DNA from: Acidobacteriota bacterium
GTDB taxonomy: Bacteria; Acidobacteriota; Terriglobia; Bryobacterales; UBA6623
Direction: 5' to 3'
Length of the DNA stretch: 64,000 bases
NCBI GenBank assembly: GCA_016125275.1
Contig: WGMB01000015.1
Location: forward strand, 1 to 64,000
Notes under the pieces: generated by a model
The model's input: only the letters and a program-made list of their open reading frames with translations
Told to the model about the DNA's origin: nothing
Databases searched by the model: none
Shown: in pieces, positions 1-64,000 of the stretch
Layout of the letters: each line of letters starts with the position of its first letter
Numbering within the stretch: the stretch's first letter is position 1
Program-made: the position numbers and the translations under genes

Positions 1-774
1 GCTTGAGCACGCGGTGCATTCGCTCGTGTCGCCCGTTCTGCTCCGGATGGCCCGGCTCGATGCGTTCCGGCAAAATGCCCAGCCGCAACCACCACACGCT
101 CAACCGGCTCAGGCCTCCGACGCCGGTCGCAGCAAACGGCGCTCCGTTGTCCGAACGCATCCGCAGCGGCAGCCCGTATTCGCGGAACGCCGCCTCCAGC
201 AGGGGTTTGACGTGGTCTGTGTCGCCTCTGTCCAGCGCCTGGCAGCGCAGCAGGTAGCGCGTGTGGGAGTCGCTGAGCGTCAACGGATCGCAGCGTCGGC
301 CGTCGCCGGTGAGAAACCAGCCCTTGAAGTCGATCGCCCAGGTCTGGTTGGCCGCGGCGGGATGGACGAGCGGATTGGAGGGACTTGCGCGCCGCCGGCG
401 CTTGGCGGGACGCGTCAGGCCACAGCGTTGCAGGACGGCGCCGATGGCGGAGGCCGACGGCCAGTTGCGTTCGGGGCGTTCGCGATCGAGCCAGGCCCGG
501 ATTTTGCGCTCGCCCCAGCGCGGATAGCGGGCGCGGACGTCGACGATGGCGTCGACCGTCGGCCGGTCGATGGCGCGCGGCTGGTTGAGCGGCGCGCGGG
601 AGCGGTCGGCGAGACCACCGACCCCGTGAAGCTCATACTCGCGGAGCCACTTGTAGGCGGTCTTGCGACTGACGCCGTAGCGTTGGCAGATCTCGCTGCG
701 AGATCGCAGCCCGGCCTCGAATCTTGGATCAATTGCAGTCGTTGGTCTTGCACACGAGTCTCCTTCCAGCCCAA
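1..774 (-). pseudogene. IS481-family transposase, apparently frameshifted near 724-730
   Basis: The N-terminal piece LGWKETRVQDQRLQLIQ is in one frame (possible TTG start at 774). The HTH/integrase continuation is in another frame from ~730 down to the window edge. Confidence 0.7.
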
Positions 775-862
775 GGTCCTCCCTCCTCGCTCACGCGGAA
801 GAGCTTCTCTCGATCTGTTACCCATGTGCTTGGGTTGTTCTGTTACCTATCTGCTCGGGTCG
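1..862 (-). mobile_element. IS481-like insertion sequence, partial (truncated by left window edge)
   Basis: Minus strand reads RFEAGLRSRSEICQRYGVSRKTAYKWLREYELHGVGGLADRSRAP...SDNGAPF...EPGHPEQNGRHERMHRVLK (HTH plus DDE integrase core). Two imperfect ~20-bp direct repeats, CTGTTACCCATGTGCTTGGG (815-834) and CTGTTACCTATCTGCTCGGG (840-859), lie beyond the N-terminus and look like terminal binding sites. Confidence 0.8.
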
Positions 863-1126
863 TACCCCGCGACGGCCCAGGGCGCTCCCCTGGGCCGTTT
901 CGCTTTTCCCCCCACTCCTCCGCGCCCCGTCCTGGGCAGAAACTTCTTTCCCCGGTACCTTCTACCGGCTCATTTCCTCGATACAACTTTCGCAAATTAG
1001 CAAAACTCCCGGATTCTCAAGCATTTATTGCGTTCGGACCGACACTTGCAACACCACGGTCGTGAAGCAGTAGGTAACGACCCCGGGCGGTGGACGCCCA
1101 GCCGTTGGGGGCAAAGGAGAAAGCCC

Positions 1127-1534
1127 ATGACGCTGACTCAAATTGGTCGAAGCGCATCCGAGTCCGAAGGGATCTATCTACGGGAGATCCGCCCCGGAGA
1201 GACCCTCGACATTCGGACCAAGAATCACCTCTATTCCGTCCGTTATCTCGGCTACGGCGCGGCCGAGATCTCCGGCCACTCGCAGATCTGCCCCGAGCCC
1301 GTGCTGGTCAACATCCTGGGCTCGACCTGGGGCGGCAGCGCCCTCAAGACCGGCTTTCTGGGAGTCGGGCTCTGCCTCGAATTCCAGCACCCGGGCGAGC
1401 AGACAGTCACGCGGACAAGCCCCATCCAGGCGATCATTCGCCAGGCGTCGGAATCGGCCTCGCCGACGTTAGGACCCAGCCGCGACCTCAGCCCGAACCT
1501 CGCGGCGTCGCATTCCCCCAACCCCGGGACGTGA
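1127..1534 (+). CDS. hypothetical protein
   Basis: ORF with ATG at 1127 preceded by an AAAGGAGAAAG RBS; MTLTQIGRSASESEGIYLREIRPGETLDIRTKNHLYSVRYLG... Confidence 0.6.
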   Translation: MTLTQIGRSASESEGIYLREIRPGETLDIRTKNHLYSVRYLGYGAAEISGHSQICPEPVLVNILGSTWGGSALKTGFLGVGLCLEFQHPGEQTVTRTSPIQAIIRQASESASPTLGPSRDLSPNLAASHSPNPGT

Positions 1535-1570
1535 CACCGCGGCGCGGGGCGGCGACAATGGTTTGTTCGG

Positions 1571-2035
1571 ATGTTCGTCGCCGCCCCATGGACGCGAGGC
1601 CTGCTGGCCGCGGCTCTCGCCGTGACCCTGCTGGCCGGGCCGCTGGCCCCGGGTCTGCTCGCCCTCTCCGGCGGCTCTGCGTCCATCTGCTCCATGCACG
1701 GCCAGGGCTGCACCTGCCCCGAAATGTGCAAGCGCGGGGCGAAGCACGAGTCCGACGGTCACCGCACCGCTCCGGCCGCGGCCCACGGCCCTGCCTGCCA
1801 CCGTCAAGCCGCTCCCGCCCAGGAGCCTGAGCCAAAGCCCGCCTGCAAAATGAACCAGTGCGGACGTCAGGACCCTGAGCTCGCCCTCTCATCCGACCCG
1901 GCCGAACCGGCCGCCGCTTGGCACGATCCGTTGTGGCGCTCTCCGGCGCTGTCTACCGCGCCGATCCCTGACGTCCTTCACGCGCCCGGCGCCGAGCGCG
2001 TTCCGCCCGCCCCTCCGCCTCGACTCTTCTCCTAG
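1571..2035 (+). CDS. Cys/His-rich secreted hypothetical protein
   Basis: N-terminal hydrophobic segment followed by SICSMHGQGCTCPEMCKRGAKHESDGH...CHRQ...CKMNQCGRQ. Confidence 0.6.
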   Translation: MFVAAPWTRGLLAAALAVTLLAGPLAPGLLALSGGSASICSMHGQGCTCPEMCKRGAKHESDGHRTAPAAAHGPACHRQAAPAQEPEPKPACKMNQCGRQDPELALSSDPAEPAAAWHDPLWRSPALSTAPIPDVLHAPGAERVPPAPPPRLFS

Positions 2036-2158
2036 CGATCCCGCGTTCCGCCGCCGCTCCGCGCCTCCATGTAGTCTCGGTCCGGCGTGCGTCGCTGTGG
2101 GGCTCGCCGCTCTGCCGGCGGGCCGATGGCTGATGGACTGGATTCGAGGAAACAACCC

Positions 2159-5140
2159 ATGCTCTGGATTCGAACCGGGCTGTCGAGTGGTCTGCTGACC
2201 TTCGCGATAGCCCTGTGGGCCTGCGCTCCCGCGCCCGCCCAAAACATCAAGGCCGCCCTGTCGGGCCTCGTGCTCGACCCTCAAGGCAAGGCGGTCGCCG
2301 GCGCCGATGTCGCCATCCGCAGCCAAGAGCGCGAGACCGAGTGGCATACCAGGACCTCCGAGACCGGACGCTTCCACCAACCGGCGCTCGACCCCGGCGC
2401 CTACGTCGTCGAGGTCGTCGCCGAAGGCTTCCGCGCCTATCGCACCGAGCCGATCCCGCTCCGCATCGGAGAGACCCCCGACCTGCGCGTTCAGCTCGAG
2501 GTCGGCGATGTCTCCACCGAAATCGAGGTGACGGCCGACATCACAGCCCTGCAGGATGACGACGCCAAGCGCGGCCGCACCTTCGATCAGCGCGAGATGA
2601 ACGACCTGCCCGTCGCCGGCAACGGCTTTTCGGGCCGCAACTTCTACTCCCAGGCGCTCACCACCCCCGGCGTCGCCTTCTCGGAGCTGGCGCATCGGCC
2701 CTTCGCCGTCAACGGGCAGCGCCCACGCAACAACAACTACATGATCGACTCCATCCAGGTGAACGACCCCACCACGGGCTTCATCGCCGGCCGCGGCCGG
2801 ACCGAGCAGGTGGTCAGCCAAGAGGCCATCGCCGGCATGGAAGTCATCACCCACAACTTCAAGGCCGAGTACGGCCGCAACTCCGGCTCCGTCGTCAGCC
2901 TGGTCAGCAAGGCCGGCTCCAACGACTTCCACGGCAGCGCCTACTGGTATCACGTCAACCGGGCCCTCGGCGCGCGCCAGTTCTTCGAGGTCGAAAAGGC
3001 CAAGAACCGCAACAACCTGGCCGGCTTCACCCTCGGCGGGCCGATCCAGAAGAACCGTACGTTCTTCTTCGGCAACTTCGAGACCAACAAGGAGCGCGGC
3101 GAAGCCATCTCGAACTTCCGCACGCTCACCGCCGACGAGCGCGCCCGCGCCAACCCGCTGGTCAAGCCCTTGGTCGACCTCTACCCGGTGTCGCCCAACG
3201 GCTCCCGCATCTTCGCCATGGGCGTGCCGTCCCCGTCGGACCAGTACACCTACCTGTTCCGGCTCGATACCGCGCTGACGGACAAGCAGTCGCTGATGAT
3301 CCGCAACAACTTCACGGACAACGCCAGCGACATCCAGAACCTCGCCGGCTTCGTCGGGCATAGGGTCAAGACCAAGCGCCGCACGCAGTCGATCACCGCC
3401 CATCACACCTACGCCCCCACGCCGACGGTGGTCAACGAGCTGCGCGCCGGCTACATGCGCTTCGGCCAGTTCGACGACTTCATCGAGCCCTTGGCGATCG
3501 GCGACCCGTCGGTCAACGGCGAGATCGGCTTCATGATCATTCCCGGGCTCAGCCCCGCCGGAACCATCAGCTTCATGGGCGCCCAGTTGGCCGTCAACGT
3601 CTACTCGCTCAGCAACGACCTGTCGTTCACCCGCGGACGCCACACCTTCAAGGTCGGCTCCTCGGCCCGCCAGTCGCGCGCCGACGGCGGACGTGTCAAC
3701 AACGCCTTCGCCGGGACTATCTTCTTCCCGTCCATCGGCTCCTTCCTCGCCGCCCAGCCGCTCAGCTACACCAAGCTCGAGGGCAACCCCTTGATCGGCC
3801 TGCGCCGCTGGGAGTGGGACGCCTACGCCCAGGACGACTGGCGCATCAGCCCGTCGCTCACGGTCAACCTCGGCCTGCGTTACGAGCTCTACACCTCGCC
3901 CACCGAGATGCACGACCGCATCCCGGCCGACGTGCGCTATCCCACCGACAAGAACAACTTCGCCCCGCGCATCGGCCTGGCCTGGAACGCCCTCGACAAG
4001 ACCGTCGTCCGCGCCGGCTACGGGCTGTTCTACAACGCCGCCGAGATGGACTTCATCGGGCTGACGCGCTTCAACCCGCCCAACATCCGCACCCTGGCCG
4101 CCTTCCGGCCCCAGATGCCCAACCTGCTGGGCCGCGCCAGCGAGCAGTTACCCTCCGGCCTGGTCTACCCCTCGGCCGACTCGCGCACCTCCTACGCCCA
4201 GCACTTCAACCTCACCGTCGAACGCCAGCTCGGCAACCCCGGCTCCACGCTCTCGGTGGGCTACGTCGGCACGGTGGGTTCCAAGCTCTCGCGCACCCGC
4301 CTGCCCAACGGCGGCGAGGACCAGGCGCAGGAGTTGCGGCCCGATCCGTCGGTCGGCTTGGTCAGCCGGCTGGAAACTTCCGCCGTCTCCAACTACCATG
4401 CGCTGCAGATCGGTTTGACCCAGCGGCTCAAGGACTTGACCTTCCGCACGGCCTACACTTGGTCCAAGTTCATCGACGATGTCTCCGAGCTCACCACCGG
4501 CAATACCCAGCCCGACCGGGGCATCATCCCCATCAACGAGCGCAACCTGAACCTCGACCACGCCGTGTCGGACTTCAACACCCCGCAAATGCTCACCTTC
4601 TCCACGCTCTGGCGGCTGCCCTGGATGCGCTCCCACCGCTGGCTCGGCGGCTGGGCGGTCTCCGGCATCACGACCCTGCAATCGGGCGCGCCGTTCACGC
4701 TGTTCAGCGGAACCGACAACGGCAACGGCTCGGACAACAACCGCGTCCACGCCATCGACGGCTCCCTGCTGCGCACCACGGACGCCGCGCAGGCCGTCAC
4801 CGTGGTCGGCGGCCTGCCCACGGCCGTCGCGATCACCCCCACCGCGGGAACGCTCGGCACCCTGAGCCGCAACAGCGAGCGCGGCGATCGCCTCTTCAAC
4901 TGGAACGCCGCCGTGCACAAGGACTTCGCGGTCACCGAAAAGGTCAACGCCCAACTCCGCGTCGAGGCCTTCAACCTGTTCAACACCACCAACTTCAACG
5001 CCGCCTCCATGGACAACGTGCTCAGCGTGGAGCGTGACGCGACCAGCGGCCTGCCCACCGGGTACAACCCAAACTTCGGCCGCTACACCGAGGCCTTCAA
5101 CCCGCGCAGCATCCAGTTGGCGCTGCGCTTCGTCTTCTGA
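2159..5140 (+). CDS. TonB-dependent receptor with carboxypeptidase-regulatory-like N-terminal domain (Oar-like)
   Basis: Signal peptide; LSGLVLDPQGKAVAGADVAIRS...; plug and barrel motifs; C-terminal ...RSIQLALRFVF. Confidence 0.93.
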   Translation: MLWIRTGLSSGLLTFAIALWACAPAPAQNIKAALSGLVLDPQGKAVAGADVAIRSQERETEWHTRTSETGRFHQPALDPGAYVVEVVAEGFRAYRTEPIPLRIGETPDLRVQLEVGDVSTEIEVTADITALQDDDAKRGRTFDQREMNDLPVAGNGFSGRNFYSQALTTPGVAFSELAHRPFAVNGQRPRNNNYMIDSIQVNDPTTGFIAGRGRTEQVVSQEAIAGMEVITHNFKAEYGRNSGSVVSLVSKAGSNDFHGSAYWYHVNRALGARQFFEVEKAKNRNNLAGFTLGGPIQKNRTFFFGNFETNKERGEAISNFRTLTADERARANPLVKPLVDLYPVSPNGSRIFAMGVPSPSDQYTYLFRLDTALTDKQSLMIRNNFTDNASDIQNLAGFVGHRVKTKRRTQSITAHHTYAPTPTVVNELRAGYMRFGQFDDFIEPLAIGDPSVNGEIGFMIIPGLSPAGTISFMGAQLAVNVYSLSNDLSFTRGRHTFKVGSSARQSRADGGRVNNAFAGTIFFPSIGSFLAAQPLSYTKLEGNPLIGLRRWEWDAYAQDDWRISPSLTVNLGLRYELYTSPTEMHDRIPADVRYPTDKNNFAPRIGLAWNALDKTVVRAGYGLFYNAAEMDFIGLTRFNPPNIRTLAAFRPQMPNLLGRASEQLPSGLVYPSADSRTSYAQHFNLTVERQLGNPGSTLSVGYVGTVGSKLSRTRLPNGGEDQAQELRPDPSVGLVSRLETSAVSNYHALQIGLTQRLKDLTFRTAYTWSKFIDDVSELTTGNTQPDRGIIPINERNLNLDHAVSDFNTPQMLTFSTLWRLPWMRSHRWLGGWAVSGITTLQSGAPFTLFSGTDNGNGSDNNRVHAIDGSLLRTTDAAQAVTVVGGLPTAVAITPTAGTLGTLSRNSERGDRLFNWNAAVHKDFAVTEKVNAQLRVEAFNLFNTTNFNAASMDNVLSVERDATSGLPTGYNPNFGRYTEAFNPRSIQLALRFVF

Positions 5141-5157
5141 TGAGGAGTAGAGAGTCC

Positions 5158-6438
5158 ATGAAGCGCAGAAAGTTCCTCTTCGCCGCCGCGGCTCCTCTAG
5201 CCGCTTCGCCGCTGTCGGCCGCCGCCCGCAACGAGCCCGCCCAGGGCCCCGCGTATCACTTCGAGCCGGAGCCCTCGGCGCCGCTGGCGCACTACGGCAA
5301 GCCCACTCGCGACGGCAAGCTCGCCCTGCGGGCCTCCGGAGCGGTCTACTTGCTGGCCGTCTCCGGCGGCCACGCCGGCTCGAGCCTCGGCATGTCCACC
5401 TCCAGCGACGGCGGCGACTCCTTCGCCCCGCCCACGCCCATCAGCCCTGAAGGCGCCGCCGTCAGCTCCCACGGCGAGAACTCCCCGAGCTTCGGCTTCA
5501 GCCCCGGCATCGAGGCCTACGCCCTGTGGGAACGCAGCGCCGGCGGCGAGCTCGGCACAGAGCTCCTGCTGTCCCGCTCGCCCGCGTTCGGCCACGTGTG
5601 GGAGGAGCCGGTGCGCGTGACCGACAAGTCCGAGCCCTCCACCAACGCCTTCTCGTCCCTCGGCGTCTCGCCCCGCGGCGAAGCCTACGCCGTTTGGCTC
5701 GACGGACGCGACCGCGCCAAGTGTCCCCCGGGAACCTCCTCGGTCTACCTGGGCAAATCCTCCGACGGCGGCAAGACCGTCCAGCCGAACGTCGCCGTGG
5801 CGCACGGCGTCTGCCCCTGCTGCCGGCCCTCCATCGCCTTCGGCTCCGGCGGCAAGGTGCACGTCTCCTGGCGCCAGGTCTTCCCCGGCAGCATCCGCGA
5901 CATCGGCGTCGCCACCTCCACTGACGGCGGCAAGACCTTCTCCGAGCCCGTCCGCGTGGCCGCCGACAACTGGAAGATCGACGGCTGCCCGCACTCCGGC
6001 GCCTCCATGGTGGTCAAGGGCGACCGCCTCTGGATCGGTTGGTACTCCGACGGAGAAGGCTCCAACTCCGGCGTCCGGCTGAGCTACTCCGATGACGGCG
6101 GCCTCAGCTTCGCGCCCGCCAAGATCGTCTCCGCCGAGATCCTCGACGCCAACCACCCCGATCTGACCGTAGCCGACGACGGCCGCGTGCTGATGGTGTT
6201 CAAAGGGCGCGCGGCGGGGCAGCAGGACGGCTGGGCGCCGTCCGGAGCCTGGGTCCTGGAAGCCTTCGACGACGGCTCGACCACCAAGCCGCAGCTCGTC
6301 CCCGGCCACCAGTCGTCGATCTCCTACCCGCGCATCGTCGGCGGAACCTTGGGCCGAGTCTTCGTGGCTTGGACCGAAAAGGGCGAGAAGGGCCAAACCC
6401 AGATCCGCCTGAGCCGGGGCCGCCGCCAGTCGGCCTGA
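5158..6438 (+). CDS. Sialidase-like/BNR-repeat protein, twin-arginine leader
   Basis: MKRRKFLFAAAAPLAAS leader; repeated Asp-box-like S-x-D-x-G-x-S/T-F (SSDGGDSF, STDGGKTF, SDDGGLSF). Confidence 0.82.
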   Translation: MKRRKFLFAAAAPLAASPLSAAARNEPAQGPAYHFEPEPSAPLAHYGKPTRDGKLALRASGAVYLLAVSGGHAGSSLGMSTSSDGGDSFAPPTPISPEGAAVSSHGENSPSFGFSPGIEAYALWERSAGGELGTELLLSRSPAFGHVWEEPVRVTDKSEPSTNAFSSLGVSPRGEAYAVWLDGRDRAKCPPGTSSVYLGKSSDGGKTVQPNVAVAHGVCPCCRPSIAFGSGGKVHVSWRQVFPGSIRDIGVATSTDGGKTFSEPVRVAADNWKIDGCPHSGASMVVKGDRLWIGWYSDGEGSNSGVRLSYSDDGGLSFAPAKIVSAEILDANHPDLTVADDGRVLMVFKGRAAGQQDGWAPSGAWVLEAFDDGSTTKPQLVPGHQSSISYPRIVGGTLGRVFVAWTEKGEKGQTQIRLSRGRRQSA

Positions 6439-6459
6439 CCACGGCCGACGGCCAAAAAC

Positions 6460-6500
6460 AAGGGCGGCGCGAGGTCCGAGACCTTGTGCCGCCCTTCTTC
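6460..6500. terminator. Hairpin, possibly a bidirectional terminator
   Basis: AAGGGCGGCGCGAGGT-CCGAG-ACCTTGTGCCGCCCTT long stem directly after the sialidase-like gene; no strong T tract. Confidence 0.5.
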
Positions 6501-6516
6501 GGTCAGCCAGCCTCAG

Positions 6517-6554
6517 GCCAGCAAATCCTTCACCACCCGCGCCTCGTTGGTCGG
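6517..6554. repeat. 38-bp direct repeat, copy A
   Basis: GCCAGCAAATCCTTCACCACCCGCGCCTCGTTGGTCGG, identical to 6988-7025. Confidence 0.95.
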
Positions 6555-6630
6555 GCTACGGCCGGTGGTTACGGCGCGGCTGTTCCTCATCACAATCCAC
6601 GCAACTGCTGGCAGGCCTGCCGACGACTGG

Positions 6631-6960
6631 TCACTGCCCCGCGAAGTCCCCATGCGCGGCCAAGCCGTGGTAAGGGAACAGCTCTGACCAGTGCGGGACG
6701 TGGTCGGCGAGCTTCCAGATCCTCCCACACGCCCCGCACTTGTAGTGGTAATTGCGATCAAATATCACGGCTGACAGTCCCTTTCCGCAACATTCGCAGA
6801 TCAGATCGGGAAGCTGCTCCCATCTGACGTACGAACTCTCTTCGAAGCACTTCAAACAGTTGCTCGATACCATCCCGCCCTCACGGCTCCGCACCAGAAG
6901 AGCTTTCGCCCCACAACATGGCGAAGGATCCTTGCTGAACAGGAATCGCGGTGCTCGCAT
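6631..6960 (-). CDS. Zinc-ribbon-like small protein (109 aa)
   Basis: MRAPRFLFSKDPSPCCGAKALLVRSREGGMVSSNCLKCFEESSYVRWEQLPDLICECCGKGLSAVIFDRNYHYKCGACGRIWKL...; paired CC/CxxC knuckles. Confidence 0.65.
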   Translation of the reverse strand: MRAPRFLFSKDPSPCCGAKALLVRSREGGMVSSNCLKCFEESSYVRWEQLPDLICECCGKGLSAVIFDRNYHYKCGACGRIWKLADHVPHWSELFPYHGLAAHGDFAGQ

Positions 6961-6983
6961 CGATGCCCTCAAAAGCTTATTCG

Positions 6984-8435
6984 CTACGCCAGCAAATCCT
7001 TCACCACCCGCGCCTCGTTGGTCGGCCCGATCAGCCGCTGGTCCAGCCCCTGGTAGGCGTAGCTCAGCTTGTAGGGGTCCAGCCCCAACTGGTGCAATAT
7101 CGTCGCCTGCAGGTCCCGCGGCGTCAGCTTGTTCTCCACCACGTAGTAGCCGATGTCGTCGGTCGCGCCGTAGTTCAGCCCCGGCTTGATCCCGCCGCCG
7201 GCCATCCACATCGTGAAGGCGTGCGGATGGTGGTCCCGCCCCACGTACTCGGTGTACTTGCCGCCGCGGTTCTCGCGCATCGGCGTCCGGCCGAACTCCC
7301 CGCCCCACACGATGATCGTCTGGTCCAGCAACCCGCGCTGCTTCAAGTCCTGAATCAGCGCCGTCATCGGGCGGTCCACGCTGCGCGCCTTGTTCGGCAG
7401 GTCATAGCGGATGTCTTCCCGCCGCGACGAGCCGTGGTGGTCCCAGCCCCAGTGGTAGAGTTGCACGAACCGCACGCCGTTCTCCACCAGCCGCCGCGCC
7501 AGCAAGCAGTTGTTGGCGAACGACACCTGCCCCGGCTCGGTGCCGTACAGCGTATGGGTGGCATCGGACTCCTTGGAGATGTCCATCACCTCCGGCGCCG
7601 CGATCTGCATCCGGTAGGCCAGCTCGTACTGCGCGATCCGCGCCTCCGTCTCCGGGTCGCCGAAGCGCTCCTCCTGCATCCGGTTCAGGTCGCCGATCGC
7701 GTCCAGCGTCTTACGCCGCAACGTGCGGCTCATCCCTTCCGGGTCGCTCAGGTACAGCACCGGGTCGCCCTGCGTGCGGCACTGCACGCCTTGGTACACC
7801 GACGGCAAAAAGCCCGAACCCCACAAGCTCTTGCCCGCGCTCGGCGTGGAGTTGCCGCTCACCAGCACCACAAAGCCCGGCAGATCCTGGTTCTCCGTGC
7901 CCAGCCCGTACGTCGCCCACGAACCCATCGAGGCATAGCCCAGCCGCGGATTGCCCGTGTGCAGGTAGAGCTGCGCCGGAGCGTGGTTGAACTGGTCCGT
8001 CGTCATCGACCGGATCACCGCCGCCTCGTCGACCACCGTCGAAAAGTGCGGCAGCAGCTCGCTCACCGCCGTGCCCGCCTGGCCGTGCTTCTTGAACTGG
8101 TACGGCGTACCCAGCAGCTTCGGCACGCCCTTGATGAAGGCGAACCGCTTGCCCTCCAGCAACTCCTGCGGACAGTCCTGCCCGTCGTACTTCTGCAACG
8201 TCGGCTTCGGGTCCCACAGCTCGAGCTGCGTCGGGCTGCCGGCCATGTGCAGATAGATCACCGCCTTGGCCTTGGGGTCGAAGTGCGGCTGCTTGGGCGC
8301 CAGCGGATTCTCCGCCGAAGCCTTCGGCGCGGCCCCGGCCGCCTCGGCCAAGAACATCCCCGCCAGCCCCATCTGGCACTTCTCCAAAAAGTGCCGGCGG
8401 GTCGTATGACGAGCTTGGAGGAATCGGTCCAGCAT
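6984..8435 (-). CDS. DUF1501 domain-containing protein
   Basis: MLDRFLQARHTTRRHFLEKCQMGLAGMFLAEAAGA (TAT-like); ...AVIYLHMAGSPTQLELWDPKP...WGGEFGRTPM...GRDHHPHAFTMWMAGGGIKPG. Confidence 0.93.
   Translation of the reverse strand: MLDRFLQARHTTRRHFLEKCQMGLAGMFLAEAAGAAPKASAENPLAPKQPHFDPKAKAVIYLHMAGSPTQLELWDPKPTLQKYDGQDCPQELLEGKRFAFIKGVPKLLGTPYQFKKHGQAGTAVSELLPHFSTVVDEAAVIRSMTTDQFNHAPAQLYLHTGNPRLGYASMGSWATYGLGTENQDLPGFVVLVSGNSTPSAGKSLWGSGFLPSVYQGVQCRTQGDPVLYLSDPEGMSRTLRRKTLDAIGDLNRMQEERFGDPETEARIAQYELAYRMQIAAPEVMDISKESDATHTLYGTEPGQVSFANNCLLARRLVENGVRFVQLYHWGWDHHGSSRREDIRYDLPNKARSVDRPMTALIQDLKQRGLLDQTIIVWGGEFGRTPMRENRGGKYTEYVGRDHHPHAFTMWMAGGGIKPGLNYGATDDIGYYVVENKLTPRDLQATILHQLGLDPYKLSYAYQGLDQRLIGPTNEARVVKDLLA
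6988..7025. repeat. 38-bp direct repeat, copy B (3' end of DUF1501 gene)
   Basis: Identical to 6517-6554; encodes the PTNEARVVKDLLA C-terminus. Confidence 0.95.
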
Positions 8436-8452
8436 CTCTCTCTCCGGGTCCC

Positions 8453-11146
8453 TTATCTCCGCGTGAGCGTCTCGTCCAGGTTCAACAGCACGTTCGCCGC
8501 GACCACCCACGCCGCCCGCTCGACCTCGTCGCCGCCCTGAGCCTCCAGGCGCGGCGGACGCACCGCCGTCAGCCCGATGTCCACATGCTGCCCGCTCTCC
8601 GGCGGACGGCTGCGAAACACCCGCACCGCCAGCACGTTCTTGCCAGGCCGCACCGTCGCCGCCGCCTGCGGCGTCAGCTTGTAGTCCACGTGCGTGCCCG
8701 TCTCCTGCACCGAATCCGCCGCCGCCACTCCGTTCACGAACGCCTCGAAGTGCGCGAACGCCCGCACGTACAGCCGAAAGTCCGTCAGCTCCTTCTCATC
8801 GACGTCGATCTCCGTGCGCAACCACAGATTGTCCGACTCCCACGGCGTGGCGATCGAGAGCTTCTCGTTCGGGTCTTCCTTGTCGGACTCCTTGCGGAAC
8901 ATCCGCCCGAAGGCGCTGCGACCCTTCTCCCACTTGGAATCCTTGAAGCGCGGCTGCATCCAGTCCGCGCCGGGGTCTTCGGTCGTGTAGCGCCACATCG
9001 CCGCCGGGCCTCGGCCCTCTTCGGCCTCGCGCACATCGGCCACCAGCGTCGCCGTGCGCTCGTCGGTGTAGAGCACCCGGTCAAAGTTCACCAGCTCCAG
9101 CGCCCGCTCCCGGTCGCCGGCCAGCTCCGCCCGCGCCTCGGCCTGCAGGGCCAGCACCCTCTCCACTTCGGCCTCGGTCGGCGGACGCACCAAGGCCCGC
9201 TCGAACATCGTGCGCGCGGTCCGCTCCCGGTCGTCGTCGGCAACCGCCAGCGCCAGCCGCTGCGCCGCCTCCATCAGCGTCGGGTCATTCAGCGTCACCA
9301 GCGCCTGCAGCGGCGTGTTCGTGCTGATCCGCCGCACCGTGCAGACCTCGCCCGAAGGCGCGTCGAAGGTCGTCATCGCCGGGTACGGAGACGTCCGCCG
9401 CCACAGCGTATACAGCGACCGCCGGTAGCGCTCGTCGCCCTCGCTCGTCGTCCAGCGGATCGGGCTGTAGATCACCTGCCAGATGCCGTCGGGCTGCCAC
9501 GGCATCACCGGCTCGCCGTAGAGCTCCTCGTTGAGCAGGCCGCTGGCCGCCAGCGCCTGGTCGCGCACCATCTCGGCCGACAGCCGGAAGCGCGCCCCCC
9601 GCGCCAGCAGGCGATTCTTGGGGTCGCTCTCCACCATCGCCGCCGTCACGTCCGACGACTGGCGGTAGGTCGCCGACATCACCATCGTCTTCAGCACGCC
9701 CTTCATGTCCCAATCCAGCCGCATCAGCTCCGTCGCCAGCCAATCGAGCAGCTCCGGGTGCGACGGCGGCAGTCCCTGCGTGCCGAAGTCCTCCTCGGTC
9801 TCCACAATGCCAATGCCCCACAACCGCGACCACAGGCGGTTCACCAGCACCCGCGCCGTCAAGGGGTTGCGCTTGGAGACCAGCCACTTCGCCAGCCCCA
9901 GCCGATTGCGCGGAAACTCCTCCGGGAACGGCTCGAACGCCGCCGGCGTCGCCGGCTCCACCAGCGCGCCAGGCGACAGGAAGCTGCCCCGCTCGTGGAT
10001 GTGCGTCTCGCGCCGCTCGTCCGCCGGCAGCTCGCGGAAGATCAGCGTCGTCACGTCGTCGCTCACCTCCAGCTTCGGCTCGTCGTTGGGCTTGTCGGCG
10101 TCCGCCGTCTGGTTGAAGAAGGCGTAGAGCTGGTAGAACTCCTGGTGCGAGATCGGGTCGTACTTGTGCGAGTGGCACTGCGCGCAGCCCACCGTCAGCC
10201 CCATCCACACCTGCCCGGTCGTCGCCACCCTGTCCTTCACCGCGGCGTCGCGAAACTCTTCGTCGTCGGTGCCGCCCTCGGTGTTCGTCATCGTGTTGCG
10301 ATGAAAGCCCGTGGCGACGAGCTGATCCTCGGTCGGAACCGGCAACAAATCCCCCGCCAACTGCAGGACCGTAAAGCGGTCGAACGGCATGTTGGCGTTC
10401 AACGCCCGGATCACCCAGTCGCGGTAGGGCCAAATCGTCCGCAGCCCGTCCTTCTCATAGCCCTGCGAGTCCGCGTAGCGCGCCAAGTCCAGCCACACCC
10501 GCGCCCAGCGCTCGCCGTAGTGCGGCGAGTTCAGCAGCCGGTCGACCACCTTCTCGTAGGCCTCCGGCGATTCGTCCTCGACGAACGCCTTCACCAGCTC
10601 CGGCTCCGGCGGCAGCCCGGTCAAATCCAGCGCCAGCCGACGCGCCAAGGTATAGCGGTCCGCCTCAACCGAGGGCTTCAGATGTGCTTTGTCCAAGCGA
10701 GCCAGCACGAACGCGTCGATCGGGTTGCGCACCCAGTCCGGCTGCGAGACCGTCGGCGGCTCCGGACGCGCCGGCGCCTCGAAGGCCCAATGCTGCTGGT
10801 ACTTTGCGCCGCCGTCGATCCACTGCTTCAGCACGTCGATCTCGGCCGCCGAGAGCCTCTCGCCGCCGGGCGGCATGGGGTTCTTGTCGTCCTGCACGCG
10901 CGCCACGATGCGGCTGTGGGCCGCGTCTCCCGGCGCTATGCCCGGATGGCCGCCGCTCTTGCCGGTGGCGTGCTCGAATGAGTCCAGCCGCAGGTTCGCC
11001 TGCCGGGCGTGCTCGTCCCGCCCGTGGCACGGCAGGCATTTCTTGAGGATGGGTTGGACCTGCCGCTGAAAGTCCACCTCGGCCGGAACCGTGGGAACCA
11101 GCCACAAAGCGGCAAGCAGGAGCGGGAGCGCACGCGGACCGGACAT
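8453..11146 (-). CDS. PSD1 / DUF1549-DUF1553 planctomycete-type cytochrome c protein
   Basis: ILKKCLPCHGRDEHARQANLRLDS; AFVLARLDKAHLKPS; GDLLPVPTEDQLVATGFHRN; NPLTARVLVNRLW; VCTVRRISTNTPLQALVTLNDP. Confidence 0.93.
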   Translation of the reverse strand: MSGPRALPLLLAALWLVPTVPAEVDFQRQVQPILKKCLPCHGRDEHARQANLRLDSFEHATGKSGGHPGIAPGDAAHSRIVARVQDDKNPMPPGGERLSAAEIDVLKQWIDGGAKYQQHWAFEAPARPEPPTVSQPDWVRNPIDAFVLARLDKAHLKPSVEADRYTLARRLALDLTGLPPEPELVKAFVEDESPEAYEKVVDRLLNSPHYGERWARVWLDLARYADSQGYEKDGLRTIWPYRDWVIRALNANMPFDRFTVLQLAGDLLPVPTEDQLVATGFHRNTMTNTEGGTDDEEFRDAAVKDRVATTGQVWMGLTVGCAQCHSHKYDPISHQEFYQLYAFFNQTADADKPNDEPKLEVSDDVTTLIFRELPADERRETHIHERGSFLSPGALVEPATPAAFEPFPEEFPRNRLGLAKWLVSKRNPLTARVLVNRLWSRLWGIGIVETEEDFGTQGLPPSHPELLDWLATELMRLDWDMKGVLKTMVMSATYRQSSDVTAAMVESDPKNRLLARGARFRLSAEMVRDQALAASGLLNEELYGEPVMPWQPDGIWQVIYSPIRWTTSEGDERYRRSLYTLWRRTSPYPAMTTFDAPSGEVCTVRRISTNTPLQALVTLNDPTLMEAAQRLALAVADDDRERTARTMFERALVRPPTEAEVERVLALQAEARAELAGDRERALELVNFDRVLYTDERTATLVADVREAEEGRGPAAMWRYTTEDPGADWMQPRFKDSKWEKGRSAFGRMFRKESDKEDPNEKLSIATPWESDNLWLRTEIDVDEKELTDFRLYVRAFAHFEAFVNGVAAADSVQETGTHVDYKLTPQAAATVRPGKNVLAVRVFRSRPPESGQHVDIGLTAVRPPRLEAQGGDEVERAAWVVAANVLLNLDETLTRR

Positions 11147-11202
11147 ATCGTCTATCGCTTCCAGGCAGTCTACACCAGCCCGGTCCCGCAGGTCGGCGCC
11201 CG

Positions 11203-12066
11203 CTAGGGCAGCGCTTCCAGAAACTCCCGCGCCAGCTCCGCCGCCGGCCGCTGCTCCACGTCCAGCTCGCGGTTGATCTCCTGCATCTTCTCGAGCGAGA
11301 TCGTGCCGTTCAGCGCCTCCAGAGCCTCCCGCAGCCCCGGATGCGCCTCCAAGGCCTCGGTCCGCGCCACGGCCCCGGCGTCATAGGGAGGGAAGTAGTG
11401 GCGGTCGTCCTCCAGCCGCCGCAGGTTCAGCCGCTCGATCAGCCCGTGCGTGGCGTTGCCCACCGCCACGTCCAGCTCGCCCGCCGCCAGCGCCTGGTAC
11501 ACCAAGTTCAGGTCGAGCGTCTTGGGAGGCCCGGCGAACTCCAGCACGTACTCGTCGGCCAACCCTCTCCAGCCGTCCTCGCGCTCCAGGAACTCGAAGT
11601 TCATGCCGATCGTCATCTCCGGCGCCAGCCGAGCCAGCTCCGACAGCGTACGCAGGCTCGGCGGCGCGTCCCGCCGCACCAGCAGCGCAAACGTGCTGTC
11701 AAAGCCGAACTGCACCGGCCACTCCGCCCCGAAGCGTTCGGCGTACTCCTGTTGCACGATCTCCAGCGTCCGCGCCGGATCCTTCTCGGGAGCATGTTGC
11801 AGGATGGCCGTCAGCGCCGTGCCGGTGTACTCGGGGTAGACGTCCGCCTGGCCGGAGACCAGAGCCTGTTGGCACAGGAACGTGCCGCCCAGGTTCATCC
11901 GCCGCTCCACCGTCAGCCCCGTCTTGCGTTCGATCTGCTGCGCGATGAGCTCGGCCAAAAAGTGGTTTTCCGAGAAATTCTTCGAGGCGACGACGATCGT
12001 GTCGGTTCCCCGCCCGCATCCCGCCAGCAGGATCGTCAGCGCCCAGAAACCAAGCCGTCGTCGCAT
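11203..12066 (-). CDS. Glycine betaine/choline-type ABC transporter substrate-binding lipoprotein (OpuAC/YehZ-like)
   Basis: Lipobox LLAGC; IVVASKNFSENHFLAELIAQQIERKTGLTVERRMNLGGTFLCQQALVSGQADVYPEYTGTAL. Confidence 0.9.
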   Translation of the reverse strand: MRRRLGFWALTILLAGCGRGTDTIVVASKNFSENHFLAELIAQQIERKTGLTVERRMNLGGTFLCQQALVSGQADVYPEYTGTALTAILQHAPEKDPARTLEIVQQEYAERFGAEWPVQFGFDSTFALLVRRDAPPSLRTLSELARLAPEMTIGMNFEFLEREDGWRGLADEYVLEFAGPPKTLDLNLVYQALAAGELDVAVGNATHGLIERLNLRRLEDDRHYFPPYDAGAVARTEALEAHPGLREALEALNGTISLEKMQEINRELDVEQRPAAELAREFLEALP

Positions 12067-12079
12067 CGTGCAGCCCGGA

Positions 12080-13936
12080 CTAGTCGTCCACCTTCTCCGG
12101 CGGCCCCGTCAGCCAGGCCGTAAAGCGTTCCTTCTGCTCCGGCGTCGCCTCGGGATCGACCTCCAGCTTCCAGCTCTCCCGCGGCGCCGCGCCCGCATGT
12201 ACGGCAATGCGCTCCAGTCTCTCCCGCCGCGCCACCAGCACGTCCAGCGTGTCGCCCGGCTGGTACTGCTTCAAGCGAGCCTCCCAGCCCGCCGGCGGCA
12301 CGCGGTAGTCGCCGATCGCCAAAATCTCATCGTCCAAATTCAGCCCGCCTTCATACCCGGGCCCGCCGCGCTCCACGCCGGTCACCACCAGCCGGCCGTC
12401 CTTCACCGCCGTGCTCACCCCCAGCCAGGCCGGCGTCTCCTTGCTCTCGTCGGGCTCCTTCACCGGCTCGAAGCGCAGGCCGAACCACCCCAGCGCCTCG
12501 GAAAAGTCCAGCTCCCCCGGCTCATCCAGCGCCCCCGCCAGCCATACCGACAGGTCCTCTCCGGCCGTCTCGCTCAGCAGCGCCCGAAACTCCTGCTCCG
12601 TAAAGCCCTTCTCCCCGGAGTAGCGCTCGTACGCCAGCCGCATCGCGTCGTCCAGCCCACGGCGATCCTTGGTCGCGGCGCGAATTCGCGCGTCCAGCAG
12701 AAACCCGATCACCGCCCCGGAGGCGTAGTAGCTCACCTCGTCGTTCGACGCGTTGTCGTTGCGCTTGTACAGCTTCACCCAGGTGTCGAACGACGATTCC
12801 GTGGTCGATTGCGTCAGCCGCCCCGGCCGCGTCTGCACGCTGCGGATGTCGCCGGTCAGGCCGTCCAGAAACTCCTTGTGGTCGATCACCTCGGCCCGCG
12901 CCAGCAAAATCCCTTCGTAGTAGGAGGTCAGCCCCTCCACCACCCACAAGCTCGGCGTATAGTTCTCGCGCTCGTAGTCGAACGGCCCCAGCGCCGCCGG
13001 CCGCAGCCGCTTGCCGTTCCAGGTGTGGAAGAACTCGTGGCTCACCAGCCGCATCCAGCGCACGAAGCCCGCCCGCGTCCGGGTGGAGAAGCGGTCCGTC
13101 ATCAGCAAGGTGGACGTCTTGTGCTCCAGCCCGCCGCCGGACTGCGTGATCGCATTGAGGTAGCGGTAGCGCGGGTACGGCGCCTGCCCCCAAAAGCGGA
13201 TCTGCGCCCGCGTCACAGCCTCCACGCCCTCGGCCGACTTCGGCCCGTCCCACACGCCGCCCTCGCCCAGGTTCACCAGCGCGTGCGGCTTGCCGTCGAT
13301 CGTGAAGTTGTAGACGTCCAGCTCGCCGGCCAGAATCGGCGAATCCACTAGCTCGTCGAAATCCTGCGCCACGTAGGAGTGCGGCGTCTCGCCCGCCGCC
13401 ATGCCGCTGGCCGAATGCCGCCAGTTGGCGGGCATCTCGAGCTGCACCCTGTGCGACAGCGCCGCCGGACGGTTCGTCGCCGGGTCCACCAGCGTCACAT
13501 ACGTCCCCGCGCCCACCAGAATCGCGAAATCCTTCTCCACCCAGTTCGTGCGCACGGTCATCTCCCGCGCGTACAGCCGGTAGCGCACACGCACCCGGCC
13601 GGCGCCGCCGGTCTCCACCCGCCAGCGGTTCTTCGAGATCTTCCCGACGCCCGCGTCGGACTCGATGCGCTCCAGCCGCCCGGCGTAGTCGCGAATCAGA
13701 TAGGAGCCCGGCGTCCAGGTCGCCATCATCAGCTCCACCGCCGCCCGCCCGTCACTGGGATACGACGCCTCGACCTCGAAGTAGTTCGTCTCCGGCGCCG
13801 GAAACCGCAAGGTGTACTCGATCGAAGGCATAGTCTGTCCCAACCCGTGCGCGGCGAAAACAAGCAAGAGCAGCCATCCGGACAAGACCGCTCTGCCGGA
13901 GACGGGCATGCCTGTCCGTCGAATCCCAACCGCCAT
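12080..13936 (-). CDS. M61 family metallopeptidase with PDZ domain
   Basis: HEFFHTWNGKRLRP zinc site; C-terminal PDZ-like region GGPGYEGGLNLDDEILAIGDYRV. Confidence 0.9.
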   Translation of the reverse strand: MAVGIRRTGMPVSGRAVLSGWLLLLVFAAHGLGQTMPSIEYTLRFPAPETNYFEVEASYPSDGRAAVELMMATWTPGSYLIRDYAGRLERIESDAGVGKISKNRWRVETGGAGRVRVRYRLYAREMTVRTNWVEKDFAILVGAGTYVTLVDPATNRPAALSHRVQLEMPANWRHSASGMAAGETPHSYVAQDFDELVDSPILAGELDVYNFTIDGKPHALVNLGEGGVWDGPKSAEGVEAVTRAQIRFWGQAPYPRYRYLNAITQSGGGLEHKTSTLLMTDRFSTRTRAGFVRWMRLVSHEFFHTWNGKRLRPAALGPFDYERENYTPSLWVVEGLTSYYEGILLARAEVIDHKEFLDGLTGDIRSVQTRPGRLTQSTTESSFDTWVKLYKRNDNASNDEVSYYASGAVIGFLLDARIRAATKDRRGLDDAMRLAYERYSGEKGFTEQEFRALLSETAGEDLSVWLAGALDEPGELDFSEALGWFGLRFEPVKEPDESKETPAWLGVSTAVKDGRLVVTGVERGGPGYEGGLNLDDEILAIGDYRVPPAGWEARLKQYQPGDTLDVLVARRERLERIAVHAGAAPRESWKLEVDPEATPEQKERFTAWLTGPPEKVDD

Positions 13937-15687
13937 CAGCGTCCTCCCAGGCGGCTCCGCAGAGCCCTCGCCTGCGTCGCCAGCGTCTCCAGCTCCTGGC
14001 GGCGGTCCTGCAAGTGGTCGCGCTCCCCGCGCACGAAGCGGGTGTACGGCGCGATCGTCTCCTCGATGCGGCTACGGCTGCGCTGGATCTCCTTGCGGAA
14101 CTGCCCTTCCACGGCCTCTTCCAACTGTCGCCGCAACGTCGAAATCTTCTCGCGCAGCTCCTTCTTGGCCTGGCCCCGCTTGTGCGGCAGCACGAACAGC
14201 CCCACCACCGCCATCAGCCCCGCCGCCGCGATGCCCGTGAAGTCGGCCACCGACGACGAAGCCGCCAGCGACACCGCCGCGCCCAGCCCCACCGCGCCCA
14301 CTTCCAGCAGCGCCGCGTTCGCCACCGCGCCCTGCACCGACTCCGCCATGCGGGCCGCCTCGCGCGCCTTGTCGTAGTTCTTCAGCGTGTCCTGCGCGGA
14401 CTTGCCCACCGTGTCCAGCAGCCGCGTGCGGTCATACTCGAAGCCGCCCGAAAGCTTGTCCACGATGTCGCTCGAATGCTCGCTACGGCGCTGCTCCAGC
14501 CGCTCGCGGATCGCCCGCCACTGCTGCAGGTCCGACGTCACCAGCCAGTCGATGATGTCGTGCACCTTGTCTTCGATCTGCTGCGGCGCGCGCGCCACCA
14601 CCACCCGCTCGAAGTTCTCGCGCACCTTCGCCTTGTTGAGCAGATCGAACACCCGCCCCATGCGGATCATCTCGTCGAAGAAGTCGTGCCCCCGGGCCTC
14701 GAACTGGTGCAGGATCAGGTCGATGTCGCTCATCCGCAACGCGAACCCCGCCTCCATGTCCTTCTCGTAGACCGCCAGTTGGCCCTGGATCTCCTCCACG
14801 CTGCGGATGTCGCCTTCGAGCACTTCCAGCCGCGCGTCGATCGTCCGCGCCGCCGCGTCGCTCAGCCGCAGCCCCACGCCCAAAGGGTTCAGCAGCTTCA
14901 GCCGAAATCTCTCCTGCTCGTCCAGCGTCGAGCGGATGTGCTCCTCCATCGCCGCGAAGCCCGAAGCCGCCAAGCCCGCCTCGTCCTCGCTCTGCTTGGC
15001 CCGCAAAGCTTGCTTGGCCGACACCAGGAAGATCTCCGGCGTCTCGCCCAGCAGCGTCCGAAAGCTCTCCGCCACGAACGCCCTCACCCTCTCGCGGTCC
15101 TCCGGCGTCTCCAGGATGTCGACCTTGTTCACCACCATCAGGACCTTCTTGCCCCAATCGCGGATGCCGGCCAAGAAGGCCCTCTCGCTCTCGGTGAAAG
15201 GCCGGTCCGCCGAGGTCACGAACAGCACCAGGTCCGCCCGCGGGATGAAGTGCCGCGTCAGCGCTTCGTGCTCGCGGTCGATGGCGTTGGTCCCCGGCGT
15301 ATCGACCAGCGTCAGATCCTCCAGCATCGGCGCGTCGGCGGTGAGCTGCAGCACGCCTTCGTCCACGGCCAACCCGGAGGCCGCCGCGTCCTTGCCCCGC
15401 AGCACCTGGATCTTCGCCGTCGTCGGCGTGACGCCCTCTTCCAGAACCTTGCGGCCGAGCAGGGCGTTCACAAAGGCGCTCTTGCCCGAGTTGAACTCCC
15501 CCACGATCACCAGCAGGAACAGGTCGTCCAACTGCCGGATCGAGTTGCGAAAGGCCTCGTCCTCGGCCCCTTGCAGCCCGATGCGCGTCAGGGCCGCCCG
15601 CAGGTCCCCCAGCGTCTGGCGGACCTTCTGCAGATACTGCTCCCGCTCGGGACCCAGCAAGCGTACGTTGGCGAGAGGCGCTGGCAC
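13936..15687 (-). CDS. Dynamin-like GTPase
   Basis: GEFNSGKSAFVNALLG (G1), TPTTAK (G2), LVDTPGTNAI (G3), VVNKVDIL (G4). TGATG overlap with the downstream M61 gene. Confidence 0.88.
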   Translation of the reverse strand: MPAPLANVRLLGPEREQYLQKVRQTLGDLRAALTRIGLQGAEDEAFRNSIRQLDDLFLLVIVGEFNSGKSAFVNALLGRKVLEEGVTPTTAKIQVLRGKDAAASGLAVDEGVLQLTADAPMLEDLTLVDTPGTNAIDREHEALTRHFIPRADLVLFVTSADRPFTESERAFLAGIRDWGKKVLMVVNKVDILETPEDRERVRAFVAESFRTLLGETPEIFLVSAKQALRAKQSEDEAGLAASGFAAMEEHIRSTLDEQERFRLKLLNPLGVGLRLSDAAARTIDARLEVLEGDIRSVEEIQGQLAVYEKDMEAGFALRMSDIDLILHQFEARGHDFFDEMIRMGRVFDLLNKAKVRENFERVVVARAPQQIEDKVHDIIDWLVTSDLQQWRAIRERLEQRRSEHSSDIVDKLSGGFEYDRTRLLDTVGKSAQDTLKNYDKAREAARMAESVQGAVANAALLEVGAVGLGAAVSLAASSSVADFTGIAAAGLMAVVGLFVLPHKRGQAKKELREKISTLRRQLEEAVEGQFRKEIQRSRSRIEETIAPYTRFVRGERDHLQDRRQELETLATQARALRSRLGGR

Positions 15688-15776
15688 GTCGTTGTCCTCA
15701 CCTATTGTGCAATAACCATCCGGCGGCGCCGCGGCTCCGGAGCCGATCCGGGCCCTTGATACAATCCGGCAAAGGA

Positions 15777-17801
15777 ATGGGTCGAATTCGTGTTCTGCCG
15801 GACAACATCGCCAACAAGATTGCCGCCGGCGAAGTCGTCGAGCGGCCGGCGTCGGTCGTCAAAGAGCTGCTCGAGAACTCCCTCGACGCCGGCGCCTCGC
15901 GCCTGCGCGTGGAAGCCGTCGCCGGCGGTCGCCGCCTGATCCGCATCTCCGACGACGGCTGCGGCATGAGCCAAGACGACGCTCTGCTGGCCTTCGAGCG
16001 TCACGCCACCAGTAAGCTGCGCGACGTCGCCGACCTGTTCTCCATCCGCACCCTCGGCTTCCGCGGCGAAGCCCTGCCCTCCATCGCCAGCGTCTCCCGC
16101 CTGACGCTCGAAACCCGCGCCGCCGATGAGCAGATCGGAACCCGCATCGAGATCGCCGGCGGCCGCATGCTCCAAGTCCAGGAGACCGCCCTGCCGCCCG
16201 GCACCACCATCGCCGTCAAGGACCTGTTCTACAACGTCCCCGTGCGGCGAAAGTTCCTGCGCACCGAAAAGACCGAGCTGGCCCACGTCGCCGCCCTGGT
16301 CACCCACTACAGCCTGGCCCACCTCGACAAGTCCTTCCACCTGTCGAACGAGAACGGCCCGCTGCTCAACGTCACCCCGGTCACCGAGCTCGGCGACCGC
16401 GTCTACCAGGTCTTCGGCTCCGCCGTTCTCGACGACCTGGTCGAGCTCCGCCCCATCGAGCGGGAGCTCGAAGTAGGCCCCTCGCCCGCCCCGGGTCCGT
16501 TCACAGACCCCGCCGACGCCGCCGAGCGCCGCGCCGTCCGCCAGAGCTTCCGGCTGCGCGGCTACGTCTCCCGAGCCCACATCCAAAAGCTCAACCGCAA
16601 CTCCATCTACGTCTTCGTCAACAACCGCCTCATCCGCGACCGCGTCGTGCTCAAGGCCATCTCCAACGCCTATCACAACGTCATCCCGCCCGGCAGCTTC
16701 CCCTTCGCCCTGCTCTTCCTCGACATTCCCTACGACGAGGTCGACGTGAACGTGCACCCCTCGAAGACCGAGGTGCGCTTTCGCCACCAGTCCTTCATCC
16801 ACGACTTCGTGCGCGACGCCTTGCGCCAGCGTCTGTTCGAGTCCAAGCCGGTCTCGGCCCTGCCCCTGCCGGCCTCGCCCGCCCAGCCCGCCGCCGGCCT
16901 GCCCTATTCCGAAGCCTCCCAGCGGCTGGACCGCGAGTCCCCCGCCCCCGACGAGCCCGGCGAGGTCGCTCCCGAGCTGCGCCTGCGCTCCGAAGCCCCG
17001 CCCAGCGGCCGCCTGGACTTCGGCGCCGCCCCGGCCATGAATTTCGGCGCCCCGCCGCCGGCAGATTTCGGCGCTCCTCCGGCCGCCGGCCCCGCGCCCT
17101 CCGAAGCCGCCGCCCCGTCGCCCATCTTCGACCCCGCCGGCCTGCCCCCCATCGACCCTCGTCCGCACAGCCGAGCCCCTTTGGTGGACCGCCCCGGCGA
17201 AGGGCTCGAGTCGCTGGCCTCCCTCGACCGCCTGCGCCCCTTGGGGCAGATCCGCGACAGCTTCATCGTCGCCGCCGGGCCCGACGGCCTCTGGATCATC
17301 GACCAGCACGTGGCCCACGAGCGCATCCTGTTCGAGCAGGTCGTGGCGCGCCGGCGCCAGGGCCGCCCCGAGGTCCAGCGCCTGCTCATGCCCATCATCC
17401 TGACCCTGCAACCCGGGCAGGACCTCGTCTTCGACCGCCTCAATGAAGAGCTCGAGCGCAACGGTTTCGAAATCGAGCCCTTCGGCAGCCGCACCATCGC
17501 CGTCAAGGCCGCTCCCGCCGCCCTGAGCCCGCCCGAGATCGAGAGCCTGCTGCACGAGATCCTCGAAACCCCCGAGCGCGAGCTCCGTTCCGTTTCGCTC
17601 GACAGTCTGCAATCGCAAATCGCCGCCACCATCGCCTGCCACGCCGCCATCAAGGTCAACATGCCCCTCGATCCGGCCAAAATGCGCTGGCTGCTCGACG
17701 AGCTCGCCAAGACCGAGTGCCCCATGGCCTGCCCCCACGGCCGCCCCATCGCCCTGCGCTACGGCCTCAAGGACATCCTCAAGGCCTTCCACCGCATCTA
17801 G
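15777..17801 (+). CDS. mutL: DNA mismatch repair protein MutL
   Basis: MGRIRVLPDNIANKIAAGEVVERPASVVKELLENSLDAGA...; C-terminal ACHAAIKVNMPL...CPHGRPIALRY. Confidence 0.97.
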   Translation: MGRIRVLPDNIANKIAAGEVVERPASVVKELLENSLDAGASRLRVEAVAGGRRLIRISDDGCGMSQDDALLAFERHATSKLRDVADLFSIRTLGFRGEALPSIASVSRLTLETRAADEQIGTRIEIAGGRMLQVQETALPPGTTIAVKDLFYNVPVRRKFLRTEKTELAHVAALVTHYSLAHLDKSFHLSNENGPLLNVTPVTELGDRVYQVFGSAVLDDLVELRPIERELEVGPSPAPGPFTDPADAAERRAVRQSFRLRGYVSRAHIQKLNRNSIYVFVNNRLIRDRVVLKAISNAYHNVIPPGSFPFALLFLDIPYDEVDVNVHPSKTEVRFRHQSFIHDFVRDALRQRLFESKPVSALPLPASPAQPAAGLPYSEASQRLDRESPAPDEPGEVAPELRLRSEAPPSGRLDFGAAPAMNFGAPPPADFGAPPAAGPAPSEAAAPSPIFDPAGLPPIDPRPHSRAPLVDRPGEGLESLASLDRLRPLGQIRDSFIVAAGPDGLWIIDQHVAHERILFEQVVARRRQGRPEVQRLLMPIILTLQPGQDLVFDRLNEELERNGFEIEPFGSRTIAVKAAPAALSPPEIESLLHEILETPERELRSVSLDSLQSQIAATIACHAAIKVNMPLDPAKMRWLLDELAKTECPMACPHGRPIALRYGLKDILKAFHRI

Positions 17802-17880
17802 GGCCTTCGAGCCGCCCTTCAAGGTTTGCCTCCGAGCGGCCGATACTCCTCACGGGCTCTCGTGGAACTCGGGCCCCAGC

Positions 17881-18726
17881 ATGCAAGTCAGCAGCTTGGC
17901 ATCGATCCGGCGCGAGCCGAGACCTCCCTGGGCGTTGCGGTCCTTGCCCGTCCTCCCAACCGCCGCCTTACAGCTCGTCTCGATGCTCGAGGACGAGGAG
18001 TCCTCGATCCAAGAGATCACCCGCCTGCTGCGCCAGAGCCCGCCGGTCAGCGCGGAGATCCTGCGCGTCGCCAACTCGGTGCACTACCGCCGCGGTCCCC
18101 GGATCGCTGACATTCAGCGCGCGGTCTCCACCGTCGGGCTCCGCCGCGCGCACCGCCTCGCCCTGGCCTTCTGCCTACGCGGGCTGCTGGAACCGGTCGC
18201 GCAATACCCCGTGCTGCACACCTGCTGGGAGACCGCCATCTCGACTGCGGTCCTCTCCGAAGCCCTGGCCGGCGCCTTCCAGATCCGCCCCGGCAAGGCC
18301 TACACCGCCGGCCTGCTGCACAACGTCGGCTGCCTGGCCCTCAGCGCCGCCTACCCGAGCGCCTACGCCCAGATGCTGGATCTCAATCGAACTCACGAGT
18401 TCTCATTGATCGAATCCGAGCGGTCGCTGTTTGACACCGACCATCACGCCGTAGGGGCCTGGTTGGTCGACCACTACGGACTGCCCGCTGAGTTCAGCGC
18501 CGTCGCGGCGGAGTACGGAGACGACTCGCTGAACAGCCGCGATCTGGTCACGCTCGTCCGCGCCGGCCACCGCCTCTCCTTGCTGCTGGGCCTGCGGCCG
18601 GACGGCTCCACCGACGAGACCAAGGCCGTCCGGGCCCTCATCCGCAACCTGCCGATCGACGACCCCGAGACCGCCCTGACGCAGGTTTCCGCGGCCTATC
18701 CGTACTTGCTGGAGGTGCAGTCCTGA
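17881..18726 (+). CDS. HDOD domain-containing protein
   Basis: LPVLPTAALQLVSMLEDEESSIQEITRLLRQSPPVSAEILRVANSVHYRR...GLLHNVGCLAL. Confidence 0.87.
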   Translation: MQVSSLASIRREPRPPWALRSLPVLPTAALQLVSMLEDEESSIQEITRLLRQSPPVSAEILRVANSVHYRRGPRIADIQRAVSTVGLRRAHRLALAFCLRGLLEPVAQYPVLHTCWETAISTAVLSEALAGAFQIRPGKAYTAGLLHNVGCLALSAAYPSAYAQMLDLNRTHEFSLIESERSLFDTDHHAVGAWLVDHYGLPAEFSAVAAEYGDDSLNSRDLVTLVRAGHRLSLLLGLRPDGSTDETKAVRALIRNLPIDDPETALTQVSAAYPYLLEVQS

Positions 18727-20015
18727 GCCCCGCGGCCGGACCGGCGGCGCAGCCCCTGCGCGCCCTGCTCGCGCAGGCGGACCCGTTCCTGCAAACCTAC
18801 TTCCGCCGCACCCTCGAACAGATCGGCCTGGGGGTCGTGTCCGTGGCGGCAACCGGCGCGGAAGCCCTGGAAAAGCTCAGCGCCGTCCGCTACGACCTGC
18901 TGCTGCTCGACCTCGGGGTCGTCTCGCCCAGCGGCATCGAGCTGCTCGAAATGCTGCACGCCGACCCGCGCTATGACGACCTGCCGATCGTCATGACCAG
19001 CAGCATCAGCCAGTCCGACACCGTCCAACGCGCCATCGCCCTCGGCGTCGCCGACTATCTGCTCAAGCCCTTCCAGCAGCCCATGGTCGAGGAGCGGCTG
19101 CGACGGGCGCTCGCCGAAGCGCGGCGCGCCTCGCGAGACCTGCAGCGCCACGGCTCGGTCTGCCTCGTCGCCCACCGCGACCAAGCCTTCTGCGAAACCC
19201 TTGCCGAAGCCCTCAGCCCCGACCGCCGAGTCATCGCCGCCCACACCCTGGCCGCCTTCATCCAGCAGGCCAACGGCCCCAAGCCCGAAGTCGTGCTCTT
19301 CGACCCCGACCTGCTCGGCAGCCGCCTCAACTTCCTGGCGACCAGCCTCAGCCGCCGCTATGATCCGCCTCCGCGGCTCATCTCCGTCGGCCCCCTCGAC
19401 GGCGAAGAGCCCGTCGGCTACATCGGCGCCATCCAGAAGACCTTCTCGCCCGGTCCCCTGGCCGAGTCCATCACCCATCTGCTCGATAACCTGCCGCTGG
19501 CTCTGCCCGGCATGGAAGAGTACCGCGAGGACCTGATCTCCGTGGTCCGGCAGGCCTTCGGCGTCATGACCGGCGACGAGGCGACGCCCCTGCCCGACGA
19601 CCTGGACTGGAGCGCCCCGTCGGTCAGCCAGATCGACCTCCGGCAAGACCACGAAATCGTCTGGCGGCTGACCCTGCAAGCCGACCGCGAGATGGCTCGC
19701 CGGCTCGTCGCCGAGCTGGCCGGCCTCGAAGAATCTGAGATCGAGGAGGAGTTCGAGCTCTCGGGCATGCAGGAGATCGCCAACATTGTCGGCGGGCGGC
19801 TGCATCGCATCGCCACCGCCGCCGGAGTGCAGCTCGAAGGCGGGCTGCCTGAGCTTCCCACCGGCCCGCCTCCGCCCAACAGCATCCGCACCCTGTTTCG
19901 CTGGCGCCAGCACTCGCCCTTCGCCGCCCTGCTGGGCTCTTGCCGCAGCATCGCCGCCAAGCCCTCAGCGGCCGTTCAGCCAAGCGATCAGGTTAGCCAG
20001 CTCAGCGGCCGATAG
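18723..20015 (+). CDS. Response regulator: REC, degenerate REC and CheX-like domain
   Basis: RALLAQADPFLQTYFRRTLEQIGLGVVSVAATGAEALEKLSAVRYDLLLLDLG...VMTSS...DYLLKPF; CheX-like ELSGMQEIANIVGGRLHRIA. Start codon uncertain (frame open upstream; GTG at 18837 is the tool start). Confidence 0.78.
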   Translation: MSPAAGPAAQPLRALLAQADPFLQTYFRRTLEQIGLGVVSVAATGAEALEKLSAVRYDLLLLDLGVVSPSGIELLEMLHADPRYDDLPIVMTSSISQSDTVQRAIALGVADYLLKPFQQPMVEERLRRALAEARRASRDLQRHGSVCLVAHRDQAFCETLAEALSPDRRVIAAHTLAAFIQQANGPKPEVVLFDPDLLGSRLNFLATSLSRRYDPPPRLISVGPLDGEEPVGYIGAIQKTFSPGPLAESITHLLDNLPLALPGMEEYREDLISVVRQAFGVMTGDEATPLPDDLDWSAPSVSQIDLRQDHEIVWRLTLQADREMARRLVAELAGLEESEIEEEFELSGMQEIANIVGGRLHRIATAAGVQLEGGLPELPTGPPPPNSIRTLFRWRQHSPFAALLGSCRSIAAKPSAAVQPSDQVSQLSGR

Positions 20016-21098
20016 GCTCGGCCACGCTACGCCCTCACGGCGCATCCGCTCGCGCATCTTCGGGGCGTGAGCCCAAGCGCCCGCCACCACGTCAGTCGCC
20101 CTCCACTCCCTCTTCGGCAGCGGCTGGGCCTCGTGGCACCGCGCACAGCTCTTGCCTTCAAAGACCTTCCGGCCCAGCGCCGGATCGCCGCGCTCCTCCA
20201 AGAAGCCTTCCTCGAACAGGTACGACAGCAACTGTCCCATCTGCCCGCGCTCGAGCGTCGGAATCTCCTTCCCGGTCTCCTCCGCCCACTCGTCCATGAT
20301 CGGGCGGTGGTTCCACATCTCCACGGCCAGCTCCGTCAGCGTCATCTGGCGCCGCGGCGAAGCCAGCAGCGGAACCAAGTCCTTGTCGCCGGGCAGCAGC
20401 GTGTGGCACTCCGCGCAGTGCAGGTCGTCGAACAGCCTCATTCCGGCCTGCGGCGGCCCCAGTTGCAACCGTCCGCGGCGCGGCGGCAGATCGGGCATGG
20501 CGTAGATGTAGGCGATCAGGTCCGACAGCTCCCGCACGTTCAGCTCCGGCCAGGGCCGGCCGTCGAGCTCGTTCTCCTGGAGCATCGCCGAGCCGTGATT
20601 CCACATCGCTTCCAGGAACCGCACCGGGTCGTCCAGCAGCGGCCAGTCCGCGACGGCCGGGCCGATGCCCCCCGCGTCCGTCTTCACCAGCGCGTGGCAG
20701 CGGTAGCAGCCCTTTTCGCTGAACACCGCGCGCCCCCTCTCGGGCTTGCCCGAGGGCTCGAAGTAGCGCACCGAGTACAGGAACGCAAAGATGTCCCGCG
20801 CCTCCTGCCGGTCCAGCGTCGGCCGCGCCATGTCCTTGCGCGCCGCGGCGTCCCACATCGCCTCGGAGTGGTTCCAGAGGGCTGAAGCAAACTCGGCAGG
20901 CGAGAAGACCCCGCCGCGCGGACGCCCTAGATCCGGCGCGCTGCCGTCCCCCTCCTGTCCCAAAAGGCTGTGGCATCCCGTGCAACCGCGCGCACGCAGG
21001 GCCTCCGCCCCCCTGTAGGAGTCGGCGCCCTGCCCGAACAGCGGATCCGCGACCACGGCCACCACGAAAAGGAGCGATCCCATCCATCGGCGGCTCAT
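19965..21098 (-). CDS. Multiheme cytochrome c (four CxxCH)
   Basis: Signal peptide MSRRWMGSLLFVVAVVADPLFG; CTGCH, CYRCH, CAECH, CARCH. Confidence 0.88.
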   Translation of the reverse strand: MSRRWMGSLLFVVAVVADPLFGQGADSYRGAEALRARGCTGCHSLLGQEGDGSAPDLGRPRGGVFSPAEFASALWNHSEAMWDAAARKDMARPTLDRQEARDIFAFLYSVRYFEPSGKPERGRAVFSEKGCYRCHALVKTDAGGIGPAVADWPLLDDPVRFLEAMWNHGSAMLQENELDGRPWPELNVRELSDLIAYIYAMPDLPPRRGRLQLGPPQAGMRLFDDLHCAECHTLLPGDKDLVPLLASPRRQMTLTELAVEMWNHRPIMDEWAEETGKEIPTLERGQMGQLLSYLFEEGFLEERGDPALGRKVFEGKSCARCHEAQPLPKREWRATDVVAGAWAHAPKMRERMRREGVAWPSLSAAELANLIAWLNGR

Positions 21099-21305
21099 GA
21101 CATACCTCCCAAGCCTTTTTGGTAGTGCACGGCAGGCGCCATCCCGGCCGCCCCGCCCGCGCCCCGCGGGCCGCCCCGCGCCGCTCGCGCTGGGTCTTTT
21201 GCCCCAAGACGGCGGCCCATTCCGCGCCGCGTTCCGAAAGATTTGTCGCCCGCCGCCCGGGGCGCTACCATAAGGCTGATTTTTCGTCCGACAGGAGAGC
21301 TTGCC

Positions 21306-22598
21306 ATGCAGCGCAGAACGTTCGTCAAAAGTGCGGCGGGAGCCGCCCTCGCGTCCCCCGCCTTCGCCGCCGGGGCCAAAGTCCTGGGAGCCAATGACAC
21401 CATTCGCGTCGCCGTCTTGGGCGTCAATGGCCGCGGCCAGAGCCACTTCAACGGCCTTCAGCCGCTCGACAACGTCCAGGTGACCCACTTCGTCGATCCC
21501 GACCTCGAGATCGCACGCCAGCGCGCCGGCGAGTTCGAGAAGAAGTTCGGCCACAAGCCGGAGGTCGTGCAGGACCTGCGTCGCGTCCTCGACAACAAGG
21601 ACATCGACGTCGTCACCATCGCCACTCCCAACCACTGGCACACCCTGGCCGCCATCTGGGCCTGCCAGGCCGGCAAGGACGTCTACGTCGAGAAGCCCGC
21701 CACCCACACCTTCAACGAAGGCCTCAGCCTCGTCGCCGCCGCCAAGAAGTACAACCGCATCGTCCAGCACGGCGTGCAGTTGCGCTCCTCCGAGGCCGTG
21801 CAGGAAGCCGTCCAGAAGATGCGCGAAGGCATCATCGGCGACGTCTACATGGGCCGCATCAACATCTTCAAGTGGCGGCCCAAGCTCGAGGACTTCCCGG
21901 CCAAGGCCACGCCGCCCTCCACGCTCGACTACGACCTCTGGGTCGGCCCCGGCAAGTACCGCCCCTACTCCAAGCGCCACGTGCACTACAACTGGCACTG
22001 GACCTGGGACTACGGCAACGGCGAGATCGGCAACCAGGGCATCCACGAGACGGACATGCTGCAGTGGGGCCTCGACGTCGGCCTGCCCACCAAGATCACC
22101 TCGATGGGCGGCAAGTACCTCTGGGACGACTACCGCGAGACGCCCGAGCTGCTCTCCACGCTGATGGAGTTCGACAACGGCAAGAAGTTCGGCGAGGTCG
22201 CCGTGCGCTTCTGGTGCTCGAACCACGAGACCGAGTCCGCCAACGGCAACCTCTTCTACGGCTCCGAAGGCTATCTCGAGATCAGCGGCTACACCGACTA
22301 CGCCTTCTACTTCGGCCGCAAGAACGAGCCCGGCCCCAAGGGTTCGGCGCCGACCAAGCACTTCGAGAACTTCGTCGACGCCGTGCGCAGCCGCAAGACG
22401 TCCGACCAGAACGGCCCCGTCGAGACGGCCCACTCCGCCGCCGCGCTGGCCCACCTGGGCAACATCACCTTCCGCCGCGGCAAGGTCCTCGAGTTCGACT
22501 CCGCTGCTGGCCGCTTCACCAACGACAACGAAGCCAACCAGATGCTCGGCAAGGAGTATCGCAAGGGCTTCGAGGTCCCGCCGCCCAACAAGGTCTAG
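21306..22598 (+). CDS. Gfo/Idh/MocA family oxidoreductase, twin-arginine leader
   Basis: MQRRTFVKSAAGAALASP; IRVAVLGVNGRGQSHFNGL; DVYVEKPATHTFNEG. Confidence 0.94.
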   Translation: MQRRTFVKSAAGAALASPAFAAGAKVLGANDTIRVAVLGVNGRGQSHFNGLQPLDNVQVTHFVDPDLEIARQRAGEFEKKFGHKPEVVQDLRRVLDNKDIDVVTIATPNHWHTLAAIWACQAGKDVYVEKPATHTFNEGLSLVAAAKKYNRIVQHGVQLRSSEAVQEAVQKMREGIIGDVYMGRINIFKWRPKLEDFPAKATPPSTLDYDLWVGPGKYRPYSKRHVHYNWHWTWDYGNGEIGNQGIHETDMLQWGLDVGLPTKITSMGGKYLWDDYRETPELLSTLMEFDNGKKFGEVAVRFWCSNHETESANGNLFYGSEGYLEISGYTDYAFYFGRKNEPGPKGSAPTKHFENFVDAVRSRKTSDQNGPVETAHSAAALAHLGNITFRRGKVLEFDSAAGRFTNDNEANQMLGKEYRKGFEVPPPNKV

Positions 22599-22608
22599 GC
22601 GGCCCGTC

Positions 22609-22644
22609 GGCGTCCCGGAGAGCCCTCCCAGGCCCCGGGACGCC
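22609..22644 (+). terminator. Intrinsic terminator after Gfo/Idh gene
   Basis: GGCGTCCCGG...CCGGGACGCC stem followed by TTCTCTTT. Confidence 0.7.
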
Positions 22645-22658
22645 TTCTCTTTGCTCCT

Positions 22659-23147
22659 ATGTGGCGTGATCCGGCCCTTCGCCCGCTCTCTCACCAGCAC
22701 CAGCACGGCCTGGCGCTGACTGTCGTCCTCCAGCGCGCCCTCCAAGCCGACGCTTCCCCGCAAACCGTCCGCCGGCTCGCCGAAGACGTTCTCCGGATGT
22801 GGCAAGTCGAGCTCGCCGGCCACTTCCAGGTCGAGGAGGAGTTGCTCTTCCCGGCGGTGCGGGAAGCCTTGGCCGAGCCCGGCCTCCTCGACGCCCTCAT
22901 CGGCGAACATCGCCGCATCGAGCGCCTGGTCGACGCTCTCCGCGCCGAACCCACCGCCGAGGGCCTCGCCGAGCTCGCCTCGCTGCTTGCCCAACACATC
23001 CGCGCCGAGGAGCGCAGCCTGTTCCAGCAGATCCAGCAGGCCCTCACACCCGAGGCGATCGCCGACCTCGGCGCCCGTCTCGACGCCGCCGTCGCCAAGC
23101 TCTGCCCGGTGACCTCCGGCCTCCCCTGGCAAGAGCCGCCACGCTGA
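22659..23147 (+). CDS. Hemerythrin/HHE domain protein
   Basis: LSHQHQHGLAL; HFQVEEELLFPAV; GEHRRIERLV; LAQHIRAEERSLFQQI. Confidence 0.88.
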   Translation: MWRDPALRPLSHQHQHGLALTVVLQRALQADASPQTVRRLAEDVLRMWQVELAGHFQVEEELLFPAVREALAEPGLLDALIGEHRRIERLVDALRAEPTAEGLAELASLLAQHIRAEERSLFQQIQQALTPEAIADLGARLDAAVAKLCPVTSGLPWQEPPR

Positions 23148-23248
23148 GCGTCTCGCCAAAGCGAAAAGGGCCGGACGTTCGCCGCCCGGCCCCTCTCTAG
23201 CCAGTCTTTCGAGCCCGCCGCCGTCACTTCGCCGGCGGAGCCATCTTT

Positions 23249-24031
23249 CTACGACTCTTCGTCCTCGGAATCGTCGGAATCCTCGTATTCCTCGCCGTCG
23301 GAGTCCTCGTAGTCCCCGTCCTCGGAATCCGAGTCGCCGTCGTATTCGCGCTCCTCGTCTCCAAGCTCGGTATTCTCATCCAGATCCTCGGCGTCACCGT
23401 CGTAGTCCTCGTCTTCGGCAGCAGCGGCCGTCGGCGCCGGACGGGCCGGACGCTCGCTCGGAGCGGCCTTCGGCTTCGGCTCCACCTTCTTCGGCTTCTT
23501 CTTGGGGCCGAACATCAGGTGCATCGTGCGGCCCTCGAGCCGCGGACGGCCCTCCGGCTCGCCCAGCTCCTTGAGATCCTGCACGAGCTGGAGAAGCAAC
23601 TTCTCCGCCACCTCGGGGTGCGTGATCTCCCGGCCTCGGAAGAACACCGTGCCCTTGACCTTGTTGCCTTCTTCGAGGAACCGCAGCGCGTGGTTCTTCT
23701 TGAACTCGTAATCGTGGTCGTCGGTATTCGGTCGGAATTTGACCTCCTTGACCTCGATCTTGTGCTGCTTCTTCTTCGCCTCGTTCTTCTTTTTCTTCTC
23801 CTGGTAGGAGAATTCGCCGTAGTCGATGATCTTGGCGACGGGCGGAATGGCGGTCGGGGAGACCACCACCAGATCGAGCCCCATGTCCTTGGCCCTGCGG
23901 ATGCCGACCGGCGTCGGCAATACCTCCGTGGCGCCGTCCGGGAACACTACCCGGACCTCGCGGGCCCTGATGGTCTCGTTCACATTCTGGCGACGAACGC
24001 GGCGAAACGGTCGAAATCGTCTGCGAAAGAT
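23249..24031 (-). CDS. infC: Translation initiation factor IF-3 with acidic C-terminal extension; probable ATC start
   Basis: NETIRAREVRVVFPDGATEVLPT...KIIDYGEFSYQEKKKKNEAKKKQHKIEVKEVKFRPNTDDHDYEFK. Upstream in frame AGGAGG-N7-ATC TTT CGC AGA CGA. Confidence 0.93.
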   Translation of the reverse strand: MFRRRFRPFRRVRRQNVNETIRAREVRVVFPDGATEVLPTPVGIRRAKDMGLDLVVVSPTAIPPVAKIIDYGEFSYQEKKKKNEAKKKQHKIEVKEVKFRPNTDDHDYEFKKNHALRFLEEGNKVKGTVFFRGREITHPEVAEKLLLQLVQDLKELGEPEGRPRLEGRTMHLMFGPKKKPKKVEPKPKAAPSERPARPAPTAAAAEDEDYDGDAEDLDENTELGDEEREYDGDSDSEDGDYEDSDGEEYEDSDDSEDEES

Positions 24032-24358
24032 AGCTCTGCCTCCTGAAACTTACGGGTTGAGTGACGACCAAATCTCCAACGCACCGGCCCCACCGGACGA
24101 TGCGCGAAATTCGGAGCAATGCTGGGAAAACGGGCTCGACGGAGCCCGCCAAGCGATGACGCGGCGCGAACCGGGCTCGCCCGGCGACTCGTTGCTGGTT
24201 TGCAAGAGGCCAGAGAGCGGGGCTTTTGTCAGCACGCAGCTACAAACAGCACGTTCACCATGCGTCGTCGATTATCGTACCATGCGATCCTGGTAGAAGC
24301 AGTAGCGGATCGCGTGCGATTCGTTGCCTTCCGCGCGGCGTCCATGCCGCCGCCGTTC

Positions 24359-24388
24359 TTGACAATGCCGAAAAGGCTTCAATAGCAT
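24359..24388 (+). promoter_or_regulatory. Putative sigma70-type promoter for the HU/IHF-like gene
   Basis: TTGACA (24359-24364), 18-nt spacer, TAGCAT (24383-24388), 41 bp upstream of the ATG. Confidence 0.5.
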
Positions 24389-24428
24389 GGAACTCTCATC
24401 CCCCCAATACCTTACGTCCTACTGACCA

Positions 24429-24695
24429 ATGATCAAACACGACATTGTCATGGAGGTCGCCAACCGCACCGGCCTCAGCAAGACCAAAGCGGAGATGGCG
24501 GTCGAAACCGTTTTCGAAACCATGAAGCGCGCCATGGAGCAAGGCGAACGCATTGAGCTCCGCGGCTTCGGCGTCTTCAACGTCCGTCCACGGAAGACCG
24601 GCATCGGCCGCAATCCGCGTACCGGCGAAGAGGTCGTCATTCCTCCCGGCAAGGCCGTCCGCTTCAAGCCGGGTAAAGACCTCCAGACTCTCTGA
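24429..24695 (+). CDS. HU/IHF family DNA-binding protein
   Basis: MIKHDIVMEVANRTGLSKTKAEMAVETVFETMKRAMEQGERIELRGFGVFNVRPRKTGIGRNPRTGEEVVIPPGKAVRFKPGK. Confidence 0.96.
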   Translation: MIKHDIVMEVANRTGLSKTKAEMAVETVFETMKRAMEQGERIELRGFGVFNVRPRKTGIGRNPRTGEEVVIPPGKAVRFKPGKDLQTL

Positions 24696-24935
24696 GCACT
24701 CCCCGTCTGCGACCCCTGACGGTCGTGTTATGTTATAGAAACTCGTGAAGATGGCAGGCGCCTTCGGGCGCCCCGCGTCTTTGTGCGTTTCCGCGTCGCG
24801 CGTCTCGGCGGCGCGGTCTTGGAGCCTAACCAGCTTGAATAGCTCGGCGACTCGCCGGCGCGGCTTCGGCCGCCTGCCGGGTCGAGGCAGCGGCTGGGGT
24901 CACACCCGGGCGTCGTGCGGACGGGGAGGTTGTGG

Positions 24936-25595
24936 ATGAACAAGGTGCGTGTAATAGGACACCGCGGGGCCGCCGGCCTGGCCGAGAATACCATCGCGGC
25001 CTTCGAGGAAGCCTTGCGCCAAGGCGCTGACGGCATCGAGCTCGACGTGCGCCAGACCGCTGACGGCCGGCTCGTCGTCGTCCACGACTCCGTCGTCGGC
25101 GACCGCGCCGTGCAGAACACGCCCTACGCCGACCTCATCGCCTCCGAAGCCGGCCGCTCGATCCCTCTTCTGGAAGAGGCCCTCGAGAAGTTCGGCAAGA
25201 GCACCGTCATCGACATCGAGCTCAAGACTGGCGGCTTCGAGTCCGAAGCCGCCGAGCTCATTCGGCAGTACACCAATCCGGAGAAGATGGTGGTCTCGGC
25301 CTTCGACGCCAAGGCGCTGCTGGTGATGCACGACGTGCTGCCCGAGGTTCAGCTCGGCTACATCTACAACCGCACGCAGGACGAAGAAGCCCGGCACCAC
25401 GCGCCCATCGACGTCGTCATCCCGCAGTTCCGGCTCGCTTCCCGCGAGCTCATCGAGGACGTCCACGATCAGGGGCTGGAAGTCTGGGCCTGGACCGTCA
25501 ACGACGACGCCGAAATCAGCCGCCTGCTGCGGCTCGGCGTGGACGGGCTCATCACCGACTACCCGGCCAAGGTCGTCGCCGCCGTCAAAGGCTAG
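24936..25595 (+). CDS. Glycerophosphodiester phosphodiesterase
   Basis: VIGHRGAAGLAENTIAAFEEALRQGADGIELDVRQTADGRLVVVHD. Confidence 0.95.
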   Translation: MNKVRVIGHRGAAGLAENTIAAFEEALRQGADGIELDVRQTADGRLVVVHDSVVGDRAVQNTPYADLIASEAGRSIPLLEEALEKFGKSTVIDIELKTGGFESEAAELIRQYTNPEKMVVSAFDAKALLVMHDVLPEVQLGYIYNRTQDEEARHHAPIDVVIPQFRLASRELIEDVHDQGLEVWAWTVNDDAEISRLLRLGVDGLITDYPAKVVAAVKG

Positions 25596-25607
25596 GGCTG
25601 TTGTGGA

Positions 25608-25904
25608 TTAGAGGTCCGGGCGGACGGTCGTGCGGTTGTCTACCGCCACCACGCCCTTGACCTTCTTGGCGACCTTCTCGACCTTCTTCTTCTGCTTCTC
25701 CGACTCGACGAAGCCGGTGATGGTCACCTTGCCGTCCTTGACGGCCACCTTCAACTGCCGAGCGCCCAGCTCGCGGTCCGTAATCAGCTCGCGGTTGACG
25801 CGGTCATAGAGCAGGTCGTCGCTGACCTTTTCTTCTTCGGCCGCCAGGGCTATAGCCGGCAGCAGGCCCAACACGGACCGTTGCAGAAACGATCTCCGAA
25901 GCAC
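25608..25904 (-). CDS. BON domain-containing protein
   Basis: Probable GTG start with hydrophobic leader; VSDDLLYDRVNRELITDRELGARQLKVAVKDGKVTITGFVESEKQKKKVEKVAKKVKGVVAVDNRTTV. Confidence 0.8.
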   Translation of the reverse strand: MLRRSFLQRSVLGLLPAIALAAEEEKVSDDLLYDRVNRELITDRELGARQLKVAVKDGKVTITGFVESEKQKKKVEKVAKKVKGVVAVDNRTTVRPDL

Positions 25905-25908
25905 TGTC

Positions 25909-26940
25909 TTATCGTAACGGATCTGTTTCCGCCGCAGAGGGGCCCTCGGCCGCCTCCACGTCCTCATCCGGACCGTCCTCGCCCCCCTCGTCGTCCGGGT
26001 CGTCGAACAGCAGCGGCCCATCCGGCTCCTCGTCGTCCAGCGTCACCGCATCCAAGGCGAAGCGGCGCTGGTCCAACGTCCGCATAAAGCCCGGCCGGTC
26101 GCGCCACTTCGGCTTCACCTTGACGAAAATCTCCAGGAAGACCTTGCGCTCGAAGCAGGCCTCCAGCGACTCCCGCGCCGCCGTCGCGATCCGCTTCATC
26201 ATTGCGCCGCCCTTGCCCAGCACGATCGCCTTCTGCCCCGCCCGCTCCACATACACCGTTGCGGCAATCCGCAACAGCCGCGGGTGCTCTTCCCAGCGCT
26301 CGATGGCCACGGTCGTCGCGTGCGGAACCTCTTCGTTGGTCTCGTGCAGAATCCGCTCGCGGATCAGCTCGGCGGCCAGAAACCGCTCCGGCTGATCGGT
26401 GATGAACTCCGGCGGATAGAACGGCGGCGACTCCGGCAGCCGCTCCAGCAGCAGCTTCACCAGCAGGTCCGTCTGCTCGCCGCTGAGCGCCGACAGCGGC
26501 ACGATCTCGGCGAAATCATGCAGCCCCTGATACTCCACGATCAGTCCCAGCAGCTCGCGCTTGTCCTTGAGCCGGTCGATCTTGTTCAGCGCCAGCAGCG
26601 TCGGCAGCCCCAGCGCCGCCGCCTTCTCGATCGCCGCCCGGTCGCCCCGGTCGGGCCGGCGGGTGGCGTCAACCACCACCAGCACGCAATGGCAGCCCTG
26701 CGCGGCGCGGTCGATCTCCCGCTGCATCCGCCGCCCCAGCTCGCGCTCGGCCAAGTGGATCCCCGGGCTGTCCACAAAGACGATCTGGCCTTCCGGCCGC
26801 GTCAGCACGCCTTGGATGGCGTCCCGCGTGGTCTGCGGCTTGGGGCTGGTGATCGAAACCTTCGAACCCACCAGCGTATTGAGCAGCGTCGACTTGCCGA
26901 CGTTGGGCCGGCCTAGAATCGTGACAAATCCTGACTTCAA
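25909..26940 (-). CDS. era: GTPase Era with acidic C-terminal extension
   Basis: GRPNVGKSTLLNTLVGSKVSITSPKPQTTRDAI...DSPGIH...NKIDRL...KH domain ...KVFLEIFVKVKPKWRD. Confidence 0.96.
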   Translation of the reverse strand: MKSGFVTILGRPNVGKSTLLNTLVGSKVSITSPKPQTTRDAIQGVLTRPEGQIVFVDSPGIHLAERELGRRMQREIDRAAQGCHCVLVVVDATRRPDRGDRAAIEKAAALGLPTLLALNKIDRLKDKRELLGLIVEYQGLHDFAEIVPLSALSGEQTDLLVKLLLERLPESPPFYPPEFITDQPERFLAAELIRERILHETNEEVPHATTVAIERWEEHPRLLRIAATVYVERAGQKAIVLGKGGAMMKRIATAARESLEACFERKVFLEIFVKVKPKWRDRPGFMRTLDQRRFALDAVTLDDEEPDGPLLFDDPDDEGGEDGPDEDVEAAEGPSAAETDPLR

Positions 26941-28226
26941 GAAGCTCTCTCTTGGGGCCTCGCCGGAACCCCCTCGGCGTCTTGCGCCCGCCGCACCCGC
27001 AGCGACCGCACCCGGCGCTCGTCCGCGCTCAGCACCTCGATCTCGATGCCGTCCAGCCGCACCTTCGCGCCCGGATCGGGCACCTGCCCGAGTTGCTCGC
27101 AGACCAATCCTCCCAGTGTCGTCGATTCGGTGTCCTCATCGGGCCGAAATCCCACCAGCTCGGCCAGACGGTCCAAATCGAGATTGCCCGAGGCCACGAA
27201 CGAGCGGTCCGGGTACTCCACCACGTCCAGGTCCGGCTCGCTCTCGTCGCGAATCTCGCCGACGATCTCTTCCATCATGTCTTCCATCGTCACCAGGCCG
27301 GCCGTCTGCCCGTACTCGTCCACCACAATCGCCATCTGCGCGTTCTGCTGCTGCAGCTCCCGCATCAGCTCGTGGATCAGCTTCGTCTCCGGCACGAACG
27401 TCAGCGGCCGGCTCAGCTCCCGCGCCTTGGTCGTCTGCCGCCGCTCGCGGTCGATCTCCAGCGTGTCCCGGCTGTGGACGAAGCCGATGATGTTGTCGAT
27501 CGAGCCCTCGTAGATCGGAATCCGCGAGTACTCCTCGGCGATGTGCGCCTGCCGCACCTGCTCGATCGTCGAATCCGCCGGCAAGGCGGCGATCTCCGGC
27601 CGCGGCGTCATCACCTCGCGCACCGTCTTGTCGCCGAACTCCACCACGGACTGGATCAGTTGCCGATCCTCCTGCCCGATGAAGCCCTCTTCCTCGCCCA
27701 CGTCCAGAAACACCTGGATGTCCCCCGGCGAGCCGTTGGCCTCCGGCTTGGTCTCTTCGCCGCCCAGCTCGGCTACTGACTTGGCAAAGCCCGTCAGCAC
27801 CACCAGCGGCGCAATCGTCCAGGCCAGCGCCCGGGCCACGCCCACCAGGCTCCGCGCCCACTCGCCCGTCGTCCGGGTAATCAGCACCGACGGCAAAATG
27901 TGTCCGAACACCGCCAGCGCCGCAAACGTCATCAGTAGCGCCTCGGCCGCCGTGGCCAGGCTCAGCTCGTCGCTCGACACGATGCGGATCGACGCCACCG
28001 TCAGCACGATCAGAGCCCCCTGCTTGAGCATCGTGTAGCGCCGCACGCCCTCGGTCGGCTCCAGCTTCAGCCGAGGCTGCAGCACCTCCTCGAACACCGC
28101 GAACGCCCGCGCGCCCGGATGCGGCCGCAGCCGCAGCGACTCCACGTAGAGCTGGGTCAGAAAACCGGCCAGCGTGACCACGCCGCACAGCAACGCCGCG
28201 ACGAGGATCTCCAGCGCCAGGATCAT
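26937..28226 (-). CDS. HlyC/CorC family protein (CNNM-type membrane domain, CBS pair, CorC_HlyC)
   Basis: N-terminal TM region; REVMTPRPEIAALPAD; MAIVVDEYGQTAGLVTMEDMMEEIVGEIRDE. Confidence 0.92.
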   Translation of the reverse strand: MILALEILVAALLCGVVTLAGFLTQLYVESLRLRPHPGARAFAVFEEVLQPRLKLEPTEGVRRYTMLKQGALIVLTVASIRIVSSDELSLATAAEALLMTFAALAVFGHILPSVLITRTTGEWARSLVGVARALAWTIAPLVVLTGFAKSVAELGGEETKPEANGSPGDIQVFLDVGEEEGFIGQEDRQLIQSVVEFGDKTVREVMTPRPEIAALPADSTIEQVRQAHIAEEYSRIPIYEGSIDNIIGFVHSRDTLEIDRERRQTTKARELSRPLTFVPETKLIHELMRELQQQNAQMAIVVDEYGQTAGLVTMEDMMEEIVGEIRDESEPDLDVVEYPDRSFVASGNLDLDRLAELVGFRPDEDTESTTLGGLVCEQLGQVPDPGAKVRLDGIEIEVLSADERRVRSLRVRRAQDAEGVPARPQERAS

Positions 28227-28711
28227 TGCGTCCTCTCGATCAGCCCCGCCGCCAGCCCCAGCTTGCGGCGCCAACGCTTCTCCTCGGCCGCCATCTCGCC
28301 CGAATCCATCTCGTGGTCCCAACCCAGCAAGTGCAGCAGCCCGTGCAGAATCAGCGTCTTGACCTCTTCCTCCACGGAATGGCCCAGCTCGGTGGCCTGC
28401 AATGCGGCGCGCTTGGCGGAGATCAGGATGTCGCCCAGCCGCTCGCCCTCGCCTCCCGGCCCGTCCTCGTCGTCCGGAAACGAGAGCACGTCGGTCGACT
28501 TCGCCAGTCCGCGAAACTGCCGGTTCGCCGTCCGCACCGCCTCGTCAGAGGCGATCAGGACCGCAAACTCCCGCCCTTTGGCGAGCTTGTCGTCGAGCTG
28601 CTCCAGGAACGCCCGGATGGCGGCGTCATCGACGGCCACGCGGCGTTGGCGGTTGCGATACCACCAACTAGGACCGTCAGTCTTGTCGGAATCCGTGGGG
28701 GGAGGTCTCAT
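28223..28711 (-). CDS. ybeY: Endoribonuclease YbeY
   Basis: STDVLSFPDDE...GDILIS...LILHGLLHLLGWDHEMDSGEMAAEEKR (HGxLHLxGxDH). Confidence 0.95.
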   Translation of the reverse strand: MRPPPTDSDKTDGPSWWYRNRQRRVAVDDAAIRAFLEQLDDKLAKGREFAVLIASDEAVRTANRQFRGLAKSTDVLSFPDDEDGPGGEGERLGDILISAKRAALQATELGHSVEEEVKTLILHGLLHLLGWDHEMDSGEMAAEEKRWRRKLGLAAGLIERTQ

Positions 28712-29732
28712 TCGCGAAAGCGTCGGAACCGGACGGCTCCTCCGGCTCCGGCGTGTAGTCGGCCTGCACCGGCGTCGGGAAGAGCGTTTTCTGATTATAT
28801 CGGTCGTAAGCGCGAACAATTCGCTGGACCAAGTCGTGGCGCACCACGTCCTTGTCGGTAAAGTACACGAACGACAAGCCCGGCACGCCGTGCAGCACGT
28901 CGATCGCGTCGAGCAGGCCGCTGCGCCGCCCGCTGGGCAGGTCGATCTGCGTCGCGTCGCCCGTCACCACGGCCTTGGAGCCGAAGCCCAGCCGCGTCAG
29001 GAACATCTTCATCTGCTCCGCCGTCGCGTTCTGCGCCTCGTCCAGAATGATGAAGCTCTCGTTGAGCGACCGCCCGCGCATGAAGGCCAGCGGCGCGATC
29101 TCGATCACGTTGCGCTCCACCAGCTTCTCCACCCGCTCGGCGTCGAGCATGTCGTAGAGAGCGTCGTACAGCGGACGCAGATACGGGTCCACCTTCTGCT
29201 GCAGCGTCCCGGGCAAAAAGCCCAGCCGCTCGCCGGCTTCCACCGCCGGCCGCGCCAGGATGATGCGCTGCACCTGCTTCGAAAGCAGTGCGTTCACCGC
29301 CTGCGCCACCGCCAAATAGGTCTTGCCCGTACCGGCCGGGCCGATCCCGAAAACCAGATCGCAGCGCTCCATCGCCTCGAAGTAGCGCATCTGGTTCAGG
29401 CTGCGCGGCGCGATCGCCTTGCGGCCCACGAGCCGCTGCCGGCTGGTCAGCACCAGATTCCGGAAGTTGACCTGGCCGTCCTCGGCCGCCACCGTCAGAA
29501 AGCCCTTCACGTCGCCGTTGCTGAGCCGGTGCCCTTCCCGCACCAGACTCTCGTAGTCGGCGATGATGTCCTGCACCCGCCGCACCGATTCCGGCTGGCC
29601 GGTGATCTCCAGACTGTCAGGCAGAACGTGGGTGCGGACCCCCAACGAGGACTCGAGAATCTGTATGTTCTCGTCGTGCGTCCCAAAGAACGCTTCGATT
29701 CCGTGGGAAAAGTTGACCTGGGCTGTCGTCAA
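28677..29732 (-). CDS. phoH: PhoH family protein
   Basis: FGIGPAGTGKTYLAVAQAV; GFLPGTLQQKVDPYLRPLYDAL; FIILDEAQNATAEQMKMFLTRLGFGSK. Confidence 0.96.
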   Translation of the reverse strand: MTTAQVNFSHGIEAFFGTHDENIQILESSLGVRTHVLPDSLEITGQPESVRRVQDIIADYESLVREGHRLSNGDVKGFLTVAAEDGQVNFRNLVLTSRQRLVGRKAIAPRSLNQMRYFEAMERCDLVFGIGPAGTGKTYLAVAQAVNALLSKQVQRIILARPAVEAGERLGFLPGTLQQKVDPYLRPLYDALYDMLDAERVEKLVERNVIEIAPLAFMRGRSLNESFIILDEAQNATAEQMKMFLTRLGFGSKAVVTGDATQIDLPSGRRSGLLDAIDVLHGVPGLSFVYFTDKDVVRHDLVQRIVRAYDRYNQKTLFPTPVQADYTPEPEEPSGSDAFANETSPHGFRQD

Positions 29733-29883
29733 AGCCTTGGCTTGGCTCCTCGCATGGGGCTGAATTTGAACCGACTATAGCCCAGCCTCGGAACCAAGTC
29801 AATCCATCCAACAGCCCTGTTTCGAAGGGGTTTCAATGTCTCTTTTCGCTCATTGACGGGCGTCTTGCGCCCCTGCCGTCAGC

Positions 29884-32800
29884 CTACCACCGGTCCGCCG
29901 CCGGCGCCGCCTTGCCGTTGCGCGTCCGCTTCTTGCGCTTCTGCTCGATCAGCTCCTCCAGGCTCAGCACCAGCCGCCGCGCCCGGTCCAGCAGGTCCTC
30001 TGAAATCGGGCCGGACACCTTGCGCAGCTCCCCGAAGGCCGCCACCGCATACCGCCGCGCCTCGCCCAGCCGCCCCACGTCCCGCAGCGCAATCGCCAGG
30101 TTGAAGCGCGTCTTGGCCGCCCCGAACGTGTTGCCTTGGAGCTGGTCGAAGCGGATCGCCTCGCGATAGTGCGGCAAAGCCCGGTCGATGTCTCCCATCG
30201 AGTACGAAGCGTGCCCGTACTGCAGGTTGTGGCTCGCCAGGCTGGCGAAGTCGTCGGCGGCGTCGTGCTCCACCGCCCGCAGGTAGTACTGCCGGGCGTC
30301 GGTCAAGTGCCGGATCAGCTCCGACTCGGGCCGGTCCGTGGCGCGCGCCGTGCGGAACCGTTCCCAGGCCACCAGCCCCAGCGCCGCCAAAAAGCGCGCT
30401 CGCTCGGGCGCGTGCGGCGGCAGCGTTTCCGCGCCCCGCCGCAGCCAGCGCTCGGCGCGCGCCAAGTCCCGTATGCCCCGAATCTCCGTGTAGTTCGCGC
30501 CCAGCTCGTAGCACCAGTCCGAAGCCTTCTGCGCGTCGCCCAGCCGCTCGGCCAGCTCCACGGCTTCGTTCTCCACCTTGTACAGCGGCCGCGAGTCGTT
30601 GCGCGCGATGGCGCTGGTCCGGAACAGCGAGTCCGCCAAGTGCCGCACGGCCCGCAACTGCACCGCGTCGAGCTCTTCCACCGGCCGCTGGAGATAGGCC
30701 TCCACCTGCGCCCGGTCCCAGCTCATCGCCGCCTTCTGCAGTTCTCCGGCCCAACTGAAGACCTGCTGCTTCATCGCCAGTTGGATGCGCTGCTCGATCA
30801 CCGCCCGCCAAAAGGTGTCGCGCTTGGGCAGCGGCCCGCGCGTGGCAGGGTCCAGGCAGTAAGGCGCCAGCTCCTCGGTCAGGTCCTGCCACACGCTCGT
30901 CCGGCCGGCGACCAGGTACAGCGCGCCCAGTCCCCGCACCGGCCCCACGATCTCGTTCCACCAGCCCCTCTCGCGCGCCGCCCGGCAGGCCTGCCGCAGG
31001 TTGCTCTCGTTCCACTGCAACTGCGGCGGAACGTCCTCCTCATCCGCCTCCACGGCGTCGGCGACGGCATGACCGAACTCGCCCAGGGCCCCCACGAAGG
31101 CCCTCGTCGTGCGCTCCTCGCCCGCCGTCGCCGCCTTCTGCTCGGCCGGTTCGTCCTCCACGGCCAAGTCCACCTCGCTGGCGTCCTTCTCCAGCGTCTG
31201 CAAGTCGCTCGTCCGCAGCGCTCGGGCGATCACCCCCGTCGGCAGGGCCTTCGAGGCCGCCCCCAACCGGTCGCTGATGCTCCTCCCGCTCGCCGAGCGG
31301 CGTCCGCTCAGCCCCGACGAGGCGCCCAACGACGGCCGCACCGTCACCGGAAACCGCCGCTCGAACAGCGCCCGCAGCGGCTCCTCCGCACACGGCTCCA
31401 CCCGATACACGCCGCTCGCCAGAGACCCCAGCAGGCCGAAATCCCTCGCCCGGTCCAGCGGCGACTCCTCCTCTCTCGACCCCAACCGCTCGATCTGCGG
31501 CTGCAGCTCCCGCAGAGCCCACGGCTGCGGCGACGACGTCATCCGCGCCAGCAGCTTCACGTCGACCGTCGTGCGGAACAGGTGCAGCAGCGCCAGCACG
31601 TCCTGCTCGGCGTCGCTGAAGCCGTTGAACAGCACGTAGCTCAGCGCCGCCGTCGCCGGGTCCTCGGCCGCGTCGCCGCCCACCAGCGCGCCGCCGGTCT
31701 CGAACACCCGCCGCGCCAGCTCCTCGAGCTGCTCCTTCGAGCGAAGCCCCTCGTGCAGGGCTTCGCGCACCAGCAGCCGCGTCACCAAGGGGTTGCCGCG
31801 GCCGAACGAGACGATCGGGTCCCACTGCTCCAGCCCCGCCGTCGGCGCACCGCACTCGGTCAGTACCGAACGCACCAGTTGCAGCCGTTCCCGTGCGCTC
31901 CACTCGCCCGTGCGCAACCTCTGCACGCGTTTGCCCAGCCACTCTTCCTCACGCCGCGAAAGCAGCAGAAAACGCCCCTGCGTTTCCGTCACCGATTCCA
32001 GAAATTCCTTCAGCAGCTCCTTCTGCTCGAAGCTCCAAGGGTCCAAGCCGGACCCCTCCGGCCCCTCCACGGTCTCGAGCCCGTCCCAAATCCACAGCAC
32101 CGGAATCTGGTTCAGGATGTACAGCGCCGTATCCAGCCGCTCTTCCGGCTGCATCCGCTCCCACTGCAGCCCGTTGCTCTCCAGCGCCTCCTCGAAGTGG
32201 GCGGCGAGTTGGTCCAGCAGCGACACCAGCGAGCGGTGCAGGTGCAGGGAGCTGTACAGCACCGGGCCCCCCAGCCCGCCCGAGCCCGTCAGCCACACCG
32301 CGAAGCCCGACGCCGCCGAGGTCTTGCCGCTGCCCTGCGGTCCGTGCAGCAACACCGTGGAGTTGCTCTGGAACATCCGGTCCAGGTCCGCTTCGAGGTC
32401 CGCCCGCCGCACCTGCCCGGGCTGCTCCGGGTCCGGCATCAGCGGGTCCAGCGGCGGCCGCTCCCGCTCCACATAGGGCTTCTCGAAGCGCTGGCCTTCC
32501 AGCGGGCTCAGCGGCTGGAACGGGACCGTTTCGTGGACGATCGGCTCGCACCAGTCCACCCGCCGCACCGCGTCGAAGGCGATCGAGCGCTGGGCGTCGC
32601 GTTGCGCCTTCCGCCGCGCCGCCGTCGCCGCCGAGCCCACCGTGCGCCCCTCGCCGAGCTCGGCGTAGAACGTCTCGAACCACCCCGCCACCGCCGACGG
32701 GTCCAGGCAATAGGGCGACTCCACCACCGCCGCCACGCCGAACGCGCTGAGCTCGTCGGCCAGCCGGTGAAATCCTTCCTGAATCTCCGCCCGCCGCTTG

Positions 32801-33735
32801 GCCGCTGCGTTCGCGGACGTCTCCCGCAGCTCGCAACAGTTCGACAACACCAGGATCGGCGTCCGCGCCTCGCCCAGCGCCTCCGCCAGCGCCGTCGAAT
32901 CCACCAGCCGCAGCCGTGAGCTGTCTTGCGCGTGGTGCAGCGCCAGGTAGCCGGCCACGCCCGCCGGGGCCGCGTTCTGGGCGTACCGCGGCTGCGGCGT
33001 CTCCTCTTGCTCCTCCGCGCTCAGGTCCGCCGCCAGCGCCACGCCGTCAAAATGCACCACGTGGTACGGCTCGCCGAAGGCCTCGGCCTCCAGCAGCGTG
33101 CTGGTGAGCTTGCCGAAGGTCGGCGGACGCAGGATCTCCCACTCCACCTGCCGCGCCGAAAGCCGCCGGGCCAATTCTTGAAAATCCGGCCGGAACGCGA
33201 TGTCGCCCAGGCGGCTGGGCCGGCAGATCACCGCCAGCACCCTCAGCCGCCGCGCCTTGTCCGGCTTGAACAGCGCTTCGCCCGGCGTGAACGCCGCCCG
33301 CCGCACGAAGCTCTCGCACTCCGCCGCCAGCCAGCGCCGCGACGAGCGCTCCCGCAGCAGCTCCCAGGGAAGGTCCTCGCTTCCCTCGGCCGGCGGGCTG
33401 ATGATCTCCACCCGAGCGTCGGCCAGGCGCGCCGAAACCTTCTCCCACAGCGCCGCCGCGGCCGGCGTGGCGAACGCCGCCTCGAACAGCCCCTCGCCGA
33501 TCTTCTCCAGCCGTCTCTCGGTGTAAGTCGCTACGTCCCGGGCCTCGCCCGCCGGATAGTCCAGGTAGTCTTCCCAGTACCACCGGATGTGTTCCCTGTC
33601 TTCGGCGGAAACCTCGAAATCCAGCTCGACGGAGCAGTCTGCGGCGACCTCGCCCTCAGTGAGCAAGACCAGACGCAACGAGCCTGTCCGCGCGGATGCG
33701 CGAACGTGTTCCAACCGCAGCGTCAACTCGGCCAC
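29884..33735 (-). CDS. CHAT-domain protease / STAND-type NTPase / TPR-like multidomain protein
   Basis: GTG start. CHAT-like His/Cys: EPYHVVHFDGVAL and ILVLSNCCELRE. P-loop VLLHGPQGSGKTS; Walker B PVLWIWDGLE; GRGNPLVTRLLVREAL; C-terminal helical TPR-like repeats. Confidence 0.83.
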   Translation of the reverse strand: MAELTLRLEHVRASARTGSLRLVLLTEGEVAADCSVELDFEVSAEDREHIRWYWEDYLDYPAGEARDVATYTERRLEKIGEGLFEAAFATPAAAALWEKVSARLADARVEIISPPAEGSEDLPWELLRERSSRRWLAAECESFVRRAAFTPGEALFKPDKARRLRVLAVICRPSRLGDIAFRPDFQELARRLSARQVEWEILRPPTFGKLTSTLLEAEAFGEPYHVVHFDGVALAADLSAEEQEETPQPRYAQNAAPAGVAGYLALHHAQDSSRLRLVDSTALAEALGEARTPILVLSNCCELRETSANAAAKRRAEIQEGFHRLADELSAFGVAAVVESPYCLDPSAVAGWFETFYAELGEGRTVGSAATAARRKAQRDAQRSIAFDAVRRVDWCEPIVHETVPFQPLSPLEGQRFEKPYVERERPPLDPLMPDPEQPGQVRRADLEADLDRMFQSNSTVLLHGPQGSGKTSAASGFAVWLTGSGGLGGPVLYSSLHLHRSLVSLLDQLAAHFEEALESNGLQWERMQPEERLDTALYILNQIPVLWIWDGLETVEGPEGSGLDPWSFEQKELLKEFLESVTETQGRFLLLSRREEEWLGKRVQRLRTGEWSARERLQLVRSVLTECGAPTAGLEQWDPIVSFGRGNPLVTRLLVREALHEGLRSKEQLEELARRVFETGGALVGGDAAEDPATAALSYVLFNGFSDAEQDVLALLHLFRTTVDVKLLARMTSSPQPWALRELQPQIERLGSREEESPLDRARDFGLLGSLASGVYRVEPCAEEPLRALFERRFPVTVRPSLGASSGLSGRRSASGRSISDRLGAASKALPTGVIARALRTSDLQTLEKDASEVDLAVEDEPAEQKAATAGEERTTRAFVGALGEFGHAVADAVEADEEDVPPQLQWNESNLRQACRAARERGWWNEIVGPVRGLGALYLVAGRTSVWQDLTEELAPYCLDPATRGPLPKRDTFWRAVIEQRIQLAMKQQVFSWAGELQKAAMSWDRAQVEAYLQRPVEELDAVQLRAVRHLADSLFRTSAIARNDSRPLYKVENEAVELAERLGDAQKASDWCYELGANYTEIRGIRDLARAERWLRRGAETLPPHAPERARFLAALGLVAWERFRTARATDRPESELIRHLTDARQYYLRAVEHDAADDFASLASHNLQYGHASYSMGDIDRALPHYREAIRFDQLQGNTFGAAKTRFNLAIALRDVGRLGEARRYAVAAFGELRKVSGPISEDLLDRARRLVLSLEELIEQKRKKRTRNGKAAPAADRW

Positions 33736-33842
33736 CGGACTCTACCGTACAGCGGGCCAGTACTACAGCCCCATACGGAATTCTTCTGGGTGGGGTCGGG
33801 AATAGCATCTACGACCGGGAAAAGCCCTAGCCCTCGGCGGGA

Positions 33843-34551
33843 CTAGCGGCCCACGGCGCGAACGCGGTCCAACGGCGTCGGGGCCAACGCCACAGCGTGA
33901 TCCCGATCCTGCTCCAGCTCGCCGCAATGCGCCCGCAGCCCGGCATACGACCGCACGGCCACACAGCGCCGCCGGATGTCGATGCAGCCCGCCCTTTGCA
34001 GGCGGTTCAGAGCGCTCGACGTCGTCTCACGGGTCGCCCCGATCAGCCCGGCCAGGTCCTTCTGGGACAGGCGCAGCTCCACGCATTCGGCCAGCTCGTC
34101 CTGCGTCCAACGCAGCAGCAGCCGGGCGATGCGCTGCTCCACTTCCAGAAAGCTCACCCACTGGAGCTGTTCCTCGAGCCGGCGCACCCGTTTTTGCAAC
34201 AGATCCGCAAAACCCGTCCAGAATTCCGGCGTCTCCTCCGCAAACCGCACCGCGGCCCGCGTCGGAACCATCGTGATGGCCGACCGTTCGAGCACTTCGG
34301 CCGACGCCGAACGCACGTCGCCGCCCACCAGACCTTCTTCGCCGAAAATCTCTCCCGGCTCCACGATCTGGAACAGGCAATGCTTGCCGCCGGGTCCGTG
34401 GACCCACGTCTTCACCCGTCCCTCGCGCAAGATCAGGACCCTGTCAGCCGGGTCCCCGGCTTCGTAAAGCTCGGTTCCCCGCCCCAGGTTTCCCAGATGA
34501 ACAGCTTCATCGAGCTGCGCCAATTGGGAGCCGGCGGACGGGACCGACATC
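33843..34551 (-). CDS. Crp/Fnr family transcriptional regulator
   Basis: cNMP-binding fold GNLGRGTELYEAGDPADRVLILREGRVKTWV...PGEIFGEEGL; HTH LSQKDLAGLIGATRETTSSALNRLQRAGCI. Start approximate (MSVPSAGSQ, or upstream in-frame 34601). Confidence 0.92.
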
Positions 34552-34646
34552 CGTGGAATCAGTGTTGCAGTCGTCAATTCAGACCCGAATGCCTCAATCA
34601 AGGCGGGGACAGAATATCAAAAATTCCGCCCAGGTCCCAAGAAATA

Positions 34647-35498
34647 TTAGGATTGCCGTATTTTTTTATGCAACGTTTGCGCCACGGCGAAACGCTCGGC
34701 TACGGCCGGGTCCTCGGGGTCCTTTCCCAGCCGTTCCAACTCGGCCGCTACGCGCCGCAACCCCTCGGAGATCGCCGCCGCGTTGGTCTTCAGGATGCCT
34801 TCCCAGATCTCGTACGAGCTGCCCGCCAGCCGCGTCATGTCCCGCAGGCCGCCGCCGGCCACCTGCAACTGCGTCGGGTTCTCCAGGGACTCCCAAACCG
34901 CCGCCGCCAGCGCCGTCGACACCATCTGCGGCACGTGCGACGTCATCGCCGTCACCCGGTCATGCTCGTCCGGCGTCATCGCCAGCGGCTTGCAGCCGAT
35001 CCTCCGCAGCCAGCCCACCAGTTCGTCCACCCGTTCGTCGCCAGCGTGCCGCGCATCCGGAGTAATCGCGTACACCGCGCCCCGCAGCAGCTCAGCCTCG
35101 GCGATCGCCACCCCGCGGCCTTCCTTTCCGGCCATCGGATGCCCGCCCAGAAACCGCGCCTCGCTACCCGCGAACAGCTCCTCGGCCCGCTCTACGATCG
35201 CTTTCTTGGTGCTGCCCGCGTCGGTCACCAGCGACCCCGGCCGCGCCAGCCGCGCCACCTCGGGGAGCTGTTCCAGAATCCGTAGAATCGGCTGCGCCAG
35301 GTAGATCAGGTCCGACGCCGGCAGAGCCTCTTCCAGCGGGGCCCCCTCGTCGATCACCCCCAGCTCCATCGCCTCGGCGATCGTCGCGGGACGGCTCACG
35401 CCCACGATGCGGCCCTCGAAGCCCGCCTTGCGCAAGGCCAGGGCGAAGGAGCCGCCAATCAGCCCCACGCCGACGATCGTGACCGTCTTGAGCGGCAT
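34647..35498 (-). CDS. tyrA: Prephenate dehydrogenase
   Basis: TVTIVGVGLIGGSFALALRKAGFEGRIVGVSR...DAGSTKKAIVE...FLGGHPMAGKEGRGV. Confidence 0.95.
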   Translation of the reverse strand: MPLKTVTIVGVGLIGGSFALALRKAGFEGRIVGVSRPATIAEAMELGVIDEGAPLEEALPASDLIYLAQPILRILEQLPEVARLARPGSLVTDAGSTKKAIVERAEELFAGSEARFLGGHPMAGKEGRGVAIAEAELLRGAVYAITPDARHAGDERVDELVGWLRRIGCKPLAMTPDEHDRVTAMTSHVPQMVSTALAAAVWESLENPTQLQVAGGGLRDMTRLAGSSYEIWEGILKTNAAAISEGLRRVAAELERLGKDPEDPAVAERFAVAQTLHKKIRQS

Positions 35499-35507
35499 CG
35501 GCGCGCC

Positions 35508-35783
35508 CTACTCCGAGCCGGCCGGCGCTTTCTGGAGCTCGCGCATCGCCGCCATCACGGCGTCAAAGATCTTCTCCACCGATTCGCTCGGCAGAGGCCC
35601 CCGGTTGGCGCGCCGCAGGTTCTCGTGCACCGCCCGCTCCCGCTCGGGATCGAACACCTCAATGCGGTTCTCGCGCTTCAGCGGCGCCAATTGCAGCACG
35701 ATTTCCGCCCGCCGGTTCAACAACTCCACCAAGTCCCGGTCCAAAGCGTCGATCTGCCGACGCCAGTCGCTGAGCTCCCTCAC
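35508..35783 (-). CDS. Chorismate mutase (AroQ class)
   Basis: LSDWRRQIDALDRDLVELLNRRAEIVLQLAPLKRENRIEVFDPERERAVHENL. Confidence 0.92.
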   Translation of the reverse strand: MRELSDWRRQIDALDRDLVELLNRRAEIVLQLAPLKRENRIEVFDPERERAVHENLRRANRGPLPSESVEKIFDAVMAAMRELQKAPAGSE

Positions 35784-36604
35784 GCCACTCCTCCCGTCGC
35801 CGGCTGCGGAACCTTCAGTCCGCTCTTGAGCTCGCGCGCCAACTCCTCCAGCTTCGCGCCAAGCTCCGGCGACTCCCCGTACTGCTCCACCACCCGCATG
35901 ATCGCGCTGCCCACAATCGCCCCTTCGGCATACGGCGCCACGGCTTCTATGTGCTCCCGCCGCGATAGCCCGAAGCCGATCGCCAACGGCAGGTCCGTCG
36001 CCTTGCGGGCCCTCTCCAGCAGCGGAATCGCCGCGTCCGAGATCGTCTCCCGCATCCCCGTCACGCCCGCCGTCGACACCAGGTAGAGGAACCCCGTCGA
36101 CGCCTGTGCCACCTGCCGCAGCCGCTCGTCCGTGCTCGTCTGCGCGCCCAGAAACACCGTCGCCAAGTCCCTGGCCCGCATCGCCTCCAGGTACTCCTCG
36201 GCCGCCTCGATGTTCAGGTCCGTCAGCAGCGCCCCATCCGCGCCCGCCTCGGCGATCTTAGCCGCAAACGCCTCGAAACCATAGCGCAAAACCGGGTTCA
36301 GGTACGAGAACACCACCACCGGCAGCTCGCTGCTCCGGCGAATCTCGCGGATGATCTCGATCACCTTCTCCAGCGTCGTCCCGGCCCGCAGAGCCCTCTC
36401 GCTCGCCTTCTGGATCACCGGCCCGTCCGCCATCGGGTCGGAAAACGGCACGCCCAGCTCCAGAATGTCCGCGCCGCCGCGCTCCAGCGCCAGCGCCAGC
36501 TCCGCCGTGCGGTCCGGATGCGGATCTCCGGCCGTCAAATACGCGATCAGCGCGCGCGAGTCTCCCTCACGCAGCCGCGCGAATGTTTGGTCAATCCGGT
36601 TCAT
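35780..36604 (-). CDS. trpA: Tryptophan synthase alpha chain
   Basis: ALIAYLTAGDPHPDRTAELALALERGGADILELGVPFSDPMADGPVIQKASERAL. Confidence 0.97.
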   Translation of the reverse strand: MNRIDQTFARLREGDSRALIAYLTAGDPHPDRTAELALALERGGADILELGVPFSDPMADGPVIQKASERALRAGTTLEKVIEIIREIRRSSELPVVVFSYLNPVLRYGFEAFAAKIAEAGADGALLTDLNIEAAEEYLEAMRARDLATVFLGAQTSTDERLRQVAQASTGFLYLVSTAGVTGMRETISDAAIPLLERARKATDLPLAIGFGLSRREHIEAVAPYAEGAIVGSAIMRVVEQYGESPELGAKLEELARELKSGLKVPQPATGGVA

Positions 36605-36662
36605 CGCGGAATCCCGGCCGAAACGAGCCGACAGTTTGTGAGCATACGATGCGCCGGCCGCT

Positions 36663-37874
<1,212 letters not shown>

Positions 37875-37932
37875 GAATCCTCTACTTTAGCCCCGTTGGC
37901 GGCCCAGGTCCCATTTCCGACCCGCGTGGGCC

Positions 37933-38164
37933 TCAGTCGTAGTGGAAACGCCCTGGGAGGAAATTAACTTCTTCGTCGGATACCAGGTAGACCAAGCGAT
38001 GTTCTCGGGTGATGCGGCGCGACCAGCAACCGCTGAGGTCGTGCTCGAGGCGCTCGAAGGCGTTTCGCCATCGTCGGGTCTTGCTCGACCCAGTGCGCCA
38101 GGTCCTCCAAAAACTCCGGCGCGAAGATCGCCCGGCGGCGGTCCTCAGCCTTGGGCTGACTCAT
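37933..38164 (-). pseudogene. YoeB/Txe-like toxin remnant
   Basis: Frame 1 MSQPKAEDRRRAIFAPEFLEDLAHWVEQDPTMAKRL, then a shift to AFERLEHDLSGCWSRRITREHRLVYLVSDEEVNFLPGRFHYD*. The central ~20 residues expected in YoeB are missing. Confidence 0.7.
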
Positions 38165-38297
38165 CGAGCCCGACTCTCTGGGCGAGCTCCTCAACGGTCA
38201 GGGAAAGATAATCCCCTCGCCGAGCCCTTTCACATCGTGGAGTATACCCCCACCCCCGCACGCCCGCAAAAGATCAACCGCCCCCCCAACACGCAAA

Positions 38298-38332
38298 ACG
38301 GCGGGGCGCCCGATCCCCAGACGCCCCGCCGT
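38298..38332 (-). terminator. Intrinsic terminator (minus strand) after TIGR03437-like gene
   Basis: ACGGCGGGGCG ... CGCCCCGCCGT perfect 11-bp stem, followed on the minus strand by TTTTG. Confidence 0.65.
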
Positions 38333-38351
38333 CCCCCCCACCAACTCAAAC

Positions 38352-40232
38352 TCACGGCACGACTTCCAGATCCAGGAACGTCGTCGTGTCCACCCAACGG
38401 AAGACGCCGCCCGCGTCCAGCCCCGTCGCCTCGAAGCGCGTCACGCCCTCCGCCGGCGGCATGTGGGTCACGTTCAGCGTCAGCAGCCCGTCCGGCAGCA
38501 ACGCCAGCGCCCACGGCGGAACCGTGAACGACAGCGCCCCCGCCGTCGTCGTGCACACGAACGCCTGCGAGCGGAACTGCATCGGGTCGCTCACCGGACG
38601 CTGCACGGTCGGCGGAATCAGGAACGACCGCCCGTGGATCACCACCAGGTCGTTCGGGTCCCCGCCCGTCCAGCTCAGCGTCAGCCCCGCCGCCCGGCTC
38701 ACCTGCGTCCCGGCCGCCAGCGAAGTCGTCACCGTCACCGGCGGCGACACCGTCATCGTCGCCGGACCGAACGCGCCGACCTCCGCGCCGCCCATGCCCT
38801 GGGTCGCGTAGTCGCCCTGCTCGATCGCCGCCGGCAACGGCGCCATGTAGAGCGGACCCAAGGCCGTCTGGATCGGCGTCAGCGTCAGGCTCACGCCCGG
38901 CCCCGTCACGTCGATCGTCCCCGCATCCAGACGCTGCACGGCCCCTCGCACGATGTCCGCAATCCCGTTCGGGCCGATCGGGTAGCTGTTGCAGCTATCC
39001 GTCGCCGCCGGCGGCACGCCGATGTCCAGCGAAGCATCCTCCGCCAGCCGCACGAACTGCGCCAGGGCCATGTTCGGACCCGTCGCCGTCATGCCCATGC
39101 CCGGCCCCTGTCCGAGGCCCAGCCCCAATCCGCCGGCAAACGACGGGATCCCCGGGTGCAGCCCGTAAGGGCCTATGCCGTTGTTCCCCACGCCGCCCGC
39201 GCCGCTCCGCACGCCGCCTCCGGGGCCCCTGTTCGGTCCCACCGGGTTGAACGGCGAAGGCCTCGTCGGGTACGGACCGCCGTAGCCGGCCGCGGCGCCC
39301 AGTTGCCCCGGCCCCAACCGGCCCAAGCCGCTGGCCAGCACCACCTGCCCAAAGCTCTCGCCCGCCGAGGTGATGTTGAACGCGTCCCGGCACACCCCGC
39401 CATTGCGGTGGATCGCAATCGTGCCGATGTTGCTGGTCCGGTCCATTTGCTGCAGCCGAACCGGCGCGGCGCAGCTATCCGGAACGCCCGCCGGAATCAC
39501 GATCTGGATCTGGTCCAGCCCCGCGAAGCCCGGCGCCCGCCCGGCATATTGCACTTGAGCCCTCATGCCGGCCACGAACACCTCCGGCTGCTCGACCGCC
39601 GGAGCCTGGCCCGGCGTGGGGTCGCCCGCCGCTACCGGCGGATTCGTGGCGCCGAGGCCCGTGCCCCATAGCACCATCACCTGCCCCGGTCGCGCCGAGT
39701 CCCGCACCCCGTTCATCCGAAACCGGTTCGCGGGGTCCGCCACATCCTCAAAGTTCTGCGCCAGCAGCGGTCCCCGACCATTGCGCGCCTGGGTAAACAA
39801 GCCGCAGCCCATGGGCCCGAACGGCGCTTCCACCGTATTGCTCGTCCCTTGGGTCGTCATCACGCGAATCCGAATCCGGTCGCCCGCCAGCCCCAACGGC
39901 AACTGGCAGTTCACCTGCGCGTCCGACACGTACAGCAGCCGGCACATCAACTGTTCATTGATCTGCACGCGCGTCCGCTGCGGCCCCAGCTCCTCCGGCA
40001 GGGGAAACGCCCCCGCCTGCACGCCCGCCGCCGGCCCCAACCCCGATCCGAAGATCGAGATCATGCCGCCCGGCGCCAGCTCCGCTCCCGGAAAGTCGGC
40101 GGGCCGAAAGCTCGCCGCATTCACTACGCCTCCCTGCGAAATCACCGGCTGAGCCGCCCCAGGCAGAACGGCTATTCCAAAAAACAGAGCCGCGAAACCC
40201 GCCACCCGCGGCCCGAAGGTTCTCTCTCGCAT
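38352..40232 (-). CDS. Secreted TIGR03437-like (Solibacter-type) protein
   Basis: ISQGGVVNAASFRPADFPGAELAPGGMISIFGSGLGP...VNCQLPLGLAGDRIRIRVMTTQGTSN...GQVMVLWGTGLGATNPPVAAGDPTPGQAP. Confidence 0.85.
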   Translation of the reverse strand: MRERTFGPRVAGFAALFFGIAVLPGAAQPVISQGGVVNAASFRPADFPGAELAPGGMISIFGSGLGPAAGVQAGAFPLPEELGPQRTRVQINEQLMCRLLYVSDAQVNCQLPLGLAGDRIRIRVMTTQGTSNTVEAPFGPMGCGLFTQARNGRGPLLAQNFEDVADPANRFRMNGVRDSARPGQVMVLWGTGLGATNPPVAAGDPTPGQAPAVEQPEVFVAGMRAQVQYAGRAPGFAGLDQIQIVIPAGVPDSCAAPVRLQQMDRTSNIGTIAIHRNGGVCRDAFNITSAGESFGQVVLASGLGRLGPGQLGAAAGYGGPYPTRPSPFNPVGPNRGPGGGVRSGAGGVGNNGIGPYGLHPGIPSFAGGLGLGLGQGPGMGMTATGPNMALAQFVRLAEDASLDIGVPPAATDSCNSYPIGPNGIADIVRGAVQRLDAGTIDVTGPGVSLTLTPIQTALGPLYMAPLPAAIEQGDYATQGMGGAEVGAFGPATMTVSPPVTVTTSLAAGTQVSRAAGLTLSWTGGDPNDLVVIHGRSFLIPPTVQRPVSDPMQFRSQAFVCTTTAGALSFTVPPWALALLPDGLLTLNVTHMPPAEGVTRFEATGLDAGGVFRWVDTTTFLDLEVVP

Positions 40233-40533
40233 GTCCTACCTCCCTGCGCCGGCAGCCTTCCTGGGCGCCCAACCGCCGGAGCCGTCTCTCGCTAGAAGGA
40301 ACCTTTGAGCACACCGGGCGCCATACTCCCGCCCGAGGGCGGAAATAGTCCCATCCCGCCGTCCTGAAGGCGAAAACTGCGGTCTTTGACTGAAAGCAGG
40401 AACCTCCCTTCCGGCGCACGAGACCCTCCCGCGTACGGAGAAAATTGGGGGTCTTGCCCCACCAGCCGCTAGGGCGTTTGGCGGAGCAACACCCCTCTCG
40501 AAGCGCCCGGAGCCCGTGTACAATGGCCCCGCC

Positions 40534-41559
40534 ATGCGCCGACTCCTCCCGCTGCTGCTGCTCCTGGCCGTAGCCGCCGCCGCCCAGATCGATCAGCCGC
40601 AGTCCTTCCGGGCCCAGCGCTCCTCCAGCTACCGCGCCAACGGCGCCAACCGCGACGCCAAAGTCGTTCCCCCCGGCCAAACCTTCGTCGTCGCCGACCT
40701 CTCCGGCCCCGGCCGCATCGTCCACACCTGGTTCACGCTGGCGACCAACGAACCGCGCTATCTGGAAACCACTTGGCTGCGGATCTATTTCGACGGCGAC
40801 GCCGAGCCCGCCGTCGAAGCGCCCTTCGGAGCCTTCCACGCCCTCGGCCACGGCCGCGTCGCGCCCATCCGCTCGCGCTTCGTCACCGTGGTCGCCCGCC
40901 CGGAGCTCAACGCCAACCTCGCCAACCCCAACGTCGCCGGCTTCAACGCCTACTTCCCCATGCCCTTCGCCCGCGGGGCCCGCGTCGAGATCGAGAACCG
41001 CTCCGCCCAAGAGATTCGCTCGCTCTACTACCAAATCGACTGGCAGCAGCACGCCCAGCCGCCCAGCACCCTCCGCTTCCACGCGCGCTTCGCCGAAAGC
41101 CCCATCCAGGAGCCCATCCCCGGCGCCGGCGGCTTCGAAGCCGTCAACCCCGACGGCGCGGACAACCACCTCATCCTCGAGACCCGCGGCCGCGGCCACC
41201 TCGTCGGCCTCGTCCTCTCCGTGGACGCCCTACGAGGCGGCTGGTGGGAAGGCGACGAGATGTTCTGGATCGACGGCGAAGCCAAGCCGTCCGTCTACGG
41301 CACCGGCACGGAAGACTACTTTGGAGGCGCCTGGGGCTTCCGCAAGGCCTACACCAACGACGACCACGGCCTCAGCTACCTGGAGAAGCTGCCTTGGCGC
41401 CAGGACTGGCAAGCGGGCCGCTATACCATGTACCGCTGGCACGACCGGGACCCGATCCCGTTCCAGAAATCCATCAAGCTGTCCATCGAGCGCGGCCACA
41501 ACAACTCTGCCCGAGACAGCCGCTACACCAGCGTCGTCTACTGGTACCAGCAGCCCTGA
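40534..41559 (+). CDS. DUF2961 domain-containing protein
   Basis: FVVADLSGPGRIVHTWFT...LRIYFDGDAEPAVEAPFGAFHALGHG...MFWIDGEAKPSVYGTGTEDYFGGAWGF. Confidence 0.9.
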   Translation: MRRLLPLLLLLAVAAAAQIDQPQSFRAQRSSSYRANGANRDAKVVPPGQTFVVADLSGPGRIVHTWFTLATNEPRYLETTWLRIYFDGDAEPAVEAPFGAFHALGHGRVAPIRSRFVTVVARPELNANLANPNVAGFNAYFPMPFARGARVEIENRSAQEIRSLYYQIDWQQHAQPPSTLRFHARFAESPIQEPIPGAGGFEAVNPDGADNHLILETRGRGHLVGLVLSVDALRGGWWEGDEMFWIDGEAKPSVYGTGTEDYFGGAWGFRKAYTNDDHGLSYLEKLPWRQDWQAGRYTMYRWHDRDPIPFQKSIKLSIERGHNNSARDSRYTSVVYWYQQP

Positions 41560-41720
41560 GCTTCGGCTTGACACGCGGGCGTATCCTGGACGCGAGAGGT
41601 CGACAAACCCAGCACGACCGCCGCCATCCGGGCCGCCGACGGAGGCGAGAGCAGCGAGCGGCGACAGCGTCGCAAAAACCGGCGCGTTTCGCCTCGCCGA
41701 GGCGTCCAGAGCGCCAAGAA

Positions 41721-41761
41721 AGGCTCACTTTGGCTCAGTTTGGCTCACTCTGGCTCACTTT
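41721..41761. repeat. ~10-bp tandem repeat (4 units) at the 3' end of the SGNH-like gene
   Basis: GGCTCACTTT GGCTCAGTTT GGCTCACTCT GGCTCACTTT; it contains the minus-strand stop codon of the SGNH-like ORF. Confidence 0.85.
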
Positions 41762-42752
41762 CGGATGATTTTTTCGGCGGAGGCCCCGTCTCCAGCCCTT
41801 CGGCCACGCAGTCCGCCCACATCCGCTGCACCTCGGCATTCGGGTGATTGTCGATCGGCACCCGCCGCTCCGGCGTCAGCGGCACGCGGCAGTCCACGAA
41901 GGGCAAGCCGTTGGCGCGCGGCGCCCGCAGCTCCCAAGTGTCCGCGCCGGCCACGCCGTCCTGCAGCAACGCCAACAGAAACCGTATGCCCCGCCGCCGG
42001 CACAGCTCGGCCATCTCCACGATCAGCAGCTCGGTAATGCGCTGCTGGTCGGCCTCGCGCCCGTCGCTGCGGCGCTTGGCCCACGAGCGCTCCAGCAGCT
42101 CCACCAGCGCCAGCTTGTCCCGCAGAGGCGTCTGCGGGTAGGCCTCCGCCGGATGCCGCACCAACCGCCCCTCGCTGTCGAGCGAACAGTACGGCAGCAG
42201 CGGACGGACGCTCGACGCCTGCCTCGTCAGCGCCCGCAGCCACATCGCGCGCCCGATGTTGCGCACCGCATGGTGCTCGATCAACCCGTACAGCACCGTC
42301 TCGGGCGCCTTCTGCCGCTCCAGCCGCTCCTCCAGCAGCAGCAACGACTGGTACGTCCCATAGGCGGACACCCCAAAGTTGCGGTACCGCCGCCCCGGGT
42401 CGCGCGCCTGCAGCAGCCACGCCAGCGTCTGCTCATCGGGCAAGCCCTGCCCGTAGAGGAACGACCCGCCCATCAGCCAAACCTCCGGCGCGCCCTCCGG
42501 AGGCGTTTCAGACGTCCGCCGCGACCCGTCCTCGAGCACCGTCACCCAGCCATCGCCGGTCGCATGCCGCCCAGGCAAATTCCGCCAGCCCAGCGTCGCA
42601 TCCGGCTCCCTGATCCGCACAAACGGGTCGGGCGAAGGGTCCGGCTGCACACTCCAGGTCTCCCCGCCGGCCAAGCGCACCGCGACCTCGCCCAAACCCA
42701 GCGCCGCCACGAGCCCCAACGCCACCGCCGCAAACCCAAAACCCCGCCGCAT
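41745..42752 (-). CDS. SGNH/GDSL hydrolase-like membrane-anchored protein
   Basis: N-terminal TM; VWLMGGSFLYGQGLPDEQT (block I-like Ser); C-terminal IDNHPNAEVQRMWAD (DxxH-like). Confidence 0.7.
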   Translation of the reverse strand: MRRGFGFAAVALGLVAALGLGEVAVRLAGGETWSVQPDPSPDPFVRIREPDATLGWRNLPGRHATGDGWVTVLEDGSRRTSETPPEGAPEVWLMGGSFLYGQGLPDEQTLAWLLQARDPGRRYRNFGVSAYGTYQSLLLLEERLERQKAPETVLYGLIEHHAVRNIGRAMWLRALTRQASSVRPLLPYCSLDSEGRLVRHPAEAYPQTPLRDKLALVELLERSWAKRRSDGREADQQRITELLIVEMAELCRRRGIRFLLALLQDGVAGADTWELRAPRANGLPFVDCRVPLTPERRVPIDNHPNAEVQRMWADCVAEGLETGPPPKKSSESEPE

Positions 42753-42794
42753 AGTTCCGATCCTACAGGGTCTCGCCGGCGGGGCTCGTGGCGG

Positions 42795-44045
42795 CTACCC
42801 GATGTCCGCCTTCGGCCCGAAGAGCTCGTAGCGAATTCGAGACTCCGGCGTTCCGCGTCGTCGCAGGTCATGGATCACCGCGCTCATGAACGGCTTCGGC
42901 CCACAAACGAAGTGCCAACCCCGAGGGTTCGGCAGGAGCTCGTCGAACAGGCCCTTGTCGACCAGTCCGACGCTGTCACAACGGCCATCCTCCACGTCGC
43001 CGGGCAGCGGCGCATCGTAGCGCACGTGCGTCCGCACGTTCGACAGAGTTTCGGCAACCTCACGCACCTCGTCGCCCAGAGCATGCACTGCGCTGTTGCG
43101 GGCCCCGTGGATGAAGTAGACCGGGTTGGCGACCCGGCGGTCCGCCAGCGTCTTGAACATCGAATGGATCGGCGTGATTCCGACGCCGCCGGAGATCAAC
43201 ACGATCGGCTCTCCGTCAGCCAGCTCTTGCAGACTCGGCAGCGTGAACTCCCCGCACGGCGGTCCCACGTCGATGCGATCGCCTTCGTGCAGATGGTCAT
43301 GCAGATAGTTCGACACGACGCCATGCACGCCTTCCGGCCCCGCGCCCAGCTCGCGCTTGACGCTGATGCGATAGTGCCCCACGCCGGGTCGGTCCGACAG
43401 GCTGTAGTTGCGCGGGGACGTTTCCCTGGTGGGGATGTTGACCTTGACCGTGATGTATTGACCGGGATGGAAGTCGGCCAAGGCGCCTTCATCGGCGGGC
43501 TTCAAATAGAACGACGTGATGATGCTCGATTCGGGCTGCTTGCGGGCCACGACGAACGAGCGAAACCCGTTCCATCCGCCCTTCGCGCGCGCTTGCTCAC
43601 GGTAGATTTCCGCCTCTCGCTGGATCAGGATGTGGGCCAGAAGGCCATATGCTTCGCCCCAGGCCTCCGTCACCTCGTCAGTCACGGCCTCTCCCAGCAC
43701 CTCCTTCACCGCAGCCAGCAAATGCTTGCCGACGATCGGATAGTGCTCCGGCTGGATGTCGAGCGAGCAGTGCTTCTGCGCGATCAGCTCCACGGCGGGG
43801 CCCAGTGCGCCCAAGTTCTCGATGTTGGCCGCGTAGGCGCAGATGGCGCCGGCCAGGGCCCTCTGCTGGGTCCCGGCATGTTGGTGCGCTTGGTTGAAGA
43901 AACGCCGGACCTGCGGGTCGCCTTCGAACATCCTCCGGTAGAAGCAACGCGTGATCGTCTCCGCATTGGCGGCGACGGCCGGCGCAGTCGCCTTCACGAT
44001 CTCGATGCTGGACTCCCGCAGCGTGGGGGGAGGTTGGGATAACAT
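42795..44045 (-). CDS. hmp: Flavohemoprotein / nitric oxide dioxygenase
   Basis: IVKATAPAVAANAETITRCFYRRMF globin; FAD/NAD domain HPGQYITVKV...RNYSLSD...LISGGVGITPIHSMFKTL...HFVCGPKPFM. Likely start MLSQPPP at 44045; alternative at 44060. Confidence 0.96.
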   Translation of the reverse strand: MLSQPPPTLRESSIEIVKATAPAVAANAETITRCFYRRMFEGDPQVRRFFNQAHQHAGTQQRALAGAICAYAANIENLGALGPAVELIAQKHCSLDIQPEHYPIVGKHLLAAVKEVLGEAVTDEVTEAWGEAYGLLAHILIQREAEIYREQARAKGGWNGFRSFVVARKQPESSIITSFYLKPADEGALADFHPGQYITVKVNIPTRETSPRNYSLSDRPGVGHYRISVKRELGAGPEGVHGVVSNYLHDHLHEGDRIDVGPPCGEFTLPSLQELADGEPIVLISGGVGITPIHSMFKTLADRRVANPVYFIHGARNSAVHALGDEVREVAETLSNVRTHVRYDAPLPGDVEDGRCDSVGLVDKGLFDELLPNPRGWHFVCGPKPFMSAVIHDLRRRGTPESRIRYELFGPKADIG

Positions 44046-44063
44046 GTATTCACGATGCATCTT
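44041..44063. promoter_or_regulatory. NsrR-like operator at the hmp start
   Basis: Minus strand AAGATGCATCGTGAATACATGTT versus E. coli-type NsrR consensus AAGATGCATTTNAAATGCATCTT; left arm AAGATGCAT is exact. Confidence 0.6.
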
Positions 44064-44166
44064 TAAAGTCTAGCCCCGATCCGCCTCGAATTGAGCGACC
44101 CGGTGAACTTTCTTTTTGTCGCCCGCGGTCTTCGCGCCGCCGGCCCCTCATCATTGGAGTCACCCC

Positions 44167-44625
44167 ATGCATTTGACGCTGCACTCCGACTACGCCCTCC
44201 GAGTCCTGCTCTACCTGAGGCTTCGTGGTGAGAACAAGTCGACGATCCAGGAGATCGCGGACGCCTACGCTATTTCCAAAAACCATCTGATGAAGGTCGT
44301 GCAGCAGCTCGCCGCGCTGGGCTACGTGAGCGCCAGCCGTGGACGCAACGGCGGGCTGGTGCTTGCAAAGCAGGCGGAAGACGTCAACCTGGGGCGCGTG
44401 GTCGAACAGATGGAGCCGCACCTCAACCTGGTGGAATGTTTTGACATGACCGTCAACACCTGTCCGATCGCCCTGTGTTGCGATCTAAAGACGGTGTTGA
44501 CCGAGGCCCAGCAATCTTTCCTGACCACGCTGGCGCGCTACACGCTGGCGGATCTAGGAACCCGGCCCGAACGGCTGCGCAAACTCCTCCAGATCGCGCC
44601 GGCATCGCAGCCTGGACAAACCTGA
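44167..44625 (+). CDS. nsrR: Rrf2 family nitric-oxide-sensing repressor NsrR
   Basis: MHLTLHSDYALRVLLYLRL...ISKNHLMKVVQQLAALGYVSASRGRNGGLVLA...ECFDMTVNTCPIALCCDLK (Fe-S cysteines); divergent from hmp. Confidence 0.93.
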   Translation: MHLTLHSDYALRVLLYLRLRGENKSTIQEIADAYAISKNHLMKVVQQLAALGYVSASRGRNGGLVLAKQAEDVNLGRVVEQMEPHLNLVECFDMTVNTCPIALCCDLKTVLTEAQQSFLTTLARYTLADLGTRPERLRKLLQIAPASQPGQT

Positions 44626-44646
44626 TGCAATCTCCGGCCCCTTGGG

Positions 44647-46353
44647 CTACTGCTCCGCCCGCACCCATTCCAGCGCCGCCCGCGCCTGGATCGACTCCAC
44701 CTGCGCGCCGTTCAGCCAGCGCAGAAAGGTCAAGCCGTCCTGATCGACCAGGAACACCTCGCCGTCGAAGTCGAGCGGGGCGGGCTGCGAGGTCGGGGCT
44801 CCTGTTTCATCGTGAGTCACCAGCCATTGCCGTCCGGCGAAGCTCCACTGCGCCAACCAGCCGTCTCCCCACTTCGCCACCGTCACCATCTGGCCGGCGG
44901 CGTCCGCCGAGGGCTCGAAATCGATGGTTCTGGCCAAGCCGATCAAGCCCTGCGCGCCAACCAGCGTCAGTCGCCGAGCCTGACGATCCAGGACCCAGGC
45001 CTGCTGAGCGCCGTCGTCGTAGGTCGGATCGCCCCGCTCAGCGGCCGCGCGCTGCGCTCCAAAGAGCTCACAGTCCGGTAGTGACCAAATCGTCGGTTCG
45101 TACTCCTTGAAGAAACAGCCGCCCGCCCGAGCGAAGTACGTTCCCCGGGGCCGCTCAGCGGCTGCCGGCGGGGCGGCGCTCGACGGTCCCCGGTCGGGTA
45201 TCACGTTGCGTTGAGAGGCGCCGCTGGGCTGCACCAGGGCCGTACTATCAAAGTAGTGAGCGCCCGGCGAAGGCCCGGTTTTCCCACCCTTGACCTCGAT
45301 GGGCGAGGACTCGAACCGGGTCACCTCGATCCGAGTCGTCAACTTCGCTGTTGGCTCCTTGGGGTCGTCGTCCACCCAGAGCGTGGAGGGCTCCTCCCCT
45401 GGACCACCCGGCCGGATCGGGCTCTGGTTCAGCAGCGCTGTTTGGATCGCCGCGTACGGTGCGTCACGGCGAAGCTGCCGTCCGCTCGGCCCGTCGAAGA
45501 TCACAACCGGCAAGCCCTTGCGGATGGATCCATCGGAAAAGCGCAGCCGGGTGTACTGATTGATCTCCTCGCAGCCGCGCTCTTCCCAGAGATAGTTGCA
45601 CCCGAGCTCTGCTCCCAGAATGCCCACAACCGTGACGGTTCCTGCGCCCGAGGCGGCGAAGGGATCGTCCCACTCCCCCGGTTCCACCCAATCCGCGTAG
45701 TCATTGTCTCGAAAGGGTTCCTTGGCGACCGCCAGGTACGGCTCGAGATTGTCCGGGTGCAACGCGGTCCAGCGCGCGCCTTGGGCTTCATAGATCCCGC
45801 TCAGCCAGCGCCTCTCGCGCATCTCGTCGGCATAGGCGCAGTCGCTGGTGACGAGCTCCGCCCGGCCGTCGCCGTTTGAGTCTCGCAGCAGGGAAGCCGG
45901 GTCCGCAAAGACCCCTTGCGTCTCGATCGTCCAAGGAATGGGCCGTCCGTCGCCTTCGAACAGCAACGCCGTCATCACGCCGCCCTCGACACAGCGGCCA
46001 TTGCCGGCCCACGCCATGGCGAACAGCAAGTCGTCCTGGCCGTTGGCGTCGAAGTCGGCCCTGTAGACCCGATGCGGCCCGTTGCTGGTCGGGAGCTCAA
46101 CCTCCCAGGGTGGGCCGGCGCCGTCCATACCCTCCGCGAATAGAGAACCGGGGCCTCGAACGCTCACCCGCGCCAAGCCCAAATCGACGGACTTGGGAGG
46201 ATCGGCCCAACCCAGCTCGCGAATCTCGGCGATCTCCTGCACGGGAAACCGCGGCGGGGCCTGCGCGCACGCCGACCCGGCCAAGACCAGCCAGCAGCCC
46301 ACCCAGCGAAAGACCATCCGACTCGCCCTCCCGCCCGATCGTACGCCGTCCAT
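44647..46353 (-). CDS. Secreted FG-GAP/VCBS-like hypothetical protein, paralogue 1
   Basis: Signal peptide; DFDANGQDDLLFAMAWAGNGRCVEGG; DSNGDGRAELVTSDC; GLPVVIFDGPSGRQLR; C-terminal FLRWLNGAQVESIQARAALEWVRAEQ. Confidence 0.7.
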   Translation of the reverse strand: MDGVRSGGRASRMVFRWVGCWLVLAGSACAQAPPRFPVQEIAEIRELGWADPPKSVDLGLARVSVRGPGSLFAEGMDGAGPPWEVELPTSNGPHRVYRADFDANGQDDLLFAMAWAGNGRCVEGGVMTALLFEGDGRPIPWTIETQGVFADPASLLRDSNGDGRAELVTSDCAYADEMRERRWLSGIYEAQGARWTALHPDNLEPYLAVAKEPFRDNDYADWVEPGEWDDPFAASGAGTVTVVGILGAELGCNYLWEERGCEEINQYTRLRFSDGSIRKGLPVVIFDGPSGRQLRRDAPYAAIQTALLNQSPIRPGGPGEEPSTLWVDDDPKEPTAKLTTRIEVTRFESSPIEVKGGKTGPSPGAHYFDSTALVQPSGASQRNVIPDRGPSSAAPPAAAERPRGTYFARAGGCFFKEYEPTIWSLPDCELFGAQRAAAERGDPTYDDGAQQAWVLDRQARRLTLVGAQGLIGLARTIDFEPSADAAGQMVTVAKWGDGWLAQWSFAGRQWLVTHDETGAPTSQPAPLDFDGEVFLVDQDGLTFLRWLNGAQVESIQARAALEWVRAEQ

Positions 46354-46356
46354 CGC

Positions 46357-48099
46357 TCACTCCTCCCCTCGCACCCACTCGAGCGTCGCCTGCGCCCGAA
46401 TCGACTCCACCGGCGCATCGTCCTCCCAGCGCAGAAAAATCAGCTCGTCCCGCGAGCTCTCGAACAATTCCCCGGCGACCTCCGCTTCCACCGGTTTCGA
46501 GAGCGGAGCCCCCTCCTGGTCGTGGTACACGAAGTACGTCCGGCCGCCAAAGGCCCACTGCGCAACCTTGCCTTCGCCCAACGACGCCACACCGATCAAC
46601 TCGCCCGGCGCACCCGGCGGAGCGGCGAGCTGCACCTCACCGTTCGGCGGGGCCGCCCACGCGGACGGCCGGATGGTGCGGCTCTGCGGGTCCACGACCG
46701 CCAGGTCGTACGAGCCCTGATCCAAGACGCGCAAGCCGCTCTCGGCGCCCGCCTGGAGGTCTCCCAGCAGGCTGCAGTCCGGCAAAACGTAGACGACCGG
46801 CGCCTCGCGAGTCCCTTGCAGCAGAAAGCACCGCCCCCCGCGGCTGAAGTAAGACCCGCGAGGCCTGTCGGGCGGTTCGGGGCGGATCGAAGGCACGGGC
46901 CGGACGATCCTGTAGCCGGGCGGGGCGACGCTGGGGATGGCATCGGAGCCGATGTCCAGGCTTTTGGGCGCCGGCGCGATGAGCTGACCGTCCGCCCGCC
47001 CGCCGCCCCAGACCCCGAGCAGCCTAGCCGCAGCAGGCGTGAGCGCGGGCGGAGGCCCTGCGGGCGGATCGGGCGCCCCTTCGGCCAGCTCGATGGGGAC
47101 GGAGCCCATGACCGACACGACAACCCGCGGCGTCGGTTCCTTTTCAGGGTCCTTTAGTCGGCTCGTCGTCCACAAATACTGCGGTCCCTGGTCCGCTCCA
47201 ATCAGCCGCACGAGGTTGCCGCCCTGCAACAAGCGATCGAGCGCCCAGCGTGGCTCCGCGAAATGGATCTGCCTGCCTTCCGGGGCGTCTTCAACGACGA
47301 CTGGCCAGCCCTCCCGGACGCGCCCGTCGGAGTAGCGCAACCGCCCCCCGTTCCGGCCCCCAGGCAGAATGCCGGTCACGCGCAGCTCGGGTCCGTCATA
47401 CAGGGTCGCGGGCGTTGACGGCTCTTCGTCAGCAGGAGGCTCTTCGAGCACATCGGCGAAGTCGCGATCCTGATATCTCTGCCGCAAAGCCAATTCGTAC
47501 GGCGCCAAAGAGCTCGGCTCGATGTGCTGCCAGTCCGGGAGGTCCGCTTCGAACACCGCACTGATCCAGCGTTGCTCCCGGCGTTCCTGCCCCACGTACG
47601 GCGACTCGCATTCGTTGGTCGCCAGCTCGGCTCGGCCGTCGCCGTCGGTGTCGAAAAGGATGGGCGAGCGGCCTTCCGGCTCCGCGAGAAAGCCGTGCGT
47701 ACCGGTTTCCCAGGGGGTCGGCCGTCCGCGCTCGTCCATCATCAGGAAAAGGAAGCCGCCACCGTCGATGCACATCCCGTTCCCGATGAACGGCAGCAGC
47801 ACCAGCAAGTCGTCCCGCCCGTTGCCGTCGAAATCCCCTCGATAGGAGGGTCGGCCGTAGATCGTGGTCCTCAGCCAGACGCGCCAGGGCAAACCTTCCG
47901 CGTCGACCCCCTCGATCACCACCCCCTCTTCCGCACTGTAGACGCGGCCGACGCCGACATCCATCCCCGCCTCGGTGAAGACCGCATCGTCGCCCCCGAT
48001 GTCGCCCAGATAGCTCATCGGAAACGGCGCCTGCCCCCAGCACCCGCCCACCAACAACAAGCAGCAACCCAGCCCACGAAATAACATGCCTGAGATCAT
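46357..48099 (-). CDS. Secreted FG-GAP/VCBS-like hypothetical protein, paralogue 2
   Basis: Signal peptide; DFDGNGRDDLLVLLPFIGNGMCIDGG; DTDGDGRAELATNEC; GWPVVVEDAPEGRQIH; C-terminal FLRWEDDAPVESIRAQATLEWVRGEE. Start approximate. Confidence 0.7.
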   Translation of the reverse strand: MISGMLFRGLGCCLLLVGGCWGQAPFPMSYLGDIGGDDAVFTEAGMDVGVGRVYSAEEGVVIEGVDAEGLPWRVWLRTTIYGRPSYRGDFDGNGRDDLLVLLPFIGNGMCIDGGGFLFLMMDERGRPTPWETGTHGFLAEPEGRSPILFDTDGDGRAELATNECESPYVGQERREQRWISAVFEADLPDWQHIEPSSLAPYELALRQRYQDRDFADVLEEPPADEEPSTPATLYDGPELRVTGILPGGRNGGRLRYSDGRVREGWPVVVEDAPEGRQIHFAEPRWALDRLLQGGNLVRLIGADQGPQYLWTTSRLKDPEKEPTPRVVVSVMGSVPIELAEGAPDPPAGPPPALTPAAARLLGVWGGGRADGQLIAPAPKSLDIGSDAIPSVAPPGYRIVRPVPSIRPEPPDRPRGSYFSRGGRCFLLQGTREAPVVYVLPDCSLLGDLQAGAESGLRVLDQGSYDLAVVDPQSRTIRPSAWAAPPNGEVQLAAPPGAPGELIGVASLGEGKVAQWAFGGRTYFVYHDQEGAPLSKPVEAEVAGELFESSRDELIFLRWEDDAPVESIRAQATLEWVRGEE

Positions 48100-48113
48100 A
48101 CCCCCAATCCCAA

Positions 48114-48155
48114 CCGCCCACTGCCCACTGCCCACTGCTCACCGCTCACCGCTCA
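48114..48155. repeat. Heptamer tandem repeat, 6 units
   Basis: CCGCCCA CTGCCCA CTGCCCA CTGCTCA CCGCTCA CCGCTCA (consensus CYGCYCA). Confidence 0.9.
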
Positions 48156-48204
48156 CTTCCCTGCACGCTTCGCCGCCCCGGTGCGTCATCCTTAAAGACG
48201 GGAC

Positions 48205-49821
48205 ATGGCAGCGCCGGAAAACATCATCCTCGCCCCGGAATCCGAGGCCGAGCACGCGCGGGAGCTCGCGGCGCGCTACCGCTACGAGTTCATCGAGCTC
48301 AATCGCGCCCACATCGACTCCAACCTCTTCCGCTCCATCCCCGTCGAGCTCATGTTCCGCCGCAACTTCGTGCCCTTGGCCGAACGCGACGGAGCCCTCG
48401 AAATCGCCATCGCCGACCCTTCCGAGCTGCCCGCCCTCGATGAGATCTCGGCGCTGCTCGGCAAGAAGCTCCGCATCAAGGTCGCCACCCTCGCCCAGAT
48501 CACTGACCTGCTCAAGAAGACCGAGCAGTCCCAGCGCGTGCTCGAAGAGGTCACCGAAGGCTTCGTGCTCGACGTGGTCCGCGACGAGGACAACGACAAC
48601 GAGACCCTCTCCATCGAGAAGCTCACCGGCGGCGACGACATCTCGCCGGTCATCAAGCTCGTCGACACCACCATCTTCAACGCCCTCGAGCGCCGCGCCT
48701 CCGACATCCACATCGAGACCCGCAACGCCGAGGTCGCCATCAAGTACCGCATCGACGGCGTGCTGCACTACGCCATGCCGCCGATCTCCAAGGACTGGCA
48801 CGAGACCATCCTGTCGCGCATCAAGGTCATGTCGGAGCTCGACATCGCCGAGCGCCGCGTGCCCCAGGACGGCCGCTTCCGCGTCCGCTACAAAGGCCGC
48901 CAAATCGACTTCCGCGTCTCGATCATGCCCACCGTCCACGGTGAAGACGCCGTGCTGCGCGTGCTCGACAAAGAGTCGATGAGCGAGAAGTTCAAGAAGC
49001 TCTCGCTCGACGTGATCGGCTTCTCCGAACGCGACAAGCGCCGCTTCGGGCGCTACATCCGCGAGCCCTACGGCATGGTCCTGGTCACCGGCCCCACCGG
49101 CTCCGGTAAGACGACCACGCTCTACTCGGCGCTGAGCGAGATCAAGACCGACGAAGACAAGATCATCACCATCGAGGACCCGGTCGAGTACCAGCTTCAC
49201 GGCATCACCCAGATCCCGGTGAACGAGAAGAAGGGCCTGACCTTCGCCCGCGGCCTCCGCTCGATCCTGCGCCACGACCCCGACAAGATCATGGTCGGCG
49301 AGATCCGCGACCCGGAAACGGCGCAGATCGCCATCCAGTCGGCGCTCACCGGCCACTTGGTCTTCACCACCGTCCACGCCAACAACGTGGTGGACGTGCT
49401 GGGCCGCTTCCTCAACATGGGCGTGGAAGCCTACAACTTCGTCTCGGCGCTCAACTGCATCCTGGCGCAGCGGCTGGTGCGGCTCAATTGCCCGCACTGC
49501 ACCCGCCAGATCCGGCAAGACCCCGAGCTGATCGAAGAATCCCGGCTGCCGCTGGAGCAGTGGGGCGACTTCCTGTTCGCCGAGGGCGAAGGCTGCATCG
49601 AATGCTCCGGAACGGGCTTCCGCGGCCGCACGGCGATCCACGAGCTGCTGGACATGTCCGACCGCATCCGCGAGCTGATCCTGGAGCGCCGCCCCTCGTC
49701 AGAGATCATGCGCGCAGCCCGGGAAGAAGGCATGACCACCCTGCGCGAATCCGCCATCGAGCGCGTCCGCGACGGCATCACGACTTTGAGGGAGATCAAC
49801 AAGGTGACGTTTATCGAGTAG
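48205..49821 (+). CDS. pilB: Type IV pilus/T2SS assembly ATPase (PilB/GspE)
   Basis: RRASDIHIETRNAEVAIKYRIDGVL; VTGPTGSGKTTTLYSAL; DKIITIEDPVEYQL; RSILRHDPDKIMVGEIRDPETA; tetracysteine CPHC...CIEC. Confidence 0.95.
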   Translation: MAAPENIILAPESEAEHARELAARYRYEFIELNRAHIDSNLFRSIPVELMFRRNFVPLAERDGALEIAIADPSELPALDEISALLGKKLRIKVATLAQITDLLKKTEQSQRVLEEVTEGFVLDVVRDEDNDNETLSIEKLTGGDDISPVIKLVDTTIFNALERRASDIHIETRNAEVAIKYRIDGVLHYAMPPISKDWHETILSRIKVMSELDIAERRVPQDGRFRVRYKGRQIDFRVSIMPTVHGEDAVLRVLDKESMSEKFKKLSLDVIGFSERDKRRFGRYIREPYGMVLVTGPTGSGKTTTLYSALSEIKTDEDKIITIEDPVEYQLHGITQIPVNEKKGLTFARGLRSILRHDPDKIMVGEIRDPETAQIAIQSALTGHLVFTTVHANNVVDVLGRFLNMGVEAYNFVSALNCILAQRLVRLNCPHCTRQIRQDPELIEESRLPLEQWGDFLFAEGEGCIECSGTGFRGRTAIHELLDMSDRIRELILERRPSSEIMRAAREEGMTTLRESAIERVRDGITTLREINKVTFIE

Positions 49822-49830
49822 TCGTCAACC

Positions 49831-49854
49831 GTGAACGGTGAGCCGTGAACCGTG
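49831..49854 (+). repeat. Left inverted repeat of a putative IVS-like element
   Basis: GTGAACGGTGAGCCGTGAACCGTG; 23/24 match to the reverse complement of 50236-50259. Confidence 0.9.
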
Positions 49855-49860
49855 GTTGAG

Positions 49861-50223
49861 CGCCCCATGCTAGTGCGATCGTTTCGAGACTCGGAGGCTT
49901 GGCAAGCGTCTCACGAGCTCACACTGAGGATCTACGGAGTGACGCGTCAGTTTCCACGCGAAGAGCTCTTCGGACTGACGAGCCAACTACGGAGGGCCGC
50001 CAGCTCGATCGCGGCCAACCTGGCGGAAGGCTACGGCAGGCACTCGAAGTCGGAGCTCCGGCGTTTCTGTCGCATCGCCAACGGCTCCCTGCACGAGACG
50101 AGCTATTTCCTTCTGCTGGCCACGGACTTGGGATACCTGGAAGAAGCAACGATGGACGATCTGACCCAGATGACGAGACGAGTCGGCCAACTCTTGGGAG
50201 GAATCGAACGCAGCCTCGGCTGA
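49861..50223 (+). CDS. Four-helix-bundle protein (23S rRNA intervening-sequence protein family)
   Basis: SFRDSEAWQASHELTLRIYGVTRQFPREELFGLTSQLRRAASSIAANLAEGYGRHSKSELRRFCRIANGSLHETSYFLLLATDLGYL. Start approximate (tool start 49852). Confidence 0.9.
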   Translation, partial: RPMLVRSFRDSEAWQASHELTLRIYGVTRQFPREELFGLTSQLRRAASSIAANLAEGYGRHSKSELRRFCRIANGSLHETSYFLLLATDLGYLEEATMDDLTQMTRRVGQLLGGIERSLG

Positions 50224-50235
50224 GCCCCAACGGCT

Positions 50236-50259
50236 CACGGTTCACGGCTCACGGTTCAC
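50236..50259 (-). repeat. Right inverted repeat of a putative IVS-like element
   Basis: CACGGTTCACGGCTCACGGTTCAC; part of the heptamer array CGGCTCA CGGTTCA CGGCTCA CGGTTCA (50231-50258). Confidence 0.9.
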
Positions 50260-50264
50260 GAACA

Positions 50265-51164
50265 ATGCCCCTCCCCTCCCTCATCTCCGACCCGCCCCCC
50301 CTCGTCGTCTTCGAGTTCGACGAGAGCGGCGTCACCGCCGTGCGCCGCGACCCGCGCACCCTCGACGTCGTCGCCCGCGCCGAGCGCTCCTTCGCGCCCG
50401 GCGTCCTCGACGTCTCCGCCGCCCACCCCAACATCCGTGACATCGAGTCCGTCGAGACCGCCGTCGAGGAGATCCTCGTCGAGCTCGGCCCCCTGCCCCG
50501 TCCCGAGGCCGCCATCCTGCTGCCCGACGGCGCCTCCCGCCTCACCCTGCTCGACTTCACCGACCTGCCCGGCTCGGCCGAGGAGCGCCTCAAGCTCATC
50601 CGCTTCCGGCTCGTCAAATCCGTCCCATTCGACATCGACTCCGCCCGCATCGCCTACCGCGTCGACAAGGTCGAGGCCGGCCGCCGCCGTGTCTTCGTGC
50701 AGGCCCTCAGCGAGGAGTCGGTCGGCCAATACGAGCGCGCCCTCGAACGCTTCGACCTCTGGCCCGGCTACGTCGGCGGCTCCACCGCCGCGACCCTCAA
50801 CCTGCTCGAGCCCGGCGGCATGACGCTGCTTGCCAAGCTCTCCGACCGCACCCTCACCATGGCCGCCGTCGACCGCGGCCGCCTGCTGATGATCCGCACC
50901 GTCGAGACCGCCCTCAACTCCGTCGACGACGAGCGCCGCGCCTTGCAGGACCTGACCGCCGACCTCTATCCCACGCTCGTGTTCATCGCCGACACCCTCG
51001 GCGCGCCGGCCGCCCGCATCGTCATGGCCGGCTTCGGCGAGCTGCTCGAGCCGGCTCTGCGCGAGCTGCCGCACGAGCTCGGCTGCCAGGTCGCGCCGTT
51101 GGTCTCGAACTACGGGCCCGTCGGCCCGCGCGAAGCCGGCATCTGGGGGTACCTGCGCGCATGA
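50265..51164 (+). CDS. PilM-like pilus assembly protein
   Basis: Actin-like fold with weak motifs: VVFEFDESGVTAVRR...LPRPEAAILLPDGASRLTLLDF...LKLIRFRLVKSVPFD; positional context before PilN/PilO-like genes. Confidence 0.78.
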   Translation: MPLPSLISDPPPLVVFEFDESGVTAVRRDPRTLDVVARAERSFAPGVLDVSAAHPNIRDIESVETAVEEILVELGPLPRPEAAILLPDGASRLTLLDFTDLPGSAEERLKLIRFRLVKSVPFDIDSARIAYRVDKVEAGRRRVFVQALSEESVGQYERALERFDLWPGYVGGSTAATLNLLEPGGMTLLAKLSDRTLTMAAVDRGRLLMIRTVETALNSVDDERRALQDLTADLYPTLVFIADTLGAPAARIVMAGFGELLEPALRELPHELGCQVAPLVSNYGPVGPREAGIWGYLRA

Positions 51165-51700
51165 CCTCCGCCCTGCCCCAGGTCTTTGTCGAGACGCCCC
51201 GGCTGCGCCTGCGCTCCTGGACCGAGGCCGACCTGCCCGCGCTGCATCGCAAGGTCTTCGGCGACCCGGCCGTCATGGTCTTCTCGAACGGCGTCAAGAC
51301 CCTCGAACAGGTCCGCGACTGGATCGCCGCCGACCAGGCCCGCGGCGTCGAACAGGGCTTCTCGCACTGGGCCGTCGAGCGCAAGAGCGACGACGCCTTC
51401 ATCGGGCTCTGCGGCCTCAAGCTCCAGCCCCTGGCCGAAGGCTCCTACCCCGAGGTCGGCTACCGCCTGGAGCGCGCCGCCTGGGGACGCGGCCTCGCCA
51501 CCGAAGCCGCCGGCGGCGTCCTCCAGTGGGCTTGGACGCACACCCGCTACCCGGAGATCATCGCCCTGATTCATCCTGAAAACCTTCGCTCGGTCCGCGT
51601 CGTCCAAAAGTTGGGGATGCGGCTCGGCTGGCAGACCGACTGGTACGGCATACGGCACGACGTCTACGTCGCCGAGCGGCCCGCGCGGGAGGTCGTCTAG
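51161..51700 (+). CDS. GNAT family N-acetyltransferase (RimJ/RimL-like)
   Basis: VFVETPRLRLRSWTEADLPALHR...EVGYRLERAAWGRGLATEAAGGVLQWAW...NLRSVRVVQKLGMRL; ATGA overlap with the upstream gene. Confidence 0.93.
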   Translation: MTSALPQVFVETPRLRLRSWTEADLPALHRKVFGDPAVMVFSNGVKTLEQVRDWIAADQARGVEQGFSHWAVERKSDDAFIGLCGLKLQPLAEGSYPEVGYRLERAAWGRGLATEAAGGVLQWAWTHTRYPEIIALIHPENLRSVRVVQKLGMRLGWQTDWYGIRHDVYVAERPAREVV

Positions 51701-52266
51701 TGCGCGCCGACATGAATCTCGCCAGCCATCCGTTCGGCCGCTCGCGGCTGTTCTGGCTGCTCAGCAGCCTCGCCGCCGCCGGCCTGCTCGCCGCCGGAGT
51801 CGCCCTTGCCATGGACTTCTCCGGCGCCCGCACGATGCCGCCCGAGATGCTCCAGACCCGCCAGAAGCTCCAGGAACAGCTCCAGCAGCTCGCCGCCGAG
51901 GAGGCCGAGCTGCGCGGCGAGTTCAACGACCCCGCCACCGTCGACATCTACGACCGCTCGCACTTCCTCAACCAGTTGCTCACCCGCAAGGGCGTCTCCT
52001 GGACCCAGACCTTCGCCGACCTGGAAGCCATCCTGCCGCCCCGCGTGCTGATGATGCAGGTGCGCCCGGAGGTCACCTTCGACAACGACGTGCAGCTCGA
52101 GATGCAGGTCGGCGCCGAGACCTGGGACGACTTCATCGAGTTCGTCTCGGCCCTCGAAGCCTCTGACAAGTTCAAGCAGCCCAACGTGCGCGGCTACAGC
52201 CCGCCCAACGACAACGAGCCCTACTTCCGCTTCCAGCTCACGGTGGACTATGCCCAGCAACTCTGA
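51700..52266 (+). CDS. PilN-like protein
   Basis: MNLASHPFGRSRLFWLLSSLAAAGLLAAG; coiled-coil; position after pilM. Confidence 0.75.
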   Translation: MRADMNLASHPFGRSRLFWLLSSLAAAGLLAAGVALAMDFSGARTMPPEMLQTRQKLQEQLQQLAAEEAELRGEFNDPATVDIYDRSHFLNQLLTRKGVSWTQTFADLEAILPPRVLMMQVRPEVTFDNDVQLEMQVGAETWDDFIEFVSALEASDKFKQPNVRGYSPPNDNEPYFRFQLTVDYAQQL

Positions 52267-52837
52267 CAATCGGCCCAGGGTCGGCGGGGCCTGGCTGCGC
52301 AAGGTCCCCCGCAACCGCGTCGTCGGCGCGCTGGCCGCCGTCGCCGTCTGCGAGCTCGCCTTTTGGTTCCTCGCCGTGCGGCCGCTGGCCGACCAGGAGC
52401 TCGAGCAGCAGCAGTTGCTCGCCAGCCTGGCCCAGCAGGTGCAGCAGCGGCAGGCTTCGGTGGAGCGCCTGCGGGCCGCCTCCGCCGCGATCCATGAAGC
52501 CCAGGGCGAGGGCGACGAGCTGCTCGACGAGCTGACCTTCGACCGCCAAACCACCTTCTCCGAGCTGCTCACCGAGCTCGGCCGCGCCGCCAAGGAAGCC
52601 GGCGTCGAGGTCCGCGAGACCAACTACCAGAGCGACACCATCGACGGCAACGAGCGCTACGGCATGGTCTCCATCAGCGCCAACTTCCGCGGCGAGTACG
52701 AGAACCTCGTCAAGTTGCTCAACCTGCTCGACCACTCCGAGAAGTTCCTCATCGTGGAGCGCCTCGGCGCGGCGCCCCGCGAAGAGGGCGGCCTCCAAAT
52801 CACCATGCGCGTAGACGCCTTCGTTCGGAACCTATGA
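52250..52837 (+). CDS. PilO-like protein
   Basis: Single N-terminal TM, coiled coil, C-terminal GEYENLVKLLNLLDHSEKFLIVERL. Confidence 0.75.
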   Translation: MPSNSDNRPRVGGAWLRKVPRNRVVGALAAVAVCELAFWFLAVRPLADQELEQQQLLASLAQQVQQRQASVERLRAASAAIHEAQGEGDELLDELTFDRQTTFSELLTELGRAAKEAGVEVRETNYQSDTIDGNERYGMVSISANFRGEYENLVKLLNLLDHSEKFLIVERLGAAPREEGGLQITMRVDAFVRNL

Positions 52838-53586
52838 AGATCGGCACCGAAGACAAGAAGAAGACGATCCTGGCGGTCGGCCTGACGCTGGTGGCGCTGG
52901 GAACGGTCTACGTGCAGTTCTTCACGGGCGACGCCGGCTCCACGACGCCGCGCGCCGTCGCCTCCACCCAGCCCAAGAGCGCTCTGTCGCCCCAGGCCCG
53001 CCCGTCCCGCAACGTCGGCGCGGGCGCCGCCCCGGCCGCCGCCGTCTCCACCGGAGGCCGCCGCCGGGTGGTCCGCGTGGGCAACGCCTTCGAGCCCATC
53101 TGGCGCCGCTCGCATGACGACGACGCCTTCGATCCCCTCAACGAAGATCCCACCCTCGCCACCTCGCGGCTGGCCGCCGTCCGCGGCGTGAGCTTCGGCG
53201 GCGTCGAACGCAACATCTTCCGCTTCGGCGAGCGCAAGAAGGCCGTCGCGCCGCCCCCCGATTCCACCATCGCCGAAGCTCAGAAGCGCCAGCAGGAGTT
53301 CGCCGCGCGCGCCAAGGCCCAAAACCCCCAGCCCACCGCTGCGCCGGCCGAGCAGCCCCGCCGCGCGCCGCGCCTCACCTGGAAGTACTACGGCTACGCA
53401 GCCCCCTCCGGCGACGGCGAGCGCCGCGCCTTCCTGCTCGACGGCGAAGACGTGCTGATCGGCTCCGAAGGCTCGATTCTCAAAAACCGCTACAAATTGG
53501 TGCGCATCGGGCTCACCAACGTCGTCATAGAAGATATGCAGTTCAAGGAGGAGCAGTCGCTCGCGATCACCGCTCCCAAGGGATGA
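52834..53586 (+). CDS. PilP-like/hypothetical pilus-operon protein
   Basis: Single N-terminal TM, Ala/Pro-rich linker, small C-terminal beta domain LTWKYYGYAAPSGDGERRAFLLDGEDVLIGSEGSILKNRYKLVRIGLTNVVIEDM. Confidence 0.6.
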   Translation: MKIGTEDKKKTILAVGLTLVALGTVYVQFFTGDAGSTTPRAVASTQPKSALSPQARPSRNVGAGAAPAAAVSTGGRRRVVRVGNAFEPIWRRSHDDDAFDPLNEDPTLATSRLAAVRGVSFGGVERNIFRFGERKKAVAPPPDSTIAEAQKRQQEFAARAKAQNPQPTAAPAEQPRRAPRLTWKYYGYAAPSGDGERRAFLLDGEDVLIGSEGSILKNRYKLVRIGLTNVVIEDMQFKEEQSLAITAPKG

Positions 53587-53587
53587 G

Positions 53588-55213
53588 ATGAAGATTCGAG
53601 CTCAGCGCGGACGCTCCAACCAAGGCGGCTTCGCCTTGATCGCCATCCTGTTCGGCGCCGCCGTCCTGGCGATCGTGCTCGCGCGCGCCCTGCCGCGCGA
53701 CGCCATGAGCGCCCAGCGCGTCCGCGAAGAGCGCCTCATCAACCACGGCGAGGAATACGCCCGCGCCATCCAGCTCTACTTCCGCGAGAACAAGAAGTAC
53801 CCCGAAGAGCTCGACGACCTGGAAGATACCAACGGCGTACGCTACCTCCGCCGGCGCTACAAGGACCCCATCACCGGCGAGGACGAGTGGCGGCTGATCC
53901 ACATGGGGACCGACGGCCGCTTCAAGGATTCGCTGGTCTACGACCTCGAGGACGAGGAAGGCGCCGAGGGCGGCGACCCGAACTCAGTGCGCACCAGCGG
54001 GTCTTCCGGCATGGGTTCGCTCTCCCGCTCCGGCTCCTCCGATGCGCGGCGCGCCCGCATGCAAGCGAGCGCCGGCGCGGTGATGACCGGCTTCGACGGC
54101 GCCGAGCGAGCCCTCAAGGAGCGCGAATCGGCCGCGCCCGATCCCACCGACCGCAGCGCCCAGGGCCCCTACGGCGGACCGTTCCCCGGCCAGGAAGGCG
54201 CCGCCAATCAGCAGCCCGAGCTCGGCCCCGACGGCCAGCCCGTCGCGCCGGACTACTCCGCGACGCTGCCCGAGAACGTCCCCGCCAACGCCGGCCAGGC
54301 GCAGCCCGGCCAGATGCCGATTCCCGGCCTGCCCACCTCGCGCGGCGGCATCGGCTCTCGCCGCGACGCCCGCCAGAACCGCCTCGGCGGCGGCCTCGGC
54401 GGCTCCCAGCAGCAGTCGCCCACGGCCACGCCCGGCGGCTTCCCCGGCATGAGCCCCACCGGCGGAGTCGCCCCGCAGGCCGCCGACGTCATCCAGAAGC
54501 TGCTCACCACGCCCCGCCCCGGCGGCCTGGCCGGACTGCGCGGCGCCCAGAACGCCTTGCAGCAACAGCAGGGCCAACAGGGCCAAACCTTCCAGGAAGG
54601 CGTCGCCGGCGTGGCCTCCAAGGCCCAGTCCAAGGGCGTCAAGGTCTACAAGGGTGAGGAGCAGTTCAACCTCTGGGAGTTCGTCTACGACTACCGCAAG
54701 GATCAGGCCATGGCCGGCATGATGGCGGGCATGGGCGGCCAGGGCGCGGGGAACATCGATCCCACCCAGCCGGGCCTCACCCCGGGCGGCATGATGGGCG
54801 GCGCGCCGGGCGGCGCCGCAGGCCCAGGGGCGTTCGGCGCCGCCGGCCCGGGAGCGTTCGGCGGAGCCGCCGGACCCGGCGCCTTCGGCGCGGCGGGCGC
54901 CCAGCCCGGCATGCAGCCCGCCGACCCCACCGCCGGCTACCAGCCGCCCGACCAGACGACGACGGCTGCCCCCACCGATCCGGCCGACCGGCCGCAGCGC
55001 GGCACCGGCGGCGCGACCGGCCCCGGGACCGTCCCCACCCTGCCCGGCCAGACGACGCCCGACATGCAGAACCTGCCCGCCGACGTGCAAGAGATGGTGC
55101 GCCGGCAGATGGAGCAGATGCAACAGATGCAGCAGCAACAGCAGCAGCAGAGCAACAGCAACCGCAGCCGCCAGTTGACGCCCTCGTCCGCCTCGCCCCA
55201 GCCCAACCCGTAG
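53588..55213 (+). CDS. Pseudopilin-like protein with long Gly/Pro/Gln-rich C-terminal extension
   Basis: RGRSNQGG|FALIAILFGAAVLAIVLARALPRD leader; GspG-like region YFRENKKYPEELDDLEDTNGVRYLRRRYKDPITGEDEW; low-complexity tail. Confidence 0.75.
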   Translation: MKIRAQRGRSNQGGFALIAILFGAAVLAIVLARALPRDAMSAQRVREERLINHGEEYARAIQLYFRENKKYPEELDDLEDTNGVRYLRRRYKDPITGEDEWRLIHMGTDGRFKDSLVYDLEDEEGAEGGDPNSVRTSGSSGMGSLSRSGSSDARRARMQASAGAVMTGFDGAERALKERESAAPDPTDRSAQGPYGGPFPGQEGAANQQPELGPDGQPVAPDYSATLPENVPANAGQAQPGQMPIPGLPTSRGGIGSRRDARQNRLGGGLGGSQQQSPTATPGGFPGMSPTGGVAPQAADVIQKLLTTPRPGGLAGLRGAQNALQQQQGQQGQTFQEGVAGVASKAQSKGVKVYKGEEQFNLWEFVYDYRKDQAMAGMMAGMGGQGAGNIDPTQPGLTPGGMMGGAPGGAAGPGAFGAAGPGAFGGAAGPGAFGAAGAQPGMQPADPTAGYQPPDQTTTAAPTDPADRPQRGTGGATGPGTVPTLPGQTTPDMQNLPADVQEMVRRQMEQMQQMQQQQQQQSNSNRSRQLTPSSASPQPNP

Positions 55214-55218
55214 TAGAT

Positions 55219-55848
55219 TTAACGGTCCCGAGCTGCGCCGTACAGGCCCAGCTCGCGGATCACCGCGGCGACCGGCCGCGGAACCATCCGCTCCCACGGT
55301 CGTCCGGCGGCGATCGCCGCCCGCACGGCCGACGACGAGACCGCCCGCGCTTCCGCCGGCATCGGCACCCGCACGATCCGCGACGCGAGCTCCGCCGGCG
55401 GCGCGTAGCTGCCTTCCCGCTCAGCCACGGCCAGCCGAAACTCCTCGAGCTGGCGCTCGATCGGCGGCCCCTCGCCGTAATCCCAGCCCACGATCCGTTC
55501 GGCGGCGTCCCTCCCGCACAGCACCACCGCCTCGACGCCCGGGCCGCTGAGCTGCAGCAGCTCCCGCGCCATCTCCAGGAACAGCCCGCCCTCGGTGGCC
55601 GCCGTCGCCCAGCCCGCATGCCCAGCCGTCAGCGCCGTCAGCATCCGCGCCCGCTGCTCGAACGAGGCGCCTTCGAACTGCTTGTGAGGAAAGCGTTCCG
55701 GCAGCGTGAACGCCACCTGGTCCAGCCCGGCCGCCTGCCGGGCGGCCTCGGCCAGCGCCACGTGGGCCGTCGTGGGTGGGTTGAAAGCCGAGGGAAGCAC
55801 GCCCAGTCGTCCCTGAGCGAGCGGACGGCCTTCCAGATAGCGCGCCAT
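55219..55848 (-). CDS. Nicotinate-nucleotide adenylyltransferase-like protein (nucleotidyltransferase superfamily)
   Basis: LGVLPSAFNPPTTAHVALAEAAR...LPERFPHKQFEGASFEQRARML...VSSSAVRAAIAAGRPWERMVPRPVAAVIRELGLY. Confidence 0.8.
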   Translation of the reverse strand: MARYLEGRPLAQGRLGVLPSAFNPPTTAHVALAEAARQAAGLDQVAFTLPERFPHKQFEGASFEQRARMLTALTAGHAGWATAATEGGLFLEMARELLQLSGPGVEAVVLCGRDAAERIVGWDYGEGPPIERQLEEFRLAVAEREGSYAPPAELASRIVRVPMPAEARAVSSSAVRAAIAAGRPWERMVPRPVAAVIRELGLYGAARDR

Positions 55849-55862
55849 GGCCGGAAAGGAGG

Positions 55863-56780
55863 TCAGCCGCGGTCGAACAAGGGCGCCGCCACCCGGTCGA
55901 GCTCTTCGTCGTTCCAGGCAGCCGGCCGAACGTCCCGGTGCAGCGACCAGCGCTCCACGTGCTCGATCGTCTCGTCCGGCTCCACCGCCCGGATCGGCCC
56001 GAGCGTCTCGATCTCCAGAAACATCTCGTTGGCGAACAGCTCCAGCGAGCAGCCCATGTCCGGATACTCCAGCCCGGGCTCGGCCTCGTAGGTTTTTACG
56101 AAGGCGTCGCCGCCCAGCAGATAAGCCGCCGCCGTGAGCGGCCGGAACAGCCCCGCCTTCTCCGGCGAAGACCGCCCAGGGTCTTGCCGCAGCACCAGAT
56201 AGCGCTCCAGCAGGCTCCAGCGCGGGTCGGTCCAGTTGGTGAACGCCCACATCACCAGCGGGTTGGAGGGCGGCAGATCCTCGGGATGCGTGCCGCGCGT
56301 CGGGAACGGAGCCACCGCCGCGCCGCCCGGCGCCATCATCGACAGCGTCCAGGGCGCGAACCGCAGCGGCCACTGCGAGCGGTTCGTCAGCCGATGCGTG
56401 ATCGTCGCCTCCGAACCCTCGGCCGCCAGCCGCGCCTCGATCTCTTTCTCGATGCCGGCCGAATCCACCGGAGACGTCGCCCGCAGCCAGTCCCCGCCCG
56501 TCTCCACCAGCGGCGCTTCGTTGTCCGGCGCGTAGCTGTACGAAGCCCTCTCCGGCCCCACCCAAATGCGGTGGCCGCCGTAGACCTTCCAGCCCTGCTC
56601 GCCGCTGAGCCGGCTTTCCTCGGCCGGCGTCATCTCCTTGAAGAAGTTCGGCCCGTCCGTCCAGCCGTAGCGCTGAATGCGCGGCCCCACGTCCGTCAAA
56701 ACGACGAGGTCCGCCTCGCCGTTGGCGAGGCGGACCGCTCGGTGGCCGCCGTAGCTGGTTTCCGCGATGCTGACCGACAC
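55863..56780 (-). CDS. Conserved hypothetical protein (mutarotase-fold/DUF4380-like)
   Basis: GGHRAVRLANGEADLVVLTDVGPRIQRYGWTDGPNFFKE...YGGHRIWVGPE...LFANEMFLEIETLGP. Confidence 0.65.
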   Translation of the reverse strand: MSVSIAETSYGGHRAVRLANGEADLVVLTDVGPRIQRYGWTDGPNFFKEMTPAEESRLSGEQGWKVYGGHRIWVGPERASYSYAPDNEAPLVETGGDWLRATSPVDSAGIEKEIEARLAAEGSEATITHRLTNRSQWPLRFAPWTLSMMAPGGAAVAPFPTRGTHPEDLPPSNPLVMWAFTNWTDPRWSLLERYLVLRQDPGRSSPEKAGLFRPLTAAAYLLGGDAFVKTYEAEPGLEYPDMGCSLELFANEMFLEIETLGPIRAVEPDETIEHVERWSLHRDVRPAAWNDEELDRVAAPLFDRG

Positions 56781-56793
56781 CGGTCCGAGTCTC

Positions 56794-57546
56794 CTAGTAG
56801 GTGGCCCGGCCGCCGCTGACGTCGTAGCACTGCCCCGTCACGAACGAGCAATCCGGGCTGGAGAGGAAGTGCACCACGGCGGCGACCTCCTCGACCGTGC
56901 CGGTCCGCCCGCGCGGAATGCGCGAGGTCATGTAGTCGACCTGCTCGGGAGTGAGCTGCTCCAGGATCGGCGTCCGAATCACGGTCGGCGACACGGCGTT
57001 CACGCAGATGTCCTTCTGCGCGGTCTCCTTGGCCAGGGACTTGCTCAACGCAATTACCCCCGCCTTGGACGCCGAGTAGGCCGTCATGTTCGGGTTGCCT
57101 TCCTTGCCCGCCAGCGAGGCGATGTTGACCACCCGGCCGTAGTTGCGCTCCAGCATCGCCGGCAGCGCCGCCCGGCAGCAGTAGAACACGCCGGTGAGGT
57201 TGATGGCGATCGTGCGATGCCAGTCCTCGTCGTTCTGCTCCCAGATCGGAGCCGCCCGTCCGGCCACGCCCGCGTTGTTCACCAAAATGTCGAGGCGCTG
57301 CTGGCGATTGCGCACCTCGTCGATGGCTCGCTGCACGGAGTTGGGGTCGGAAACCTCCATCTCCACCGCGAACGCCTTGCCTCCGGCCGCCTCGATCTTC
57401 GAGACCACCGCTTGAGCCGAAGCCCGGTCGAGGTCGCAAACCGCCACCGCGGCCCCGGCATTGGCGAGGCGCAATGATACGCCCTCGCCGATGCCGCGGC
57501 CCGCGCCGGTCACGACGGCTGTCTGTCCGGTTAGATCGAAGTACAC
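56794..57546 (-). CDS. SDR family oxidoreductase
   Basis: AVVTGAGRGIGEGVSLRLANAGAAVAVCDLD; ILVNNAGVAG; AYSASKAGVIALSKSLAKE; SGGRATY. Confidence 0.95.
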   Translation of the reverse strand: MYFDLTGQTAVVTGAGRGIGEGVSLRLANAGAAVAVCDLDRASAQAVVSKIEAAGGKAFAVEMEVSDPNSVQRAIDEVRNRQQRLDILVNNAGVAGRAAPIWEQNDEDWHRTIAINLTGVFYCCRAALPAMLERNYGRVVNIASLAGKEGNPNMTAYSASKAGVIALSKSLAKETAQKDICVNAVSPTVIRTPILEQLTPEQVDYMTSRIPRGRTGTVEEVAAVVHFLSSPDCSFVTGQCYDVSGGRATY

Positions 57547-57549
57547 AGC

Positions 57550-58209
57550 CTAGACCAAGCCTTCCTTGTCGGCGGCGTCCTCGAGGGCGTCGATCTCGTC
57601 GCCGTCCACCGGCTCGGCGGCCGCTGCGGCGGCGGCGGCTTGTTCCGCCGCAACCTTGGCGTTGGCGGCGGCCTGCGCCTCCATGGCAGCCTTCTCGGCA
57701 GCCATGGCCTCGGCCTGCGCCTTCGCCTTGGCTTCGCCGAACAGCTCGTCCTCGCGCCCCTCGGCGCGCACTTCCAGCCGAATCGACTGCTTCACATCCT
57801 TGTACAGGTGAATGCGGATGTCGTAGTCGCCGGTCTCCTTGATCGGCTTCTCCAGCAGGATCTTGTGCCGGTCGATCGGGAAGCCCTGCTTCTCCAGACC
57901 GTCAGCGATGTCGCGCGAGGTCACCGAGCCGAACAACTGGCCCGAGTCTCCGGCGCGGGTCACCACCCGCACCTTGGCGCCCTGCAGAGTGTCGGCCAGC
58001 TTGCTGGCGTCGCCGCGCAGCTTGGCGGCTTCGCGCGCCGCCGCCGCCCGCATCTCATCGAGCTGCTTCTTGTTGGCCGCCGTCGCCGGCATCGCCAGCG
58101 ACTTCGGGAACAGGTAGTTGCGCGCATACCCGGCCGCCACGGTCACGATGTCCCCGCGGTCGCCCAGGCTGCGGACGTCTTGCTTGAGAATGACTTGATC
58201 TGTCGCCAT
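57550..58209 (-). CDS. rplI: 50S ribosomal protein L9 with Ala-rich C-terminal extension
   Basis: VILKQDVRSLGDRGDIVTVAAGYARNYLFPKSLAMPAT...KLFGSVT-like LFGSVTSRDIADGLEKQGFPIDR. Confidence 0.95.
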   Translation of the reverse strand: MATDQVILKQDVRSLGDRGDIVTVAAGYARNYLFPKSLAMPATAANKKQLDEMRAAAAREAAKLRGDASKLADTLQGAKVRVVTRAGDSGQLFGSVTSRDIADGLEKQGFPIDRHKILLEKPIKETGDYDIRIHLYKDVKQSIRLEVRAEGREDELFGEAKAKAQAEAMAAEKAAMEAQAAANAKVAAEQAAAAAAAAEPVDGDEIDALEDAADKEGLV

Positions 58210-58233
58210 GGTCGATCTCTCCTGCTCCGGGGC

Positions 58234-58587
58234 CTAGCCCTCGCCGCCGAACGACAGCAAGGCGATGTTGCGCGCCCGCTTGATGGCGCGCTTGAGCATC
58301 CGCTGGTGCTGCGCGCTGAGCCCGGTGTGCCGCCGCGGCAGAATCTTGCCGCCGTCGCCCACGAACTGCCGCAGCGTGTCGACGTCCTTGTAGTTGATGT
58401 CGTCGATCTTGTTCACGCTGAAGAAGTCGACCTTCTTGCGCCGGAAGAAACGCCGGCGGTCGCCGCCGCCGCCTCCGCGTCCGCCCCGGGACTCTCGTCC
58501 GTCCCGACCGTCGCGTCCGTCGCGCGAATCCCTCGAATCGGAATCGTCGTCGCGACGATCTTTGTTCTCGAAATCGTTGTCAGCCAT
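58234..58587 (-). CDS. rpsR: 30S ribosomal protein S18 with Arg/Asp/Gly-rich N-terminal extension
   Basis: [70 protein letters not shown]. Confidence 0.96.
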
Positions 58588-58627
58588 TGGTCTCAATCCT
58601 CGATATCAAGTGGTTTCCGCTCGTCGA

Positions 58628-59062
58628 CTAGCTCTCGTCGCCGTCCTCGGGAGAGCCCGGCGCCATCGGCGCGTCCGCCGTCGGACGGCCCGGCGCGTTC
58701 GCAACCGCCAACGTCGGCTTGCGCTGCGTGCGCTTCTCGCGTTGCGCCTGCACCTTGGCGACCCGCTTGAGGTCCTCGTCGATCCGCACGGTCATGAATT
58801 TGATGACCGGATCGGCCACGCGCAAGCGCCGCTCGATCTCCTTGGGCAGCTTGGCGTCTTCGGCCGAATACTGCATCAGCGTGTAGTACCCGTCTTGGTA
58901 CTTCTGCACCCGGTAAGCCAACCGGCGCTTACCCCACTTGTCGATTTTGTCGATCGTCCCGCCGCCGGTTTCGATGACTTCCTTCACCATCTCGGAGACG
59001 GCGTCGGCCTCATCTTCCAGCAGATCCGGCTTCACGATATAGATCAATTCGTAAATTCGCAT
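58628..59062 (-). CDS. rpsF: 30S ribosomal protein S6
   Basis: MRIYELIYIVKPDLLEDEADAVSEMVKEVIETGGGTIDKIDKWGKRRLAYRVQKYQDGYYTLMQYSA. Confidence 0.95.
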   Translation of the reverse strand: MRIYELIYIVKPDLLEDEADAVSEMVKEVIETGGGTIDKIDKWGKRRLAYRVQKYQDGYYTLMQYSAEDAKLPKEIERRLRVADPVIKFMTVRIDEDLKRVAKVQAQREKRTQRKPTLAVANAPGRPTADAPMAPGSPEDGDES

Positions 59063-59082
59063 TCTTCCTCGTTGCGATGACC

Positions 59083-59649
59083 TTAGGCGCGACGGTTCGC
59101 TACCGCCATGGCCTTATCGGCGCCTTCGGCCAGATAGAGCTCCGCGACTTCCGCCGCGCGCTCCAGAATCAACTCCAACTCATCCAACTCTTCCTTGCGA
59201 AACGGCCGCAAGACGTAGCTTGCGCCGCTTCCGAACGGCCGCCCCGGGTGGATGCCCAGTCGCAGCCTCCAGAACACATCGGTTTGCAGCGACGAGATGA
59301 TCGACGCCGCTCCGTTGTGTCCCGCGGCCGAACCTCTCGGCCGCATCTTCATCCCGCCCCATGGCAGGTCCAACTCGTCATACACGGCCAGCAGCCGATC
59401 CGGCCCCAAGCCGTACTTGCTGAGCAGCATTTTGACAGGACCGCCGCTCAAATTCATGTACGACAGCGGTTTGGCCAAAATGACCTCCTCGCCGCCGATG
59501 CGTCCCAACCCCACCAGCGCGTTGCATTCCGGCCGAGTCACCCGAATGCCGTGCTTGGCGGCCAGCCGATCGATCAGCAGAAAACCCAGGTTGTGCGGCG
59601 TCAGCTCGTACTCCGGACCCGGGTTCCCCAAACCGACGATCAGTTGCAT
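59083..59649 (-). CDS. pth: Peptidyl-tRNA hydrolase
   Basis: LIVGLGNPGPEYELTPHNLGFLLIDRLA...KPLSYMNLSGGPV...AVYDELDLPWGGMKMRPRGSAAGHNGAASII. Confidence 0.97.
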   Translation of the reverse strand: MQLIVGLGNPGPEYELTPHNLGFLLIDRLAAKHGIRVTRPECNALVGLGRIGGEEVILAKPLSYMNLSGGPVKMLLSKYGLGPDRLLAVYDELDLPWGGMKMRPRGSAAGHNGAASIISSLQTDVFWRLRLGIHPGRPFGSGASYVLRPFRKEELDELELILERAAEVAELYLAEGADKAMAVANRRA

Positions 59650-59680
59650 GGCCGCGTAACGGGGAACGATCGCCTCGATC

Positions 59681-60271
59681 CTAGGCTTCCGGAGCCGCGG
59701 TCGTGGTCTTCTCGCCGCGCTTGCCGATCACGCGCACCACCACCGTGTCCGGGTTCGCCACGAAGGTGAACTTGCCGCCGGTGTCGAGGTCGCTCAGCCG
59801 TACCGACTGGCCCGAGCGCAGCTCGGTCACGTCGATGTCGATCTTGCTCGGCACGTCGCCGGGCAGGCACTGCACCAGCGTTTCGCGCAGAATCACATCT
59901 TCCATGCCGCCTTCGTTCTTCACGCCGAACGGCAGACCGTGCACCAGCAGCGCCACCCGCGCGGTCACCTGCACGTCGGCGGCGACCCGCCGCAGGTCCA
60001 CATGCAGCAGCTCGCCGTAGACCGGCTCCACCTGCCAATCGGCGACCATGGCCGTGCCCTCGGCGCCGCCGCGCAGCGTCAGCACCCGGTTGCGCTCTTC
60101 CACGTGCGAGAGCAGCCGCGTCATCTCCTTCGAGCTCAGAGCCAGCGATTCCGGCTCCTTGTTGAGGCCGTACAGCGTGGCCGGCACCTGACCCTGGACG
60201 CGCAGCCTGCGGGCGGCGTTCTTGCCGCGCTCGGCGCGCTGGCCTACCTCGATTTCAAGCGTTTCAGTCAT
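59681..60271 (-). CDS. rplY: 50S ribosomal protein L25/general stress protein Ctc
   Basis: RGKNAARRLRVQGQVPATLYGLNKEPESLALSSKEM...HVDLRRV...LPGDVPSKIDIDVTELRSGQSVRLSDL. Confidence 0.94.
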   Translation of the reverse strand: MTETLEIEVGQRAERGKNAARRLRVQGQVPATLYGLNKEPESLALSSKEMTRLLSHVEERNRVLTLRGGAEGTAMVADWQVEPVYGELLHVDLRRVAADVQVTARVALLVHGLPFGVKNEGGMEDVILRETLVQCLPGDVPSKIDIDVTELRSGQSVRLSDLDTGGKFTFVANPDTVVVRVIGKRGEKTTTAAPEA

Positions 60272-60348
60272 TCCGTGCTCCTTGTCTGTCTGGCGCGCCT
60301 ATCCCAGGGGCGCCCTCCGCCCATCCGTCGGCTCGTCGCCCTCTTGTC

Positions 60349-61368
60349 TTAGTCGAACAGCTCGCTGATCGACGTCTCGTCGTGAATCGACGCGATCGCC
60401 CTGGCGAACAACAGCGCGACGCTCAACTGCTTGATCTTGCCCGTCGCCTCCGCCTTCTCGGTCAGCGGAATCGAGTCGCTCACCCACAGCTCCTTCAGCG
60501 GAGAGGCCGCGATCAGGTCCACCGCCTCGCCCGACAGAACCGGGTGCGTACAACAGGCCGAAACGGCCACCGCGCCCTGATCCATCAACGCCTGGGCCGA
60601 CTTGCACAGCGTGCCGGCGGTGTCCACCAGGTCGTCCACGATCAGGCAGGTCCGGCCGCGCACCTCGCCGATCACGTTCATCACGTCGGCGTGGTTGGGC
60701 TTGTCGCGGCGCTTGTCGATGATCGCCAGCGGGGCCCGCAGCCGCTTGGCAAAGCCGCGCGCGCGCTCCACGCCGCCGGCGTCGGGCGAAATGATCGTCA
60801 GGTCCGGCAGGTCCTGCGTCCGGAACTGCTCGGCCATCACCGGCGCCGCGTAGAGATGATCCACCGGCACGTCGAAGAAGCCCTGAATCTGCGCCGCGTG
60901 CAGGTCCATCGTCAGCACACGGTTCGCCCCAGCCGTCTCCAGCAGGCTCGCCACCAGCTTGGCCGAGATCGGCACCCGCGGCTTGTCCTTGCGGTCCTGT
61001 CGCGAATAGCCATAGTAGGGCAGCACCGCGGTGATGCGCTTGGCCGATGCCCGCCGCAGGGCGTCGAGCATCAGCAGCATCTCCATCAGGTTCTTGTCCA
61101 CCGGCGCGCAGGTCGGCTGCACCACGAAGACGTCCATGCCGCGGACGTTCTCTTTGATCTGCAGGTAGGTCTCGCCGTCGGAGAAGGTCTGGATCGAGGC
61201 CTCCGCCACCGGCGCATGCAGTTGGGCGCAAATCTCCGCCGTCAGGGCGGTGTTGGCCGTCCCGCTGAACACGCGCAGGCGTTTCCGTTCCTGCAAAGGA
61301 ACGGGCTGTATCGCGGGCGCCACGCTCGTACTCTCTACCTCTTCTCCCCGTTCCAGGACCGGCGACAT
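60349..61368 (-). CDS. prs: Ribose-phosphate pyrophosphokinase
   Basis: LRVFSGTANTALTAEICAQLHAPV...FSDGETYLQIKENVRGMDVFVVQPTCAPVDKNLMEMLLMLDALRRASAKRITAVLPYYGYSRQDRK...CLIVDDLVDTAGTL. Confidence 0.97.
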   Translation of the reverse strand: MSPVLERGEEVESTSVAPAIQPVPLQERKRLRVFSGTANTALTAEICAQLHAPVAEASIQTFSDGETYLQIKENVRGMDVFVVQPTCAPVDKNLMEMLLMLDALRRASAKRITAVLPYYGYSRQDRKDKPRVPISAKLVASLLETAGANRVLTMDLHAAQIQGFFDVPVDHLYAAPVMAEQFRTQDLPDLTIISPDAGGVERARGFAKRLRAPLAIIDKRRDKPNHADVMNVIGEVRGRTCLIVDDLVDTAGTLCKSAQALMDQGAVAVSACCTHPVLSGEAVDLIAASPLKELWVSDSIPLTEKAEATGKIKQLSVALLFARAIASIHDETSISELFD

Positions 61369-62270
61369 TCTCGACTCCCCACTGTGCGCACCACGTGCGT
61401 CTTCAATCCAGCATCGCTTCCCGGCGACTTGAAGCGGCGTCGGGCCGCCAACGCTTCCTGCCGACTCCCAAACATGCCAAACAGCGCCGACCCGCTGCCC
61501 GAGAGCAGCGCGCACGCCGCCCCAGCTTCCCGGAGGCGCTGTTTCAAAAGCTCGAGGTCGGGCAGGCTTTGGAAGACCGTCTCTTCGAAGTCGTTTGCCC
61601 AGTCCGCTCCCACCCTCGGCTCCGCCGCCTCAGGCGCACGAAACCCAGAGCAGAAACTACTAACGATAAAACCTTTACGATCCGGTGTCAACGCGCCGCC
61701 ACGGGCCGCGGCCAGGTTTCGATAGGCCTCCGCCGTCGCCACCCGCACCCCGGGAACCAGCAGCAGCATCCACTGCGCCGGGGTCTCCGGCAGCGGGTAG
61801 ACTTCCTCCCCCCGCCCCAGCCCGACCGCGCGCCCTCCGAGCAGGAAGAACGGCACGTCGCTGCCCAGCGCCGCCGCCGCCTGATACAGGACCGCGCCGG
61901 ACGGCTTCGGCTCCAGCAGACGATCCAGCGCCGTCAGCACCGCCGCGGCGTCCGACGATCCGCCGCCCAGCCCGGCGCCGTGCGGAATCCGCTTTTCCAG
62001 CTCAATGCGAACCGTTCCTCCGCAGCCCGTTCTCGCCAGCAGCTCGCGCGCGGCCCGCGCCGCCAGATTGTCGTCGGACTCGAGCGCTGGGTCCGAACAG
62101 CGCAGCTCCACCCGCGCCTCGCCCCCCGGCTCGTGGCTCACCCGCAGCCGGTCGGCCAGCGAGATCGTCTGGAACACGGTCCGCAGCTCGTGGAAGCCGT
62201 CCGGCCTCCGCTCGAGGATGCGCAATCCCAGATTGACCTTCGCAAAGGCCTTGCCCGACAGCGCCGGCAT
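61335..62270 (-). CDS. ispE: 4-diphosphocytidyl-2-C-methyl-D-erythritol kinase
   Basis: AFAKVNLGLRILERRPDGFHELRTVFQTISLADRL...KRIPHGAGLGGGSSDAAAVLTALDRLL...LLSGSGSALFGMF. Confidence 0.96.
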   Translation of the reverse strand: MPALSGKAFAKVNLGLRILERRPDGFHELRTVFQTISLADRLRVSHEPGGEARVELRCSDPALESDDNLAARAARELLARTGCGGTVRIELEKRIPHGAGLGGGSSDAAAVLTALDRLLEPKPSGAVLYQAAAALGSDVPFFLLGGRAVGLGRGEEVYPLPETPAQWMLLLVPGVRVATAEAYRNLAAARGGALTPDRKGFIVSSFCSGFRAPEAAEPRVGADWANDFEETVFQSLPDLELLKQRLREAGAACALLSGSGSALFGMFGSRQEALAARRRFKSPGSDAGLKTHVVRTVGSRECRRSWNGEKR

Positions 62271-62275
62271 CGCCC

Positions 62276-62797
62276 TTATTCGTCGTACGTCAACAGCGAG
62301 AAGACGTCGTAGCCGTCCAGCGCCTTGCGCCCCGGCAGAAAGCTCAGCTCCACCACGAAGGCCAGCCCGTGCACCTTGCCGCCCAGCTCTTCCACCAGTT
62401 GGCAGGTCGCCTTGGCGGTGCCGCCGGTCGCCAGCAAGTCGTCCACGATCAGCACTTTCTGGCCCGGCTCGACGGCGTCGGAGTGAATCTGCAGGGTATC
62501 GTTGCCGTACTCGAGCGCGTAGGAGACCTGCGAGGTCTTGGCGGGCAGCTTGCCCGGCTTGCGCACCGGCACGAAGCCCTTCTCGAGCTTCGACGCCAGC
62601 AGCGGCGCGAAGATGAAGCCGCGCGCTTCCACCCCGAGCACCACGTCCGGCGGGTCCTCGCGAAACCGATCGACCATCGCGTTGGTCAGCTCCTGGAATC
62701 CCTTCGGGTCCTTCAGCAGCGTCGTGATGTCGTAGAAGAGAATCCCCGGCTTGGGGAAGTCCGGCACTTCCCGGATCAGTTTCTTGAGATGGTCCAT
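62276..62797 (-). CDS. apt: Adenine phosphoribosyltransferase
   Basis: [28 protein letters not shown]...[17 protein letters not shown]...[18 protein letters not shown]. Confidence 0.97.
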
Positions 62798-62813
62798 CGT
62801 ACCCAGCGTACCC

Positions 62814-63098
62814 TCAACTGACGATCCGAAACACGCCGTCGCCGCCCGTCGTCGTCGGCGATTCGTGAATCGCGTCCACCCGCGACAGTGGCGGTCCCTT
62901 CCCGAGCGCCTCGCGGAACGCCGCCAGCGCTTCCGGCGGCCCCTCGGCGTGCGCCTCGACCGAGCCGTCGGCCCGGTTTTTGACCCAGCCGCCCACCTTC
63001 AGCCGCGTTCCGGCCTGCTGCACGAAGTAGCGGAAGCCCACGCCCTGCACGCGCCCTCGAACGACGTAGCGCCGCGCCAAGTTGGTATATTCCGCCAT
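62814..63098 (-). CDS. Acylphosphatase
   Basis: [46 protein letters not shown]. Confidence 0.95.
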
Positions 63099-63407
63099 GG
63101 TCCGGGGTTGTAATTCTTACACAATCGAGAAAGACTTACCCGGCCCCGACGCGGAATATTCCCACTCAAACGCCGATAAACCCTTTGTTTTCGGCGGACG
63201 CCGAGAATGGCCCGCCGAGTGCTAACGGCGTTGACGTGGATTTGCTGTGGTCGTTGGCGGCGACGGGCGGGCTCGCACTGGGCTCTTTCGCTCTGGCATT
63301 TTGGCTGGAGAGAGGAGCGCTGGAGTCGATCCTGTTCGCAATGTCGCGGTCACTGCCTCCATCCAACCGGCCCTCTACTGGAACGGAGGCCGGCTCCTCC
63401 TGCGATA

Positions 63408-63482
63408 TGAGCCCCGCTGTCGACCCGACGGCCCATCGGTAAGACGCCTCCCCCCCCAAAAAAGCGGGGCTCATTTTTTTCT
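63408..63482 (+). terminator. Long-loop hairpin with T tract
   Basis: TGAGCCCCGCT (63408-63418) and AGCGGGGCTCA (63463-63473), perfect 11-bp stem with 44-nt loop, followed by TTTTTTT. Confidence 0.5.
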
Positions 63483-63488
63483 TTCGAT

Positions 63489-63641
63489 CTAGCCGTGCCG
63501 ACGCCCGCGCTTCTGGCCGCCGTGGTGCACGCGCGACTCGCGGATCTTCGTCTTCTTGCGCTTCGGCTTGGTGATGCGGAAGGTGCCGCTGCCCAGGTAC
63601 TCCGCCTTGTAGAGATTCTCGTTGTTGGTCGTTTCAGCCAT
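63489..63641 (-). CDS. Small basic hypothetical protein (50 aa)
   Basis: [53 protein letters not shown]-like AGGAA upstream. Confidence 0.5.
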
Positions 63642-63757
63642 TTCGTTCCTGTCTTCCTCGTTTCGGACGCAAACCTTTCCAGTATAACCCGGTTGGCCGC
63701 CCGGGTCAGCGGTGTTGCCCGCCGCGTCCCGCGCGCCTATCATGGCGGAGCACGGCC

Positions 63758-64000
63758 ATGTCGCAAACCCTCCACCGACGCACCTTCCTCTCGCGCCTGG
63801 GGTCCGCGGCCCTCGGCGCCGCCTCGCTGGCCTGCTCCGGCTCCTCCGAGCAGTCCCCCGCAGCCGACGCCAAGCCCAACATCGTCATCGTTTTCGCGGA
63901 CGACATGGGTTTTCAGGACGCCGGTTTTCAAGGCAGCCCCGATTGCGAAACCCCTCACCTGGACGCATTGGCTCGCGAAGGCGTGCGCTTTGACAACGGC
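63758..64000 (+). CDS. Sulfatase, 5' part only (truncated by right window edge), TAT plus lipobox-like leader
   Basis: [28 protein letters not shown]...[43 protein letters not shown]. Confidence 0.92.

Follow-up and report, generated by a model that had tools for sequence, protein, structure and literature searches.

The window analysed here is a stretch of 64,000 nucleotides of DNA from a soil bacterium of the phylum Acidobacteriota. One of its genes (29884–33735, minus strand) had been taken, in a sequence-only reading, to encode a candidate effector protease of the His/Cys dyad type, governed by a STAND switch and a TPR-like sensor. The question raised by this locus is whether the caspase-like domain of the protein can cut at all and, if it cannot, what kind of protein the gene encodes.

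Gene, domain blocks and predicted fold

The gene starts with GTG and encodes 1283 amino acids; it is annotated here as a pseudo-CHAT/STAND(NB-ARC)/TPR protein. The frame is unbroken, with neither a stop nor a frameshift in 1283 codons, and the G+C content by codon position (0.72/0.49/0.91) keeps its pattern in each 100-codon block and is like that of the adjacent housekeeping genes. Since this composition is coding-like throughout, the ORF of about 1283 residues proposed at this place is a real coding frame rather than a chance open frame in high-GC DNA.

Pfam assigned a CHAT domain (PF12770) to residues 94–384 (E 7.7e-9, 35.8 bits versus a curated cut-off of 24), the weakest CHAT match among the six CHATs of this genome; matches to NACHT (E 4e-4) and TPR (E 5e-5) were both below the curated cut-offs, and a TPR_12 match was located at residues 1167–1230. 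A phmmer search of the PDB with the single window protein as query returned TPRs only. AlphaFold2 models were calculated from input alignments consisting of the window protein plus the sequences of its relatives and gave pLDDT 85.5 and pTM 0.85 for residues 1–820, and pLDDT 84.3 and pTM 0.78 for residues 400–1283, with the TPR superhelix mostly at pLDDT 90–98.

All features that follow lie on the minus strand. The caspase-like CHAT domain, taken together with an extension at its N terminus, was defined by Pfam, AlphaFold2 and Foldseek and occupies residues 1–405 (32521–33735). It is catalytically degenerate; its Foldseek matches to TPR-CHAT (7zoq, E 4.5e-6) and SAVED-CHAT (8tl0, E 1.4e-5) identify a caspase/CHAT fold. 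It is followed by the NB-ARC/STAND nucleotide-binding domain at about residues 440–625 (31861–32418), for which profile matches to NB-ARC, CED-4 and PH0952 and Foldseek matches to CED-4, Apaf-1 and plant NLRs were obtained, and by a helical and winged-helix part with a GNPL motif at about residues 626–800 (31336–31860), delimited from the alignment of relatives and the AlphaFold2 model. A disordered linker (residues 803–871, 31123–31329; pLDDT under 50) is mostly missing in the relatives, residues 797–813 and 820–868 being occupied in <20% of them. The C-terminal TPR-like superhelix, a putative sensor, covers about residues 872–1276 (29908–31122) and was recognized by AlphaFold2, Foldseek and TPR_12; as a whole, the model of residues 400–1283 matched the archaeal TPR-STAND protein PH0952, Apaf-1 and TPR superhelices including the LGN/Pins TPR.

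The STAND module has Walker A and B motifs, a GNPL-type motif and a winged-helix part, as expected of an AP-ATPase. In Walker A (HGPQGSGKTS, residues 464–473, 32317–32346) the residues conserved in the relatives, G468, G470 and K471 (codon 32323–32325), are kept, as are W550, D551 (codon 32083–32085) and E554 of Walker B (WIWDGLE, residues 548–554, 32074–32094). A conserved HPALP motif of the module is altered to EPCAE. Walker A, Walker B and GNPL were found where the sequence-only reading had placed them, and its layout of CHAT, STAND and TPR blocks is supported in all three parts by the Pfam CHAT match, the models and the Foldseek matches; the kinship that it saw to caspase- and apoptosome-type systems likewise holds, through the structural matches to CED-4, Apaf-1 and TPR-CHAT and a profile match to SAVED-CHAT described below.

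The known systems differ in their arrangement. CED-4, Apaf-1 and PH0952 (6mfv) have the NB-ARC/STAND module in common with the window protein, and PH0952 also carries a TPR array behind it; CED-4 and Apaf-1, however, recruit a separate caspase, whereas the caspase-like domain is here fused and, by its residues, predicted to be inert. SAVED-CHAT (8tl0) and TPR-CHAT/Csx29 (7zoq, 7x8a) share the CHAT fold, as judged from sequence and structure matches, but have SAVED or TPR with Cas7-11 as the sensor, no STAND ATPase and an intact dyad. The protein is not a Csx29 of type III-E CRISPR, in which the TPR part is N-terminal to CHAT; the order here is CHAT–STAND–TPR, among housekeeping neighbours.

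Relatives and the catalytic site

With the single sequence as query, no kin were found in genome contigs or viral contigs. Relatives were obtained with an alignment query seeded with homologues detected earlier on plasmids and within the phylum; this gave 421 matches, from which 79 loci were kept, with 26–37% identity and in many cases collinear over residues 1–1260. By this full-length collinear homology the protein belongs to a CHAT–STAND–TPR family defined here, which spans Acidobacteriota, Chloroflexota, Cyanobacteriota, Actinomycetota, Planctomycetota, Pseudomonadota and methanogenic archaea. Two relatives are on IMG/VR contigs, and no phage match was found for the window protein. Family members such as those from Streptomyces avidinii (WP_331732656.1), Acidobacteria (L052) and Bryobacterales (L050, L079 and L087) have the same three blocks and are collinear over nearly the full length at 29–36% identity. 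A profile search over the relatives matched nearly all genomes via generic TPR/CHAT pieces and is uninformative on the family. The gene is present in 12 of 256 other genomes of its order and in none of the 17 other genomes of its own GTDB family. In the family tree the window protein forms the longest end branch (2.24 versus a median of 0.26), and its placement is unsettled.

The relatives differ from the window protein in their catalytic residues. They keep HFDGHG, in which the dyad His is at position 232, and, except for L055/G629, also NAC[RQK]S; some have an adjacent partner gene. The window protein reads HFDGVA, so that V232-A233 (33037–33042; Val232 codon 33040–33042) occupies the site of the catalytic His-Gly in alignments with the relatives, with the five paralogous CHATs and with 8tl0. 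Every alignable relative has His at column 232 (88 of 88), where the window protein has Val. The lone exception in the tally is a frameshifted row, and the counted rows include a few second copies and fragments with frameshifts. HFDGHG is likewise kept by five relatives that were found without a motif-based pattern, and His is present at this column in every further order-level relative with a frame covering the site. When family members, the window protein and the five other CHATs of the genome were aligned jointly, the other 12 sequences all had His; a profile of this set matched SAVED-CHAT 8tl0 (E 1.7e-10) with HFIGHG and LNACC in register, and gave weak matches to TPR-CHAT and separase. 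No close relative with the same loss of the dyad His was found.

The Cys loop is rewritten around a retained residue. S298–L303 (SNCCEL, 32827–32844) is NAC[RQK]SA in the relatives, and the column of Cys300 (codon 32836–32838) holds Cys in 89 of 90 rows. Of the two cysteines previously suggested as catalytic, C300 and C301, the former does align with the catalytic Cys, in a motif that is itself degraded. The histidines suggested alongside them, H225 and H228, were rejected: the H225 column is variable among relatives, and H228 is a conserved strand residue before FDG that is Gln in L159, an intact paralogous CHAT of the same genome. The His-Cys dyad of CHAT proteases (PF12770) is therefore absent from the window protein, and the proposal of a protease effector fails for this copy. 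The relatives keep the catalytic residues and the window copy is the exception, so the loss is not a uniform property of the homologues.

Replacement of His-Gly by Val-Ala takes several base changes (GTGGCG versus His-Gly codons), so a single sequencing error does not explain it; a frameshift hiding the His was also rejected, as no shift is apparent from the codon composition and the motif around the Cys differs as well. Mutation of the dyad (H615A/C658A) is reported to abolish the activity of Csx29 (PMC10028731), and C627A/S to abolish cleavage by TPR-CHAT (PMC9729208). From these residues we infer that the window protein is unable to carry out dyad-catalysed proteolysis and, the dyad His being lost, that its role is probably regulatory or that of a decoy, not proteolytic.

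A separate change was seen in the relative L055 from a Sulfopaludibacter MAG (the same locus as G629/L189), which keeps the His and has Arg for Cys; this fits a TGC to CGC change and could reflect either genuine loss or a mistake in the sequence.

Genomic surroundings and genes beside active relatives

A Crp/Fnr-type regulator (33843–34601, minus strand; Pfam cNMP_binding and HTH_Crp_2) lies 107 bp upstream of the gene. Downstream is a PhoH-YbeY-CNNM-Era block that is conserved in the eight family genomes examined (CNNM is missing in some). In these eight genomes neither a CHAT gene nor a Crp regulator stands beside PhoH, and TyrA, an upstream neighbour in the window, is located elsewhere; the Crp and CHAT genes therefore sit as a pair at a lineage-specific junction. 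An operon with the PhoH block was rejected, since the block is conserved without the CHAT gene. A search for a recurrent Crp association in the relatives yielded one distant match only.

Inspection of the ORFs of the window revealed no CRISPR or defence gene nearby, in agreement with the housekeeping surroundings described earlier. No PADLOC model fitted the window protein (best match mad8, E 0.03, P-loop only), which is accordingly not assigned to Avs or the other known anti-phage STAND systems; among the relatives, some give matches to PADLOC's generic TPR model and, weakly, to SAVED_CHAT. Among 114 proteins encoded next to the relatives, which are mutually unrelated and were aligned together merely to scan many at once, about a dozen matched PADLOC, one strongly (ThsB1), a slight sign of defence that stands without a matched control set.

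Six active relatives have an adjacent gene on the same strand, from a 10 bp overlap to 61 bp downstream, that encodes a protein of 301–351 residues. Across phyla these proteins are 50–74% identical to the one in L050, and they have no Pfam match above the cut-off. This partner gene A occurs once in the genomes of four of the six relatives; it is absent from the genome of the window protein, in a search in which four positive-control genomes matched, and from 396 genomes of the phylum. A second family, of about 220 residues, was observed next to the gene in L044, L051, L053 and L089. By analogy with Csx30 beside Csx29, both adjacent families could be candidate substrates or partners.

A probable retained pseudoprotease and rival readings

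The window protein is probably a derived and retained pseudoprotease of a widespread CHAT–STAND–TPR family, with a role as regulator, decoy or adaptor. Cys300 is kept, Val-Ala stands at the His-Gly site, the Cys loop is rewritten and the Walker motifs are intact. At 21 of the 90 columns that are conserved in at least 95% of the other members the window protein differs, and the losses include five of the six active-site motif columns versus none of the six Walker A/B columns (hypergeometric P 0.002 for the active site, a value that is descriptive only, the motif changes having been known when these six columns were chosen). Long-branch relatives (e.g. Streptomyces, L037 and L122) carry their differences elsewhere, with the active site unchanged.

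The main rival, to which we give a clearly smaller but appreciable chance, is that an ancestral CHAT–STAND–TPR protease lost its active site and that the gene now drifts without function. The length of the branch, the 21 changed columns, which include the STAND positions G443R, D445A, T592L and H780E, the lack of a partner gene in the genome and the absence of the gene from the 17 genomes of the same family would all suit such general decay, and the branch and the STAND changes count to that extent against a retained pseudoprotease. Drift over a branch of this length would, however, be expected to have broken the gene, whereas the frame is open throughout with a housekeeping-like codon-position G+C, all six checked NTPase-motif residues are kept and the fold is predicted with confidence; decay is disfavoured for this reason. 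A protease that remains active without the canonical His, with Cys300 or Cys301 aided by H228, H267 or H268, appears improbable: Cys300 is retained and the new histidines H267 and H268, in place of conserved Glu, are one strand away, but the rest of the motif (HG, N-A before the Cys and Ser after it) is changed too and no relative shows such a swap. An ordinary caspase-like effector gated by a signal, as in the sequence-only reading, and probably directed against phages has the domain layout and the active relatives in its favour and is hardly tenable with the catalytic His missing, no PADLOC match and a housekeeping context.

For the retained pseudoprotease a mechanism can be outlined. The TPR superhelix would still sense a ligand, ATP binding at the intact Walker A/B site would drive a conformational change or oligomerization like that of NLRs and the apoptosome, and the inert CHAT domain would then act through binding rather than cutting. 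Its output might be that of a peptide-binding adaptor, or of a decoy or dominant-negative inhibitor that restrains other proteases, such as the five intact CHATs encoded alongside it in the genome. As a tentative proposal, ATP-driven assembly after a signal could sequester substrates or restrain the other CHATs of the cell, which would make the protein a natural dominant-negative regulator. In VMAP systems about 70% of the caspase domains in the effector position are inactive and have been proposed to be dominant negatives or peptide binders (PMC7159879). These domains and the cyanobacterial pseudo-orthocaspases (PMC6426788) likewise have a caspase fold without the His/Cys dyad, but they belong to other subfamilies and architectures, not CHAT–STAND–TPR.

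Among the papers searched, none dealt with a CHAT pseudoprotease joined to STAND. On the best reading, what is new is the pseudoprotease form of the CHAT–STAND–TPR protein, the layout of the family itself being of a known kind. The combination of CHAT and STAND is thus in itself no proof of a protease effector, and the dyad needs to be checked copy by copy. The active relatives with their adjacent undescribed genes offer a testable protease–substrate hypothesis. In eukaryotic death pathways, pseudocaspases such as cFLIP serve as brakes; a bacterial STAND protein that retained switch and sensor and lost only the cutting residue would offer a simple model for asking whether brakes of the pseudocaspase type arose in bacteria as well.

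Neighbours of the CHAT–STAND–TPR gene

A Crp/Fnr-type regulator is encoded on the reverse strand at window positions 33843-34601, 107 bp upstream of the CHAT–STAND–TPR gene, which may be under putative cNMP control through it. In eight genomes of the same family neither gene adjoins PhoH, which belongs to the downstream housekeeping block. The tRNA-Arg (anticodon gcg) called by ARAGORN at 39231-39326 (reverse strand) overlaps a protein-coding frame that encloses it (38352-40232, 626 aa, likewise on the reverse strand), and it is probably a false positive.

Catalytic residues in other CHAT proteins

Elsewhere in the window's genome, a 1277 aa protein (L158:1694-5524, on G000:C6), read by eye as TIR-like/CHAT/STAND/TPR, has an intact dyad (motifs LHLSGHG and LASCHSG); His and Cys are likewise intact in each of four further CHAT proteins. 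A TIR-like domain, also read by eye, precedes CHAT at the N-terminus of a distant relative (G349:C75:40558-41850; L038:7725-12347; sequence HISHTSKDDAFVKELREKL). The Solibacteraceae relative at locus L055 (also L189) keeps the dyad His and carries Arg at the catalytic Cys position (L055:10855-10860). The replacement fits a TGC to CGC change and is possibly a second inactivation within the order, or possibly a sequence error.

Gene families adjoining active relatives

Two undescribed families adjoin active relatives. The second (about 220 aa; ..WEGAF../..SIGRPVWW..) accompanies active relatives other than those bearing the first, at L053:13684-14343, L089:13764-14453, L044:9038-9703 and L051:6744-7413, the last with an apparently broken reading frame. 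Proteins of the first (301-351 aa) are encoded at L050:13667-14602, L054:11822-12742, L056:4086-5042, L062:13627-14682, L078:3893-4813 and L106:13572-14477, placed −10 to 61 bp directly downstream of active CHAT–STAND–TPR genes. They read WFDDLP..AAAKLREVGE followed by a conserved part containing YPGGGTHRVLFDFYAQNQ, share 50-74% identity with the L050 copy across phyla and gave no Pfam match that passed the cut-off. The first family is a candidate substrate or partner of the neighbouring CHAT–STAND–TPR protein.
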